Source: Vulcanimicrobiota bacterium | GTDB lineage: Bacteria; Vulcanimicrobiota; Vulcanimicrobiia; Vulcanimicrobiales; Vulcanimicrobiaceae | Length of the DNA: 64,000 bases | Direction: 5' to 3' | NCBI GenBank assembly: GCA_030041225.1 | Contig: JASHOG010000018.1 | Coordinates: forward strand, 1-64,000 | In this document: in pieces, positions 1 through 64,000 of the stretch | Numbering within the stretch: position 1 is the first letter of the stretch | Layout: every line of letters begins with the position of its first letter | Notes under the pieces: model-generated | Told to the model about the DNA's origin: nothing | Database searches by the model: none | The model's input: only the letters and a program-made list of their open reading frames with translations | Program-made: the position numbers and the translations under genes

Positions 1-3
1 GGC

Positions 4-21
4 GCTCCGCTCGGGATGACA
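4..21. repeat. Dispersed repeat, partial copy A at window edge
   Basis: GCTCCGCTCGGGATGACA shared with the right end of copies C and D. Confidence 0.55.
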
Positions 22-77
22 GGGCGCCCCCGAGGCACAACGCCCGTCGGCCTCGAACGCAGGGGCTCGCCCTCTGC

Positions 78-161
78 GCGCAAGTGGCGGAATTGGTAGA
101 CGCACTAGCTTGAGGGGCTAGCGGCTGCAAAGCCGTGCAGGTTCGAGTCCTGTCTTGCGCA
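78..161 (+). tRNA. tRNA-Leu (anticodon GAG)
   Basis: Acceptor stem GCGCAAG (78-84) pairs with CTTGCGC (154-160); anticodon stem-loop CTAGC-TTGAGGG-GCTAG with GAG at 112-114; T-arm GGTTCGAGTCC; long variable arm typical of tRNA-Leu. Confidence 0.95.
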
Positions 162-222
162 TGAAACAATCGCGGGCCCCCCGCGTACCTGTCGAACGGA
201 AGGAGCTTAGGAGACCAGCCCC

Positions 223-3200
223 GTGTGGTTGACGAGATTTGCCCTCTCCCGCCCGACGGTCACGGCGATCATCTTCGTCGCACTCGCGGCGTTCGGTGTC
301 GTTTCCTTTTTGCTGATCGGACGCAGCTCTAACCCGCCGAACACGGATTTCCCTATCGTCGCCGTCTCCGCGACGTATCCCGGCGCCTCACCGCAAGACA
401 TGGAGCGCATGGTCATCAGGCCGATCGAGGACCAGATGAACGGGATCGAGCATCTGGACCAAGTCACTGCGACCGCGCAAGAAGGCACGGCCAACGTTAT
501 CGTGCAGTTCCAAGTCGGCACGAACCTCGATATCGCCGCCGTCGACGTGCAGCGCCGCGTCGATACCGCGCGCACATATATGCCGACGGACATGGATCCG
601 CCGACCGTTGACAAGGCGGGGCAGTCCGAGCCGCCGCTGCTCGATATTGCCGTCAACTCCAGGACGCTCACGCAGCCTCAGATTGCCGACCTTATCAACG
701 AGCAGATCTCGCCGATCGTCGAGCAAGATCCCGATGTGCAGTCGATCGACGTCTATGGTGCTGCAACCCGTGAGTTCCACGTCGAGCCCGACCCCACGAA
801 GCTCGACGGGACGGGCGCCACGCTTGAGGACGTGTTCAACGCTATTACCAACAATAACTTAGACGTGCCGGGCGGCATCCTGACGCAGCCGACGCGCGAG
901 GGGACGGTTGCGATCTACTCCTACGTCAGTCAGGCGAGAGACCTCCTCGCGATCCCGCTTTCACCGGTGACCGTGCTGCAGTATCCGGTCACCTCGCTGA
1001 AAGTGGGCGACGTCGCCAGTGCGTACGACAGCCACATCGAGATGCGTAGCATCTCGACGTACAACGGCGAGCCGCGCGTCTGGATGTCGATCAACCCGAC
1101 GCTCGACGCCGATCAAATCAAGGCGACGGCAAAGCTACGGGCGCTGCTGAAAACCATCGAAGCTCAGTTTCCGCAACTCCAGTTCAACGAGATCGACGCG
1201 CCCGGGGACTACACGTCGAAGATGCTCGTGGGCGTCGGACAGTCGCTGCTCGAAGGTATCGTGCTGACGGCAATCGTGATGCTGCTCTTCTTGCATGCAT
1301 GGCGAAACGCGGTCGTCGTCTTCCTCGCCATTCCGACGTCGATTCTTTCGACCTTCATTCTCATGAAGATATTCGGATTCCACATCGACTCGATGTCGAT
1401 GATGGGACTCGCGCTCATCATCGGAATTCTCGTCGACGACTCGATCGTCGTTCTGGAGAATATCACGCGTCACCGCGACATGGGCGAGGACGCGACGAGC
1501 GCGGCGGTCAACGGCCGTACCGAGATCGGCCCCGCAGCGATCGCAATCACGATGGTCGACGTGATCGTCTTCTTGCCGATCGCCTTCACGTCGGGAATCG
1601 TCGGCTCGTACTTGCACGAGTACGCCGTCGTCGTCGTCACGGCGACGCTGTTCTCGCTCTTCGTTTCGTTCACGCTGACGCCGCTGCTCGCCGCCAAGTG
1701 GAGCATCGTGAAGCGCTCCGAGGCGACGCCGCGCTGGCTGCTCGCCCTCGACAATCGCCGCATCGACGTCACGCTCTTGATTCTGTCGGCCGTCGTCTTC
1801 GCGATCGGAAAGCTTACGGGGTTCGTCCTGCTCAACGCGCTGGGAATCTTCATCGTAGCGCTGCTCCTGCTCAACGCGTTCGTGCACCGCTACGACGCTA
1901 TCGTGCGCACATACCACATGCGGCTGCTTCCGTTTGCACTACGCAACGGCGCGTTCGTCGTCTTCGTCTGCCTGGCACTCTTGTTGAACTCGTTCACGCT
2001 GCTGGCAGGGGGCGGCTGGGCGACGGTCACCGTTGACGTCATATTGCTCGCGCTCTGCGCCGTCGCACATGCCGTGGGATCGTGGTTGCGTACGAAGTAT
2101 CCGCAGCCGCACTTGGCGGCGTGGCAGCACGCGCCATTACGGTTCTTGCGTGGGTTGGGAACGTCACGCGGCGTCACGCTTGCGACCTTCGCGGTTCCGG
2201 TCGCATCGGCGCTGATCATGTTGCCGCTCGGTACCGTAAGCTTCGCTCCGTTCCCCTCGCAGCAGACCGGCGAGATCGACATGACCGTGACCTACCCATC
2301 AGGCACGCCGATCGCAACGACGAACCGATACGTCGTTCGGCTCGAAAACGCAATCATGCATCTGCCCGGCGTCAAGGACGCGAGTGCGACGACAGGCCGC
2401 AAGTCGGCGGGATGGAGCAGCTTCACCGGGGGTAACTACGCGCAGTTGAGCGCCGAGATGCAAGACGACCACATCAAAGATACCAACGCGACCATCGCGA
2501 AGATCCGGCAGCTCGCATACCTCGTGCCCGGCGGCGTGCTCTCCGTCGCGGGCGACAGCGGCAACGGCGGCACGGACTTGCAGTACTCAATCACCGGTCC
2601 CAATGACGCCATCGGCCCTGCCGCGGAGAAGATCGCAGCGTACATCCGTACGATTCCCGGAACGGTCAACGTGCAGACGAGCGCCGAGACCGGCGCGCCG
2701 CGTCTCGACGTGAACGTCGATCGGCAAAAGTGTGAGCTCCTCGGCATCAACCCGTCGGACGTCGGCCAAGTAGCTCGTATCGCAGTCGACGGCGCCGTCG
2801 CGACGCGCGTGCGCACGTCGTCCGGGTTGGTTGACGTGCGCGTGCAGTTTCCGGAAGCGGATCGCATGAGCGTCGCACAGCTCAAAAACGTGAAGGTACG
2901 AACGTACGATGGGTCGCTCGTACCGATCGGCGATGTCGCGAGTTTCGTCTGGACGACGGCACCGACGAAGATCGAGCGCCTTGACCGGCAGCGCGTCGTC
3001 AACGTCTATGCCGACCTTCTTCCCGGTTACTCGCTCGGTCAGATCGAAGGGCCGTTGCAGCAGAAGCTCGCAGAGCCGGGCTTCCTTCCCGCGGGAGTCT
3101 CTCTCGTCTCGCAGGGCAACTCGCAGCTGATGAGCGAGGCGTTTTTTAACTTGGCAATCGCGCTCGTCGCCTCGTTCGCGCTCGTGTACGTCCTGATGGT

Positions 3201-3708
3201 GATCCTCTACGGCTCTTTCCTCGAACCGCTCATTGTCATGTGCTCGGTGCCGCTTGCGATCATCGGCGCACTCATGTTCCTCGCGCTGATGGCACGCCTG
3301 GAGCCGCAACAGGGTCAATCGCTCAACATCGTTTCGGTGCTCGGCGTGATCATGCTCTTCGGGCTGGTCGCAAAGAACGGCATCCTGCTCGTCGATTATT
3401 CGAACACGATGCGTAAACGTGGGTTGCGCGTGCACGACGCGGTGCTCCAGGCGGCGTCGGTTCGCTTCCGGCCGATCATCATGACGACGGCCGCGATGAT
3501 CTTCGGCATGCTTCCGCTCGCGCTTGGCTACGCGGAGGGCGGTGAGTGGCGCCAGGCGATCGGAACGGTCATCATCGGTGGATTGCTCAGCAGCCTGATC
3601 CTCACGCTCTTCCTCATTCCGATGATCTACAACACGTGGATGGGGGCGCTCGAGCGACGCGCCGACCGTCACGCGCTTCAGGTGGAGCTCGCGCCGGTAC
3701 CGAGCTAG
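223..3708 (+). CDS. Efflux RND transporter permease subunit (AcrB/HAE1 family) with enlarged central region
   Basis: 1161 aa; RND motifs such as GILVDDSIVVLENI and LFGLVAKNGILLVDY; GTG start. Confidence 0.95.
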   Translation: MWLTRFALSRPTVTAIIFVALAAFGVVSFLLIGRSSNPPNTDFPIVAVSATYPGASPQDMERMVIRPIEDQMNGIEHLDQVTATAQEGTANVIVQFQVGTNLDIAAVDVQRRVDTARTYMPTDMDPPTVDKAGQSEPPLLDIAVNSRTLTQPQIADLINEQISPIVEQDPDVQSIDVYGAATREFHVEPDPTKLDGTGATLEDVFNAITNNNLDVPGGILTQPTREGTVAIYSYVSQARDLLAIPLSPVTVLQYPVTSLKVGDVASAYDSHIEMRSISTYNGEPRVWMSINPTLDADQIKATAKLRALLKTIEAQFPQLQFNEIDAPGDYTSKMLVGVGQSLLEGIVLTAIVMLLFLHAWRNAVVVFLAIPTSILSTFILMKIFGFHIDSMSMMGLALIIGILVDDSIVVLENITRHRDMGEDATSAAVNGRTEIGPAAIAITMVDVIVFLPIAFTSGIVGSYLHEYAVVVVTATLFSLFVSFTLTPLLAAKWSIVKRSEATPRWLLALDNRRIDVTLLILSAVVFAIGKLTGFVLLNALGIFIVALLLLNAFVHRYDAIVRTYHMRLLPFALRNGAFVVFVCLALLLNSFTLLAGGGWATVTVDVILLALCAVAHAVGSWLRTKYPQPHLAAWQHAPLRFLRGLGTSRGVTLATFAVPVASALIMLPLGTVSFAPFPSQQTGEIDMTVTYPSGTPIATTNRYVVRLENAIMHLPGVKDASATTGRKSAGWSSFTGGNYAQLSAEMQDDHIKDTNATIAKIRQLAYLVPGGVLSVAGDSGNGGTDLQYSITGPNDAIGPAAEKIAAYIRTIPGTVNVQTSAETGAPRLDVNVDRQKCELLGINPSDVGQVARIAVDGAVATRVRTSSGLVDVRVQFPEADRMSVAQLKNVKVRTYDGSLVPIGDVASFVWTTAPTKIERLDRQRVVNVYADLLPGYSLGQIEGPLQQKLAEPGFLPAGVSLVSQGNSQLMSEAFFNLAIALVASFALVYVLMVILYGSFLEPLIVMCSVPLAIIGALMFLALMARLEPQQGQSLNIVSVLGVIMLFGLVAKNGILLVDYSNTMRKRGLRVHDAVLQAASVRFRPIIMTTAAMIFGMLPLALGYAEGGEWRQAIGTVIIGGLLSSLILTLFLIPMIYNTWMGALERRADRHALQVELAPVPS

Positions 3709-3757
3709 GGCTCGCATCAATCTGCCGTCTGATTGACCCTTCGCCCCTAGGGGAAGA

Positions 3758-4564
3758 ATGCGGTCGATGAAACGACGAAACGTTCTTTTTACACTGCTCT
3801 CGTTCGCCGGCATGAGCGTCGTCGCGTTGACGACCGCGATTGCACAGCAGCCGCCGATAACGGTGCTCGTCGACGGATCGCCGATGAACTTCCCCGATCA
3901 GCCTCCGATCGATCGCGCTGGGCGTCTCTACGTTCCGATCCGCGCGATCTTCGAGCGCCTCGGCGCAACCGTTGTCTACAGCAACGGCACGATCAACGCA
4001 ACGAAAGGCCGACGCACGATTCAGCTGCAGATCGGCTCTCCCTCCGCTACCGTCGACGGCCAAACCGTTCAGCTCGACTCTCCGCCCTTCGTGATCGGCG
4101 CGCGCACCCTCGTGCCGTTGCGTTTCGTCTCTCAGGGACTCGGGGCGCACGTCTCGTGGAACCAAGACCGTAGGACCGCGTACATCGTCACGAGCGGGAT
4201 AGGCGGTATGCCTGGGCCGGGTGCGATGTCGCCGCCGTATCAGCCGGGCACCTCGATGCAGCAGCCGGGTCCGGCGTGGGCAGATGCCGGACATCCGCTC
4301 CTCCATCGTCCCTTCCCGTGGGGTGACGTCTCCCAGCAATTTCCGCTCGTGAACGCCTCGTTCAGACATCCGCTGCGCCCGGAAAGCGTCCGTATCACGC
4401 TCGACGGACGCAACGTGACGGAGATCGCGAAGGTCACGGCGATGGGCTTCGAGTTCACGCCCGCCTACCGTCTCCACGTCGGCACACACGAGATCCGCGT
4501 GAGCGGCGTCACGCAGGACGGGGCCCTCATCTCGGACGCCTGGAGCTTCACGGTCACCCCGTAG
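3758..4564 (+). CDS. Copper amine oxidase N-terminal (stalk) domain protein, secreted
   Basis: Signal-peptide-like N-terminus; VLVDGSPMNF...LYVPIRAIFERLGATV...ARTLVPLRFVSQGLGAHVSW. Confidence 0.85.
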   Translation: MRSMKRRNVLFTLLSFAGMSVVALTTAIAQQPPITVLVDGSPMNFPDQPPIDRAGRLYVPIRAIFERLGATVVYSNGTINATKGRRTIQLQIGSPSATVDGQTVQLDSPPFVIGARTLVPLRFVSQGLGAHVSWNQDRRTAYIVTSGIGGMPGPGAMSPPYQPGTSMQQPGPAWADAGHPLLHRPFPWGDVSQQFPLVNASFRHPLRPESVRITLDGRNVTEIAKVTAMGFEFTPAYRLHVGTHEIRVSGVTQDGALISDAWSFTVTP

Positions 4565-4578
4565 CGAATGACCGGCTC

Positions 4579-5337
4579 GTGCGTTCGCGCAGAGCCTTGG
4601 TCACCGGAGCCGCAGCCGGACTCGCTGCGGGAATTGCGCAGGCGATCGCTCGTGACGAGTTCGCTCACGTGGCGATCACCTTTCGGTCGACATCGCCCGA
4701 TGCGACGCTCACCGCAATTCGGGCTGCGGGTGCGCAGGCGAGTGCGCATCGCGTCGACTTTTGCGAGCCGGAGGGCGAGATCGCCCGCGCGCTCGATGAG
4801 ATCGTTGCGACCGCGGGCCCATTCGACACGCTCGTGCACGCGGTCGGACCGATAACCGTGAAACGCTTCGCGAAGCTGAGCGCCGCCCAGTCGCGCGAGA
4901 TGATCGCGGGAAATCTCGAGAGCGCAGTGCTCGTCGCGCGAGCCGTACTTCCTGCGATGCGCGAGCGGCGCTTCGGGCGGATGATCTTTTTCGGCGCAAA
5001 CGGCTCGAGCGAGACGCGACCCGACGTCGGCCTCTCGCTCTACGGAGCGGTCAAGAGCGGCGTTACGGCGTTTGCTCGGACGCTTGCCCTCGAAGAAGCG
5101 TCTTCGGGCATCACCGTGAACGTCATCGAGCCGGGAGACATTCGCGACAAGCGCATCACGCGCGAAGAGGCTCGCCAAGGCAAAGCCCGCAATCCGCGCG
5201 GGCGCCCCGGCTCGTTCGAAGACGTGGCCGATGTCGTCCGCTTTCTCATTGCCGAGGAGCGTGATTTTGTCACAGGCGCGGTCATCGGCATCACGGGAGG
5301 GTTGTTGGCGGCGGACGAGCGAAACGCTCGTTTTTGA
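4579..5337 (+). CDS. SDR family oxidoreductase
   Basis: N-terminal ALVTGAAAGLAAGIA, YGAVKSG catalytic motif, C-terminal FVTGAVIGITGG. Confidence 0.9.
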   Translation: MRSRRALVTGAAAGLAAGIAQAIARDEFAHVAITFRSTSPDATLTAIRAAGAQASAHRVDFCEPEGEIARALDEIVATAGPFDTLVHAVGPITVKRFAKLSAAQSREMIAGNLESAVLVARAVLPAMRERRFGRMIFFGANGSSETRPDVGLSLYGAVKSGVTAFARTLALEEASSGITVNVIEPGDIRDKRITREEARQGKARNPRGRPGSFEDVADVVRFLIAEERDFVTGAVIGITGGLLAADERNARF

Positions 5338-7886
5338 TGACCCCTTCGGAGCAACGGCGGGCGTTTGCATTGCCGGGTGCCGGTCCTCGGTACGGCCCGG
5401 ACAAGATCGTCGACGTCAAGCACATCGACCTCCATCTCGTTCCCGACATCGAGGCCGCGACGCTCGAAGGCCGCTGTACGACAACCGTGCGCGCGCTCGA
5501 CGAAACAGTCGAACAACTGGTTCTCGACGCGGTAGATCTCGAGATCCGCGAGGTTACACGCGATGGGCGCCCGCAAGCGTGGTCGCGGCGCAACGAGCAT
5601 CTGGAGATTCGCCTCGAGCCTACGCTTCGAGCGGGCGAGGAGACCTCGTTCACGGTCGTCTACCGCGTCGATCACCCGCGCCACGGGCTGTTCTTCATTC
5701 GCTCGACGCCGCTGGTTCCTCGAACGGCTCACCTCTGGACGCAGTGTCAAGACGAATATGCCCGATACTGGTTCCCCTGCTTCGACTACCCGCACGAGAA
5801 GCAGACGACCTCAGCGACGATCGTCGTTCCGAGAGGACAGTTTGCGTTGTCAAACGGCGAGTTGGTCGAGCGGCGCGATGAGCACGACCGTACGATCTTT
5901 CGCTACCGGCAGGACGTTCCCCATAGTACGTACCTCGTGACGCTCGTGGCCGGTCCCTTCGTCGAGATCTCGCAGGGGACTGCGGGAAAGCGTGACGTGC
6001 CCGTCTTTGCGTTCGTCCTTCCCGAGCGCAAGGCCGACGCGCAACGGTCGTTCGGAAACACGCCCCGCATGATCGAGTTTTTCGAGAGCTGCATCGGAAC
6101 GCCGTATCCGTACGCGCGCTACTCGCAGATCGCCGTCAGCGACTTCATCTTTGGCGGCATGGAGAACACGTCTGCGACCACGCAGACGGACCGCACGCTG
6201 CACGACGAGACCGCGCACCTCGATTTCTCGAGCGACCCGCTCGTGGCGCACGAGCTCGCGCACCAGTGGTTCGGGGATCTGCTCACATGCCGCGACTGGT
6301 CGCAGGCGTGGCTGAACGAAGGGTTTGCCACGTACTTCGAATGTCTCTGGCGCGAAGAGGATCTCGGTTGGGACGAGTACGTGTACGACGTTTTCACGTC
6401 ACTCGAGCGATATCTCGAAGAGGATCGATACCGCTATCGCCGTCCGATCGTGTACAATCGTTACCGAGATCCGATCGAGCTTTTCGATCGTCACCTGTAT
6501 CAGAAGGGCGGTGCGGTGCTACACATGTTGCGCGGCGAGCTCGGTAACGCCCGCTTCTTTCGCTCGATCGCGCGCTACGTTGCGCAGAACGCGCAGCGCA
6601 ACGTCGAGACGATCGACCTCATCCGCGCGATCGAAGAGGCGACCGGGAGAAACATGCGCGGCTTCTTCGACCAGTGGGTCTTCGGCTCGGGGCATCCGGA
6701 GGTGGAGTATCACGTCGCATGGGACGAGAGTCGTAAGGTCGCGACGGTAACGATCGATCAGACGCAATGTGTCGATGGCGAGCATCCGGCGAGCATCTTC
6801 GACATCGAGGTCGGATTCTTGGACGAGGTGCCCGAGCGGGCGATGCGCGATCGCCGTGAACCGTTGCCGAACGAGCGACGCGTGAAGGTGCACGTGGAGC
6901 GCGCCCACGAGACGATCGCGATCGCGCTCGACCGTGAGCCGAAGCTCGTCCGCATCGATCCGGGTGCCTACCTCGTCGGAAACGTCACCTACCGGCTTGG
7001 AGCGGATCTTGCGGCGGCGGCTCTTCGAGGCGATCCCGATATCGTCGCCAGAATACGCGCGGCGCGTGAGCTCGCAAAGGAAGGTTCGCGTCAGGCGCGT
7101 GAAGCGCTTGCGGACTCGTTTAGGCATGAGCCGTTTTGGGGCGTCTTGGATCCGGCGGCGCGTGCGTTGGGGGAGACACGCGCTCCGTGGGCCCGCGATA
7201 TCTTGTTGGATTCGGTGATGCACGAGCACCCGAAGGTTCGGCGGGCGGTTGCCTCTGCGCTCGGCGCGTTCCGTGAAGAGCGCACGGCGGACGCGCTGCT
7301 CGAGCGCGTCGAGAACGACCCATCGTACTTCGTGCGTGCAGCGGCGTGCACGTCGCTCGGAAAGACGCGCGATCCGCGTGCCCTCGATGTTCTCGTAACC
7401 GTTCTCGCGCGCTCGACGTGGAACGGCGTCGTCGAGGCGGGAGCGGTACAGGGGCTTGCCGAGCTCGCGGACCCGCGAGCGGTCGCACCGATCATCTCAG
7501 CTGCGTCGCCGGAACGCGACGAAGGGCTTCGCTCCGCGGCCGCTTCGGCGATAGCGCGCGCCGCCCAGCTGCTCGAACACGAGCGGGCACCGCTCTTCGA
7601 CGCGCTCGACCGGCTTCTCGACGACCCGTTACCGCTCGTTTCGCTCATTGCAATCGACTCGGCTGCCGCGACCGAAGATCCGCGCTTTCTCTCGAGCCTT
7701 GAACGCCTCGCCCAGAGCGCCGCCGACGGAAGGACGCGGCGTCACGCCGCGGAGGCCGCGTTGCGGCTTCGAGAAGCGCGCAGCGTTCCATCGGCGGTAA
7801 TCTCGTTGCGTTCGGATGTAGACGATCTCCGTGAACAGCAGCAAAGACTTCGGGAATCGCTCGAGGCGCTTGCGCCGCGCGCGTAA
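5334..7886 (+). CDS. M1 family aminopeptidase with C-terminal HEAT-repeat region
   Basis: GGMENTSATT and HELAHQWFGDLLTCRDWSQAWLNEGFATYFE; alpha-helical HEAT-like repeats after about aa 560. Confidence 0.92.
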   Translation: MMTPSEQRRAFALPGAGPRYGPDKIVDVKHIDLHLVPDIEAATLEGRCTTTVRALDETVEQLVLDAVDLEIREVTRDGRPQAWSRRNEHLEIRLEPTLRAGEETSFTVVYRVDHPRHGLFFIRSTPLVPRTAHLWTQCQDEYARYWFPCFDYPHEKQTTSATIVVPRGQFALSNGELVERRDEHDRTIFRYRQDVPHSTYLVTLVAGPFVEISQGTAGKRDVPVFAFVLPERKADAQRSFGNTPRMIEFFESCIGTPYPYARYSQIAVSDFIFGGMENTSATTQTDRTLHDETAHLDFSSDPLVAHELAHQWFGDLLTCRDWSQAWLNEGFATYFECLWREEDLGWDEYVYDVFTSLERYLEEDRYRYRRPIVYNRYRDPIELFDRHLYQKGGAVLHMLRGELGNARFFRSIARYVAQNAQRNVETIDLIRAIEEATGRNMRGFFDQWVFGSGHPEVEYHVAWDESRKVATVTIDQTQCVDGEHPASIFDIEVGFLDEVPERAMRDRREPLPNERRVKVHVERAHETIAIALDREPKLVRIDPGAYLVGNVTYRLGADLAAAALRGDPDIVARIRAARELAKEGSRQAREALADSFRHEPFWGVLDPAARALGETRAPWARDILLDSVMHEHPKVRRAVASALGAFREERTADALLERVENDPSYFVRAAACTSLGKTRDPRALDVLVTVLARSTWNGVVEAGAVQGLAELADPRAVAPIISAASPERDEGLRSAAASAIARAAQLLEHERAPLFDALDRLLDDPLPLVSLIAIDSAAATEDPRFLSSLERLAQSAADGRTRRHAAEAALRLREARSVPSAVISLRSDVDDLREQQQRLRESLEALAPRA

Positions 7887-9378
7887 GCGCGCTCGCCTCG
7901 CCTTTGCGGCTCTGATCCTCATCGCAGTCTGCTGGGGCGCGTTCGCGCTGCTCCGCACTCGATGGCAACCACCTTCCACGCCGGTCGCGGTCGCGTCCGC
8001 GTCGCCGACGGCTGCGCCGACGCCGGTGCCGCAACCGTGGACGAACGCGCAGATCGCGCAGCTACGGTCGCACCTGGAAACCGACTTCGCGCCCGCTCTC
8101 GCCGGTGCATCGCATTGGTCGCTCTGCGTCATGGATGCGCGAGGGCATCTCCTCTACGTCGTCAACGCTCGCAACGGCGTCGAGGCGGCCTCGGTAGGCA
8201 AGCTCGTGATCGCGTCGGCGGCGCTCGATCTCCTTGGCGCCAACTACCGCTATCACACCGTTCTCGCGGCCGCGACGGCGCCACAGGGCGGAACACTCGA
8301 CGGCGACCTGTGGCTTATCGGCTCAGGCGATCCGTCGTTGCGCAGCACCGATCTTGCGGCGGGAGCGCGCCAACTCCATCGTGGCGGACTGCAGCGAATC
8401 ACCGGCGGGGTCATGGTGGACGCCTCCGCCTTTCGCGGACCGGAGATCAATCCGCTCTGGAACCCCGACGATGCAAACGAAGATTTTCAGGCTCCTATAA
8501 GCGCGATCTCGCTCGATGAAGATACGATCGAGTTCGACGTGCGCGCGACGACGCCGGGTGCACCGGCGCTCGTGCACGAGAACCCGTGGAGCGGCGCGCT
8601 GAGCGCGAGCGGCGACGTCACGACCGTTGCTGAGGACGACGACCCGGACGTCATCGTTGCGGCCCTTGGGACGCCGAATCACTTTGCGCTCTCGGGCTCG
8701 ATTCCGGAGAGCGACATCGAGCAGACATGGGTTCCGGTGCACGGCATCCCGCGCTACGCCGGCGCGGTGCTGACGCAACTCCTTCGCGAGCACGGGATCG
8801 CGCCGGCGCACTCACCCGGTGTAGGAGTCGCTCCCGCCTCGCGCGTCATCGTCTGGGATCATCCTTCGGCCTCATTGCAGGCACTCGAGCGTCACATGCT
8901 CTATCTCTCCGACAATCACTTTGCAGATCAGTTGCTGCGAACGCTGGGCCTCGTCGTCGACGGTGTCGGCGACGACGCGCACGGGCTCGCGGCCGAGCGT
9001 GCCGATTTGCGCCGCCGCGGAATCCCGGCCGACGGGATGCACCTCGTCGATGGAAGCGGCCTCGCACACTCCAATCGGCTCTCCTCCCTCACCATCGCCT
9101 CGATTCTCGTCGACGCTCTCTCCAACGGGAATGAGCGCGGTTTCTTCGATCTCCTCCCTCAGGGCGGCCGCAGCGGAACCCTGAAGGGCTATCACTTCAC
9201 CTCTGCGCTAGGGCGCGTGAGGGCAAAGACCGGCCACCTTGCCGGAGTTTCCGCCCTTGCCGGATATGTCGTATCGCGCAAGCATGGTATCGTGGCATTT
9301 GCATTCATGATCGACGGCTCGCCCGGCGATCCGGACGATGCCATGGTAAGCGCCGTCGACGGCATTTCAGACTTTTAG
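7831..9378 (+). CDS. dacB: D-alanyl-D-alanine carboxypeptidase/endopeptidase (PBP4, S13)
   Basis: N-terminal TM; SVGK (SxxK), SDN and KTG motifs; overlaps preceding gene by 56 nt. Confidence 0.9.
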   Translation: MNSSKDFGNRSRRLRRARKRARLAFAALILIAVCWGAFALLRTRWQPPSTPVAVASASPTAAPTPVPQPWTNAQIAQLRSHLETDFAPALAGASHWSLCVMDARGHLLYVVNARNGVEAASVGKLVIASAALDLLGANYRYHTVLAAATAPQGGTLDGDLWLIGSGDPSLRSTDLAAGARQLHRGGLQRITGGVMVDASAFRGPEINPLWNPDDANEDFQAPISAISLDEDTIEFDVRATTPGAPALVHENPWSGALSASGDVTTVAEDDDPDVIVAALGTPNHFALSGSIPESDIEQTWVPVHGIPRYAGAVLTQLLREHGIAPAHSPGVGVAPASRVIVWDHPSASLQALERHMLYLSDNHFADQLLRTLGLVVDGVGDDAHGLAAERADLRRRGIPADGMHLVDGSGLAHSNRLSSLTIASILVDALSNGNERGFFDLLPQGGRSGTLKGYHFTSALGRVRAKTGHLAGVSALAGYVVSRKHGIVAFAFMIDGSPGDPDDAMVSAVDGISDF

Positions 9379-9384
9379 GAAAAC

Positions 9385-10839
<1,455 letters not shown>

Positions 10840-11510
10840 CGAGGAGGTAGCGCGGCTGGAGCGCGTCGTCCTCGAACGCGCAGGCTACGACGTTCGTCAT
10901 GCGCCTACGGGCGCCGAAGGGCTCGAACTCGCCGAATCGTTTCGCCCCGACGTCGTCATCCTCGACGTTGGCCTCCCCGACATCTCCGGGCTCGACGTCT
11001 GCACGACGCTCTCGAACTCGAACAACGCCTTCGTCCTGATGGTGAGCGGGCATTCGCGCGAGCAGGACATCTTGCTCGGCCTCGGGCTCGGCGCCGACGA
11101 TTACATCACCAAGCCGTTCTCCGGCAATGAGCTCGTTGCACGGGTCGCCTCCTTCTTGCGCCGCCGCGAGCGCTTGCTGAACCGGCGGGACGGCGAAGCA
11201 AGCCTCGGGCTCGGCGATGCACAGCTCGACCGCAACTTTCACACGCTCGTTCGCAATGGGAACAGCGTAACGCTCACTGCGCTCGAGTTCCGCCTCCTGT
11301 GGTTCCTCGGTGAGGCCGAAGGAAGACTCCTGACGCGCGCTCAAATTCTCGAACACGTTTGGAATGACACATCCGGTGTTCCGACGCGTGTCGTCGACGT
11401 GCACGTTGCGGCGCTGCGCAAGAAGATTGCGGAGGTCGGTGCACCGCTCGAGCTTTCGAGCGTGCGCGGCATCGGATACCGCCTAGACAAGCAATGAACG
11501 AACGAGGACC

Positions 11511-13865
11511 ATGAAACTGCGCGCTCTTGCGGCGGCGGCGACGGCCGCCGTTTTCTTCGGTGCCGCGCCGCGCTCCGTGCCGCTGACGGTCTACGGCGCT
11601 CCTTCCGGAACCCGGCTCACAGGCGCATCGCCGCAGCGCCCGACGGCAGCAGTGCTGCCGGATGGGCGAATCACCGCGCCCGCCGGCCAGACGATCTTCG
11701 TCGGAACGAATCCGGAAGGCGTCGCGTTGTCGCCGGACGGACACTTTGCGGTCGTCAGCAACGATGCGGCGACTCCCGATGTCGCGCCGCTTGCGCAGAC
11801 CCAAGATCTCTTCGCCGGGTCCTCGCTCGTCGTCGTCGACGCGACGAGCATGCGCGTGACACAGGTCTTCCACGACGCGAGCGCATCGTTTTCAGGCGGC
11901 GTCGTCGCGTTGACGGACCCGAACAACGCAGCGCAAACGCTCGTCCTCGCATGCGACGGCGACCACAATGCACTGCGTGTCTTCGACCTTTCGAGTGCCG
12001 GAACGCTCACCGTGGAGCAGTCGATCGCACTGCCGCTCGCCGAGGCTCCGGGATACGCCGAGAATCGCGCGGGCACGCCGACGGCTATCACCCTTTCACC
12101 GGATCAACGGACGGCGTACGTCGTCGAAACCGGGGGCGATATCTTGGCGGCCGTCGACATCGCCTCGCGGTCGCTGCTCGGCGGAACGGCGGTGGGCTTC
12201 GATCCCACCGGCGCGGCAGCCACGAGCAACCGCGTGTACGTCATCGACGCCGGACTCTCGGAGTATCGCGTCCTCGCACAGCCGACGCACGCGCCGGACC
12301 TCTCGGCGCCCGAGGTCGATCCGCAGCGAGCATCGTCACTCGCGATCCTCTCTCTCGCGAGGAACGGCGCGCTAGACGCGGGCACGAGCGGACTCTCGTT
12401 CATGCGCATGGACCCGGTGCCCGACGGGGCGACGAACATCGGGGGTGTCATTCCGAGCGCAATCGTCACGGACGCTAACGGATCGTTTGCGTACGTCGCA
12501 CTTGCGAACGTCGATCGTGTGGCAACGATCGATCTCCGCGGAACGCCGCGGGTCGTCACGGGACTCGATCTGCGGCTCTTTCCGAATGCGCCGTATGGGA
12601 CGCAGCCGACGGCGGAAACGCTTGCGAGCGGCGGCGCGCGGCTCTACATCGCGCTCGGCGGCCTGAATGCCGTCGCGGTCTTAGATGCGCGTAACCCGGC
12701 GAAGCTTCACCGCCTCGGCCTTATCCCCACGGGATGGTATCCTTCGGCGCTTGCGATCTCGCGCAACGGGCGCTTCTTGTACGTCGCCGATTCGCAAGGA
12801 ATCGATGGATGGGGTCTCTTGCAACGCATCGACCTCGCGCGATTGCCGCTCGGGCCGACGACACTCTCGGCACTTCGTTACAATCGCACCGCAGCATACG
12901 CAAAGCCTAATGCGCTTGTACCGCCGCTTCGCTCGCTTCAACGGTCGAACGGGATCCGGCATGTGTTCTACATCTCCGCGGGTATCGACAGCTACGACGC
13001 GATGCTCGGTGACCTTACGGATTCCTCGGGGCACCCGCGTGGAAACGGGGCCGCCTCGTACGAGCTCTATCCTGAAAGTGTCACGCCGAATCTCCACGCG
13101 CTCGCCCGTGAGTACGCGCTCGCCGACAACCTCTACGATGGTGGCGATCCTATGGCATCGATCGAGCTCGCGACTGCCGCGACCGTGACATTCCCCGTCG
13201 AACGCGACGGGATGGACAGCGAGGATCCTGAGTCGTATCCGCGCGCCGGCTATCTCTTCAACGCGCTCGCACGTGCGCGCGAGACATATCGGGACTACGG
13301 CGCGCTCCTACAAGTTTCGGGTTATCACGCAGGGGTGTACGACGCCGACGTTCCCGTTCTCGCGGCGCTAAACGGCAACGTCGACCTCGCCTACGCGGCG
13401 TGGAATCCGGACGTGAGCGACAAGGCGCGCGCGAGTGAGTTCGTTCGTGACTTTAGCGCGCTCTCGCAGCAGGATCGCGTGCCGGACTTCACCTTCGTGT
13501 GGATTCCGACGAAGCCGGGCGCGGAGGGTGAGGCTGACAGCGCCCTTGGGAGCGTCGTCGAGGCGATCTCTCACGCCTCCCAATGGTCGTCGAGCGCGAT
13601 CTTCATCGTTCCCGAGGCCTTCGAAACCCGGCGCGACCACGTCGACGGCTCGCGTATCTACGCAATCGTCGTCTCGCCGTACTCGCGCCGCGGGTTCGTC
13701 GACTCCGACCACCTTTCCGTCGCGAGCGTCGTGAAAACCGAGGAGGAGATTTTGGGCCTTCCGCCCCTCGCGGTCGGCGATCTGCTCGCGACGGACCTCA
13801 CGCCGTGCTTCACGCCGACGCCTGATTTGCAGCCCTATGTAGCGGCTGCCCCCTCGGGACCCTAG
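11511..13865 (+). CDS. YVTN/beta-propeller plus phosphoesterase-like (alkaline phosphatase superfamily) protein, secreted
   Basis: Repeated beta-propeller blades (FVGTNPEGVALSPDGHFAVV, PSALAISRNGRFLYVADS) followed by phosphoesterase-like domain (NGIRHVFYISAGIDSYDAMLGD...). Confidence 0.8.
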   Translation: MKLRALAAAATAAVFFGAAPRSVPLTVYGAPSGTRLTGASPQRPTAAVLPDGRITAPAGQTIFVGTNPEGVALSPDGHFAVVSNDAATPDVAPLAQTQDLFAGSSLVVVDATSMRVTQVFHDASASFSGGVVALTDPNNAAQTLVLACDGDHNALRVFDLSSAGTLTVEQSIALPLAEAPGYAENRAGTPTAITLSPDQRTAYVVETGGDILAAVDIASRSLLGGTAVGFDPTGAAATSNRVYVIDAGLSEYRVLAQPTHAPDLSAPEVDPQRASSLAILSLARNGALDAGTSGLSFMRMDPVPDGATNIGGVIPSAIVTDANGSFAYVALANVDRVATIDLRGTPRVVTGLDLRLFPNAPYGTQPTAETLASGGARLYIALGGLNAVAVLDARNPAKLHRLGLIPTGWYPSALAISRNGRFLYVADSQGIDGWGLLQRIDLARLPLGPTTLSALRYNRTAAYAKPNALVPPLRSLQRSNGIRHVFYISAGIDSYDAMLGDLTDSSGHPRGNGAASYELYPESVTPNLHALAREYALADNLYDGGDPMASIELATAATVTFPVERDGMDSEDPESYPRAGYLFNALARARETYRDYGALLQVSGYHAGVYDADVPVLAALNGNVDLAYAAWNPDVSDKARASEFVRDFSALSQQDRVPDFTFVWIPTKPGAEGEADSALGSVVEAISHASQWSSSAIFIVPEAFETRRDHVDGSRIYAIVVSPYSRRGFVDSDHLSVASVVKTEEEILGLPPLAVGDLLATDLTPCFTPTPDLQPYVAAAPSGP

Positions 13866-13907
13866 CCCTCCTAGGCCCCGCTCAACCACGCTTCGAAGAC
13901 CCGGCCG

Positions 13908-14741
13908 ATGACCCACGCCGCAGTCGAGTACGGGCCCCGCCTCGTTGGGACGCCCACGGGGACGTTGCGCTCGGCCGTTCTCGTCCGGCCCTCACAGCGA
14001 ATCGAGCTCGCGACCCCCCGCGACGGCGAACCGGGCGCCGTCTTCACGCGAGCAGTCGAGCAGCACGAGGTCCTGGCGCGCACTCTGCGCTCGCTCGGGG
14101 TCGACGTCAGCGTCGTCGAGCCGTACAGCGACGACCCGGACGCCGTGACGGTCGCCGAGGCGGCCGTTACCTTCGAGAACGGCGTCGTGCTGATGCGCCC
14201 TAGCTCGATGACGCGGCGCGCCGAGCCCGAGCACATGTCGGCGCAGCTCGTCGCGATGGACCTTCCGCTTGCCGGGTATGTTGCGCCGCCGGGACTGCTT
14301 GACGGCACTGACGTGCTCCTGATCGGCCGGACGGCGTTCGTCGGCGTCGGCGCACGCGGAAACGCGATCGGCAGGGCCGGCTTCGCCGGCATCGCGCAAG
14401 CTCACGGTTATCGCGTCATCGAGGTTGTGCTTGCGCCGGGCGTCGAGTCGCTCCAAAGCGTAGCGGGCGCCGTCGCATCGGATACGCTCGTTGTCGCCGC
14501 GCACTTGGTCGACATGGAGGCGTTCACCGGTTTTCAGACGATCGCACTCGATCGGGGTGAGGATTCGGCTGCCGGCGTGCTCTGCATCGGTGAGCGTCAC
14601 GTCGTCGCCTCGGTTCGCTATCGCACCTCATTGCAACGCCTGCGCCGCGCCGGCGTTACGGTCGAAGGCATCGATCTCTACGAGTTCGAGAAGGTCGGGA
14701 TCGCGCCGTCGATGTTGGTCTTGCCGCTTCGGCGCGACTGA
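13908..14741 (+). CDS. Dimethylarginine dimethylaminohydrolase (DDAH)-fold protein, probably non-catalytic
   Basis: LLDGTDVLLIGRTAFVGVGARGNAIG and IDLYEFEKV resemble the DDAH family; catalytic positions substituted (see findings). Confidence 0.75.
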   Translation: MTHAAVEYGPRLVGTPTGTLRSAVLVRPSQRIELATPRDGEPGAVFTRAVEQHEVLARTLRSLGVDVSVVEPYSDDPDAVTVAEAAVTFENGVVLMRPSSMTRRAEPEHMSAQLVAMDLPLAGYVAPPGLLDGTDVLLIGRTAFVGVGARGNAIGRAGFAGIAQAHGYRVIEVVLAPGVESLQSVAGAVASDTLVVAAHLVDMEAFTGFQTIALDRGEDSAAGVLCIGERHVVASVRYRTSLQRLRRAGVTVEGIDLYEFEKVGIAPSMLVLPLRRD

Positions 14742-14747
14742 TCAGGT

Positions 14748-15479
14748 ATGCAACGCATCGCGGTCCTCTCCGACATTCACGGAAATCTCGTTGCGCTCGA
14801 TGCCTGCCTTGCAGACCTCGCCGCGCAAGGTGGCTCCGATGCGATCGTCGTCGCCGGCGATCTGTGCTTCGGCGGCCCGCGTCCGAAGAAGGTGTTGCAG
14901 CGGCTCGAAGAGGTGGGGGCGCAGTGCGTACGCGGGAACACCGATCGGTACCTCGCGGAATCCGACGACACGCAGTTCGAAGCGGCTGAGACGGCGCGCC
15001 TTGCCTGGACGAGAAAACAGATCGGAGAGAAATGGCGGGGGTGGCTGCGAGAGCTTCCGTTCTCACTGCGGATCGGCGACGAGGGTGACGAGTTGCTTGT
15101 CGTACACGCAAATCCGACGACCGACGACGAGCACATCTGGCCGGACGCGGACGAGGAGACGCTCGAGCGGTTGATCGGAGGCGAGGCTGCGAGGACCATC
15201 GCCTTCGGCCACCTGCACATTCCTTACGTGCGGCATTGGCGCGGACGCTTACTCGTCGACGTTGCCTCAGCGGGGCTGCCGAAGGACGGGGATCCACGCG
15301 CCTGCTATGCGCTCTTCACGCAGCGCACCGGCGGCTGGGAAGTCAAGCACCGTCGCGTCACCTTCGACGTGAAGAAGGTTGCAACGCAGCTCGCAGATTG
15401 CGGTGTTCCGGGGAGTGCGGATCTCATCGCAACGCTGCGCCGTCACCGCTATCGGCGCTTGAAGGGCTACATCCCATAA
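14748..15479 (+). CDS. Metallophosphoesterase (YfcE-like)
   Basis: IAVLSDIHGNLVALDACL, VVAGDLCFGGPRP, FGHLHIPY. Confidence 0.9.
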   Translation: MQRIAVLSDIHGNLVALDACLADLAAQGGSDAIVVAGDLCFGGPRPKKVLQRLEEVGAQCVRGNTDRYLAESDDTQFEAAETARLAWTRKQIGEKWRGWLRELPFSLRIGDEGDELLVVHANPTTDDEHIWPDADEETLERLIGGEAARTIAFGHLHIPYVRHWRGRLLVDVASAGLPKDGDPRACYALFTQRTGGWEVKHRRVTFDVKKVATQLADCGVPGSADLIATLRRHRYRRLKGYIP

Positions 15480-16204
15480 CCGCTGCACCGGCCGTCGAAA
15501 TCGAGCATCTCACGAAGCGCTATGCCGGCGGTGTCACCGCCGTCGACGACGTTTCGCTGCGCGTCGAGGCGGGCGAGTTTTTCGGCTTTCTCGGGCGCAA
15601 CGGCGCAGGCAAGACGACGACGATCAACGCTATCGTTGGGCTTGCGAACAAGAGCAGCGGCGCGATCCGCATCTTCGGCTACGATACCGAGCGCGAGTGG
15701 CGCGAGGCACGGCGCTTCGTGGGTCTTGCGCCGCAGGAGTTCAACTTCGACCGGTACCTCTCGATCCGTGACGTTCTCATCTTTCAGGCGGGATACTACG
15801 GTCTGCGCGGCCGCGCGGTTGCGGCTCGCGCCGATGAGCTGCTCGAGCGCTTTGGCCTTACCGCTCGCGCGCGCGTCGAGTACACGAAAATCTCCGGTGG
15901 GCAGAAACGCCGTCTGACGCTCGCGCGCGCGCTGATCCACCGGCCGCGCCTGCTCATCCTCGACGAACCGACGGCAGGCGTCGATGTCGAGCAGCGCCTA
16001 GAGCTGTGGGACTTGCTTCGCACCCTGAATGCCGACGGCCTGACGATCTTCCTCACGACGCACTACCTGGAAGAGGCCGAGGAACTCTGCAAGCGCATCG
16101 CGATCATTCGCGACGGACGAATCATCACCGAGCAACCGACGGAGCAGCTCGTGCGGGAGGGAGAGCGCTTGCAGGATGTCTTTCTGGAGCTCGTGCGCGG
16201 ATGA
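15476..16204 (+). CDS. ABC-2 type transporter ATP-binding protein (start ambiguous, ATA proposed)
   Basis: Walker A GRNGAGKTTT, signature ISGGQKRRL, Walker B LLILDEPTAGVD; ORF track extends upstream to TTG 15236 within the previous gene. Confidence 0.88.
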   Translation: MTAAPAVEIEHLTKRYAGGVTAVDDVSLRVEAGEFFGFLGRNGAGKTTTINAIVGLANKSSGAIRIFGYDTEREWREARRFVGLAPQEFNFDRYLSIRDVLIFQAGYYGLRGRAVAARADELLERFGLTARARVEYTKISGGQKRRLTLARALIHRPRLLILDEPTAGVDVEQRLELWDLLRTLNADGLTIFLTTHYLEEAEELCKRIAIIRDGRIITEQPTEQLVREGERLQDVFLELVRG

Positions 16205-16968
16205 CGTTCAACGGTATCGGCTTGTGGACGCTCACGAAGCGCGAGCTCATCCGCAGCATGAAGATTCTCAATCAGGTGATCTGGCCGCCGATCATCACGA
16301 CGCTCCTCTACGTCTTTATTTTCGGCATGGCGATCGGCAGCCGCATTCCGCACGTGCAAGGCGTCACGTATGCGCAGTTCCTCATTCCGGGACTCATCAT
16401 GCTGCAGGCGATCGACTCGTCCTACGGTGAGTGCTCCAGCTCGATTTTTCAAGGGCGATTCATGAACAGCATTCAGGAGTTGCTGATCGCGCCGCTCTCG
16501 GCGACGGAGATCGTCGCGGGCTTCGTCCTCGGGAGCCTTGCGCGCGCGCTCATCATCGCGGGACTCATCACGATCCTCGGCGCGCTGCTCGTGCATACGC
16601 TGCCGCGCGACTGGTTCACGTATCTCGGCGTGCTCGCGCTCGTCTCCGTGCTCTTCTCCGCGCTCGGCCTCATCTTCGGCTTGTTGGCGGAGAAGTTCGA
16701 TCACCTTGCGGTGCTCACCACGTTCGTCATCACGCCGCTCACGTTCGTCGGCGGTGTCTTCACGGCAGCAACGATGCTGCCGCCCGCATTGCGCACCCTG
16801 GAGCTCGTCAACCCGATTTTCTATACGATCGACGCCTTCCGCCGCAGCTATACGGGACAGAGTTTCCTCGCTCCGCTCTACTCGATCGGTGCAATCGCGC
16901 TGCTCTGCGTGATCACGCTCGCAGTCGCGCTACGAATGACCGCTGTCGGCGTCAAGTTGAGAACCTAG
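16201..16968 (+). CDS. ABC-2 type transporter permease
   Basis: Hydrophobic ABC-2 permease; ATGA overlap with the ATPase gene; C-terminal NPIFYTIDAFRRSYTG. Confidence 0.9.
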   Translation: MTFNGIGLWTLTKRELIRSMKILNQVIWPPIITTLLYVFIFGMAIGSRIPHVQGVTYAQFLIPGLIMLQAIDSSYGECSSSIFQGRFMNSIQELLIAPLSATEIVAGFVLGSLARALIIAGLITILGALLVHTLPRDWFTYLGVLALVSVLFSALGLIFGLLAEKFDHLAVLTTFVITPLTFVGGVFTAATMLPPALRTLELVNPIFYTIDAFRRSYTGQSFLAPLYSIGAIALLCVITLAVALRMTAVGVKLRT

Positions 16969-16969
16969 A

Positions 16970-17374
16970 CTACGTCAGCGCACCTTCGACGACGCCGAGT
17001 ACGTCGCGCGTTCGCTCAATCGCAAGCCGCGCCTCCTTTTCGAAGAATGACCCCAATGGCAGGCCGCCGTCGAGTGCGTCGGGATAGCGTGTCGAAAGGT
17101 AGTACGCATCGAGAGCGGCCGCTTCGCGAAGTCGCTCGGCAAGCGATGCGTCGGCGGCACGTAGTTCCTCCAGAAGCGTACCAATCGCATGCAGACGCGG
17201 ATAGTCACCTTTGCGCCAGTAGAGCAACCCTTTGACCGCTTTTCCTGCTGACTGCTGCGCTAAAAAGCACGCAACATTGTACCGTCCTTCGTTGCAGAGT
17301 TCATCGGCAACGGCGCAGTCGTCTAGTGCCTGTTGGAGCCACCGCCGCGCGTGGTCAAGCGGGTGCTCTTGCAT
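16970..17374 (-). CDS. HEPN domain protein (probable toxin of a HEPN/MNT module)
   Basis: LDHARRWLQQALDDCAVADELCNEGRYNVACFLAQQSAGKAVKGLLYWRKGDYPRLHAIGTLLEEL is typical of the Pfam HEPN family. Confidence 0.88.
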   Translation of the reverse strand: MQEHPLDHARRWLQQALDDCAVADELCNEGRYNVACFLAQQSAGKAVKGLLYWRKGDYPRLHAIGTLLEELRAADASLAERLREAAALDAYYLSTRYPDALDGGLPLGSFFEKEARLAIERTRDVLGVVEGALT

Positions 17375-17726
17375 AGATCCTTCTCGCCTCGCCTGCGACA
17401 TGCTTCACGAAGCCGCGAGTCTGGCGTAGTCGCTCGAACTCCTCCGGCGTATAGACGACCATATCGAGGGGAATCTCGCACGCGAGCTGCCCGTACAGAT
17501 CTGCCGCTCGCAGGCCCTGAGATAGGGTCGTCTCCTGAATGACGATGAGGTCTACATCACTCTGCGGATCGATTTCGCCTCTTGCGTAGGAGCCGAATAC
17601 GAGAGCCGACTGCACACTGTCGATGGTGCTGAGGCGGACGCAGAGTCGCTCGAGCGCCGCGTCGATCCGCGCCTTGCGCTCCTTGCTACGATCCTTCCAC
17701 CACGACGGATACACGCGTGACGCCAT
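17355..17726 (-). CDS. MNT-type nucleotidyltransferase (probable antitoxin)
   Basis: GSYARGEIDPQSDVD = GSX10DXD motif; overlaps the HEPN gene; start at ATG 17726. Confidence 0.9.
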   Translation of the reverse strand: MASRVYPSWWKDRSKERKARIDAALERLCVRLSTIDSVQSALVFGSYARGEIDPQSDVDLIVIQETTLSQGLRAADLYGQLACEIPLDMVVYTPEEFERLRQTRGFVKHVAGEARRIYARAPA

Positions 17727-17778
17727 GACGGTTAAGAGGATACAGGAACTGCCTTCCACATGCAACTCGGGGTCGAAA

Positions 17779-18606
17779 TTATGCGAAGAAAGGATTATGG
17801 GTGCGTTCCTGCGCGATCGTCGTGGCCGGGCCGTGTCCGGGCATGACGACGGTCTCGCTCGGAAGCGTGAAGAGCTTGCTTCGAATCGAGTGGAGGATGT
17901 CGTCGTAGGTTGAGGCGTCGCCGTACGCGCCGCCGACGCTGCCTGCGAAGAGTGTGTCGCCGGTGAAGAGCGTCGACGTGAGGACGTAGCACGAAGAACC
18001 GTCCGTATGTCCGGGTGTGTGCAGCATGCGAATGCGCACGCCGTCGCCGAACGGAAGCTCATCACCGTCGCGTACGTGCAGCACCTTGGGCGCGAGGCTG
18101 CCGATTGCGTGAACATCGAGCTTGTGCATGACGATCTGAGCCTGCGGAAAGGCTGCGGCGACATCCGCCGTCGCATCGCAGTGATCGGCGTGCTTGTGCG
18201 TGATGAGGATGTACTGCACGTCATACTTCCCTTCGCGCAGGATGCGTAGCAGGTTCGCCGGGACACCGGCGGGATCGACGAGCGCGGCGCGCTTTCCGCC
18301 GTGCAGCAAGAAAACGTAACCGTTGCTCGGATGCGGCCGCTGGGAGTGGCGCCGAACCTCGGGTGCCTCGACCGCTAACGGATACCAGCGTGCCGCCGCG
18401 GCGTCGGCGAAGCGCCCTGGATCGAGGTGCAGCGGCAATGCGAGCGCTCGCGCCTCGCCGTCGTCCGCGTGTCCCTCGCAGTGCGCCCACGTCGCGATCC
18501 GCTGCGCCTCTATACCGGTACTCTTCGAGAGCTCGTGAGCGTCGAGGCGCGTGCCGATCATCGCCTTGCGGAGGATGTCGCCGAACTCGTCCTCGAGTGG
18601 AAGCAT
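17779..18606 (-). CDS. MBL-fold metallo-hydrolase with N-terminal HTH-like region
   Basis: THKHADHCD (HxHxDH), HTPGHT, FTGDTLFAG, PGHGPATTI; about 70 aa helical N-terminus. Confidence 0.87.
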   Translation of the reverse strand: MLPLEDEFGDILRKAMIGTRLDAHELSKSTGIEAQRIATWAHCEGHADDGEARALALPLHLDPGRFADAAAARWYPLAVEAPEVRRHSQRPHPSNGYVFLLHGGKRAALVDPAGVPANLLRILREGKYDVQYILITHKHADHCDATADVAAAFPQAQIVMHKLDVHAIGSLAPKVLHVRDGDELPFGDGVRIRMLHTPGHTDGSSCYVLTSTLFTGDTLFAGSVGGAYGDASTYDDILHSIRSKLFTLPSETVVMPGHGPATTIAQERTHNPFFA

Positions 18607-18663
18607 CCTGCGGGCTTCGGCGCAACCGGAGGAGTCACTCCCACCGTTGAACGGTGCGTGAAG

Positions 18664-19611
18664 ATGGAGCGCATCATCATCATCGGCTCGGGGCCGGCAG
18701 GGCTTACCGCGGCCGTCTATGCGGCCCGCGCGAACCTCCGCCCGCTCGTCCTAGCGGGCGGGATGTACGGAGGTCAGCTCATGCTGACGACCGACGTCGA
18801 GAACTATCCGGGTTTCCCCGAGGGAATCCTCGGCCCCGACCTTATGGCGAAGCTGCGCGAGCAGGCGGAACGGTTTGGGGCGCAGATTTTCGACGTCGAT
18901 GCGACGAGCGTTGACTTCACGAGGACGCCGCTCATCGTGCGCACACATGAAGCCGAGCATCGTGCGAAGGCCGTCATCGTTGCAACGGGTGCAAGCGCGC
19001 GCTGGCTCGGCGTTCCAGGTGAGGAGAAGCTGCGCGGGCGCGGCGTTTCGACCTGCGCGACGTGCGACGGGGCCTTCTTCAAGGAGCGGCACATCGTCGT
19101 CGTCGGCGGCGGCGACTCCGCGATGGAGGAGGCGCTCTTCCTCACGCGCTTCGGAAGGCGCGTCACCGTCGTCCATCGTCGCGATGGCCTGCGCGCAAGC
19201 AAGATCATGGCTGAGCGCGGACACGCGAACCCAAAGATCGATTTCATCTGGAACACGGTCGTCGAGCGCGTTCATGGCGATGAGCGCGTCAGCGGGCTGC
19301 GCCTGCGCAACTTGCGCGACGACTCGCTCTACGATTTCGACTGCGACGCGCTCTTCATCGCGATCGGCCACACGCCAAACACCGCGATCTTCCGCGGGCA
19401 GCTCGACCTCGACGTTGCCGGATACATTCGCTCACCCGACGGGGTCTCGACCTCCGTTGAGGGGGTCTTCGTCGCGGGCGATGTCTACGATCACCGTTAC
19501 CGGCAAGCGATCACCGCCGCGGGCTCGGGGTGCAAGGCGGCAATGGATGCGGAGAAGTATCTTGAGGCGCTCGAGTTCGCCGCACCGCCGCTCACGCCAG
19601 TAGATCTTTGA
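18664..19611 (+). CDS. trxB: Thioredoxin reductase
   Basis: IIIIGSGPAGLTAAVYAARA, CATCDGAFF redox motif, VFVAGDVYD. Confidence 0.95.
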   Translation: MERIIIIGSGPAGLTAAVYAARANLRPLVLAGGMYGGQLMLTTDVENYPGFPEGILGPDLMAKLREQAERFGAQIFDVDATSVDFTRTPLIVRTHEAEHRAKAVIVATGASARWLGVPGEEKLRGRGVSTCATCDGAFFKERHIVVVGGGDSAMEEALFLTRFGRRVTVVHRRDGLRASKIMAERGHANPKIDFIWNTVVERVHGDERVSGLRLRNLRDDSLYDFDCDALFIAIGHTPNTAIFRGQLDLDVAGYIRSPDGVSTSVEGVFVAGDVYDHRYRQAITAAGSGCKAAMDAEKYLEALEFAAPPLTPVDL

Positions 19612-20431
19612 GTGCTTCGTCTATTTCCCGAAACTTGAACTGGTAGCCAAGCTCGAGCGCGCGCTTTGGTAGCACGCGCTGCCGCTCGAGCAATGCGCTT
19701 GCCCCTTCGCCGAGCATCATTCGCGCGGCAAAGGGCGGCACCCGAAGGGCGGCCGGCCGGTGTAACGTGCCGGCGAGAACGCGCGTAAACTCGGCGTTCG
19801 TAACCGGATTCGGTGAGACCGCGTTGAGCGCACCATTGCAACCATCGATCGCCATGAGGTAGATGCCGATGAGGTCGTCGATGTGGACCCACGAGTACCA
19901 CGCGGTTCCATCGGCGATGCGTCCGCCTAGCCCGACGAGAAAGAGCGGGCGAAGGCGCGCGAGGATACCGCCGTTGCCCAGGACGAGCCCGGTGCGAATG
20001 CAGGCGACGTCCATTCCGAGCGCTTGCGCGCCGTGCGCCTCGCGTTCCCACGCCACACAGACGTTTGCGAGAAAGGTTTCTCCGGGTGGGCTCGTCTCGT
20101 CGAATACCGCATCCGTGCTCGTGCCGTAGTAGTCGATTCCCGAAGCGCTGACGTAGCGCGTTGTGCGTCGGTTCGCCTTTGGAAGCGCTTGAAGAAAGGC
20201 CCGCGGCGTGACGGTGCGGCTCTCGAAGATGCTCTGCTTCACGTCGGGTGTCCAGCGTTGCGCGATCGGCTCGCCGGCGAGGTTGACGATCACCTCGCAC
20301 GCGGCGGCACCGTCGGCCGCCTCTTGCGGGGCGCGTAGCGAGACGACGACCGCCTCGTCGCCGCGCGCCTTCAACGCCGCTGCGAGCGCTCTGCCGACGA
20401 AGCCGCTACCGCCGAGCAGCGCAACGTTCAT
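19592..20431 (-). CDS. TIGR01777-family (YfcH/SDR39U1-like) epimerase
   Basis: MNVALLGGSGFVGRALAAAL, VNLAGEPIAQRWT, SASGIDYYG, SWVHIDDLIGIY, C-terminal DUF1731-like. Confidence 0.92.
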   Translation of the reverse strand: MNVALLGGSGFVGRALAAALKARGDEAVVVSLRAPQEAADGAAACEVIVNLAGEPIAQRWTPDVKQSIFESRTVTPRAFLQALPKANRRTTRYVSASGIDYYGTSTDAVFDETSPPGETFLANVCVAWEREAHGAQALGMDVACIRTGLVLGNGGILARLRPLFLVGLGGRIADGTAWYSWVHIDDLIGIYLMAIDGCNGALNAVSPNPVTNAEFTRVLAGTLHRPAALRVPPFAARMMLGEGASALLERQRVLPKRALELGYQFKFREIDEALKDLLA

Positions 20432-21507
20432 GAGACCAGCGCTTCGTCGATGATCCTTAGCAGTCTCTGCGCTTGGGCGTCGAGGCCCTGTGCATAGACC
20501 TTCGGATGCGTGAGGTAGAAAAGCGCCATCGTCCGCAAGAGGAAGCGGTGCTGCTGCGGGTGCGGGAGGAGCTCGAAACCACGCAGCGCGCAACGCGCGA
20601 GGTAGTCCACGCGCTCGAAGAGATGTTCGCGGCCGCCGTAGACTGCAACAAAGTTGAGATCACCGTGAGCACGGTCCTCCTCTTGGTCGATGAATGAGTC
20701 GAGCAAGACGTGCAGCGCACTCACCGCGGGGAAGTACGCGCCGTAGGTGGCGGCGAGCGCGTCCTCGTGGGCTTCGAAGAGCATGTAGAGCGGCGCGTAG
20801 ACGTGGAACTGCGAGCCCGCCGCACAGGCGAACTCCTGCCATTCGAGGTTGCCGTAGCGACGTGCGTGGCGCACATACCATGCACGGCAGGCGCCTTCGC
20901 GCTCACCCTCCGGAAGATGGACGAAGGATTGCATCTCGCCGTAGAGCGTCGCCGCCTCGCGAAAGAGCGGCAGCAGAAGTTCGTGGTCGGCGAGGCGGCG
21001 TAACGCTCGCTGCACGTGCGTGACGAGCGAGAACAGATAATCGCCGTCGTCTCCAGCAGGTCCGAGGTCGTAATAACCGCCGACTGCGCTACCCGGCTCG
21101 AGCGCGTCGGCGATTGCGCGATGGAGCACGGGATAAGCGGCAACGCCGACGTCCGGATGGCGATCGCAAAGGTTGTCGAGGTAATCGTAAATAGTTTCGA
21201 GCGGCGCAACGATCTCGACGTAGTGATCGGCGGCTTCAGGCGACAAGAACGTCGCGAGAATGCACCCGCCGGCGACGTGGTATGCCTTTGTGTCGATTGA
21301 GCTCAGGGCTTGTTCGCGCAGCCGGTCGTCGGGAATGATGCCGGCGAGCGCGCGAATCTCATCGAGCGCTCGCGCAGCCTTCGGGACGACCACGCGCAGA
21401 AACTCGATGAGCTCGAGAATGCCGGCGGCCCCTCCGCCGACGAGCATCGAAAACCGCGCCGCGCTCGTCGCAACATGACCAGCGGCCCACCTAACGTCGC
21501 GGTACAT
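20428..21507 (-). CDS. DUF2600 family (YtpB, tetraprenyl-beta-curcumene synthase-like)
   Basis: DYLDNLCDR, LLDSFIDQEEDRAHGDLNFV, family-wide similarity recognised. Confidence 0.85.
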   Translation of the reverse strand: MYRDVRWAAGHVATSAARFSMLVGGGAAGILELIEFLRVVVPKAARALDEIRALAGIIPDDRLREQALSSIDTKAYHVAGGCILATFLSPEAADHYVEIVAPLETIYDYLDNLCDRHPDVGVAAYPVLHRAIADALEPGSAVGGYYDLGPAGDDGDYLFSLVTHVQRALRRLADHELLLPLFREAATLYGEMQSFVHLPEGEREGACRAWYVRHARRYGNLEWQEFACAAGSQFHVYAPLYMLFEAHEDALAATYGAYFPAVSALHVLLDSFIDQEEDRAHGDLNFVAVYGGREHLFERVDYLARCALRGFELLPHPQQHRFLLRTMALFYLTHPKVYAQGLDAQAQRLLRIIDEALVS

Positions 21508-21518
21508 ATGCCGGGCCG

Positions 21519-22772
21519 CTAAATTCCCCCGATGAAGCGGCCGGGGTTGAGGGTCGAGTGCGGATCGAAGCGTGATTTAAGCGCACGCATACGCGCGATT
21601 GCGGGCGGGTCGTTGCCCCAAACGTTGAAGGCAGCGCGTGAAGGGTGGTCGCCGGCGATGATGCGCGCACGCGGCTCTGCTTGGTGCAGGGCATCGTCGA
21701 GCACTTGGAGTTTCAGGGGAAGATCGCGTGTCTCGAGGCGGCTTGCGCGCACGATGACGTCGCCGTTCATGATGTCGGCGATAGCGTCGGCATCGAGTGC
21801 AAAACGGCGCACGAGGTCGCGCGCGCCGAGCACGCATACCTCGGAACGGTCGGGTAAGCAAGCGATGCGATAGGTCATCGAGCGATCCGCGACCGTCGAG
21901 ACGTAGGCATCGATGATACCGTCGAGCATGTCCCGAGCGCGAGCGTCGATGATGCGCGTCTCCGGGACACCCGCGCGGCCGATCGCCGAACGCAAGTCAC
22001 GCGTTGCGCGCTCGAGCAGCGCGTCGCTGCTCTCGAGTAAGATGAAGAGACGCCCCTCTGCACCGGGCTCGCCCGGGATCTCCTTTTCGAAACCGTCGAT
22101 CCAGAGCGCTGCAGAGGGCTCGACGGCCAGCGCGCGGACCTGTGCCATCGCACGAGAACGCGTTCCTTCGGGTAACGGTGCGAGAAACGCACGTGCCGTT
22201 TGGGCGAGCGGCAGCGTCTTCAGGTTTGCCTGCACGAGAACGCCGAGCGTGCCGAAGGAACCGACGTAGAGTCGGCTCATGTCGTAACCGGCGACGTTCT
22301 TCACGACCATTCCTCCGGCATGCGCGAGCGTTCCGTCGGCGAGCGCGATCACCGAGCCGATGATGAGGTCGCGTGGCCTCCCGTATCGATGGCGACGCGG
22401 GCCAAGCCAGCCCGCGGCGAGCGTTCCGCCGACCGTCGCTTCGCCGGTTTTCGGTGCATCGAACGGCACGAACTGGCCCTCCCGCTTCAAGCGCGAAGCG
22501 AGGCTCTTGAGTGTGCAACCCGCTTGAACGCCGACGGTCAGGTCGGCTGGGCTGTACGAGACGATTCGCTTGAGCGCGCTTGTCTCAAGGCCGAGCTCGT
22601 CACCCGAGGGCGGGAAACCCATCCCGCGCAGAGTGTTCCCACCGACGACCGTTACTTTCGTTCCATCGTCGCTGCACTGCCTTAGGAGGCTACAAAGCTC
22701 GTCGGCGCTCACCGGTGCCTTGCGGCGCTGGTTCGACTTCGTGCTCGCGTCAGCTCGCACTATGCTCACCAC
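21519..22772 (-). CDS. glcE: Glycolate oxidase FAD-binding subunit GlcE-like
   Basis: FAD_binding_4 motifs; GATVGGTLAAGWLGPRRHRYGRPRDLIIG, GGMVVKNVAGYDMSRLYVGSFGTLG. Confidence 0.88.
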   Translation of the reverse strand: MVSIVRADASTKSNQRRKAPVSADELCSLLRQCSDDGTKVTVVGGNTLRGMGFPPSGDELGLETSALKRIVSYSPADLTVGVQAGCTLKSLASRLKREGQFVPFDAPKTGEATVGGTLAAGWLGPRRHRYGRPRDLIIGSVIALADGTLAHAGGMVVKNVAGYDMSRLYVGSFGTLGVLVQANLKTLPLAQTARAFLAPLPEGTRSRAMAQVRALAVEPSAALWIDGFEKEIPGEPGAEGRLFILLESSDALLERATRDLRSAIGRAGVPETRIIDARARDMLDGIIDAYVSTVADRSMTYRIACLPDRSEVCVLGARDLVRRFALDADAIADIMNGDVIVRASRLETRDLPLKLQVLDDALHQAEPRARIIAGDHPSRAAFNVWGNDPPAIARMRALKSRFDPHSTLNPGRFIGGI

Positions 22773-24174
22773 GACGCACCGGTGGGCTCACCTCGACGCA
22801 GCGTGTGCCGGCGGGGAAGATTTTCTCCGGATTGAGCGTGCGCTGCGGGTCGAAGACGTCGCGCACGCGTGCCATCGTCGCAAGGTCATCCGTCGAATAG
22901 ACGCGCGTCATCGCCTCGCGCTTCTCGTAGCCGACACCATGCTCACCGCTGATCGTTCCGCCGAGCTCGATGGCGGCGTGAAGAATCGCGTCGCCGGTCG
23001 ATAGTACGGCGCCGACTTGCCGCCGGTCGCGCTTGTCGTAGGCGAGGAGAGGATGCAAGTTACCGTCGCCCGCGTGGAAGACGTTACCGACGACGAGGTC
23101 ATTCTCGCGTGCCGCAATCTCCACGGCGTGCAGCGCCTTTGGAAGGACGCTGCGCGGCACCGTCACGTCTTGCGTGTAGTAATTGGGCGCGACGCGCCCA
23201 AGTGCGCCGACAGCGCCTTTCCTTCCGGCCCACAGCGCGTCACGCTCGGCTGCCGTGCGAGCTGCGCGCCAGGAGAGCGATCCATGACGCTTCGCAATCT
23301 CTCGCAGCGCCGCTTCGTACGTGTCCATCTCGTCCTCGAAGCCCGCGTTCTCGATCAGGAGCACGGCAGCCGCATCGGTCGGATACCCGGCGTGAAATGC
23401 CTCCTCGACCGCTTTGACGATGACGGAGTCCATCATCTCAAGCGCGGTCGGAACGATGCCGGCTCCGATGATCGCCGAGACCGCCTCTGAGGCGCTCTCG
23501 ATGTCGGGAAAGGCGGCCAGCCAGACGCGCGTTGATTCTGGTAATCGCAACAGGCGCACCCACGCCGATGTCACGATCCCGAGAGTTCCCTCGCTGCCGA
23601 CGAGCACGGCGGTGAGATCGTATCCCGCATCATCGACGTCGGTGGTGAAAACCTCGCCGCTCTCGTCGACGATCTCGAGCGCGAGGACGTGGTTGACCGT
23701 CGTTCCGTACGAAAGGCAGTGTGGTCCGCCGGCATTCGTCGCGATGTTGCCACCGATCGTCGAGCTGCGCTGCGAGGCGGGATCGGGCGCGTAGAAGAGC
23801 TTCGCTCCCGCGACCTGCTGCGAGAGGTGAAGGTTCACGAGTCCCGGCTGCACGCGCGCACGCCGGTTGGCTGCGTCAAGCTCGAGCAGGCGATGCATGC
23901 GCGCAAAGGAGATAACGACGCCGCCGCCGTCGACGGAGACGGCGCCGCCGCACAGCCCGGTGCCCGCGCCGCGCGCGATGACCGGCTCACCGAGCTCGCG
24001 AGCGATTTTTACGATCGCACTCACCTCGCGCGTTCCCGACGGAATGACGACCGCAGCCGGAAGCTTGCCCTCGCTATACGCGTCGAAGGAGTAGACGGCG
24101 AGGTCCTCCGGCGCCGTCTTCACGTTCTCCGCGCCGATCGCATCGGCGAGGCGTTGCTCGAACATCGCGCTCAT
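22750..24174 (-). CDS. glcD: Glycolate oxidase subunit GlcD-like (FAD-linked oxidase)
   Basis: ARGAGTGLCGGAV, NAGGPHCLSYGTTVNHVLALEIV, GTISGEHGVG, DPQRTLNPEKIFP. Confidence 0.93.
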   Translation of the reverse strand: MSAMFEQRLADAIGAENVKTAPEDLAVYSFDAYSEGKLPAAVVIPSGTREVSAIVKIARELGEPVIARGAGTGLCGGAVSVDGGGVVISFARMHRLLELDAANRRARVQPGLVNLHLSQQVAGAKLFYAPDPASQRSSTIGGNIATNAGGPHCLSYGTTVNHVLALEIVDESGEVFTTDVDDAGYDLTAVLVGSEGTLGIVTSAWVRLLRLPESTRVWLAAFPDIESASEAVSAIIGAGIVPTALEMMDSVIVKAVEEAFHAGYPTDAAAVLLIENAGFEDEMDTYEAALREIAKRHGSLSWRAARTAAERDALWAGRKGAVGALGRVAPNYYTQDVTVPRSVLPKALHAVEIAARENDLVVGNVFHAGDGNLHPLLAYDKRDRRQVGAVLSTGDAILHAAIELGGTISGEHGVGYEKREAMTRVYSTDDLATMARVRDVFDPQRTLNPEKIFPAGTRCVEVSPPVRRGEHSAS

Positions 24175-25463
24175 GTGTAGAGCAAGAACCTCTCCCGCAA
24201 CGGCATGAATGCATCGAGACCGCTCTTCCACGACGCGACGATCTCGTCGGCGCTTGCACCCCTCAGCACTGCCTCGCGCACGTTGTCCGTTCCCCAATCG
24301 AGATCGACGATCCGGATACTCTGCGCGGTGATGTCATTGCGTGCCATTGTGCGGGCCGTCACCAACAGCTCGACGGCCGTGCGTACCGGCGTGAAGCTCC
24401 TCACGTCGTGGAGCACCAGTCGTGCGCCGGAAAAGCTACGTCCGGCGTTACCGCCACGCCCCGGAGACCAGATTGTAGGCTCAAACGAAATTCCAGGGAG
24501 GCCGCGAGCCTTCATTCGGGCGCAGAACGCTTCGGCGTCGAGGTGCGGCGTGCCGGCATAGAAAAACGGAGCCGGCGTTCCCACGCCGTTGTTCAACCCC
24601 ATGTCGTCGGTGAGCCCCGTGCAGAGATAGACAAAGGGCGTCTGCCACGTAGGAATGTTTGGCGAGGTGCGAATCCAGTGCAAGCCCGTCTGCGGCCACG
24701 TCATGCAGCGCTCCCAGTATTCCATCGGAATGACGCGAAGCTTTGCGCCGATGCCGAAGTGCACGTTAAATAGCTGCGCGAGCTCGCCCATGGTCATACC
24801 ATGGCGCATCGGAATCGGATAGAGGCCGATGAAAGATGAGTAACGCGGATCGAGCACGGGTCCCTCGACGGCGACGCCGCCAACGGGATTGGGACGATCG
24901 AGCACCCAGAACTCGATATCGTGCGCCGCGGCGCTTTGTAGCGCAAATGCCATCGTTGAGGCAAACGTGTACGTTCGCGAACCGACGTCCTGAATGTCAA
25001 AGAGCAAGACGTCGATACCCTCGAGCATCTCAGCCGTTGGGTGACGATCGGGGCCGTAGAGACTGTAAACCGGCAGGCCGGTTTCGCCGTCGACGTATGA
25101 CGGCACGAAGGCGCCGGCGGGGCGATCGCCGTGCAAACCGTGCTCCGGCGAGTAGAGCGCGTGTACGTTGAGTCCCTTCGATCGTACGGCGTTGACGACC
25201 GAGACGCCGCTCGATGTCACGCCGGTTTGATTGGTGATGATGCCGATGCGCGCCGATGTCAGCTGGCGCCACCACGGCGAGTTGACGAGCACCTCGTCTC
25301 CCGGCACGACCTTGTGCGGCGGAGTGACCTCCACATCGCAAAATGTGTCCGGCGAACGACAAAGCTGGGAGAGTGCCGGCTCCGCGCACATAGTGGCGCC
25401 TGCCGCGATCACCGATCCCAGGAAGGCACCTCTGCGCATGGAGTCCAGTGTTCTCCTAGACAA
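24171..25463 (-). CDS. DUF1343 / exo-beta-N-acetylmuramidase NamZ family, exported
   Basis: GIITNQTGVTSSG, ALYSPEHGLHGDRPAG, LLFDIQDVGSRTYTF, LDRPNPVGG. Confidence 0.92.
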   Translation of the reverse strand: MSRRTLDSMRRGAFLGSVIAAGATMCAEPALSQLCRSPDTFCDVEVTPPHKVVPGDEVLVNSPWWRQLTSARIGIITNQTGVTSSGVSVVNAVRSKGLNVHALYSPEHGLHGDRPAGAFVPSYVDGETGLPVYSLYGPDRHPTAEMLEGIDVLLFDIQDVGSRTYTFASTMAFALQSAAAHDIEFWVLDRPNPVGGVAVEGPVLDPRYSSFIGLYPIPMRHGMTMGELAQLFNVHFGIGAKLRVIPMEYWERCMTWPQTGLHWIRTSPNIPTWQTPFVYLCTGLTDDMGLNNGVGTPAPFFYAGTPHLDAEAFCARMKARGLPGISFEPTIWSPGRGGNAGRSFSGARLVLHDVRSFTPVRTAVELLVTARTMARNDITAQSIRIVDLDWGTDNVREAVLRGASADEIVASWKSGLDAFMPLRERFLLYT

Positions 25464-26295
25464 AGCGTGGTTCCGCCGCGCCGATCAGACCGGCGTCGCG
25501 CGCGCGAAGGAAGAGCTCGCGCGCCGCTGCGATGCCGGGCTCGCCGACATCGTCGGTAAACTCGTTCACGTAGAGCGCGATATGCTTGCGCATTACCTCG
25601 TCGCTCATTTCGAAGGCGTGCTCGCGTACGTACGGCATGATCGTCGGCTCGTTGGCGCGTGCGAAGGCCAGGCTGCGCCGGATCGTTTCGTCGAGTTCGT
25701 GTGCGCGATCGACGTCGAGGTCCTCGCGCGCAAGGATCGCGCCAAGCGGAATCGGGAGACCCGTGAGCGATTCCCACCACTCGCCGAGGTCGAGGAGCGA
25801 AACGAGGCCGGCGTCTTGATAGGTGAAGCGTGACTCGTGAATGATGAGACCGGCATCGACCTCACCCGCTGCGACTGCCGGAATGATCCTGTCGAAACGC
25901 AGTGCGAGACTTTCGAGTCCTGTCATGCCGCGTTCGTACAGGAGCAACCGTAGAAGAAGGTAGGCGGTCGTGCGATCGCCGGGAATGGCAATGCGCGCAC
26001 GTGCGAGAGCCTCGATGCTCGCGGGCCCGTCTTTGCGCACGACGAGCAACGGACCGCAACCGCGCCCAAGCGCGCCACCCGAGCGCAGGATGCGGTAGCG
26101 GTCCATGAGATAGGGAATGGCGCCGTAGCTGATCTTCGTCAGCTCGTACGTGCCTCGTATCGCGGCTTCGTTGAGAGCCTCCACGTCGGCGAGCGCGACG
26201 CGTACGTGCGGAGCGCCGTCTCCGAGTAAGCCGTTCGTTAACGCGGCAAAGATGTACGTGTCGTTCGGGCAGGGCGAGTAGGCGAGGGTCAGCAT
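25456..26295 (-). CDS. mqnD: 1,4-dihydroxy-6-naphthoate synthase (futalosine pathway)
   Basis: LAYSPCPNDTYIFAAL, TKISYGAIPYL, GCGPLLVVR. Confidence 0.92.
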   Translation of the reverse strand: MLTLAYSPCPNDTYIFAALTNGLLGDGAPHVRVALADVEALNEAAIRGTYELTKISYGAIPYLMDRYRILRSGGALGRGCGPLLVVRKDGPASIEALARARIAIPGDRTTAYLLLRLLLYERGMTGLESLALRFDRIIPAVAAGEVDAGLIIHESRFTYQDAGLVSLLDLGEWWESLTGLPIPLGAILAREDLDVDRAHELDETIRRSLAFARANEPTIMPYVREHAFEMSDEVMRKHIALYVNEFTDDVGEPGIAAARELFLRARDAGLIGAAEPRFV

Positions 26296-26876
26296 AGCAC
26301 TGCGTTCGCGATGCGCGCGAGGCCGTCGACGCCGGAGGCGAAGCTCCACTGTGAGCGCGAGCGCTCACCCGCGTAGTTCGAGATGCCGCGCACTTCGATC
26401 GCAGGAATCTTCGCGATCGCCGCGGCGCGCAGCACCGCGAAGCCTTCCATCGACTCCACCTCCGCGCCGAGTGCGCGCAGGCGCGCCGCGGTCGCATCGC
26501 TCGCGGTCACGCGCGTTACCGTGACGCCGTTCACGCGACGAAAGCCCGCTGAAACGAGGCGATCGACGAGCGCGAGATCCGAGATGCTGCGATCGACGAT
26601 GCGCATGCCTTCGGGGAGCGTGAGCGGTACACCGTTCTCGAGGTCGAGCTCGAGTCGCTCTTCGGCGATGACGACGCCTTCACCGATGGGAATTGTGCGG
26701 TCGTACGAGCCGGCAATGCCCGCGTTGACGACCAGGTCATAGCGCTTGAGCGCCAGCGCGCTCGCGACGCTCGCCGCAGCCTCGACTGGGCCGATACCGG
26801 TAACGAGCGCTTCGATGTCGCTGCGCCGTTCGAGGAAGGAAAGCTCTTGCGCCGTTGCAACGGCTACCAGAATCAC
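26289..26876 (-). CDS. mqnB: Futalosine hydrolase
   Basis: Nucleoside phosphorylase fold: TGIGPVEAAAS, VVNAGIAGSY, ESMEGFAVLRAA; adjacent to mqnD. Confidence 0.92.
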   Translation of the reverse strand: MILVAVATAQELSFLERRSDIEALVTGIGPVEAAASVASALALKRYDLVVNAGIAGSYDRTIPIGEGVVIAEERLELDLENGVPLTLPEGMRIVDRSISDLALVDRLVSAGFRRVNGVTVTRVTASDATAARLRALGAEVESMEGFAVLRAAAIAKIPAIEVRGISNYAGERSRSQWSFASGVDGLARIANAVLC

Positions 26877-27448
26877 CGCACGCCGATGAACTTGTGCGTC
26901 TGCAAGGAGAGGCGAAAGCGCTCGGGATGCGCGTGCGCGTAGGCGAGCGCGATCTCGACGTTGCGCTGCTTGTTTCCTTCCGGTTGTAGCAAGATGGACT
27001 GCAAGTGCTCGAAGTGCGGCAGGTGTTCCTCCGGGACACGCTCATCGACGATGAGCTTCGCTTCGTTCGCGCGCGCCGCCATGCGCGGATCGACGCGCTC
27101 TTTCGGCGAGACGCAGAGCCATACGTCCTCGGGTAACGTCGCGTAGATCGTGCCGTTCGATTCGATGTGGACGCGCCGTCCGTCGTGTCGAAGCGCCTCG
27201 ATGAGCGCGAGCGTCTCCACCTGCGCCAGCGGCTCGCCCCCGGTGAGAATCACCATCGGGCATGATCCGCCGGTCTCCCCCACGACTCGCACGACGCCTT
27301 CGACCGAGGCGATCGATTTCAGCGAGTAATCCGTGTCGCAGAAGTCGCAAGAAAGATTACAACCGGCAAGGCGCACGAACACCGCCGGCGTTCCTGTCCA
27401 CGTCCCTTCGCCCTGGATGCTGTAGAAGATTTCCGAAAGTTGCAGCAT
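26873..27448 (-). CDS. queE: 7-carboxy-7-deazaguanine synthase
   Basis: Radical SAM: IFYSIQGEGTWTGTPAVFVRLAGCNLSCDFCDTD (CX3CX2C); VILTGGEPLAQ. Confidence 0.93.
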   Translation of the reverse strand: MLQLSEIFYSIQGEGTWTGTPAVFVRLAGCNLSCDFCDTDYSLKSIASVEGVVRVVGETGGSCPMVILTGGEPLAQVETLALIEALRHDGRRVHIESNGTIYATLPEDVWLCVSPKERVDPRMAARANEAKLIVDERVPEEHLPHFEHLQSILLQPEGNKQRNVEIALAYAHAHPERFRLSLQTHKFIGVR

Positions 27449-27455
27449 TGTGGTG

Positions 27456-27501
27456 GTCCCTCGACTTCGCTCCCTGCGGCTCGTTACGCTCGGGACGACA
27501 A
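27456..27501. repeat. Dispersed palindromic repeat, shorter copy B
   Basis: GTCCCTCGACTTCGCTCCCTGCGGCTCGTTACGCTCGGGACGACA. Confidence 0.7.
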
Positions 27502-27867
27502 GGTTGCTATGTCGCCGCGGCGGATGACCGCGCAGGCATCGGGTGTTTCCCAGAGCACGAGCTCGTCGAGCCCCGGCAGCGCCGGCTCGAGGTGCTGCCA
27601 AATCCACAACACGATCTCTTCGGCAGTCGGATTCTCGGTCACGTCGTTGAGCGTGCGGTGATCCAGTGTATCGATAGCTTCCGCCCTGACGAGCGCTTCG
27701 AGCGCGTCGAAATCCTCGACCATACCGCGTGCCGGGCCGTCCTTGTGCAAGGGTCCCGAGATCGTGACGTCGAGCCGGTACGAATGGCCATGCATGCGCG
27801 CGCACTTGCCGGGATGGCTGGGGAGCACGTGAGCCGCTTCGAATCGAAAGCTCTTACGAATCTGCAC
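27484..27867 (-). CDS. queD: 6-carboxytetrahydropterin synthase
   Basis: FRFEAAHVLPSHPGKCARMHGHSYRL, LDHRTLND, PTAEEIVLWIW. Confidence 0.94.
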   Translation of the reverse strand: MQIRKSFRFEAAHVLPSHPGKCARMHGHSYRLDVTISGPLHKDGPARGMVEDFDALEALVRAEAIDTLDHRTLNDVTENPTAEEIVLWIWQHLEPALPGLDELVLWETPDACAVIRRGDIATLSSRA

Positions 27868-27872
27868 GGTCG

Positions 27873-29051
27873 CTACGCTTCCGGCTGAAGCACGAGCTTC
27901 ATCGCGGTAAAGTCGACGGTGTACGCGTAGTTCTCGAGAAAGGCGTGCGAGATGACGCCGTCAACGGTAAAGGGAAACGCCGTGAGCGGCGAGCCTTGGG
28001 GCGTGTAGGTGCCGGGGACGTTGCTCTGTGACGCAGTGCCGACCGCCACGCTCGGCGCGATAAATGGAATCGCCACGAACGAGCCGCCGCCGCCGACGCC
28101 GGTCGATGCGCGCGCGGCGTCGAGCTTGAGATGCGCAGCAGCGACAAGTTCCCGTGAAGCATCCACGCCGATGCCGGTGCCGCCGGAGTCGAAGAGGAAA
28201 AGCCCTTCCGGCGCGTCACCGACACGAGCACGCGCAAAGACGGTATGGTCCCCGACGAGCCAACACTGCACGATTGACGCTCCGCTGTGTGAAGCCTGCG
28301 CCTCGAACTGTTCCGACGTCGCCGCGTCACGCGGGCGAAGGATCAAACGGCGATGCGGGTAGTCGATCGTCGCGAGGAATCGCTCGAAAAGCCCGGTTCC
28401 GAGGATACCGTCGATGCGCACGTCCGGCAGTAAGTGATAGGGGCGCGTCGGCAAGACGGAAGCGCTGACGTCGTCGGCATGAGCGCCGCCGACGTCCAGA
28501 TGCGGGACGAGTGTGCGCTCTATCGGCGCACGTCGACCCGCGGCGAAGGTGCCGATTCCTGCGTTCGTTACCGTGAGGTGGAGCTCGCCTGCAAAGTCGG
28601 GATCGAGCACGATGTCCGGCGCCCCGGTATCGATGAGAAAGATTGCATCGACGCCGTCAACCTTTACGTGAAGCATCGGAAGCGGATCGAGAGCGACGAA
28701 CGGTACCTCGGTCACGCCGCCGTCGACGACGGAACGTTTTGCGAGATCGCTCCGGCGGCGCGTGACTTCCGCAAGCTGCAGTGTCGCCTCCTCTCCCTGA
28801 GGCGAGATTGGCGGAACAGATTGCAGGAGCTCCTGTGCGCCGTCGAGGTCGTTGTTGTAGAGACGCAGCTCGCCGAGTCGAAGGCGCGCCTCCAGATCCT
28901 GCGGATTCTCGTTCAACTCGACTGCGTACGCTGTTGCTGCGCGATCGAAATCACCGCTCGTGAAGTACGGATCAGCGGGATCTGGTGCGGGCGACGGCGC
29001 TACGCCGAGAGCAACGAGCAAGGCACAAGCGGCGAGGGCGCGCGGTCGCAC
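27873..29051 (-). CDS. Retropepsin-like aspartic protease domain protein with TPR-like N-terminus, secreted
   Basis: Two D[TS]G-type sites (FLIDTGAPDIVLD, FLFDSGGTGIGVD), signal peptide. Confidence 0.8.
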   Translation of the reverse strand: MRPRALAACALLVALGVAPSPAPDPADPYFTSGDFDRAATAYAVELNENPQDLEARLRLGELRLYNNDLDGAQELLQSVPPISPQGEEATLQLAEVTRRRSDLAKRSVVDGGVTEVPFVALDPLPMLHVKVDGVDAIFLIDTGAPDIVLDPDFAGELHLTVTNAGIGTFAAGRRAPIERTLVPHLDVGGAHADDVSASVLPTRPYHLLPDVRIDGILGTGLFERFLATIDYPHRRLILRPRDAATSEQFEAQASHSGASIVQCWLVGDHTVFARARVGDAPEGLFLFDSGGTGIGVDASRELVAAAHLKLDAARASTGVGGGGSFVAIPFIAPSVAVGTASQSNVPGTYTPQGSPLTAFPFTVDGVISHAFLENYAYTVDFTAMKLVLQPEA

Positions 29052-29064
29052 TGGACTGCCGACG

Positions 29065-30348
29065 CTAGATCGTGCCGTCGGGGCCCATCGATTCCATGCG
29101 CCGCTTGAGGTCGGCGAGGAAACCGCTGGCCGTATATCCGTCGAGCACGCGGTGGTCGAGAGAGAGGCAGGAGTTCATCATGTGACGGATCGCGATCGCG
29201 TCGCCGTCGAGCACGACCGGTCGCTTCACAACCGCCTCCATCGTCACGATGCCGGCCTGGCCGCCGTTGATGATCGGCGCGGAGAGGATCGAGCCGTTCG
29301 CGCCGTTGTTGTTCACGGTGAACGTGCCACCCGCGAGGTCGTCGACGCCGAGCTTGTTCTTGCGCGCCTTGTCGATGAGCTCGCCGGCGGCGATGCCGAG
29401 CGCCTTGATCGTCAAGCGGTCGGCGTTCCGAATGACGGGGACGATGAGGTTCGACGGCAGCCCGATCGCGACGCCGATGTTGATATCTTTGAGGACGTGA
29501 ATGCCGTCGTTCGTGAAACGAGCGTTGACGAGCGGGAACTTTTGCAGCGATTGCACGACCGCGCGGATGAAGAAGGGCAGTAGCGTCAGCTTGTACCCAC
29601 ACTCCTGCTCGAAGCGGGATTTCTCGCGTTCGCGCCACTTCCATACGTTCGTAACGTCGATCTCGACCGTTGACCATGCGTGCGGCGCGCTCTGCTTCGA
29701 TTCGAGCATCCGCTGCGCGATGATGCGACGCGCCTGCGTGAGCGGGATGACGGTTCCCGGAGTGGGCGCGTCGTACGTCGAGGCGCCGCTCGGTGATGGT
29801 GCCGCCTTGCGGGCGGGCACACTGGTTACTGCGGCGCCGGCGGGAGATGTCTGCGCTGCTGCAAGGACGTCTTGCGCGGTAACGCGACCGCCCTCTCCCG
29901 TTCCGTGAAGGGTGCGAACGTCGATCTGGTGCTCGCGTGCGAGCTTTCGCACAGCGGGCGAAGCGCTACGAAGCGCGTCCTCCGACGCTGCGCTCACGGG
30001 CGCACGAGCCGCTTGGCCGTTCGTACGGGTCGGGGCATTGGTCATACCCGGAACCGGTTCATCGCTCGCCATACGGTTCGCCTCAACTTTGCCGGCCGAA
30101 TCTGCTGCCTCGGCGCTCTCGATGATCGCAATCGGCGTGCCCGTGGCGACGGTCTCTCCTTCTTTGACGAGGAGCTCGCGAAGCACACCGCTCACGGGTG
30201 CGGGCACTTCGGCATTGACTTTATCGGTCGAAACCTCGACGAAGGGTTCGTACTTCTCGACGTTTTCGCCGGGCTTCTTGAGCCACTGCGCGACCGTCCC
30301 TTCGGTCACCGTCTCGCCCAGTTGCGGCATCGTTACGGTCGTCGGCAT
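29065..30348 (-). CDS. 2-oxo acid dehydrogenase E2 (dihydrolipoamide acyltransferase)
   Basis: Lipoyl domain VEVSTDKVNAEVPAP; E3-binding domain; catalytic DHRVLDG. Confidence 0.95.
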   Translation of the reverse strand: MPTTVTMPQLGETVTEGTVAQWLKKPGENVEKYEPFVEVSTDKVNAEVPAPVSGVLRELLVKEGETVATGTPIAIIESAEAADSAGKVEANRMASDEPVPGMTNAPTRTNGQAARAPVSAASEDALRSASPAVRKLAREHQIDVRTLHGTGEGGRVTAQDVLAAAQTSPAGAAVTSVPARKAAPSPSGASTYDAPTPGTVIPLTQARRIIAQRMLESKQSAPHAWSTVEIDVTNVWKWREREKSRFEQECGYKLTLLPFFIRAVVQSLQKFPLVNARFTNDGIHVLKDINIGVAIGLPSNLIVPVIRNADRLTIKALGIAAGELIDKARKNKLGVDDLAGGTFTVNNNGANGSILSAPIINGGQAGIVTMEAVVKRPVVLDGDAIAIRHMMNSCLSLDHRVLDGYTASGFLADLKRRMESMGPDGTI

Positions 30349-31373
30349 CAGAACGCAACCATCTCGCGCATCGCCTTCGCCATCTTCTCCGGCGACGACA
30401 TGAACTCGTGCTCGAGCGTCTCGGCATAACCCATCGCGGGGACGTCGGGCGCGCAGAGGCGCCGAATCGGCGCGTCGAGGTTGAACAGTGCCTCCTCCGC
30501 GACCATCGCGCTGATCTCGGCACCGATGCCGCCAAACTTGTTATCTTCGTGAATGATGAGCAGCTTACGCGTCTTCTCGACACTGTTCAGTATCGTCGTC
30601 CGATCCATCGGACGAATCGAGCGCAGGTCGATCACCTCGACCGAGAGGCCGTCGCCTTCGAGCGCCCTCGCAGCTTCGAGCGCCCAATGGACGTAAAGAC
30701 CGTACGAAACGACGCTTAGCTGCGTTCCCTCTTTCAAAACGTTCGCCTTGCCGATCGGAATCGTATAGTGCCCGCTCGGCACCTCACCCTTGATGAGGCG
30801 ATAGGTCTTCTTGTGTTCGAGGAAGAGCACCGGATCTGGGTCATCGATCGCGGCGTTGAGCAAGCCTTTGACGTCGGCGGGAAACGCAGGAGCGACGATC
30901 TTGAGCCCTGGTACGTGGTAGAAGAGTGCCTCGACGGAGACCGAATGTGAGAGCGCCCCGCGCACGCCGCCGCCGTAGGGTGTGCGAATGACGAGCGGGC
31001 ACGTGTACTCGCCGTTGCTGCGGTAGCGCGTCTTCGCGGCTTCACCGACGATCTGATTGAACGACGGATAGATGAAATCGGCGAACTGGATCTCCGCGAT
31101 CGGGCGCAGTCCTTCCATCGCCATGCCGACCGCGATGCCGACGATCGACGCCTCGGCGATCGGCGTGTCGATGATGCGCTGCGGCCCGAACTCGTCGATG
31201 AAATCTTTGGTGATGAGGAAGACATTGCCGCGCGCGCCGACGTCCTCGCCGAGGATGATGATGCGATCGTCGTTCTTGAGCGCCTCGTAGAGCGTCGCGC
31301 GCACAGCCTCGACGTTGTTCATCGTCTGCGAAGAGGCGGTCATCTTGGAGGTCGTCACTGCCATGGCTGCCAC
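30348..31373 (-). CDS. Alpha-ketoacid dehydrogenase E1 beta subunit
   Basis: GEDVGARGNVF, EASIVGIAVGMAMEGLRPIAEIQFADFIYP, DLRSIRPMD. Confidence 0.95.
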   Translation of the reverse strand: MAAMAVTTSKMTASSQTMNNVEAVRATLYEALKNDDRIIILGEDVGARGNVFLITKDFIDEFGPQRIIDTPIAEASIVGIAVGMAMEGLRPIAEIQFADFIYPSFNQIVGEAAKTRYRSNGEYTCPLVIRTPYGGGVRGALSHSVSVEALFYHVPGLKIVAPAFPADVKGLLNAAIDDPDPVLFLEHKKTYRLIKGEVPSGHYTIPIGKANVLKEGTQLSVVSYGLYVHWALEAARALEGDGLSVEVIDLRSIRPMDRTTILNSVEKTRKLLIIHEDNKFGGIGAEISAMVAEEALFNLDAPIRRLCAPDVPAMGYAETLEHEFMSSPEKMAKAMREMVAF

Positions 31374-32374
31374 GCTCCTTCGTACACGTGCGTGTACAAG
31401 TCTTCGGCTTTCGGGAACGGCATCGCCTCGGCGCGATCCGTGGCCTCATTCGTCTCGCGCAACACGTCTTTCTTCATCGCTGCGACGTCCGCCTCACTCA
31501 TGATGCCGGCTTCGACGAGTTTCGCCTCGAAGCGCGGCACGGGGTCGCTCTTGCGGTGCTCCGTCACCTCGTCTTTCGTGCGATAGGTCATGTCATTGTC
31601 GTCGGTGGAATGGGCGAGGAAGCGATAGCACATTCCTTCGAGCAGCGTCGGTCCGCCGCCGGAGCGCGCACGTTCGAGAGCCTCTTTCACGCACGCGTAC
31701 GTCTCGACGGGATCGAATCCGTTGAAACGCTTTCCCGGCATGCCGTATCCTACAGCGCGCTTCCAAATCTCCGGCTGTGCCATCTGTTTCTCGATCGGCG
31801 TCGAGATCGCCCAGAGGTTGTTCTCGACGAGAAAGACGATCGGCAGTTTGTGGACAGCCGCGAAGTTCAGCGACTCGTGCCACTCGCCTTCACTCGTCGT
31901 ACCGTCACCGTTCGTGCAGAGCACCGCGCGCCCGCTCTCATTGCGATACTGTATCGCGTACGCTGCGCCGACAGCATGCGGTATGTGCGCTGCGAGCACC
32001 GACGAGAACGAGAGAATGCCCGTCGCTTTGGACGAGTAGTGATTGGGGAACTGACGCCCGCCATTGTGGTCGGCTTCGCGCGCGAAGATCGAGAGCATGA
32101 TCTCGTACGGCGTCAAGCCGACGCCGAGGCAGAGCCCCAGATCGCGATAGTAGGGCGCGAGCAGGTCCTTCCCACGCTCGAAGGCCATCGCAGCCCCTGC
32201 CTGCAACGCTTCGTGCCCCTCGCTACCGAGCGCGAACGGTACCTTTCCCTGCCGGTTCAATTGGAAGCCGCGGTTGTCGAGCTGGCGCTGGAGGAGCATG
32301 TTGCGGAACAGCTGCCGCAGCTGCTCGTCGCTCAAGCCGCGCCGCTCGAAGGCGGTGGTCGTTCGTACTGCCAC
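31355..32374 (-). CDS. Alpha-ketoacid dehydrogenase E1 alpha subunit
   Basis: ThDP motif CTNGDGTTSEGEWHESLNFAAVHKLPIVFLVENN. Confidence 0.95.
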   Translation of the reverse strand: MAVRTTTAFERRGLSDEQLRQLFRNMLLQRQLDNRGFQLNRQGKVPFALGSEGHEALQAGAAMAFERGKDLLAPYYRDLGLCLGVGLTPYEIMLSIFAREADHNGGRQFPNHYSSKATGILSFSSVLAAHIPHAVGAAYAIQYRNESGRAVLCTNGDGTTSEGEWHESLNFAAVHKLPIVFLVENNLWAISTPIEKQMAQPEIWKRAVGYGMPGKRFNGFDPVETYACVKEALERARSGGGPTLLEGMCYRFLAHSTDDNDMTYRTKDEVTEHRKSDPVPRFEAKLVEAGIMSEADVAAMKKDVLRETNEATDRAEAMPFPKAEDLYTHVYEGAWQPWQ

Positions 32375-32474
32375 GGGCGCTGTAGTTCGCGCTGGCGGGG
32401 GCGGAACGCTTCAACTGCCGCCCCGACGGCATACCCTCCGGGGGCGCCTCGCTCGCTCGGCGAAAAGCGGCGGC

Positions 32475-33287
32475 ATGCGAGCCTTCGGGACGGCCTTGCT
32501 CACGTGCATGCTGCTCTTGGCTTCGCGCGACCGAGCTATGGCGGTTACTGAGTATTGTCCGGCATACATAAGGGCGGAGCATGCCTTTGACATGGCAAAC
32601 GGAGCCGCCGCGCTCTGGTCGTATGAAATCGCAGCCTTTGGGCCGCGTTCGGTGCGCGGTGATATTCTCGCGCAGACGACCGATGGCTGGTATACGTTCG
32701 AATTTCCCTCCGCTCCGCTGACCAGGGCCGGCGAGGGCAATTTTGTTTCGCCAGCACTCTACATCACATTTCCTCACCCGGTGACGCTGCTGCGCTGGTG
32801 GGTGAGGGACGCCCAAACCTCTGACGATGCGTTTTTCGGTTGGAATCAGCGAGGTGCAGTCGAATGTCCGCCGCGGGTCATCGCGGTAACCGAGAGCGCA
32901 GCGCGATCGTGGTGGCCGGCGGACAAGGCGCTGTTGTCGCCGTCTCCGCGCGAGTCGATCGTGGAGGCTGTACCGATCGCAGCACCGGACGGCGCTTCTG
33001 CGTGCGAGAGACCTTTTGGCGCGGCGCAGGCCGAACGCGTGCCGCCCGTGGACTTTCCGTCCACCGCCGAACGTAGCATTTCGGGCTCAACCGACGTGAC
33101 CGTGACCGTTGCGATCAACGCAGAAGGAACGATCGATGACGCATGGATCTCCGGTCCGTCCGACATCCCGGCCCTCGACAAAGAGGCGCTTCGTGTCGCC
33201 CGCGAATCGACATATCGAAGTACCATCGCCTTTTGCAGGCCGGTTCCAACGTTCTACGAGTTCATCGTCACTTTCACAACCGTCTGA
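32475..33287 (+). CDS. Secreted protein with TonB C-terminal-like domain (paralog 1)
   Basis: Signal peptide MRAFGTALLTCMLLLASRDRAMA; C-terminal VTVTVAINAEGTIDDAWISGPSDIPALDKEALRVARES. Confidence 0.75.
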   Translation: MRAFGTALLTCMLLLASRDRAMAVTEYCPAYIRAEHAFDMANGAAALWSYEIAAFGPRSVRGDILAQTTDGWYTFEFPSAPLTRAGEGNFVSPALYITFPHPVTLLRWWVRDAQTSDDAFFGWNQRGAVECPPRVIAVTESAARSWWPADKALLSPSPRESIVEAVPIAAPDGASACERPFGAAQAERVPPVDFPSTAERSISGSTDVTVTVAINAEGTIDDAWISGPSDIPALDKEALRVARESTYRSTIAFCRPVPTFYEFIVTFTTV

Positions 33288-33291
33288 GTTA

Positions 33292-34173
33292 ATGCGAACC
33301 TTCACGGCAGCGATGATCACTTGCGCGCTTCTCTTGGCGGCGCGCGAACGAGCCATGGCGATTGCCGAGTATTGCCCCGCGGAGATTGACCTATCGCACG
33401 GCGTTGGCACGAGCAGCGACAGCGCTCCCGCACAGATGTGGGCCTACACGCTTCGTGCGGAAAATGCGCGAACCGTCTCCGGTACGATTGTCGCACAGAC
33501 GGATGCAGGATGGTTTGCTTTCCCGTTTCGGAATGCGGTGCTCGTAGGGGGGAACGTCGATTACCGCACGATCTATGCGAGCTTCTCCCGCCGCGAGTAC
33601 GAGTCGGCGCCTTTGTACGTTCGCTTTCCTGGGCCCGTAAAGATCCTTCGCTGGTGGATCGCTAACGCAACGACCACTGCCGACGCGGCGTTCGGGTGGA
33701 ATGCGGGGGCGCAATATGCGTGCCTTCCTCAAGCTGGGCTTGGCGTATCGACGGGTAGATCCGGTTCAACTTTCCCCCTGCGGCGCCTCACGCCCGAGCC
33801 CAACCTTTCAATCCCTCCGCCGCCGGGAACACCGGTGGTGCAAGCGGGGACAATCGCCGAACCTCTCGGGATGACGACCTGCGCCACGCCGTTCACGAAC
33901 GCACATGCGAGAATGGTCGGCGAAGTCGGCTACCCTTTGGGTTACCGGTTGCATGAAGAAGTGACCGTCGAGGTTGCCATCGCGGGAGACGGGCACCTCG
34001 ATGACGCGTGGGTATATGCCCCGTCCGGCTATGAGGCATTCGACAAGGAAGCTATGCGAACGGTGAAGTCTTCGGAGTTTGTCGGCGGAACGGCCCTCTG
34101 TCAGCCGGCACCAGGCTTGTATATCTTCATCGTGACCTTCAACGATCCGATAGACTTCGAACCGCTCTGGTGA
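33292..34173 (+). CDS. Secreted protein with TonB C-terminal-like domain (paralog 2)
   Basis: Signal peptide MRTFTAAMITCALLLAARERAMA; collinear similarity with 32475..33287. Confidence 0.75.
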   Translation: MRTFTAAMITCALLLAARERAMAIAEYCPAEIDLSHGVGTSSDSAPAQMWAYTLRAENARTVSGTIVAQTDAGWFAFPFRNAVLVGGNVDYRTIYASFSRREYESAPLYVRFPGPVKILRWWIANATTTADAAFGWNAGAQYACLPQAGLGVSTGRSGSTFPLRRLTPEPNLSIPPPPGTPVVQAGTIAEPLGMTTCATPFTNAHARMVGEVGYPLGYRLHEEVTVEVAIAGDGHLDDAWVYAPSGYEAFDKEAMRTVKSSEFVGGTALCQPAPGLYIFIVTFNDPIDFEPLW

Positions 34174-34176
34174 ACA

Positions 34177-35415
34177 GTGATGGACTCTGATATCCGGCGA
34201 TACGTCATCGTCGGAAACGGTTTTGCGGGAACGACGTGTGCGGAGCAATTGCGTAAGCATGATCCTTCGTGCGAAGTTACGCTCTTCGGCGACGAGCCGT
34301 ACCCGCTCTACAACCGCATCTCGCTTCCGCCGATGCTGCGCAAGCAACTACCCGAGGCAAAAGTGATGATTCGCAGCGTTGCGTGGCACGAGGAGCACCG
34401 CATCGACCTGAAGCTGCGCACCGCGGTCTCGAAGATTATCCCAGAGGAGCACGTTGTCGAAGCGGACGGGAGCAGCTACCCGTACGACGCACTCCTGATA
34501 GCGACGGGAGGACGCCCGAATACGTGCGACGTTCCCGGCGGCGAGGGCGCCGCGAATCTGTACAGCTTTCAGTACCTCGACGACACGCGCGCGATCTCCG
34601 AGCAGCTCGAGCACAGTAAGGCCGCGGTTGCGATCGGCGGCTCGTTCATTGCCTACGAGCTCGCCGAGGCATTCTCCGTGCGCGGCGTCGAGACGCACTG
34701 GGTACTGCGCGGCCCGCGCACGCTCCACCGTATCCTCGACGAAACGGCCGCCGAGCTCGTTGCCGAGGCAGCTCGCGACCAAGGGGTGTATCTCCACTAC
34801 GGCGAGGAAGTCGAGTCGTTCGTGCGCTCGAACGGCGTCGTCACGAAGCTCATCACGAAGAAGGGCTTGGAGATTTCAGGCGAGTGCTTTGCGGCGGGTC
34901 TCGGGCTGACGATGAACACCGACGTCCTCGTCGGGACGGGGGTCGAGACGAGCCGCAACGGCATCCTCTGCAACGATCACTTGGAGACGAACGTGTCGGG
35001 CATCTTCGCCGCCGGCGATGTTGCCGATTTCTTCGATCCGATTCTCGAGATTCGCTATCGCATGGGGACATGGAATAACGCCGGTGCGCACGGTAAAGTC
35101 GCCGCGATCAACATGATGGGCGGCAGCGAGAAATATCACGACATTCCCGAGTACTCATCACTCCTCTTCAAAGGGCAGACCATCACGCAGTTCGGCCTCT
35201 CTCCTGAGCTACGCCCCGATCTCGAGACAGTGATCAAAGTCGACGAAGAGAAGAAGTGGTATCGTTCGCTCTACTTCTGGCAGGATCGCCTCGTCGGCGG
35301 CATTATGATGGGCAAAGGCAACCGCGCCGGAAAGCGCAAGTACGGCGAGGCGATCAAATCAAAGCAAGCATTTCCGAAGCACGAGTGGCAGTCGATGCTG
35401 GAGTGGACGGCGTGA
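34177..35415 (+). CDS. NAD(P)/FAD-dependent oxidoreductase (nitrite/rubredoxin reductase-like)
   Basis: YVIVGNGFAGTTCAEQLRK, LLIATGGRPN, GIFAAGDVADFFDP. Confidence 0.92.
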   Translation: MMDSDIRRYVIVGNGFAGTTCAEQLRKHDPSCEVTLFGDEPYPLYNRISLPPMLRKQLPEAKVMIRSVAWHEEHRIDLKLRTAVSKIIPEEHVVEADGSSYPYDALLIATGGRPNTCDVPGGEGAANLYSFQYLDDTRAISEQLEHSKAAVAIGGSFIAYELAEAFSVRGVETHWVLRGPRTLHRILDETAAELVAEAARDQGVYLHYGEEVESFVRSNGVVTKLITKKGLEISGECFAAGLGLTMNTDVLVGTGVETSRNGILCNDHLETNVSGIFAAGDVADFFDPILEIRYRMGTWNNAGAHGKVAAINMMGGSEKYHDIPEYSSLLFKGQTITQFGLSPELRPDLETVIKVDEEKKWYRSLYFWQDRLVGGIMMGKGNRAGKRKYGEAIKSKQAFPKHEWQSMLEWTA

Positions 35416-35449
35416 CGTTACATGAACGAGCAGGCGTCGAGGGGCTAGA

Positions 35450-36103
35450 ACGACGGATCGTTTATCAGATGTCGCAGCCAAAATAAAAAAGGGTCAAGCC
35501 GTTGAGCCCGTAGCTGTCGTGACGTTTCTAAGCTGGTTTGGCTACGAGCGCCGTGGCTACCTGGTGACGGCGCGTGTTCGGTCGCGCCTTCAGCAGCTAG
35601 GAATTGCAACCGAACCGGACTTCGATGCCGTTGGCTACTATTCGCAAATAAGATTCGTACCGTCAACCGATGGCGTGCGTGTCGATCCCACGATTCGACT
35701 CGGACGGCTGGTCCAAGCAAGCCGGCCGGTTGTGTGCTGCGCTCCAGACGACGACATTCAGAAAGTCTTAACGCAGATGATGATGAACGATTTTTCGCAG
35801 ATCCCAGTTCTTACGGGGCCGCGAGATGTGAAAGGCATCGTCACCTGGGAGAACATCGTAAGAGCCGAGGTTAAGAGACCAATTAAGTGGGCTCAAGACG
35901 CGATGTCCGGCGCAGAATCGCTGCCGATGGATGCGCCACTCTCGGAAGCTATCCCAATAATTGCGAAACGGGCGTTGGAGATGCTAGGCAAAATCCTTCA
36001 GATTCGAAATAGCGTCATGCACTTCGATACTGACGGGATTGCTCCGAGTGAGCAGAAGGCGCTCGACGACCTCCGACGACTGCTTCGCGAGATTGTACCC
36101 TAG
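35450..36103 (+). pseudogene. CBS-domain protein remnant (lost start codon, internal deletion)
   Basis: Reading frame TTDRLSDVAAKIKKGQAVEPVAVVTFLSWFGYERRGY...SQIPVLTGPRDVKGIVTWENI...IRNSVMHFDTDG; no ATG/GTG/TTG before internal GTG 35519. Confidence 0.65.
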
Positions 36104-36180
36104 GGAATTCTGGGACTTCGTCTAGACGCCGGGGAGCTTTGTCGCGATAGGTAGGGCGTGATGCAGCCGGAGCCGGAATC

Positions 36181-36562
36181 ATGCTGACGTTCTTTCCAAA
36201 AGCAGGCACCATCCTAACCTGCGACTACGATGCGTTTTCGCAGCCTCCACTTATGGTAAAACGGCGTTACGTCGTCGTTTTACAACGACATCCACGTGCG
36301 CGCCCGTCGACGCTTCTCGTCATGCCGCTCAGCACAACAAGGCCGCTCCCCGTCGAACCTTGGCACTATGAGTTAAAAGCGGGAGACTATCCCTTCCCTT
36401 AAGAACTGCTGGGCAAAAGGAGATATGCTTGGAGCCGTGCCCTTCAAGCACCTTGATCGCGTGCGCTTTGAATCAGCATGGGTAGCGCCGCGGCTAAGCG
36501 AGAGAGATTACGTGGGTATCCGCAATGCCGCAATGCGAGCGATCTGCGACCCATTGACATAG
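36181..36562 (+). pseudogene. PemK/MazF-like toxin gene, single-nucleotide frameshift
   Basis: MLTFFPKAGTILTCDYDAFSQPPLMVKRRYVVVLQRH...VMPLSTTRPLPVEPWHYEL then stop at 36400; the +1 frame continues KNCWAKGDMLGAVPFKHLDRVRFESAWVAPRLSERDYVGIRNAAMRAIC. Confidence 0.8.
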
Positions 36563-36612
36563 GCACTCTTGATGGAGTAGGATGCCGTTGTTACCCGTAA
36601 ATCGGGCTTGTG

Positions 36613-36644
36613 GGTCCTGTCCGCCGCGGCGGCAGGGCCTTTTT
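36613..36644 (+). terminator. Rho-independent terminator
   Basis: GGTCCTGTCCGCC/GGCGGCAGGGCC hairpin followed by TTTTT. Confidence 0.75.
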
Positions 36645-36670
36645 GCTTGGCCGTTGCAGCGCTTTCTGCC

Positions 36671-36748
36671 CGTCCCTCGACTTCGTTCGCGGAGTTTACC
36701 CTGAGCGTGCGTAGCACAGTCGAAGGGCTCACTCCGCTCGGGATGACA
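36671..36748. repeat. Dispersed palindromic intergenic repeat, copy C
   Basis: CGTCCCTCGACTTCGTTCGCGGAGTTTACCCTGAGCGTGCGTAGCACAGTCGAAGGGCTCACTCCGCTCGGGATGACA. Confidence 0.85.
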
Positions 36749-37778
36749 AAGCGAGGGAGCGTTCTAGGCACTGAGCGAAGGCGTCGACGTCTTTGGGTTG
36801 CGTCGCCCAGTGCGTCATCCAGCGTATCTCCGGCAGCGCCTCGTCGTAGGCGTAGAAGAAGTACTCGCGCTGAATGCGCGCGATCGCGTCGCGGTTCAGG
36901 GTCGCAAAGATGGCGTTGCAGCGAACGGGTCGCGTTACGCGGATACCTTCGATACTTCGGACGCGTTCGTGGAGCCGCTTCGTCATCGCATTCGCGTGTG
37001 AGGCGTAGCGAAGCCAGAGGTCATCGGTCAGCAGCGCTTCGAGCTGTACCGCAACGTACCGCATTTTCGAGGCGAGTTGCATTGCCTGTTTGCGCACGTA
37101 GGGCGCCGCAGCTCTCGAGAGAGACGGGTCGAAGAAACAAACGGCCTCGCCGAACATGAGGCCGTTCTTCGCGCCGCCGAAGCTGAGCACGTCGACGCCG
37201 AGATCGACGGTCAACGCGCGCGGCGTCGTACCGAGCGAGGCGGCAGCGTTCGCGATACGCGCACCGTCGACGTGCACGAGCAGGCCGCGCGCATGCGCGT
37301 AGGTGCAGAGCTCTGTGATCTCGTCGGGCTCGTAGACGTCGCCGTACTCCGTGGACTGCGAAATCGTAATGACGCGCGGCTGGGGATGGTGCTCTTCGGG
37401 CGAGACGAGTAGGTGCGGCTCGAGGAGCTCCGGCGTGAGCTTGCCGTCGGGCGTCTGCACCGGAATGACCTTCGCTCCGGCAAAGCGCTCGAGGGCGTTG
37501 CACTCGTCGACCTGAAGGTGCGCGTTTGCCGGGCAAAGGACCGCCTCCCACGGCTTCACGAGGCAACTAAGCGCGACGATATTTGCCGCGGTTCCCGTGA
37601 GCACGAAATAGACGTCGGTCTGAGCGCCGAAATGTTCGCGGAAGCGCTCGATTGCCGATGCCGTCCACGGATCGCGTCCGTACGCGACGGCGTCGCCGCC
37701 GTTTGCCCGCGCGATCGCTTCGAGAATCTCCGGTGCAACCGGTGCGGCGTTGTCGCTTGCGAAGCTGCGCTCGCTCAC
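36729..37778 (-). CDS. Low-specificity L-threonine aldolase / beta-eliminating lyase family
   Basis: SERSFASDNAAPVAPEILEAI, HVDGARIANAAASLG, DVLSFGGAKNGLMFGEAV; GTG start at 37778. Confidence 0.92.
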   Translation of the reverse strand: MSERSFASDNAAPVAPEILEAIARANGGDAVAYGRDPWTASAIERFREHFGAQTDVYFVLTGTAANIVALSCLVKPWEAVLCPANAHLQVDECNALERFAGAKVIPVQTPDGKLTPELLEPHLLVSPEEHHPQPRVITISQSTEYGDVYEPDEITELCTYAHARGLLVHVDGARIANAAASLGTTPRALTVDLGVDVLSFGGAKNGLMFGEAVCFFDPSLSRAAAPYVRKQAMQLASKMRYVAVQLEALLTDDLWLRYASHANAMTKRLHERVRSIEGIRVTRPVRCNAIFATLNRDAIARIQREYFFYAYDEALPEIRWMTHWATQPKDVDAFAQCLERSLALSSRAE

Positions 37779-39130
37779 AGCTGCACGGTGACGCCACGCT
37801 TGGCCGGCTCGGCGGACCATCCGAACTGAGATTTTACAAAGGACGCGAGAGCCGCTGCGGAATTCGGTTCGCCGTGCACCGCGTACAGGTGCGGCTTTGC
37901 CGTGCACGTCGAGAACCAGCGCGCGAAGTCGTTGCGGTCGGCGTGACCGCTGAAGCCGGAGAGGTTGACGATCTTCGCGCGCACGGGTAGCGTGTCGCCG
38001 AAGAGGCGCACCGTCTTCGCCCCATGGGTCAGGATGTAGCTGAGCGTGCCGCACGTCTCGTAGCCGACGAAAATGATCGTCGATTTTTCGTCGGCGAGAT
38101 GATTGTGTATGTGATGAAGCACGCGTCCGCCGGTCGCCATGCCGCTCGCGGAGATGATGAGATGCGCGCCTTTGAGCCGGTTGAGCGCCTTCGACTCATC
38201 CGTGGTGACCGCGAGCGAGAAATCGTTGACGCCGAAGGGCGTTGCGGCACCGTCGTTCGGTATAGGCTTGTGTGCCTCGGGAAACTTCTTGAAGACGTCG
38301 TCAACCTTCTCCGCCATTGGGCTGTCGAGATGCACGGGGAGGGATTTCAAACGCGGCTCATCGCGTTGAATCGCGGCGACCGCGAGCAACATATCCTGCG
38401 TGCGCTCGACGGCAAATGCAGGCATGACCATGACGCCGCCGCGTTCGACGCCGTCGAGGAGAGCCGCCTTTAAGGAGGCGAGCGCATCGGGTGGGTGCAC
38501 CGTGTCGCCGTACGTCGATTCGCAGACGATCGCGTCGGCTGTGCCGATTGGATCGGGATCGTAGAGCAGCGCGCGACCGTATCGTCCGAGATCCCCGGAA
38601 AAAATGACTCGTTTCCCCTCGAGCTCGAGAGCCGCGAAGGCCGACCCGAGGACGTGCGCGGCGTTATGATAGGTCGTGCGCACACCCGGGATCACCTCGA
38701 AGTTCGTGCCGAGTGAAACGGGGCGAACTAAGCGCAGCGTTCGCTGTACGTCGCCTTCGTTGTAGTACGACGGCGGTGCCGTGCGTTCGTGCTCGAGGCC
38801 GCGTCGCGCCATCTCCTCTTGAAGTTGCGCTGCGTCCTCGAGCACGATCTGCATGAGCGCTTGCGTCGGCGGTGTGCAGTAGATCGCTCCGGAGAACCCG
38901 TCACGCACGAGTTTCGGCAGGTAGCCGATATGATCGAGATGACCGTGCGTTACGACGACGGCTTCGATGTCGTCGGCTTCAACGGGAAGTGGTGCGTCGT
39001 TGAGTGCCGTGACCGCGCGTTCTCCTTGAAAGAGACCGCAGTCGACGAAGAGATAATGGCCTCCGACCGTGAGCAGATGCTTGCTGCCCGTGACGGTCCC
39101 GGCCGCGCCGACGAAAGTAAGCTCAGCCAC
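37775..39130 (-). CDS. MBL-fold beta-CASP ribonuclease-like protein
   Basis: GAAGTVTGSKHLL, VTHGHLDHIGYLPKL, SGMATGGRVLHH, FSGHADRND. Confidence 0.94.
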   Translation of the reverse strand: MAELTFVGAAGTVTGSKHLLTVGGHYLFVDCGLFQGERAVTALNDAPLPVEADDIEAVVVTHGHLDHIGYLPKLVRDGFSGAIYCTPPTQALMQIVLEDAAQLQEEMARRGLEHERTAPPSYYNEGDVQRTLRLVRPVSLGTNFEVIPGVRTTYHNAAHVLGSAFAALELEGKRVIFSGDLGRYGRALLYDPDPIGTADAIVCESTYGDTVHPPDALASLKAALLDGVERGGVMVMPAFAVERTQDMLLAVAAIQRDEPRLKSLPVHLDSPMAEKVDDVFKKFPEAHKPIPNDGAATPFGVNDFSLAVTTDESKALNRLKGAHLIISASGMATGGRVLHHIHNHLADEKSTIIFVGYETCGTLSYILTHGAKTVRLFGDTLPVRAKIVNLSGFSGHADRNDFARWFSTCTAKPHLYAVHGEPNSAAALASFVKSQFGWSAEPAKRGVTVQL

Positions 39131-39707
39131 GCGAGGCGTTCACCGCATTGAGGGCGATGGAGCTCGGCATCGCGTTGCGCAGGTACACCTCGAGACACCG
39201 ATCGAGCAGCGCAACCGGATCCTTGTCCTCGAGGATTACCGCGCCGGTCTCTTTCTGCACGAGGGCGCGCACCTCGTCAACGTGATCGGCGATGCCGCCG
39301 GAATCGCGCAGGACGCCGATGAGCTTGCCTTCGTCATAGGCGATGCAGAACTCGCCGAGCGTGCCGCTACGGCCACCGACGAAAAGAACGAAATCGGAGC
39401 TGTGGATGTTGTGCGTCTCACGCCCCATCAATCCCGATCCCGTAAAGACCATCGTCGTATACGGCTGAATGGGAGAGTCGTACACGGTGACATGCTCCTC
39501 GCGCGTGAGCGCGGGCGAGACGCCGAGGCTCGCGCCGCCGGCTTCATGTGCGCCGAGTACCGCCGCATGCGGCAAGCCTGGACAGGCGCCCGTGACGATC
39601 GTGCAATCGCGCTCCGCGATGCGACGTCCCAGGCGGTGCGCGAGGTCAAGCTGCTCCTCCGATATAGCGCCGCCGGAGGAGCCCATGACGCCGATCTGTA
39701 TCTTCAT
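39123..39707 (-). CDS. LOG/TIGR00725-like Rossmann protein
   Basis: IGVMGSSGG, TGACPGLPHAAVLGAHEAGG, SDFVLFVGGRSGTLGEF. Confidence 0.87.
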   Translation of the reverse strand: MKIQIGVMGSSGGAISEEQLDLAHRLGRRIAERDCTIVTGACPGLPHAAVLGAHEAGGASLGVSPALTREEHVTVYDSPIQPYTTMVFTGSGLMGRETHNIHSSDFVLFVGGRSGTLGEFCIAYDEGKLIGVLRDSGGIADHVDEVRALVQKETGAVILEDKDPVALLDRCLEVYLRNAMPSSIALNAVNASRG

Positions 39708-39758
39708 GCAAGCGGGGATACGGCAGTAACACGCAGCCTCCCCGCGAAGTCGCTCGCT

Positions 39759-41411
39759 GTGCCAGAACGTGAGCGTCTCGAAGTCGATGTGCTTTTTGTC
39801 GGTGCGGGCCCGGCGAGCCTCGTGGGAGCGATCGTGCTCGCGGAGAGAGCAAAAGCCGCGCATCGCTCGCTCGAGATTCTCGTCATCGAGAAGGCAGCGG
39901 AGGTATGGAGTCACGCGATCTCCGGCGCCGTCTTGGACCCACGCAGCTTCGACGAGCTTGATCCGCAATGGCGCGAGCATGGCGTTCCCGTCGAATCGCC
40001 GGTGACGCGGGACGAGCTGTGGTACCTAACGCCCTCGAAGAAGTTCAAGGCGCCGTTGACGCCGCCGCCGCTCAACAATCACGGGAAATATGTGGCGTCG
40101 CTTCAAAAACTTGTGCGGTGGCTCGCGGAGCGCGCCGAAACGGCAGGCGCGCAAGTCTTCCCCGCCTTTCCGGGTCAAGAGTTGCTTTGGGAGGGAGAGC
40201 GCGTCGTCGGCGTGCGCACCGGCGACAAGGGCGTAGATCGCGACGGGAAACCAAAGGCGAACTACGAACCCGGCGCCGATCTCATCGCGAAGATCGTCAT
40301 TCTCGGCGAGGGGCCGCTCGGGACGTTGACCAAACAGGCTCGCAAACGGCTCGACCTCGACGCGGGGAAAGAGCCCGCCGTCTATGCGCTCGGCGTTAAG
40401 GAGCTCTGGCAGTGTGCGGCAGGTTCAGTGCAAGCGGGAAGCGTCATTCACACGCTCGGTTATCCGTTGCCGTCGCAAACTTTCGGCGGCGCCTTCATCT
40501 ACGGTATGGCAAACGACGTGCTCGATATCGGCATGGTCACGGGACTCGACGCTCGCGACCCGACGAGCGATCCGCACAACGAGCTACAACGCTTGAAGCA
40601 ACACCCGGCGATCGCTGCGATGCTGAAGGAGGCGAAGCTGCTGCGCTACGGCGCGAAGGCCATTCCGGAGGGAGGGCTCTTCGCGATGCCCCGCCTCTAT
40701 GGCGACGGCTTGATGATCGCCGGCGACTCGGGCGGCTTCTTGAACGGCATGCGGTTGAAGGGAATTCATTTGGCTATGAAGTCGGGGATGCTCGCGGCAG
40801 AAACCGCATGGGAGGCGCTGGAGAGCAACCGTTACGACAGGACGGTGCTCTCGGGGTACGAGCGGCGCTTCAAGGAGTCGTGGGCTTTCCGCGAGCTGCG
40901 TGTCGCGCGCAACTTCCACCAGGGTTTCGAGCGCGGCCTCTTCTGCGGGGTCGTCAACGCAGGGCTCGCGACGGTTACCGGCGGGCGCGGATTCGGCGTT
41001 GCCGAGCGGCTGCATGCGAAACCCGGATACGAAGTGATGGAGAAGCGCGGCTATCGTCCGCAGGAATCGGCGCGAGCGAGGATCGATAACGTTCTCACGT
41101 TCGACAAGCTCACCGACGTCTACAACTCCGGCACGATGCACGACGAGAACCAGCCCTGCCACCTGCACGTCGAAACGCAGGTCTGCCACGATCGTTGCAC
41201 GAGCGAGTATGGGAATCCGTGCCGCTACTTCTGCCCTGCCGCCGTCTACGAACCGCTTTTTGAGAAACGCAACGGGACGGTCGAAGGACGCCTGCAGATC
41301 AACTTCACCAACTGCGTGCATTGCAAGACGTGCGACATCGCCGATCCGTACCAAGTGATCACCTGGGTGCCTCCGGAGGGCGGGGGTGGACCGGTGTATA
41401 CGGGGATGTAA
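39759..41411 (+). CDS. Electron transfer flavoprotein-ubiquinone oxidoreductase
   Basis: VDVLFVGAGPASL; C-terminal 4Fe-4S NCVHCKTCDIADPYQVITWVPPEGGGGPVYTGM; GTG start proposed. Confidence 0.93.
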   Translation: MPERERLEVDVLFVGAGPASLVGAIVLAERAKAAHRSLEILVIEKAAEVWSHAISGAVLDPRSFDELDPQWREHGVPVESPVTRDELWYLTPSKKFKAPLTPPPLNNHGKYVASLQKLVRWLAERAETAGAQVFPAFPGQELLWEGERVVGVRTGDKGVDRDGKPKANYEPGADLIAKIVILGEGPLGTLTKQARKRLDLDAGKEPAVYALGVKELWQCAAGSVQAGSVIHTLGYPLPSQTFGGAFIYGMANDVLDIGMVTGLDARDPTSDPHNELQRLKQHPAIAAMLKEAKLLRYGAKAIPEGGLFAMPRLYGDGLMIAGDSGGFLNGMRLKGIHLAMKSGMLAAETAWEALESNRYDRTVLSGYERRFKESWAFRELRVARNFHQGFERGLFCGVVNAGLATVTGGRGFGVAERLHAKPGYEVMEKRGYRPQESARARIDNVLTFDKLTDVYNSGTMHDENQPCHLHVETQVCHDRCTSEYGNPCRYFCPAAVYEPLFEKRNGTVEGRLQINFTNCVHCKTCDIADPYQVITWVPPEGGGGPVYTGM

Positions 41412-41412
41412 C

Positions 41413-41613
41413 GTGACCGCGACCATCAACGGGGAAGCGCGCGAGTTGCGCGACGACATCACGGTCGCCGAACTGCTCGACTTGCTCGGCAAGACGCCGG
41501 TGGGCATCGCGGTTGCCTGCAACGAGCGCGTCGTCCGCCGCTCGAAGTACGGCGAGCACCGCATTGCGCCAGGCGACCGCGTCGAGATCATCCAAGCAGT
41601 CGCGGGGGGATGA
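41413..41613 (+). CDS. thiS: Sulfur carrier protein ThiS
   Basis: Small ubiquitin-like protein ending [13 protein letters not shown]; directly upstream of thiG. Confidence 0.92.
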
Positions 41614-42410
41614 TCATGACTGATACGAAACTGAAAATTGGACGGCGCGAGTTCACGTCGCGACTCATCGTCGGGACGGGCAAGTACCCGTCGCTCGAGG
41701 TCATGCAAGCCGCGCACACGGCGAGCGGAGCGCAGATCGTCACCGTCGCCATTCGTCGCATCAACCTCGACGACGCCAGCGGCAAGACACTCCTCGATTA
41801 CATCGATCGATCGCGTTACACGATCCTGCCGAACACGGCGGGCTGCTATAACGCAAAAGAAGCCGTACTCACCGCGCAGCTCGCGCGCGAGCTGCTTGAC
41901 ACCGAGTTCGTGAAGCTCGAAGTAATCGGCGACGCGCAAACGTTGCATCCCGATCCCCGCGCCACGCTCGAGGCGGCGGAACGGCTCGTCGCCGACGGCT
42001 TCACCGTTCTTCCTTACATCGGCGACGACCCGATCGTCTGCCGTCAGCTCGAGGAGATCGGCTGCGCCGCCGTAATGCCGCTTGCAGCGCCGATCGGTAG
42101 CGGGCTTGGCGTCTGCAATCCTTATTCGATTCGGATCATCAAAGAGCGTGCGGGCGTTCCAGTGATCGTCGATGCGGGCGTCGGCACGGCATCCGACGCG
42201 GCGATCGCTATGGAGCTGGGTGTCGACGCGGTGCTCATGAACACGGGCATCGCCCGCGCGCGTGATCCGGTCTTGATGGCCGAGGCGATGCGCGCCGCGG
42301 TCGAGGCGGGACGCATGGCCTACCTCGCCGGGCGCATGGAGAAACGGCTCTACGCAAGCGCGTCGAGCCCAATGGAGAGCCTGATCGCCGCCGAAAAAGC
42401 GGGCCGATGA
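41610..42410 (+). CDS. thiG: Thiazole synthase
   Basis: [59 protein letters not shown]. Confidence 0.96.
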
Positions 42411-42751
42411 AGAAGATCACGGTTGAAGAGCTCGAGCAGTGGCGCAAGAGCGGAAAGGAGTTCGTGCTGCTCGACGTTCGCGGTCCGCAGGAGCTCGCCG
42501 TCGCCTCGTTGCCTGAAGCGGTAAACCTTCCGATCTATCATCTCGCCGCGCGTCTCGGCGAGCTCGACCGCGAGGCCGAGATCGTCTTGCTCTGTCACAT
42601 GGGAGGAAGAGCGGAAGTCGCGGCGCGTTTCTTGATGAGGAACGGCTTCACGAACGTCTATCCCGTCGAGGGAGGTATCGATGCTTACGCCGAGCGCATC
42701 GACCCGACGATCGCGCGCTACGACTGGATCAACACGCTGACGGCACCCTGA
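42407..42751 (+). CDS. Rhodanese-like domain protein
   Basis: [37 protein letters not shown]. Confidence 0.9.
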
Positions 42752-43301
42752 CCGCGCGCAGCAGCCAGTGGACCGCCCCGCGTAGGGGCGTATGCGGGTG
42801 CGCCCACGTGCCCGCGATGCGGTCTGCGTCGCGCTCCTCGAGCGACTCGATCGTGAAGTTGGGCGCGACGATCGCGCGCAAACTCGGTTCATCGAAGTAA
42901 ACGTGCGGCACACCGCGCTCGTCGCCGTCGCTCGGCGCGAATGTTGCATCCGCGAGGCGCTCTCCCTTTCCATAGCGTGCATCGCGCACGGAGGCAAAGG
43001 TCGCATAGAGCAGGCCCTCTTCGCGTAGCGCCCGCGCGACGGCATCGAGCCGCTCGGCGACGCTTTGCGGTGTGCCGTGCAGCAGTGCGTGCGTTGTCAG
43101 CACAGCGTCAAAGCTGCCGGCCGGCCCATCGAGCGCGCTGCGATCGGAAGCATCCTCGTCGGAGATCGCAATGACCTCGAAGCCTGCCTCCACGAGGGCC
43201 TGCGTGTTGCGCCCGCGGCCGCTGCCGAAGTCGACGACACGCGCGTGGTCTTTTTCGTGAAGGCGGTCGATGAGCTCGAGCGCAAGCGGATGTGCCGGCA
43301 T
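42729..43301 (-). CDS. Class I SAM-dependent methyltransferase
   Basis: ARVVDFGSGRGRNTQALVEAGFEVIAIS, SFDAVLTTHALLHG. Confidence 0.85.
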   Translation of the reverse strand: MPAHPLALELIDRLHEKDHARVVDFGSGRGRNTQALVEAGFEVIAISDEDASDRSALDGPAGSFDAVLTTHALLHGTPQSVAERLDAVARALREEGLLYATFASVRDARYGKGERLADATFAPSDGDERGVPHVYFDEPSLRAIVAPNFTIESLEERDADRIAGTWAHPHTPLRGAVHWLLRAVRVPSAC

Positions 43302-43341
43302 CGAAGGTTTCTCGGCGACACCGTCGCAAAAAGCCTCCACC

Positions 43342-43866
43342 ATGCTCAGCACCGGCGACAAGCTCCCGAACGTCACCGTTGAGGACGACACCGGCAAACG
43401 CGTCAAGACGTCCGATCTCCTCGACGGCATGCTCATCCTCTACTTCTATCCCAAGGACGACACGCCGGGCTGCACCAACGAGGCATCGCAGTTCCGCGAC
43501 CTCCTCCCTCGCTTCAAGCGCCGGAAGGTGCGGATCGCCGGCGTGAGCCGTGACTCCGTTGCATCGCACCAAAAGTTCAAGAAAAAGTACGGATTGACGT
43601 TTCCGCTGCTCTCGGACGTCGACTCGAAGCTCTGCGACGCCTTCGGCGTCATCGTCGAGAAGAGCAACTACGGGAAGACGTATCTCGGCATCCAGCGCTC
43701 GACGTTCCTCATCGACGAGAAGGGAAAGATCGTGCACGTGTGGCCGAACGTGAAGGCCGACGGCCACGCGCAGGAAGTTTTGGACTACCTTAGTTCTCCG
43801 CCTGGCCCTTTCCGCGCGGGAGCGAAAACTGAATCAGCGCGCGCACCGGCGCGAGGCCGCGGCTAA
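43342..43866 (+). CDS. bcp: Peroxiredoxin (BCP/thioredoxin-dependent thiol peroxidase)
   Basis: LYFYPKDDTPGCTNEASQFRD. Confidence 0.94.
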   Translation: MLSTGDKLPNVTVEDDTGKRVKTSDLLDGMLILYFYPKDDTPGCTNEASQFRDLLPRFKRRKVRIAGVSRDSVASHQKFKKKYGLTFPLLSDVDSKLCDAFGVIVEKSNYGKTYLGIQRSTFLIDEKGKIVHVWPNVKADGHAQEVLDYLSSPPGPFRAGAKTESARAPARGRG

Positions 43867-44350
43867 TGACGGCACACGGAGTCACGCTCATCCCGAGTCC
43901 TTCAAGGCGCTCCTTCGCCGCGAGCAACTCACCGGCGTTGCTAACGATATCCTCGACGAGCAGAACGTGCGCGCCGCGCTCGTACGGTCCCTCGACATAC
44001 TCGTTCGGAAAGGCGCCGTAACCCTTGGGCTTCTTCCGAATGACGATCATCGGGATACCCGAGAGCTGCGAGACTGCCGTTGCGATGATCGCGCCGCCGA
44101 GCTCGGTGCCGCCGATCAAATCGGGATTGGTCTCGGCGACGAGCGGTGTGAAGAGACGCGCGATGCGTCGCAGAATGTGGGGATCGCTGAAGAGCTGGAA
44201 CTTGTCGATGTAGTAGTCGCTGCGCGCGCCGCCGGCGAGCACGTAATCGCCCCGCGTTAGCGCGCGCTCCATGATAATCTTGCGCAGCCAGACGAGCTCG
44301 GGAAGTGGCCCGACGGGCTGATCGGGTGACCCTAGATGCTCCATTGCCAT
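43790..44350 (-). CDS. pyrE: Orotate phosphoribosyltransferase
   Basis: GARSDYYIDKF, GGTELGGAIIATAVS, VLLVEDIVSNAGELL. Confidence 0.92.
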   Translation of the reverse strand: MAMEHLGSPDQPVGPLPELVWLRKIIMERALTRGDYVLAGGARSDYYIDKFQLFSDPHILRRIARLFTPLVAETNPDLIGGTELGGAIIATAVSQLSGIPMIVIRKKPKGYGAFPNEYVEGPYERGAHVLLVEDIVSNAGELLAAKERLEGLGMSVTPCAVISRGLAPVRALIQFSLPRGKGQAEN

Positions 44351-45942
44351 GCGTTCCAGGCCTCCTGGACCGGGTTGGGGTCGAAGCCTTTGAAGTCGTC
44401 GCTGATCGGCTGCATTTGGCGCCGCCAGTAGAAATAGACGTTCGGCACGTCGTCGTGCAGCAACTGCTGCGTCAGGGCGTACGCCTTCTTGCGCGTTGCG
44501 CGGTCGTAGTGTGTCAGTGCAACCTCCTGCGCCGCGTCCATCGCCGGGCTACAATACCGATCGTAGTTGTAGCCTCCCGGGGGGAAGTTCTTGCAGGCAA
44601 ACTGGGAGCTGTCGTCGGGGTCGATGCCGGCGTACCAACCTGTGGGGCTCAAGTCGTAGTTGCCTGACTGCAAAATGCCGCCTTCGCCGGCGGGCGCGAA
44701 GAGTACGTCCCCTGGGACGTACTTCACCTGCATCTCGATGCCGGCTTGGCGGAGCTGCCCTTGGAGGATTACCGCCTCGCGGCGGCGCGTAACGTTCGAG
44801 CTATTCGTGACGCCCACGAGGATGAGCGGCTGACCATCCTTACGCATGATCCCGTCGGGGCCCGGCGACCATCCCGCCGCTTCGAGCAGTGCACGTGCTC
44901 GTGCGACGTCGTGCGGATATGAGTGCACGTTCGGGTTGAAGGCCCACATCCAATCGGGAATGTCCTCGGTGGCTTCCTTCTCCTGTCCGTACGTCAGTGT
45001 CTCGACGATCTGATGCTTGTCGATTGCGTACGCAATCGCCTCGCGTACGCGCACGTCTTTGAGAAACGGGCGAGCGCAGTTGAGGTAGAGATTCTCGTAG
45101 CCGTTGACGTTCACCCACACGATGTGCGTTCCGGGAATGCTCTTGACGACGGGGTACGTCTCGATTGAGGCTTGGTAGATCCAGTCGATCTCGTGCGTGC
45201 GCAACAGGTTCACCGAGGTGTTCTCGTCGGGAATGATGTGTAACTCGATGCGCCGTAAGCCGGGCTTTCCCATGAAGAAGGCGTCGTTTGCAATGAGCGT
45301 GATGTGGTCGCCGCGCGACCACTCGGCAAATCGGAACGGCCCGTCACTGACGGTGGGCTCACCGTTGAACGGAATTTGATTGATGTTCGGGTACCGCGCA
45401 AGCACGTGAGCCGGCGCAACGGGATATGGCTGGTCGCTCTCGGCGAAGAAGGTGTCGACGAAGGGCGAGAATCGCTCCTTGAGGTGAACGACGACCGTGT
45501 ACGGATTGGGGGTGTCGATCGAACGCACTTCGTCGTACCCGTGCCGCGAGACCACGTTGTTGTTCGGGTTCATGATCGCTTGCCACGACCACTTGACATC
45601 CCTGCTCGTCACCGGAACGCCGTCGGTCCATGTAGCATCGCGACGTAAGTGGTACGTGATCGTGAGTCCGTCTTTGCTGATGCCGCCGTTTTCGAACGAG
45701 GGAACGGCGGTCGCAAGCATCGGCACGGGATTCCCGCGATCATCGGCCGAGAGAAGCGGCTCGAAGAGCAGCCGCGCGACGAGAACGTCGATCGTGTTCG
45801 AGTTCAAGAGCGGGTTGAGGTTCTTGAGATCGGCTTGAATGCCGATGCGCAACACCCCTGGCTGTGTACCGTGTATCTCGCCTGACTTTGTGCAGCCCAC
45901 GAGCAACGCCGCGAAAGCGGCGAGCGCGAGCGCGGCTCTCAT
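44332..45942 (-). CDS. Peptide/nickel ABC transporter substrate-binding lipoprotein (SBP family 5)
   Basis: Lipobox LLVGCTKS; DGLTITYHLRRDATWTDGVPVTSRDVKWSW. Confidence 0.93.
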   Translation of the reverse strand: MRAALALAAFAALLVGCTKSGEIHGTQPGVLRIGIQADLKNLNPLLNSNTIDVLVARLLFEPLLSADDRGNPVPMLATAVPSFENGGISKDGLTITYHLRRDATWTDGVPVTSRDVKWSWQAIMNPNNNVVSRHGYDEVRSIDTPNPYTVVVHLKERFSPFVDTFFAESDQPYPVAPAHVLARYPNINQIPFNGEPTVSDGPFRFAEWSRGDHITLIANDAFFMGKPGLRRIELHIIPDENTSVNLLRTHEIDWIYQASIETYPVVKSIPGTHIVWVNVNGYENLYLNCARPFLKDVRVREAIAYAIDKHQIVETLTYGQEKEATEDIPDWMWAFNPNVHSYPHDVARARALLEAAGWSPGPDGIMRKDGQPLILVGVTNSSNVTRRREAVILQGQLRQAGIEMQVKYVPGDVLFAPAGEGGILQSGNYDLSPTGWYAGIDPDDSSQFACKNFPPGGYNYDRYCSPAMDAAQEVALTHYDRATRKKAYALTQQLLHDDVPNVYFYWRRQMQPISDDFKGFDPNPVQEAWNAWQWSI

Positions 45943-47972
45943 ACGGCGGCTTTTCCGCCGACGCGATTACCCGGCACGGGGTCGTACCGGTCATGACGCC
46001 AGTGGAAGGTTCCCAGCCCCTGCGTTCCGGTGCGCAGCTCCGTGATGTAGCGCGCCATCTCGACCTGCGGAACGTCGGCCTCGATCTCGTCGAATCCGGC
46101 ACGCTCCGCAGGGTTCATTCCGAGAATCTGTCCGCGCTTACCGGTGAGTTGTTGGATCACCGTGGACGTGTACGTCGATGGAACGGTCACCGTCACATGA
46201 ACGATCGGCTCGAGCACGACGGGCTTGCACTTGGGCAGCGCGTCACGCACCCCCATGCCGGCTGCAGTCTTGAACGACTGCTCGCTCGAGTCGACGTCGT
46301 GATACTGCCCGTCGAAGAGCGTCACGTGGAGGTCGGTGACGGGGTGGCCGCTCGGCCCGTGCAGAAGTGCCTCGCGCACGCCTTTCTCGACGGCGGGAAA
46401 GAACTGACGAGGCACGACGCCGCCGACGATCGTTTCCTCAAACGTCACGCCCGAGCCGCGCCCCTTCGGCTCGAAACGCAGCCAGACGTCGCCGAACTGA
46501 CCATGTCCTCCGGTCTGGTGTTTGTAGCGCGAATGCACTTCGGTTGACGCTGTGATCGTCTCGAGGTAGGGAATCGCGGGTGGCGCGGTCTCCACCTCAA
46601 CTTTGTACTTGCGCGCGAGGCGCTCGACCGCCAGCGTCACGTGCTGCTCGCCGTGACCGAGCAGGAGGAGCTCATTTGTCACGTCGGCGCGCTGCAGTGA
46701 GAGCGAGGGATCCTCGTCGATGATGCGCGCGAGCATCTGCGAGATCTTCGCCTCGTCGATGCGCTCCTTTGGTCTAATGGCGACCGCGAAGACGGGCGCT
46801 CTCTGCGCGAGGCGCGGCAGAAGGACCTTCTGCCCTGCGGTAAGCGTGTCGCCGGTCGAGACCGGCTCGAGGCGCGCGATCGCGACGATCGCTCCCGGCC
46901 CGGCCTCCGGGATCGGTTCCTGCTTCTTTCCTTGAAGCCGATAGAGTCCACCCGAGCGCACGCGTTCGTCGCCCTTCGTGATGTCGACGAGCGTCGCGTC
47001 CGACTTCACCGTTCCGGTGAGAACGCGAGTCATCGAAAGTTTTCCGGACTGAGGATGAACGATTGTCTTGACAACGCGTCCGATGAACTGCGCACCGGCG
47101 TTCGGCTCGATCGGACGTTCCTCCGCGTCGACCTGGGGACGATCTGCGGGAGACGGAAACCAACGCTCGATCGCTCGCACGAGCGCCGGCACACCGGCGC
47201 CGCTGACGCCGGCGGCGACGATCACCGGGACGATTTGATCGTGCGAGCACTCGCTGCACAGGTCGCGCTCGACCTCCTCGAGCGGCGGCTCTTTACCTTC
47301 CAGCAGCTCCTCCATGAGGGTGTCATCGAAATCTGCCATCGCCTCAAGCAGTGCCGTTCGCGCCCGCTCCACCTGTGCACGAAGCGCCGCGGGAGGCTCT
47401 CCTTCGCGCTCGCCGTCGTCTTCGAACGTATAGGCTTTCATGAGCGCGAGATCGATGAAGCCGCTGAAGCTCTCCGCGGTGCCGATCGGCCATTGCTCGG
47501 CAACGACGTGGCGTCCGTACGCCTCTTGCAGGGCCGCAAGCGTTCCCGCGAAATCGGCGCCGGGCCGATCCATCTTGCCGATGACGAAAAGGTGTGGTAA
47601 GCGCAGCGACGTGCATTCGTCGATGAGGGCGCGCGTCTGTACGATACGAGCTGGATCCGCCTCGCAGACGACGACCGCGGCGTCGACGCCGGCGAGCACC
47701 GTGCGCGTCTCCTCGAAGAAGTCGATGAATCCGGGACAGTCGACGATCGTGAGATCGATGCTTCCGGCCGTGCAGTGCGCAAAACCGACGGTCGTCGATT
47801 GGGCGTGCGCGATGTCCTCAGGCTCGTAATCGGTGACGGTCGTTCCCTCGGAGATGGAACCGCGGCGCCCTACGGCGCCGCAGTGTGCGAGAAGCGCTTC
47901 GACGAGCGTCGTCTTACCGGCGTGATGCGGTCCGACGAACGCAACGTTTCGTAGACCCGAGATATCGGCCAT
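45939..47972 (-). CDS. Elongation factor G-like protein (EF-G2 type)
   Basis: GPHHAGKTTL, DCPGFIDFF, full EF-G domain layout to HWRHDRYDPVP. Confidence 0.92.
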   Translation of the reverse strand: MADISGLRNVAFVGPHHAGKTTLVEALLAHCGAVGRRGSISEGTTVTDYEPEDIAHAQSTTVGFAHCTAGSIDLTIVDCPGFIDFFEETRTVLAGVDAAVVVCEADPARIVQTRALIDECTSLRLPHLFVIGKMDRPGADFAGTLAALQEAYGRHVVAEQWPIGTAESFSGFIDLALMKAYTFEDDGEREGEPPAALRAQVERARTALLEAMADFDDTLMEELLEGKEPPLEEVERDLCSECSHDQIVPVIVAAGVSGAGVPALVRAIERWFPSPADRPQVDAEERPIEPNAGAQFIGRVVKTIVHPQSGKLSMTRVLTGTVKSDATLVDITKGDERVRSGGLYRLQGKKQEPIPEAGPGAIVAIARLEPVSTGDTLTAGQKVLLPRLAQRAPVFAVAIRPKERIDEAKISQMLARIIDEDPSLSLQRADVTNELLLLGHGEQHVTLAVERLARKYKVEVETAPPAIPYLETITASTEVHSRYKHQTGGHGQFGDVWLRFEPKGRGSGVTFEETIVGGVVPRQFFPAVEKGVREALLHGPSGHPVTDLHVTLFDGQYHDVDSSEQSFKTAAGMGVRDALPKCKPVVLEPIVHVTVTVPSTYTSTVIQQLTGKRGQILGMNPAERAGFDEIEADVPQVEMARYITELRTGTQGLGTFHWRHDRYDPVPGNRVGGKAAV

Positions 47973-47987
47973 CGCGGCTCCCTTCGG

Positions 47988-49343
47988 TCAGCGGCGGCGT
48001 TTGGCCGCCTTCTTCTTGGTGGACTTGCGTTTGCGCAAGAGCGCCGGCGCTCGCTTGCGTAACGGCTTCCTCGCAAGCTTCTTCGGTTTCGCCGCCCGCT
48101 TGGCCGCCACTTTCCGTTTGGACTGCTTCTTCGTTACCGGGCGGCGCTTGGGTGAGGCTTTCTTTGTCGGCCTCAACGGCTTCGATGTGCGCAACGGCTT
48201 CGCGCGAGGAGGTTTCGGGGCGCGTTTGGGACTTGAGGGACGCTGCGCGCGAGCGCCGCCGGGCCGCAGAGCGCGAGGCCCGGCAACTTCCTCGGGAAGG
48301 CCAAGTTCGGCGCGTCCTAATCCCGTGATGCTGCTGCCGGGAGCGTGAGTGCGCTCGGGGTGGCGCTTTATCTTCTCTAGGTGCTCTCGAGTCGCCCGCA
48401 GCGCGACGCGCGCAAGCCTGCCGTTCACCGGGAAGACGAGCTCATTGATGCCGCAGACGTCGAGAACCTGTAACGCAACGTCGAAGGCGCCGCCTTGATC
48501 CTTGGGGCTGTGCGCGTCGGAGCCGACGGAGACCGGCACGCCCTTCGCACGCGCCTTCTTGAGAAGCCGCTTGTAGGCGTCCAGATAGCGCTTCTTTTGA
48601 TCCTCCGGATGGTCGCGGTAGAGGAAGCGGGTGTTGAACTCGATCGCCATCCCGCGCCGCACGCACGCGTCGAGAACGCGTTCTTCGTAACCCTCGAGCT
48701 TCTTGTGCTCGGGCCAATGGCCAAAACGCGCTGGGACGTAGAAGTGACCGACGATTTGCCCGGGCAGCTTCTCGACCTCGTCGAGGAGCTTCGCGACGTA
48801 CATCTCCCATGTGCGATCGGTTCCAACCGTGCCGAAGAGTTCGGCGAACTCGGGATTGTCGAAGGGCCACGGCCAATCGGCGCCCTTCTCGGGATGGTCG
48901 ATCGTGAGGAAGTGCACGGATCGGATGAGACCATCGGGGCGCATCGCATCGATGATGTTCTGTGCGTCGGGGCGCGACCGCGGGTCCGTATCGACCTCGA
49001 TGCCGATGGAGAAACGCATTCCCCGATGGAGCGCCTCCGAGACGACCGCCGCATGCCCGACGTCCACCCCTGCCGTCTCGGCGGCACCATAGAGATCTGC
49101 GGCTTCAGCGAGTTTGAGCGCGCGGCGCACGGTGCTCACTGCGCCGGGATCCTCGAAGGTAAGGAAGTTCACATGGTCTGCAACCATGAGAAACCTCGGC
49201 CAGCCGCGCGTGCAGGCGTGGTAGAACCAAAGGAAGAGCATCCGCGCCGAATACGCGATGGGGCGCTCCTCGGCGAAGGGGCGATGCTCCCCCTTCGCGT
49301 GGCCGTGAATATCCGGTATCGCGCGTATCCGTGGGTCGCTCAT
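47988..49343 (-). CDS. PHP-domain phosphoesterase with Lys/Arg/Ala/Pro-rich histone-H1-like C-terminal tail
   Basis: PDIHGHAKGEH, VADHVNFLTF, GIEVDTD, SVGSDAHSPKD; final about 95 aa extremely basic. Confidence 0.88.
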   Translation of the reverse strand: MSDPRIRAIPDIHGHAKGEHRPFAEERPIAYSARMLFLWFYHACTRGWPRFLMVADHVNFLTFEDPGAVSTVRRALKLAEAADLYGAAETAGVDVGHAAVVSEALHRGMRFSIGIEVDTDPRSRPDAQNIIDAMRPDGLIRSVHFLTIDHPEKGADWPWPFDNPEFAELFGTVGTDRTWEMYVAKLLDEVEKLPGQIVGHFYVPARFGHWPEHKKLEGYEERVLDACVRRGMAIEFNTRFLYRDHPEDQKKRYLDAYKRLLKKARAKGVPVSVGSDAHSPKDQGGAFDVALQVLDVCGINELVFPVNGRLARVALRATREHLEKIKRHPERTHAPGSSITGLGRAELGLPEEVAGPRALRPGGARAQRPSSPKRAPKPPRAKPLRTSKPLRPTKKASPKRRPVTKKQSKRKVAAKRAAKPKKLARKPLRKRAPALLRKRKSTKKKAAKRRR

Positions 49344-49364
49344 CGAAACTCCCGCGGACTTTGG

Positions 49365-50105
49365 CTAACGCGCGCGCCGATACCCTTCCATCTCGAGTAA
49401 CCGCCGTTTCATTTCGAGCCCATAGTAGTAGTTATGGAGTGCGCCCGAGGCGTCGACGACGCGATGGCAGGGGAAGAAGAGCGGAAGCGGATTGCGTGCC
49501 ATCACACGCCCAACGGCTCGTGCCGCTTTTGGCTTACCAATCTGTACCGCGACCCACTGGTAGGAGCGAACTTCTCCAGGCGGTATTCGCGCGGCGGCAC
49601 GAAGCGCCGCCTGCTCAAACGGTGTGAGGTCGCTAATATCGACGACGTGGTCGTCGACCCGCCACGTCCGGAAAAATCGATCGAGCGTCGCTTGTAGCCA
49701 CGGCGGCGCAGAGCCCCGCACCACTGGGCGCCGTAAGCGAAGCTCAACGCGCCGTCGTACTGCCTCGAAGCCGCCGCCCGTGTCGAAGCTGAGCGAGGCG
49801 ATGCGCTGCCCTTTGAAGCCGACGTAGAGGCGGCCAAGCGGCGTACGGGCCATGGTTAGGACGACGGGTTCGCTACGCAGCCTAATGCGCAGGGTCGTGA
49901 TATGTTCGAGGACTTTGCGGGTGAGGTCGCATGACGGTTCCGGTAGCGGAAGACACGAAAGGCAATACGCGACACCTTCGCACTCCTCGTAGAGCTGCTG
50001 ACAGTGCGGGCAGGCACGCAGATGCGTCGTGACCTCGATTTTCAAAGAGCGAGAGCACCTGCCACGGGTTTCATCCCACAGCGCCTCGATGTCACGACAT
50101 CGCAT
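49365..50105 (-). CDS. zf-HC2 (ZAS anti-sigma) domain fused to methylated-DNA-protein-cysteine methyltransferase
   Basis: N-terminal HLRACPHC (HX3CX2C) zinc finger; C-terminal MGMT with FFPCHRVVDASG active site and IPPGEVRSYQWVAVQIGKPKAARAVG. Confidence 0.92.
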   Translation of the reverse strand: MRCRDIEALWDETRGRCSRSLKIEVTTHLRACPHCQQLYEECEGVAYCLSCLPLPEPSCDLTRKVLEHITTLRIRLRSEPVVLTMARTPLGRLYVGFKGQRIASLSFDTGGGFEAVRRRVELRLRRPVVRGSAPPWLQATLDRFFRTWRVDDHVVDISDLTPFEQAALRAAARIPPGEVRSYQWVAVQIGKPKAARAVGRVMARNPLPLFFPCHRVVDASGALHNYYYGLEMKRRLLEMEGYRRAR

Positions 50106-50715
50106 GCGCTGATGCTCCGTCGGAACTGATGCGCCCCACCTGCGGACCGAGAATGCGCCGTAGTATGCGCACGGCGCGATGAACGTGCGACTTCACCGTG
50201 CCGATCGGCTGTTGCAGGATCTCGGCGATCTCCGGGTGGCTGCGCCCTTCAATGAAGCGCAGCGTCGCGGCGGCGCGCAGATGCATGGGAAGCTGGAGCA
50301 GGGCTCGTTCCACCAGCGCGACGTCGGCGTTCTGCTCGACGATCGACTCCGGCTGCTGCGGGCGGCTCTCCTCGACACCGCTCAGGAGCGCGTCGGGATC
50401 CGCGAGCGCATCCAACGCGACGCTGACCGGGCGTTTGGTTCGCAGGCGGTTTCGGGTCACATTCAGCGTGATCGTATAGAGCCATGGCTGCAAGCGCAGC
50501 TCACGCAGCTGCTCGGGCGGCATCTTCCCAAGCGCGCGGTAGGCGCGGACGAAGGCGTCCTGCACGATCTCCTCGGCGTCCTCGCGATTGCCGGTCATGC
50601 GGAGGGCGAAGCCGTAGAGCCTACGCTGATACTCCTCGACAATCTGCTCGAAGTTCTCAACGCCGGCAACGACCTTGCTCTCCCTCTTGGTCTCATCTCT
50701 TTTTGCTCGAACCAT
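50092..50715 (-). CDS. ECF-type RNA polymerase sigma factor
   Basis: Region 2 LYGFALRMTGNREDAEEIVQDAFVRAYRAL; region 4 ATLRFIEGRSHPEIAEILQQPIGTVKSHVHRAVRIL. Confidence 0.95.
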   Translation of the reverse strand: MVRAKRDETKRESKVVAGVENFEQIVEEYQRRLYGFALRMTGNREDAEEIVQDAFVRAYRALGKMPPEQLRELRLQPWLYTITLNVTRNRLRTKRPVSVALDALADPDALLSGVEESRPQQPESIVEQNADVALVERALLQLPMHLRAAATLRFIEGRSHPEIAEILQQPIGTVKSHVHRAVRILRRILGPQVGRISSDGASAHAMS

Positions 50716-50784
50716 CCGCTCGGGCCCTACAGTTTCATTTGGGGGTACGGAGGTTCCCGCGCCCCCCTGCGGAAAGGGCGCCCC

Positions 50785-51231
50785 ATGACGCAACACCGGA
50801 TGTCGCCGGAGGACGTCCCGCCGCCCGAACTGCTCTCAACGCAGTCGGGCGTTTTTATCGGCGAGATATCCTTCGATGCCTACACGATCTGCAGTTTTCT
50901 GCCCGATCTCGACTCGGCGCGCGCAATCCCGCTGGTCCTGATCGGCTATCGCGCGCACGAGGACCCCGCTTTCGTCTGGCTTGTTCCGCAGGGAGGTGTT
51001 CGTACCGAAGGCCTGACCAACGATCCGTATTATACGCGCGTTCTCCGCGACCCGCGCGCGTACTTCAGGAAGAAACTTGCGAAGTACGTGGAGGAAACCG
51101 GCTCCGTACGACGCGGTATCGAAATGCTCGTCGACTGCCACCAGAACCATCTCGCCTTTACGCCGCTCACGGAGCTACGCGAAGACCCCTTCCGGCATCC
51201 GCTCGAGGTTCAACTGGTAGGGGCATTTTAG
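50785..51231 (+). CDS. Hypothetical protein, 148 aa, divergent from ECF sigma gene
   Basis: ATG 50785, clean ORF; no family recognised. Confidence 0.7.
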   Translation: MTQHRMSPEDVPPPELLSTQSGVFIGEISFDAYTICSFLPDLDSARAIPLVLIGYRAHEDPAFVWLVPQGGVRTEGLTNDPYYTRVLRDPRAYFRKKLAKYVEETGSVRRGIEMLVDCHQNHLAFTPLTELREDPFRHPLEVQLVGAF

Positions 51232-51238
51232 GAGCTCC

Positions 51239-51973
51239 CTAGAGAATTCGGATCGAGCGCTCGTAGGTAATGTGCACCGGCACGGGCGCGAGGCTGCCGC
51301 CGGTGAGGACACCGTCGATCGTGAGGCGCGCGTCGAGCGCCAGCAGCAACGCTTCGTTTGCGTCGTAGTAGGCGGTTCCGTCGAGGTGGATGCGCCCGTC
51401 GATCCTCGCGGTGTGCACCGGTAGCGGTCCATGCACTTTCCCGTCCGCTTGGAACTCAACGCCTACAACTTTTCTCCCGTCGATGATCCCCGGGGTACCC
51501 GGACGCAATGACCCCTCGAGGTCGCCGCCCCCAACAGGTGAGGCGGCAGCAAACGGCACGGGGTTGTGAAGCGCGCGGAGGTCGTGAATTGTTGCGGCGT
51601 CGAGCCGAATGCTAAACGGTTGATTAAGGATCGTCAGAAAATCGGGGTCGTCATCGAGGCGGTCCTCGAGGCTTCCATCGGGAAGCAGCGCCTGCGCGAA
51701 CCGCGCCTGCTCCGCCGTCTTGCCCGTCGCGTCCGTTCGCGTGCAATCCACCTGCGCCACGAACTCGGTCGCCGCTCCCGAGGGCTTGACCGAGAGCGTT
51801 TCCAGTCCGGAGTACGAGATGCGCGTGACCGCCGCGGCCACGCCGACGCGATAGACGTCCTCCCCGGCGATGCGAAAGCGCATCGGGGGAGTCTCTGCAG
51901 ATAGGGCCAGAAGGCTCAGAGCGCCCACCGCGGCCGTCGCTTGAAGGATTATACCTCGCACCGGTATCATCAT
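51239..51973 (-). CDS. Hypothetical exported protein
   Basis: N-terminal signal-like GIILQATAAVGALSLLALSA; no family recognised. Confidence 0.65.
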   Translation of the reverse strand: MMIPVRGIILQATAAVGALSLLALSAETPPMRFRIAGEDVYRVGVAAAVTRISYSGLETLSVKPSGAATEFVAQVDCTRTDATGKTAEQARFAQALLPDGSLEDRLDDDPDFLTILNQPFSIRLDAATIHDLRALHNPVPFAAASPVGGGDLEGSLRPGTPGIIDGRKVVGVEFQADGKVHGPLPVHTARIDGRIHLDGTAYYDANEALLLALDARLTIDGVLTGGSLAPVPVHITYERSIRIL

Positions 51974-51980
51974 ACACGAA

Positions 51981-53210
51981 ATGGTGCAGTCGGCGCGCTA
52001 CCGTAGCGTCTTACTCTGCGTAGTTGCATGTTGCTCCATCGCGGCGACGACGGTATCGGGCCGTGTTGCAACCCTCTGGGCGATCTATTCGAACGCGACG
52101 AACGACGCATATAGCCGCCACGCCGTGATCGAGCCCGACGGGACGACGTTCATCTCCAGCGGCGATATCGACATGGAATGGCTGCGGGACTCGAGCGCGG
52201 TTTTGCTCGCCTACCTCCAGGAGGCGCGCACCAAACCCGCCGTCCGCGCGATGATTCGGGGGGCGATCGCGCGCCAGGAACGCTATATCCTCATTGACCC
52301 GTACGCGAACGCCTTCACCGATGACTATAGAGTGGCCGAACGCAAGTTTGAGGTGGACTCCCTGCTCTATCCGATCCGTCTTGCGTTTCATTACTGGCGC
52401 ACGGTCGGCGATGCATCGATTTTCACGCCGGAGGCACAGCGCGCGTACACCCTAATCCTGCGCACGCTCCGGACGGAGCAGCGCCACGCGACGCGCTCGC
52501 ACTACCGCAGCAACTCGCTCCTCGGCGGCGATGACGGGATGCCCTTCGGGTACACCGGTATGATCTGGACGGGCTTTCGCCCCTCCGACGACCCCGCACA
52601 GTACCCCTATAACATCCCGCAGAACATGTTCGCGGTCGTCGAGCTTCAGCAACTGAGCGAGATCGAGCGCCAGGTCTACCATGATCAGCGCGATGCCGAA
52701 GAAGCCTGGGGGCTCAGCGTTCAGGTCGAGAACGCCATCGAGCGGTACGGTATCGTCTTCATCCCGAACTTCGGCCGCGTCTACGCCTATGAGGTGGATG
52801 GCCTCGGCCACGCGAACCTGATGGACGACGCGAACATCCCTTCGTTGCTCTCTGCGCCGTACTTCGGGTATCTGAGCGTTCGCGATTCCATCTATCAAGC
52901 GACGCGGCGCTTCGTGCTCTCACCTGCCGATCCATATTTTTATCAAGGACGCTACGCCCAGGGAATCGGCAGCGCTCACACGCCGCGCGGCTACGTTTGG
53001 CCACTCGCGCTGATCGTGCAGGCGCTTACGTCGATCGATCCCGCTGAGAAGCAGCGCGTGCTCGGTTACCTTGCCGCGTCAGACACGGGGAATCACGTGC
53101 TCCACGAGTCCTTCGACGTCAACGATCCACGCCATTACACGCGCGCGGACTTCGCCTGGCCGAACGCGCTCTTTACCGAGCTGGACGTACCCGCTCCCGG
53201 CGGTTCTTGA
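51981..53210 (+). CDS. Glycoside hydrolase family 125 protein, exported
   Basis: GDIDMEWLRDSSAVLLAYL, MDDANIPSLLSAPYFGYL, GIGSAHTPRGYVWPLALI, ESFDVNDPRHYTRADFAWPNALF. Confidence 0.9.
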   Translation: MVQSARYRSVLLCVVACCSIAATTVSGRVATLWAIYSNATNDAYSRHAVIEPDGTTFISSGDIDMEWLRDSSAVLLAYLQEARTKPAVRAMIRGAIARQERYILIDPYANAFTDDYRVAERKFEVDSLLYPIRLAFHYWRTVGDASIFTPEAQRAYTLILRTLRTEQRHATRSHYRSNSLLGGDDGMPFGYTGMIWTGFRPSDDPAQYPYNIPQNMFAVVELQQLSEIERQVYHDQRDAEEAWGLSVQVENAIERYGIVFIPNFGRVYAYEVDGLGHANLMDDANIPSLLSAPYFGYLSVRDSIYQATRRFVLSPADPYFYQGRYAQGIGSAHTPRGYVWPLALIVQALTSIDPAEKQRVLGYLAASDTGNHVLHESFDVNDPRHYTRADFAWPNALFTELDVPAPGGS

Positions 53211-53508
53211 CGTAGAAGCGAACGTCTGCGGTCGATCCGCAGACGACCACAGCGTCGGGGTCGGCGAAAGTGCGCCCGTCAATGTTGAGCGTGTAATCAC
53301 CTTCGCACAAACCGCTCAACGTACGATGCATGCTGCGCGAGAACTTGTCCGCAGGCGCGAGTTCACCGATCGCCTCGCGTACGGCAAGCGCGAGCAACTC
53401 ACGAACGCGCAGCGGTGTCGCAAAGCTGAAGACCGTCGCGCCGCCATGGGCGACGGCTTCGAGATCGAGCGGAATTCTAACGCGGATCACGCCTCCGTCC
53501 TTTTGCAT
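53173..53508 (-). CDS. Small hypothetical protein
   Basis: MQKDGGVIRVRIPLDLEAVAHGGATVFSFATPLRVRELLALAV...; balanced composition; 38-nt convergent overlap with GH125 gene. Confidence 0.5.
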   Translation of the reverse strand: MQKDGGVIRVRIPLDLEAVAHGGATVFSFATPLRVRELLALAVREAIGELAPADKFSRSMHRTLSGLCEGDYTLNIDGRTFADPDAVVVCGSTADVRFYVKNRRERVRPAR

Positions 53509-53553
53509 CTCCCTAGGAGCTGCCTGCCGTCGTAGCGTACAGATACCGAGTAG

Positions 53554-54330
53554 ATGCGCTACACGCCGCGCCGCCGTCGAGGCGACGAGGAACACGAAGG
53601 CGGAGGACTCCCGGTCATTCCGTTGGTGGTGATCGTCGTTTTCGCGGGCTTGCTGCTCGGCGGTGTGCTCGCGCATTTCTTTGGCAGTCGTAGTCCGGTG
53701 CCTCAAGAGGCGATGAGTCCACCGATCGTGACACCGGTTCCAAGCCCGACGCCGTCGCGCTTCCCTCCACTCTCGCAACGCAGGCGCGTGCGCATGCTCG
53801 CGAGCTCTCCGAAGCCGAGTCCCCGTCCCTCCGCCTCAGCGACACCGATGCCGAGTCCGTCACCGGTCGCGACGATAGCGCCGACCGTGAACGCTACGAT
53901 AGCCGCAACGCAAGCTGCGGCAACTGCGACTCCGCAAAACAATCTCACGCCGCACGCTGCTCCCGCGACAACGTTGCCGGCCGTGATCACTGCGAGTCCC
54001 GCTCCTGCCGCGTCGGCGACACCGCGTCCGCGGGAGGGCACCGGCATGGAAACCAGCGATCCTGCAGAGGTCGTGCGCGCGTATCTCTATGCGCTCGCGC
54101 GCGACAATACATTGCAGGCGCGCGCGTATCTCGCTTCCGGTTCACCCGAGGAGCCGTTTATGCGTGACGATGCGCGCGTCGGTGCGGTCGAATCCAGCTC
54201 GAACGGCGACGGCACGTACCTTGTCATCGCCGACGTGCACGCAAAGAGCGGAAACTACCGCGTCACGTGCACCGTCGCGGCCTTACCGCAAGGCATGGTG
54301 ATCACGGATCACTTCTACCTAAAGCCGTAG
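53554..54330 (+). CDS. Single-pass membrane protein with Pro/Ser/Thr/Ala-rich linker
   Basis: TM VIPLVVIVVFAGLLLGGVLAHFF, low-complexity linker, folded C-terminal domain. Confidence 0.7.
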   Translation: MRYTPRRRRGDEEHEGGGLPVIPLVVIVVFAGLLLGGVLAHFFGSRSPVPQEAMSPPIVTPVPSPTPSRFPPLSQRRRVRMLASSPKPSPRPSASATPMPSPSPVATIAPTVNATIAATQAAATATPQNNLTPHAAPATTLPAVITASPAPAASATPRPREGTGMETSDPAEVVRAYLYALARDNTLQARAYLASGSPEEPFMRDDARVGAVESSSNGDGTYLVIADVHAKSGNYRVTCTVAALPQGMVITDHFYLKP

Positions 54331-54333
54331 GGG

Positions 54334-54726
54334 CTATTCCTCATCCGGCCACGCAGCGAGGCTGCCGATTGCCGCGGTCTTGAGGACGCGCAAACCGAGC
54401 ATGGCGCATTTCATGCGCGTCGGGCTGATGCCGATGCCGACATTCTCGAGCACGACGTCTTTCGAGAGCCTCGCGACTGCTTCAAGCGGCATACCGATGG
54501 CCGACTCCGTGAGCATCGATGCCGATGCTTGACTGATCGCGCAGCCTTTGCCGGAGAAGCGAACGTCGCGCACGATCCCGTCGCCGTCGACTCGTAGCTC
54601 CATGCGAATGACGTCGCCGCAGAGTGGGTTGAGCTCTTCCGCGCTGACCGTCGGGTTTTCCAAGTGCCCGAAGTTGCGAGGATTGCGGTAGTGATCGAGG
54701 ATGTAGTCTCGGTAGAAGTCTTCCAC
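54334..54726 (-). CDS. sufU: SUF Fe-S scaffold/sulfur-transfer protein SufU
   Basis: DYILDHYRNPRNFGHLENP, NPLCGD, GKGCAISQASASMLTE. Confidence 0.93.
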   Translation of the reverse strand: MEDFYRDYILDHYRNPRNFGHLENPTVSAEELNPLCGDVIRMELRVDGDGIVRDVRFSGKGCAISQASASMLTESAIGMPLEAVARLSKDVVLENVGIGISPTRMKCAMLGLRVLKTAAIGSLAAWPDEE

Positions 54727-54746
54727 GCGATCTCTATACCTACGAG

Positions 54747-55991
54747 CTAGAGTTTGAAGATGCGCGCGGCCTTCTCGAGCGCGAGCGCGAGAGCGTCGAC
54801 GTCCTCTTCGGTGTTGTAGAGGTAGAAGGAGGCGCGGGCAGTCGAATGCCAGCCCATCTTCTCCATGAGGGGCATCGTGCAATGATGACCCGCGCGAACG
54901 CAGACGCCTTCCGTATCCAGAATTGAGGCGACGTCATGCGCATGAACGTCACCGAGATTGAAGGAGAGAACACCGCCGGTATGATTGGGGTTTTTTGGCC
55001 CATAGACGACCAGGCCGTGAGCCGCGAGCGTCATGAGGCGCTCGAGTGCGTAGCGCGTGATCCGCTTCTCGTGCTCGCGAATCCAGCCGAGCCCGACATC
55101 CGCGAGGTAGTCGATGGCAGAACCGAAGGCAATCGCGTCGGCGATGTTGCTCGTTCCGGCTTCGAACTTCCACGGCGGCTCATTGAACGTCGTACGATCG
55201 TACGCGACGGTGCGGATCATGTCGCCGCCGGAAAGAAACGGAGGCATAGACTCGAGGAGCGAGCGTCTGCCGTAGAGCGCGCCGATGCCGGTGGGTCCGA
55301 GCATCTTGTGCGCGCTGAAAGCGTAGAAGTCACAGTCGAGAGCAGCGACGTCGACCGGAAGGTGTGGCGCCGCCTGTGCGCCATCGACGACGACCAGCGC
55401 TCCCGCAGCGCGAGCGCGCGGAATGATCGTGTCGAGCGGCTGGATTGTGCCGAGCGTGTTGCCGACGTGCGCAATCGAGAGGATCTTACAGCCTTCAAGG
55501 AGGCGATCGATGCCGTCGAGGACGAGCATGCCGCGTTCGTCGATAGGGATGAAACGCACCGTCGCGCCCGTACGCTGTGCGAGCAGCTGCCACGGAACCA
55601 GATTTGAGTGATGCTCGAGCTCCGTGAGAAGAATCGTGTCGCCGGCGTGGACGTTTGCGTGTCCCCACGCGTAGGCGACGAGATTGATGGACTCGGTCGT
55701 GTTGCGTGTCCAGACAAGTTCGCCGGGCGCACAGTTGATGAAGCGTGCGACGCGAGCACGGGCGGCCTCGAAGGCTTCGGTCGCGTGCGCCGCGATCTCA
55801 TAGACGCCGCGATGGATGTTCGCGTTGTATTCGCGGTAGTACGTGTCGAGTGCGTCGATGACGCTCTGAGGTTTCTGCGACGTCGCGGCCGAGTCAAGGT
55901 AGACGAGGCGTTTGCCGCGTGAGGTCGGTCTCGCGAAGATCGGGAAGTCGGCGCGTATCTCCTGCGCGGAGCGCTCGCGAAGATGGATCAC
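54747..55991 (-). CDS. sufS: Cysteine desulfurase SufS
   Basis: YLDSAATSQKPQSVIDAL, FYAFSAHKMLGPTGIGALYG, RAGHHCTMPLM. Confidence 0.95.
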   Translation of the reverse strand: MIHLRERSAQEIRADFPIFARPTSRGKRLVYLDSAATSQKPQSVIDALDTYYREYNANIHRGVYEIAAHATEAFEAARARVARFINCAPGELVWTRNTTESINLVAYAWGHANVHAGDTILLTELEHHSNLVPWQLLAQRTGATVRFIPIDERGMLVLDGIDRLLEGCKILSIAHVGNTLGTIQPLDTIIPRARAAGALVVVDGAQAAPHLPVDVAALDCDFYAFSAHKMLGPTGIGALYGRRSLLESMPPFLSGGDMIRTVAYDRTTFNEPPWKFEAGTSNIADAIAFGSAIDYLADVGLGWIREHEKRITRYALERLMTLAAHGLVVYGPKNPNHTGGVLSFNLGDVHAHDVASILDTEGVCVRAGHHCTMPLMEKMGWHSTARASFYLYNTEEDVDALALALEKAARIFKL

Positions 55992-57130
55992 TGCGCTCTC
56001 GCCGCGAGCCTTTCGCGGATCTCCTCGCGCAACTGCGCCGGATAACGCTCGACCGCAGGTTCGAAGAAGCCCAGGGTTACCATGCGCTCTGCTTGCTCCC
56101 GGTCGATGCCTCGCGTCGTCATGTAGAAGAGCATCTCGCCGTCGAGCGCGCCGACGGTCGCACCGTGGTACGCCTTCACGTCGTTTGCACCGATCTCGAG
56201 TGCGGGGACCGAGTCGATATGTGCGCTCGGCGAGAGCAGCAGCGCATCATCGCGTAGGGACGCGTCGCTCTTCTGCGCATGTTCCGCGATGCGAATGTTG
56301 CCGACGTACCGCCCTTGCCCACGTTCGTTTGCCGCCGACCGCACGATCGTCTGAGAACGCGCACCGCCGACACGATGATCGACGGTCGAACGAAGATCGA
56401 CGTGTTGCCGGTCACTCGGGAAAAAGAGGCTGACGATCTGCGCGTCCGCACCCTGCGCGAGCAGGCGCACGTCGATCTCTCCGACGACGAGCTCCGCGCC
56501 GAGATCGGCCGTCAGAATCTCGATGCTCGCATCTTTTCCCGGCAGCGCGGCGCGCGTGCTGAAGAAGCGAGAGTCATCGTCGAGGACCTGCAGCGTCGCC
56601 AAACGCGCCTCGCTGCCTTCACCGGTGACGATCTCGGTGATCCCGCAGACGAAGGCATGCGCTCCGCCGTCGATGCGCTCGATGATCATCGCGCGCGCGC
56701 CGCGCTCCACGTGAATGCTCGTGTATGGGAAGAGCGTGCTTTCTCTCGCGCGATACGTAACGACGATCGGCTCCTCGACGTCGATGCCGCTCGGGACGCT
56801 GACAAACGCGTACCGGTTGGCAAAGGCCAGTGCGAGCGCGCCGTACTTCGTTTGAGATGCCGCGCTCATGCCGAGGCTCGGGGGCGCCGCTCCGACTCGT
56901 ACACGCGCGTCGCTGCAAGCGATCTCGACGCTCCCCCCTGCAGGGTCGAGCTCGAGATCGTCGACGCCAACGGCATCCAGATCGACGCGCCAGTAACGGC
57001 TCGGCCGTTCTCGTCCGGACCGCAGTTCGAAAAATCGTTGGAGCGCTGCGGTGCGCGTTTCGAGAGAGAACTGTGCGTCGGCAAAGGGCGCCAGGCGCGT
57101 GAAGGGCGCCGCGGGCGCTCGGCTAAGCAA
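55988..57130 (-). CDS. sufD: SufD/SufB-family protein
   Basis: SufBD C-terminal ALEIGANDVKAYHGATVGALDGEMLFYMTTRGIDREQAERMVTLGFF; TTG start proposed. Confidence 0.88.
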   Translation of the reverse strand: MLSRAPAAPFTRLAPFADAQFSLETRTAALQRFFELRSGRERPSRYWRVDLDAVGVDDLELDPAGGSVEIACSDARVRVGAAPPSLGMSAASQTKYGALALAFANRYAFVSVPSGIDVEEPIVVTYRARESTLFPYTSIHVERGARAMIIERIDGGAHAFVCGITEIVTGEGSEARLATLQVLDDDSRFFSTRAALPGKDASIEILTADLGAELVVGEIDVRLLAQGADAQIVSLFFPSDRQHVDLRSTVDHRVGGARSQTIVRSAANERGQGRYVGNIRIAEHAQKSDASLRDDALLLSPSAHIDSVPALEIGANDVKAYHGATVGALDGEMLFYMTTRGIDREQAERMVTLGFFEPAVERYPAQLREEIRERLAARAQ

Positions 57131-57899
57131 CGGCTCCGCTCTCCGCGCGCACGACCTCGTACCCTTCGCGCTCGATGCGGTTGGCGAGCTCCACGTTCCC
57201 GGTCTTGACGATGCGGCCATCGAGCATCACGTGCACGACATCGGGCTTGATGTAACGGAGGATGCGCGGATAGTGTGTGATGACAAGCAATCCCGTCGCG
57301 CGTCCCTCGTCGCTCGACCGCAGAGCGGCAATCGTCTCACCGATGTGGCGAAGCGCGTCGATGTCGAGGCCCGAATCCGTTTCGTCGAGAATCGCGTAGC
57401 GCGGCGCGAGCACCGCCATTTGCAGCATCTCCAGACGCTTCTTCTCGCCGCCGGAGAAGCCGTCATTGAGGTAGCGCCCGAGGAACGAGGCATCCATGCC
57501 GAGTGCCTCCATTCTCTCGACGAGGAGAGCGCGAAACTTCGCCGGCGTGACATCGCCGCCGGGCTTCACGGCTTGACGCGCGGCGAAGAGAAAGTTCGCA
57601 ACCTTGACGCCCGGAATCGCCGCCGGATATTGAAAGGAGAGGAAGAGCCCTGCCTTCGCCCGTTTATCGGGGCTGAGCGTAAGCAAGCTCTGGCCGTCGA
57701 GCGTTGCGCTGCCTGCGGTAACCGCGTAGTGAGGATGCCCGACAAGCGCGAGCGCGAGCGTCGTCTTGCCGCTGCCGTTGGGCCCCATGAGGGCGTGGAC
57801 GCGCCCCGGCTCGACCGTCAAATCGATCGACTTGAGGATCTCCTTTCTATCGACCTGACAGCGTAAGCCGGAGATCGAGAGGCCCACTTCAGCGCTCAT
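57123..57899 (-). CDS. sufC: Fe-S cluster assembly ATPase SufC
   Basis: GPNGSGKTTLALALVGHPHY, GFSGGEKKRLEMLQMAVL, LDETDSGLDIDAL. Confidence 0.96.
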   Translation of the reverse strand: MSAEVGLSISGLRCQVDRKEILKSIDLTVEPGRVHALMGPNGSGKTTLALALVGHPHYAVTAGSATLDGQSLLTLSPDKRAKAGLFLSFQYPAAIPGVKVANFLFAARQAVKPGGDVTPAKFRALLVERMEALGMDASFLGRYLNDGFSGGEKKRLEMLQMAVLAPRYAILDETDSGLDIDALRHIGETIAALRSSDEGRATGLLVITHYPRILRYIKPDVVHVMLDGRIVKTGNVELANRIEREGYEVVRAESGAVA

Positions 57900-57900
57900 C

Positions 57901-57982
57901 TCGGGTATCGTACGAGGGGGCACTCAGAAAGTCAAGGATAAACTTTACTATCTCGCGCCGGAGTGCTAGGATACGGCCAGAT
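57901..57982. promoter_or_regulatory. Divergent sufC/sufR promoter region with inverted repeat
   Basis: Minus: TTGACT (57935-57930) N17 TACGAT (57912-57907). Plus: TTTACT (57944-57949) N17 TAGGAT (57967-57972). Inverted repeat AAAGT-N9-ACTTT at 57928-57946. Confidence 0.55.
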
Positions 57983-58627
57983 ATGCAGGCGGACCGCTTC
58001 TTCAAGACCACGCGGGGGCGCATCGTGGCGGAGCTACGGCGCCGCGGCACGGCCTCGGCGTCGGACCTCGCGCGCGCGTTCGGGCTCTCCCCGAACGCCG
58101 TTCGGCAGCAGCTCGTGCTGCTGGAACGCGACAGCCTCGTGGTGGAGCGGCCCGTTCGGCGGGGGCCGACGAAGCCGACGCTCGAGTTCTCACTGACGAA
58201 AGAGGCGGATGCACTCTTTCCGCAGCGCTACGATCGCCTTCTCGCCTCCGTCCTGCGCGAAGTCCGCGCACGCTTCGGCGAATCGGCGGTCGGCGAGATC
58301 TTCGACGGTATTTCAAAACGCGCCGTTTCCCGAGCAAAGCGTGCCGTGACGGCGAAGGGCGCGGAGGAGCGCGTCGCGCAACTCACGGAGCTGCTGCGGC
58401 ACGACGGCGTCATTGCGGAGTACAGTCTCATCGATGGCGGTTTCGCCGTTCACGAGCACAACTGTCCGTACTCGGAGGTGGCGAAGGAGCATCCCCAGAT
58501 GTGCCAAGTCGTGCACCACATGATCGACGAGACGATCGGCGGCGAGCTCGAGCAGACGGAGTCACTCGCAACCGGCGGCAAGGAGTGCCGGTTCGAGATC
58601 ACTGGAGCGGCGGCGAAGTCGGCATGA
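57983..58627 (+). CDS. sufR: SufR-like transcriptional regulator (wHTH, candidate Fe-S ligand cysteines)
   Basis: HTH TASASDLARAFGLSPNAVRQQLVLLERDSLV; cysteines in HNCPYSEVAKEHPQMCQ and GGKECRFEI; divergent from sufC. Confidence 0.82.
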   Translation: MQADRFFKTTRGRIVAELRRRGTASASDLARAFGLSPNAVRQQLVLLERDSLVVERPVRRGPTKPTLEFSLTKEADALFPQRYDRLLASVLREVRARFGESAVGEIFDGISKRAVSRAKRAVTAKGAEERVAQLTELLRHDGVIAEYSLIDGGFAVHEHNCPYSEVAKEHPQMCQVVHHMIDETIGGELEQTESLATGGKECRFEITGAAAKSA

Positions 58628-58636
58628 GGAGCTAGC

Positions 58637-59125
58637 GTGGATTTTGCGAAGTTTCAGCAGTTAGTCGAAGAACGTCCGGGATTCCGCACGATGGAGAATC
58701 CAACGGCGAGTGGCGAGTACTTCAGCGACTCCTGCGGCGACATGTACAACGTCTTCTTGAGGATCGGGCCCGGCGCGATCATCGAAGATATTACATACTT
58801 CACGACCGGTTGCGGCTTCGGAACCGCGACCTGCAGCCTCGTCACCGAGATGGCGCGCGGTAAGAGGCTCGAAGAGGCCGAGGCGATCACCGAGCAGGAA
58901 GTCATGGACGCGCTCGGCGGCTATCCGGAGAAGAAACGTGACTATCCGGGCCGCACCCTCGAAGCGTTGCGTCTGGCGATCGAAGACTACCGCACCAAGG
59001 TAGCAAAGGGTGAGGTTCCCGACTACGCGTCGATGCCCGCTCCGCCACGCCCGCAACCCGCACCCGCGGCACAAGCCGCGCCCGCCGCCGACGGCGACGG
59101 AAAACTACTCATCAAGCTTCGCTAA
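58637..59125 (+). CDS. NifU/IscU N-terminal-like Fe-S scaffold domain protein
   Basis: DSCGDMYNVFLRI, TTGCGFGTATCSLVTEMARGK; Pro/Ala-rich C-terminus. Confidence 0.82.
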   Translation: MDFAKFQQLVEERPGFRTMENPTASGEYFSDSCGDMYNVFLRIGPGAIIEDITYFTTGCGFGTATCSLVTEMARGKRLEEAEAITEQEVMDALGGYPEKKRDYPGRTLEALRLAIEDYRTKVAKGEVPDYASMPAPPRPQPAPAAQAAPAADGDGKLLIKLR

Positions 59126-59721
59126 ATCGGAACGCTCAACGCGAACGTGCTGCGAACGTCGTAGCGCGTTCTTCCTTCGTGCGGGAGCGATTCGAACAAC
59201 ATGATGGCGGCGACGGACACGCGCAGCGGGGTCACGTCGAGCGCGGGAAGAGCGGTTCGCGTGCGCTCCGGTACGCGAGCAAGAGTGACGTGTGGGATGG
59301 CGTCATTCTCGCTCGTGAATCCAAGACGTTCACACGCCGCCTGAACATCACGTGCGAGCGCGCGATACGCGGCCTCGATGCCCCTTGAGCCGAGGAAGAT
59401 AATGCGCGGTTTGCGCTCGTGCGGGAAGGCGCCGATACGGTCAAGCGTGATCGTGAAGGCACGATGGCGCGCTGCCGCCGCTCGCAGCGCCGCATCGATG
59501 CTCGCGACTCTCTCCTCGGCAACGTTGCCGAAGAAGAAGAGGGTCAGGTGGTAGTTCTGCGGCACGACGAGCTTCGCACGGACGCCGCTTCGCTCTAGCC
59601 GTAACGCAATCGCTTCGCACTGTGCCTGTACTGCATCGTCGATCGCGATGCCTACGAAAAGACGACGCTGCCGGGCATTGCTGGGTAGAGGAAGTCCCTC
59701 GACTCCGCTCACTTCACTCAC
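59122..59721 (-). CDS. thpR: RNA 2',3'-cyclic phosphodiesterase (LigT/ThpR family)
   Basis: Two HxTx motifs (NYHLTLFFFG, IPHVTLARV). Confidence 0.92.
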   Translation of the reverse strand: MSEVSGVEGLPLPSNARQRRLFVGIAIDDAVQAQCEAIALRLERSGVRAKLVVPQNYHLTLFFFGNVAEERVASIDAALRAAAARHRAFTITLDRIGAFPHERKPRIIFLGSRGIEAAYRALARDVQAACERLGFTSENDAIPHVTLARVPERTRTALPALDVTPLRVSVAAIMLFESLPHEGRTRYDVRSTFALSVPI

Positions 59722-59770
59722 GGAGTTTACCCTGAGCGCGCGAAGCGCAGTCGAAGGGCTCGGGATGACA
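59694..59770. repeat. Dispersed palindromic intergenic repeat, copy D
   Basis: GTCCCTCGACTCCGCTCACTTCACTCACGGAGTTTACCCTGAGCGCGCGAAGCGCAGTCGAAGGGCTCGGGATGACA. Confidence 0.85.
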
Positions 59771-59787
59771 CGATAGGAACGTGCTAG

Positions 59788-60438
59788 CTAGAGCTGGACG
59801 TGATGCTGTAGATATGGGTTAACGCGGCGCTCCGTGCCGATCGTCGTGAACGGGCCGTGGCCGGGCACGACCTGTGTCGCATCGTGGAACGGCAGAAGTT
59901 TCGTGCGGATCGACGCGACGATATCTTCCATCGACGTGCCGCCGAGGTCCCAGCGCCCGATCGATCCCGCAAAGAGCGTATCGCCGGTAAAGAGGCTCGC
60001 TCCGTCGCTGCCGCGCAGGGCGAAGCAGACGCTTCCCGGAGTATGACCGGGCGTGTGCAGAACGTCGAGCGTAAGAGAGCCGGCTTGCAACGGCTCGTCT
60101 TCCGAAAGGCCTCCATCGAGCGAGATGACACGCGGAGCGTGTTCGAGACCGATCCATGTTGCCTGCAACGGGAGCGTCCGGTACAGGGGAAGGTCGGCCT
60201 CGTGAAGCAGCGCGCGAGCACCCGTTGCCGCTCTCAGCCTCCCGACGTCGCCGATGTGATCGATGTGCGCGTGCGTATGAACCAGGAGCGTTGCTCGTAG
60301 GTCGAGCTGTGTGAGGCGAGCGAGCACGCTGTCGACGCCGTCGCCGCCATCGATGACGATCGCGTCGCGCGTTTCCTCGTCGCCGAGTATTGTACAATTG
60401 CAGGAGAGCCGTCCAACGGCCAAGGTATCGACGATCAC
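59788..60438 (-). CDS. MBL-fold metallo-hydrolase (glyoxalase II-like)
   Basis: VHTHAHIDHIGDV, HTPGHTPGSVCF, FTGDTLFAGSIGRWDLGGTS. Confidence 0.92.
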   Translation of the reverse strand: MIVDTLAVGRLSCNCTILGDEETRDAIVIDGGDGVDSVLARLTQLDLRATLLVHTHAHIDHIGDVGRLRAATGARALLHEADLPLYRTLPLQATWIGLEHAPRVISLDGGLSEDEPLQAGSLTLDVLHTPGHTPGSVCFALRGSDGASLFTGDTLFAGSIGRWDLGGTSMEDIVASIRTKLLPFHDATQVVPGHGPFTTIGTERRVNPYLQHHVQL

Positions 60439-61064
60439 CGGATCCGCGCGCCGACGCCGGTGCCGTCGCCGAGCGGCAAAATCGTCGCGGAGAGATCGGG
60501 GTGCGCGAGAAAATACTCGTTGAACGCGCGCAGTGCGCGTGTATCGTCGCTATCTTCCGTTCTCTCCGGCTCGGCGACACGCCCGCTCCACAAACAGTTG
60601 TCGACGACGACGAGCCCCGAGCGTTTGAGCGTCGGGATTGCGAGATCGAGGTAGGCGCGGTATTCTGTTTTGTCGGCGTCAATAAAAACAATGTCGAGGT
60701 TGCGCTGCGGAAAGTTCTGCAACACCTCGAGCGCGGACTGGTTGAGAATCTCGATGGAATCAGCTTCACCGGCTCGTTCGAAGTACGAGCGCGCGATCTC
60801 GGTGCGTGCGCGATCCGTGTCGATGGTCCAAATCTTGCCGGCCGGTGGCTGCGCGAGCGCCATCCAGAGTGTCGAATAGCCGTAGGCCGTGCCGATCTCG
60901 AGGATCCGGTTCGCCTGCATCGCATGCACGAGCGTCGCGAGGAAGCGGCCGGTTTCGCGTGAGAGGATGGGAATGTGGTCAGCGTGACCGTGCCGCTCGA
61001 GCTCGACGAGAAGCGGATGAGGCTCGGGATGGATCCTCTCCAAGTATTCGAGTATGCGATTCAT
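60435..61064 (-). CDS. O-methyltransferase (CCoAOMT-like)
   Basis: RILEIGTAYGYSTLWMA, DIVFIDADKTEYRAYLDLA. Confidence 0.92.
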   Translation of the reverse strand: MNRILEYLERIHPEPHPLLVELERHGHADHIPILSRETGRFLATLVHAMQANRILEIGTAYGYSTLWMALAQPPAGKIWTIDTDRARTEIARSYFERAGEADSIEILNQSALEVLQNFPQRNLDIVFIDADKTEYRAYLDLAIPTLKRSGLVVVDNCLWSGRVAEPERTEDSDDTRALRAFNEYFLAHPDLSATILPLGDGTGVGARIR

Positions 61065-61918
61065 GCGAGGACCACCCTTTCGGCTGCTATCACCACGTTG
61101 CGCAGGAGCGCAACGTTCGTTACTGGTCCGACGCCCCCAGGCACCGGCGTTATCGCACCGGCGACCTGTACGGCGCTCTGGAAGTCGACGTCACCGACGA
61201 GGTTTCCTTCGACGAGCGTAGTGCCGACATCGATGACGGTCGCTCCCGGTGCGATATCTTCGCCGGACAGAAGACCGGGAACGCCTGTCGCGGTGACGAC
61301 GACGTCCGCCATGCGAACGTAGGGCTGGAGGTTGCGCGACGCCTTGTGGAGGACGGTGACGCTTGCGTTTTCGACCATCATGAGGAGCGCAACCGGCGCA
61401 CCAACGACAATCGATCGCCCGATCATGACGGCGTTGCGGCCGCGCAGCGGCCAGTGTGGGCTTCGCTCCAGAAGCAGCATCACGGCAGCAGGCGTGGCGG
61501 GGACGAAGAGCGTCGCATTTCCGAAGGCGAGATTGCCTTGGTTAGCCGGATGCGCGCCGTCGACGTCTTTGTTGCGTGGAATTGCATCGGCGATGTCGCG
61601 AATCGCGAGGTGTTCGGGGAGTGGCTGCTGGAGCATCACGCCGTGCACGGCGGGGTCGTGCTCGAAGCTCGCGAGTGCCGCACGGACGCTCGATGTTTGA
61701 GCGTGATGCGGCAGGTACTCCACCTGCACGGCAATGCCGAGGTGCGCGGCCGTACGCTCGAGATTGCGGACGTACGCGTGACTCGCCTCGTCCTCGCCGA
61801 CGAGAACGATCGCGAGGCGAGGATGAGTTCCGAGCTCTTTCAGCGCAACGATACGCGAGAGCAGCTCGGCACGCAGCTCGGCAGCTACGGCCTTACCGTC
61901 GAGGATGCGAGCGGGCAC
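61061..61918 (-). CDS. folD: Methylenetetrahydrofolate dehydrogenase/cyclohydrolase FolD
   Basis: LAIVLVGEDEASHAYVRN, GVMLQQPLPEH, DVDGAHPANQGNL, MIGRSIVVGAPVALLM, TPVPGGVGPVT; GTG start. Confidence 0.95.
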   Translation of the reverse strand: MPARILDGKAVAAELRAELLSRIVALKELGTHPRLAIVLVGEDEASHAYVRNLERTAAHLGIAVQVEYLPHHAQTSSVRAALASFEHDPAVHGVMLQQPLPEHLAIRDIADAIPRNKDVDGAHPANQGNLAFGNATLFVPATPAAVMLLLERSPHWPLRGRNAVMIGRSIVVGAPVALLMMVENASVTVLHKASRNLQPYVRMADVVVTATGVPGLLSGEDIAPGATVIDVGTTLVEGNLVGDVDFQSAVQVAGAITPVPGGVGPVTNVALLRNVVIAAERVVLA

Positions 61919-62504
61919 GCTGCCGCCTTCGTCGCAAGAGGAGGTACCCCTGGACCAACGCCTTCTGAGTTCCGCGCGCGCAGTAGCGCCGTTCCTCCTC
62001 GTGGCAATCGCAGTTGTCGTGCTCCTCTTCGTGCTCGCGCCGCTCTTCGGCAGCGGCTCGCGCGGCGCGGGCCCAGCCGGACTCGCGGGCGAGACGGCGC
62101 CGATCATCGCGCTGCACGACGACCGCGGAGCAGCGGTCTCGCTCGAGACCTATCGCAACAACGTTGTGTTGATGAACCTGTGGGCAACGTGGTGTCCGCC
62201 GTGTCGCGAGGAGCTCCCGGATTTACAACGCCTTTTTGCCATGGACGCTCGCAAAGGGCTGGTCGTGATCGGCGTCGATGAGGGCGAGTCGCCGCAGCGC
62301 GCGGGTGCCTTCGCGCAGGCGCTTGGATTGCACTTTCCCATATGGATCGATCCCGAGCAGTCCTACGGACGTGCCTACGATGCTCTCGGTTTTCCGACGA
62401 CCGTGATCGTCGGACGTAACGGCAAGATCGTCCGTGGCTACGACGGCGCGCTGACGTTCGACGAGATGCGTGCCGCGGTGACGCCGCTTCTCGCGCGCGA
62501 GTGA
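61905..62504 (+). CDS. TlpA/ResA-like thioredoxin-fold protein, membrane-anchored
   Basis: NLWATWCPPCREELPDLQRL, N-terminal TM. Confidence 0.92.
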   Translation: MRAGTLPPSSQEEVPLDQRLLSSARAVAPFLLVAIAVVVLLFVLAPLFGSGSRGAGPAGLAGETAPIIALHDDRGAAVSLETYRNNVVLMNLWATWCPPCREELPDLQRLFAMDARKGLVVIGVDEGESPQRAGAFAQALGLHFPIWIDPEQSYGRAYDALGFPTTVIVGRNGKIVRGYDGALTFDEMRAAVTPLLARE

Positions 62505-63388
62505 GAACGTACGTCTCTCTGGCGACGGCGATTGTCGGCGTCGTTGTGCTCCAGGCGCTGCTTCCCGATCGTACCGTTTGGCACGAAGGTTGGTACAGTG
62601 TAGTGCTCGCCGGGGCGCTCGCACTGCTCCTGCGCACCACTCTCGCCCTGCCTTCACGCGGCAGGCCTGCACGCTTCGTCGTTACATTCGGTGTAGCGGT
62701 GATCGCATTCGCTGGAATCGCAAGTGGCTTGCTCGCTCCCGACCCGCAGGAACTCGTCGCCGCTCCGGGCTCTATCGTCCCCACACCCGATCTCGGCGGA
62801 AGTTTGCTCTTCGCGCCGCTGCGAATCGCGGACGCACCGCAGCTACTGCGCTCCGGGCACGCGCCGCTGCGCGTCATTTCGGAGCGCTACACCGGGGCGT
62901 TCGTCTTGCGCGAAGTGATGCGCACGGTCGTTGCGATCGACGCGTACGACGCGAGCGGTGGGCACCTAACGATCACGCAGCCGACCGGCAGCGCTTTCTC
63001 CTCGCCGGTGCTCTTAATGCAGCAGTCGCAGTCCATCCACGGGCTCGACCTTCCAGTCGACGAGTTCGCGCTTCCGGCGGCGCACCGCATCGTCAAGGTC
63101 GCACTCTTCAGCCCACGGCAGGTCGCGCTCTTGCGCGGCGTCGCAGAGCCGTCGCGCCCCGCACTGCTCTTTCTCGTCGCCGACGAGACCGATCAACCGC
63201 TACCCCATGCGATCGCATTCGTCTCGAGCGGCGACACCGTAACCGTTGCGGGGCTCCGTCTGCGCGGCCAAGTGCTGCGCTATCCCGCGGTTGACGTACT
63301 CTCCGCGCCCTCGCTCCCTGCCCTCATCATCGGCCTGTGCTTACTCCTGATTGGTTTACTGCTGGCGATCGCGAGGCGGGTCTACTAG
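62501..63388 (+). CDS. Hypothetical membrane protein
   Basis: N-terminal TMs, periplasmic domain, C-terminal TM; GTG start overlapping tlpA-like stop. Confidence 0.7.
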   Translation: MRTYVSLATAIVGVVVLQALLPDRTVWHEGWYSVVLAGALALLLRTTLALPSRGRPARFVVTFGVAVIAFAGIASGLLAPDPQELVAAPGSIVPTPDLGGSLLFAPLRIADAPQLLRSGHAPLRVISERYTGAFVLREVMRTVVAIDAYDASGGHLTITQPTGSAFSSPVLLMQQSQSIHGLDLPVDEFALPAAHRIVKVALFSPRQVALLRGVAEPSRPALLFLVADETDQPLPHAIAFVSSGDTVTVAGLRLRGQVLRYPAVDVLSAPSLPALIIGLCLLLIGLLLAIARRVY

Positions 63389-64000
63389 AACTCGGTCGTG
63401 CTCGTGAAGTTGAAGCCGTCGATCTTCGCGGCGGGAGCGACGAGACTGTAGCCGTAGCTTGCCGTGCGCAGTTGCTCCTTTGAGAACTCGCAGGAGCGCA
63501 GCGCATCGAGGATGCTCTGGTTGAAGCGCAAGTTGCGCACGCCGGAGGTGATGCGCCCGTTCTCGATGAGGAAGGTACCGTCGCGCGTCATACCCGTGAT
63601 GATCGCCTTCTTCAAGTCGACGGGGCGAATGTACCAGAAGCGGGTGACGAGCAGGCCGCGCTCCGTCGAGGCGATCATCTCTGTCGCGGGGCGCGTACCG
63701 GGCGCGACGACGACGTGCATCGGCTGCGGACCGTACGCGTTCGGCGCGGGTAACGCATGACCGGTGTTCTCGCGGTCGAGCTTCTTCGCGTAGTAGCTGT
63801 CGGTAACGACGTTGCGCACGGCGCCGCGCTCCACCAGCGCGAGGCGCTGCGTAGGGTAGCCTTCGTAGTCGAAGGGCATGCCCGGCGCAAGCGGGTGCGA
63901 CCAATCGTCGTAGATCGTGACGTTTTCGCCGAAATACGTGCGATCGAGGCCGTCGCTGAAAAACGAAGAGCCTTCTTCGTAGCTCTGTGCCGAGAAATGG
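63385..64000 (-). CDS. TldD/PmbA-family metallopeptidase (5' part beyond window)
   Basis: HPLAPGMPFDYEGYPTQRLALVERGAVRNVVTDSYYAKKL..., FLIENGRITSGVRNLRFNQSILDAL; ORF open to window edge. Confidence 0.85.
   Translation of the reverse strand, partial: HFSAQSYEEGSSFFSDGLDRTYFGENVTIYDDWSHPLAPGMPFDYEGYPTQRLALVERGAVRNVVTDSYYAKKLDRENTGHALPAPNAYGPQPMHVVVAPGTRPATEMIASTERGLLVTRFWYIRPVDLKKAIITGMTRDGTFLIENGRITSGVRNLRFNQSILDALRSCEFSKEQLRTASYGYSLVAPAAKIDGFNFTSTTEF

Follow-up and report, generated by a model that had tools for sequence, protein, structure and literature searches.

Bacteria are known to sense DNA alkylation through transcription activators of the Ada/AdaA type. A pair of overlapping genes in a Vulcanimicrobiota bacterium raises the question as to whether a sigma factor could be put to the same use: the first encodes an ECF sigma factor and the second a protein in which a putative anti-sigma domain is fused to a 6-O-methylguanine DNA methyltransferase (MGMT/Ogt), so that a DNA repair enzyme might double as the inhibitor of a sigma factor. 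The window analysed here is a stretch of 64,000 nucleotides (positions 1 to 64,000 of contig JASHOG010000018.1, assembly GCA_030041225.1) and the features of interest within it are the following.

50710 to 50737, minus strand: predicted autoregulatory ECF promoter, TGAAACT-N17-GGTT, from motif conservation
50092 to 50715, minus strand: ECF sigma factor gene, 207 aa from the ATG at 50715 (Pfam, NCBIfam, orthologues, sigma clade)
50092 to 50105, minus strand: 14-nt overlap of the sigma stop and the fusion start
49365 to 50105, minus strand: gene of the anti-sigma domain/MGMT fusion, 246 aa (full-length orthologues, adjoining sigma gene)
49866 to 50105, minus strand: class-I anti-sigma domain, residues 1–80, four helices with W10-D11 in helix 1 (40 orthologues, PDB profile, AlphaFold2)
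49377 to 49865, minus strand: MGMT/Ogt domain, residues 81–243 (Pfam PF01035, Foldseek)
49461 to 49472, minus strand: active-site PCHR motif with Cys213

The product of the upstream gene is an ECF sigma factor made up of regions 2 and 4 only (Sigma70_r2 at 4.5e-17 and r4_2 at 1.3e-12 in Pfam; TIGR02937 at 5.8e-28 in NCBIfam); its top NCBIfam scores are SigW-like, it is 75–88% identical to its orthologues, and the genome encodes only two further ECF sigma factors. The reading frame from 50092 to 50715 put forward in the earlier note exists, but its start is probably atypical for the family: the ATG at 50715 is the only near in-frame ATG and sits inside the -10 box of the conserved promoter, ahead of the point at which transcription is expected to begin. 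A longer version starting at the GTG at 50796 is possible. The 5' end of this sigma gene (50640–50740, minus strand) is unlike that of its genus, with the start region (MSALAPLL...) and the ribosome-binding site deleted and the frame changed, which could reflect an assembly error or altered autoregulation.

What precedes the MGMT part of the downstream protein is well supported as an anti-sigma domain by the comparison of its homologues. The Pfam family zf-HC2 scores 15.5 bits against a curated cut-off of 22.2, and the finger was for that reason not acceptable on Pfam alone; likewise, RsiW is the only PDB match that Foldseek returns for this part and it is a weak one (E 3.6). Pfam and Foldseek being weak on their own, the assignment rests on an alignment profile, the invariant ligands and the gene context. 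A profile of the N-terminal 80 residues from 40 orthologues, compared with PDB sequences, retrieved the anti-sigma factors RsiW (6.6e-5) and RslA (0.0065) and no other credible match. All four ligands of a full ZAS zinc signature, C3-x24-H28-x3-C32-x2-C35, are invariant in the 40 orthologues, as is W10-D11 in the first helix, and AlphaFold2 predicts four helices with a mean pLDDT of 83. The ZAS/zf-HC2-type finger recognised in the earlier note thus stands on the RsiW and RslA matches, but the fourth ligand, Cys3, had been missed and the finger is part of a complete four-helix domain, which rules out the reading of the N-terminus as a finger only. In class-I anti-sigma factors helix 1 contacts sigma4, in several groups via an aspartate (D11 in RseA), while helix 4 contacts sigma2 and blocks the binding of RNA polymerase (PMC7406223). 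It is plausible from its position that Asp11 of the fusion corresponds to this D11 of RseA. The fusion has no transmembrane or extracytoplasmic part.

The C-terminal part matches DNA_binding_1 (PF01035) at 6.2e-29, and Foldseek aligns it with the OGT of Mycobacterium tuberculosis (1.3e-11) and with the C-terminal domain of Ada (1sfe, 1.7e-10). The N-subdomain is missing from the Pfam listing but present by fold, and the PCHRV sequence (residues 212–216) is intact and invariant, so that the MGMT/Ogt domain is complete, as had been proposed. Y182, N205, C213, H214, R215 and E240 are found in 40 of 40 orthologues and R196 in 39. The substrate pocket is unusual in carrying His at C+11 (H224) and Tyr at C+15 (Y228), each in 39 of the 40; elsewhere C+15 is Trp in proteins of the Ada type and Phe or Leu in most sigma-linked MGMTs, and it varies in ordinary Ogt proteins. 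The range of alkyl groups accepted and the rate of transfer may therefore differ, and the pocket is predicted to be narrow and perhaps methyl-selective. M. tuberculosis OGT and other stand-alone MGMTs have the fold and the catalytic residues in common with this domain, but they possess no anti-sigma domain and have Gly at C+15 instead of the Tyr of the fusion family. Pfam and NCBIfam find neither an Ada zinc domain nor an AraC helix–turn–helix in the fusion.

The two genes are retained together to a striking degree. Among 60 related genomes, full-length orthologues of the fusion occur in 36 of the 37 from the window's family and in all four from its sister family, with the MGMT part alone found outside these two; a phylum-wide, alignment-based search of 149 genomes recovered the full-length fusion in 93, namely in 89 of the family's 99 and in all four of the sister family, and in none of the other families of the phylum. 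These 93 include one single-contig genome, ruling out chance or a MAG artefact. Named records that contain the fusion are MAGs of Candidatus Eremiobacterota/WPS-2. A search for conserved co-occurrence with ECF genes, as the earlier note had advised, found the sigma gene directly upstream and on the same strand in 40 of 40 loci, and also upstream in all 11 loci of named genomes that reach past the fusion; the 14-nt overlap noted in the window is the same in most of the 40. Judged from these genomes, the two-gene module is real, conserved and essentially core to one order of uncultured soil bacteria. The proposed pairing of sigma and anti-sigma is well supported by this adjacency, by the RsiW-like domain with its invariant zinc ligands and by W10-D11 in helix 1.

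The association reaches further than this order. Beyond Eremiobacterota, a scan of a genome collection returned MGMTs from Actinomycetota, Chloroflexota, Acidobacteriota, Dormibacterota, Binatota and others, and for 51 of these 68 the gene immediately upstream encodes an ECF sigma factor, three of the 51 (L092, L112 and L114) having sigmas that are divergent or placed apart. The sigma-linked relatives lack the zinc anti-sigma cluster and carry a C-terminal Ada zinc domain instead: Ada_Zn_binding (PF02805) scored 5e-10 to 6e-12 in three of four relatives scanned, the fourth, from WPS-2, falling below the cut-off, and all 51 have the cysteines C-x3-C...C-x2-C. Their short N-terminus of 25–45 residues aligns to residues 45–68 of the anti-sigma domain (hhalign, P 0.0014), a stretch that takes in helix 4 and the last part of helix 3; the alignment is collinear with the MGMT part, and 0 of 200 column-shuffled controls scored as high. 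The MGMT partner is probably itself the anti-sigma factor in these relatives as well. One genome, that of bacterium HRbin23, combines a zinc anti-sigma motif, MGMT and the Ada zinc domain.

In a tree of 63 sigma factors, from which L158 (without MGMT), L112, L114 and other long branches had been left out, 30 MGMT-linked and 13 window-type sigmas are separated from the 20 nearest unlinked ECFs by a branch with support of 99/89. A common ancestor of the MGMT-linked sigmas is therefore well supported by the phylogeny, with the qualification that a first AU test of a single clade that included L158, L112 and L114 failed. The tree of the MGMT domain did not unite the ZAS-MGMT and MGMT-Ada proteins apart from ordinary Ogt proteins and is not decisive for a single origin of both partner types. 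Some genomes of the two families hold the ZAS-MGMT pair together with a second sigma whose partner is an MGMT-Ada zinc protein (L142–L145).

A 2022 review mentions 6-O-methylguanine DNA methyltransferases in the genomic neighbourhood of group ECF122, which it lists without an anti-sigma factor and with its mechanism unknown (PMC8999054). The actinobacterial sigma-MGMT operons match this published description and are probably ECF122, and the window sigma shares a supported clade with these sigmas. In ECF122 (for example in Cellulomonas sp. Root930), as here, an ECF sigma is genomically tied to an MGMT; the actinobacterial type, however, consists of just a helix-4-like segment, MGMT and the Ada zinc domain, whereas in the window protein the zinc anti-sigma domain is complete and an Ada zinc domain is missing. 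The claim that the system lacks a characterised precedent is accordingly true in part: the literature search for an anti-sigma/MGMT fusion found nothing beyond the ECF122 remark and the fused architecture is new, but the related association of sigma and MGMT had already been noted, yet is uncharacterised.

The promoter region points to autoregulation. About 30 of 39 loci have the motif NGAAAC(C/T), with N mostly T or C, followed by 16–17 bases and GGT(C/T) near the sigma start, and TGAAACY-N16/17-GGTY has a single exact match in the window's genome, at the sigma promoter; from this motif the operon is predicted to be autoregulated. With a slightly wider motif a site appears about 40 bp upstream of a gene for an HtrA-like protease (Trypsin_2 and PDZ), often with a spacing one base shorter. 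It is present in 13 of 25 orthologues in the two families but in none of the four from genomes that lack the system, against a background of about 1% per 265 bp in which the true sigma promoters are still counted. The protease (contig C101 of the window's genome, and orthologues) has no obvious signal peptide and is possibly a cytoplasmic HtrA. An MFS efflux gene carries the motif in 6 of 29 cases overall; five of these six fall within the window's genus (5 of 7), and the pump is therefore a candidate target at the level of the genus only and was rejected as a family-wide one. One gene for a DUF4097 protein has the motif too, while an alcohol dehydrogenase, with the motif in 1 of 12 genomes, was dismissed as a regulon member. 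The motif is absent upstream of the other two ECF genes of the genome, one of which has TGAAAC with a different -10. Nor does it precede the Ada-type AraC-MGMT genes that were checked, including the genome's own, or the MGMT-Ada operons of the phylum, and the predicted regulon thus comprises the operon, the protease and the efflux pump, not an alkylation-repair set. By their predicted functions these targets also fit electrophile or envelope stress.

How might the pair work? We infer that the N-terminal zinc domain of the fusion binds the ECF sigma factor and holds it, while the MGMT domain would repair O6-alkylguanine through irreversible transfer of the alkyl group to Cys213. Alkylation of the fusion, most likely on this very residue, would change the conformation or stability of the MGMT domain and weaken the hold on the sigma factor. 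Once free, the sigma factor would transcribe its own operon and thereby supply fresh repair protein and anti-sigma factor, resetting the switch, and would also drive a small stress regulon with the HtrA-like protease, to which the window's genus would add the MFS efflux pump. We lean slightly towards alkylation as the signal sensed by the pair, as the earlier note had suggested, chiefly because the relatives carry Ada zinc domains and because the catalytic site is invariant; for the complete scheme, from the holding of the sigma factor through release by alkylation of Cys213 to the reset, the chances appear evenly balanced. Against an alkylation switch, the predicted targets hold no DNA-repair genes except the fusion itself. 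In E. coli Ada, moreover, the activating alkylation takes place on a cysteine of the zinc domain and not on that of the MGMT domain, and it is this zinc domain that the fusion lacks.

Other signals could be passed on by the same architecture. The zinc-thiolate cluster might sense oxidants or electrophiles as it does in RsrA, in which case the MGMT domain would act as an effector of repair or as a tether to DNA, and autoregulation would determine how much of it is made. Points in favour are the invariance of the Cys3-His zinc site, the fact that soluble zinc anti-sigma factors are often redox sensors (PMC7406223), and the HtrA-like and efflux targets, which would suit a general electrophile stress; left unexplained are the tie of the related sigmas to MGMT and Ada zinc domains across phyla and the related sigma-linked MGMT proteins that have no zinc anti-sigma cluster at all, and we regard this explanation as unlikely, if one to be reckoned with. 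It is also conceivable that the signal is the lesion as such, MGMT binding to alkylated DNA, and not alkyl transfer, drawing the anti-sigma domain off the sigma factor. Conservation of the DNA-contact and base-flipping residues Y182, R196 and N205 is in keeping with such a titration, and a pocket altered at H224 and Y228 could shift the balance from turnover to binding. The catalytic Cys, His and Glu, however, are as invariant as the residues that contact DNA, and alkyl transfer therefore appears to be selected, which makes titration quite improbable.

Two further readings take the MGMT domain or the anti-sigma domain out of the signalling path. The fusion might be degraded by the HtrA-like or another protease in response to envelope or proteotoxic stress, with MGMT as a passenger that has a side role; the motif at the promoter of the protease and that at the DUF4097 gene would agree with this, but no part of the anti-sigma factor is transmembrane or extracytoplasmic, and a passenger would need no retained catalytic residues. 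We consider such a switch very unlikely. A loss of sigma binding by the fused domain, which would leave the genes only co-transcribed, could be argued from the sub-threshold zf-HC2 score and the faint structural match to RsiW, but the invariant ligands and Asp11, the profile match to RsiW and RslA, the gene overlap and the near-universal co-retention make this hardly credible.

Alkylation sensing by the pair, the reading that we prefer, combines traits of two kinds of known regulators. E. coli Ada likewise joins an MGMT domain to a part that controls transcription, and shares the logic of autoregulation and possibly that of a one-shot, irreversible alkyl sensor; in contrast, Ada is an AraC-type activator triggered through its zinc domain, and the fusion has neither domain. 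The class-I anti-sigma factors RsiW, RslA, ChrR and RsrA resemble the fusion in their fold, zinc signature and the order of sigma gene and anti-sigma gene, but their sensor half is a transmembrane, cupin or redox module in place of MGMT. The MGMT-linked ECF sigmas of at least five phyla may form one class of alkylation-responsive switches, a generalisation that could equally well turn out right or wrong. In such a class the MGMT protein would be the anti-sigma factor, gripping sigma either via the full zinc domain (Eremiobacterota/Vulcanimicrobiota and HRbin23) or via a pared-down helix 4, and sensing would occur on the residue equivalent to Cys213, on the Ada zinc cysteine or on both. If true, this would amount to a sigma-factor counterpart to the Ada adaptive response and provide a concrete and testable mechanism for ECF122. 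A suicide repair enzyme employed as an inhibitor would embody a different control logic, which is stoichiometric, single-use and self-resetting by autoregulation. The pair offers a test case for the conversion of covalent protein damage into transcription and is a possible source of alkylation reporters.

Several observations concern the surroundings of the operon and other MGMT genes. A protein with AraC-HTH and MGMT parts, Ada-like but without the zinc domain, is encoded elsewhere in the window's genome (contig C97, about 14500–15300), and two other genomes (G048 and G015) encode a full Ada, zinc domain included. The gene that follows the fusion in the window after 21 nt (47988–49343, minus strand) encodes a PHP-domain phosphoesterase with a long C-terminal tail rich in Lys, Arg and Pro, and further downstream lies a second, EF-G-like paralogue of elongation factor G (45939–47972, minus strand). 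The phosphoesterase gene succeeds the operon in the window's genus and a few others, its place being taken in other genera by a pyroglutamyl-peptidase-like gene or a small ORF. Just 3' of the fusion gene, 20 of 40 loci have a two-stem structured leader, a ribosome-binding site and a GTG-started ORF of 18–26 codons. The stems, GUCCGC...CGGAC enclosing CCUUC...GAAGG, show some compensatory changes; Rfam gave no match in five fusion loci and none for the leader. The small ORF mostly reads MIIVSSDSSx(n)TMIGGA(Q/R)T and is followed by a terminator in several loci, and a genome-wide pattern search (13 genomes) placed the combination of leader and small ORF almost exclusively on the 3' side of the fusion.
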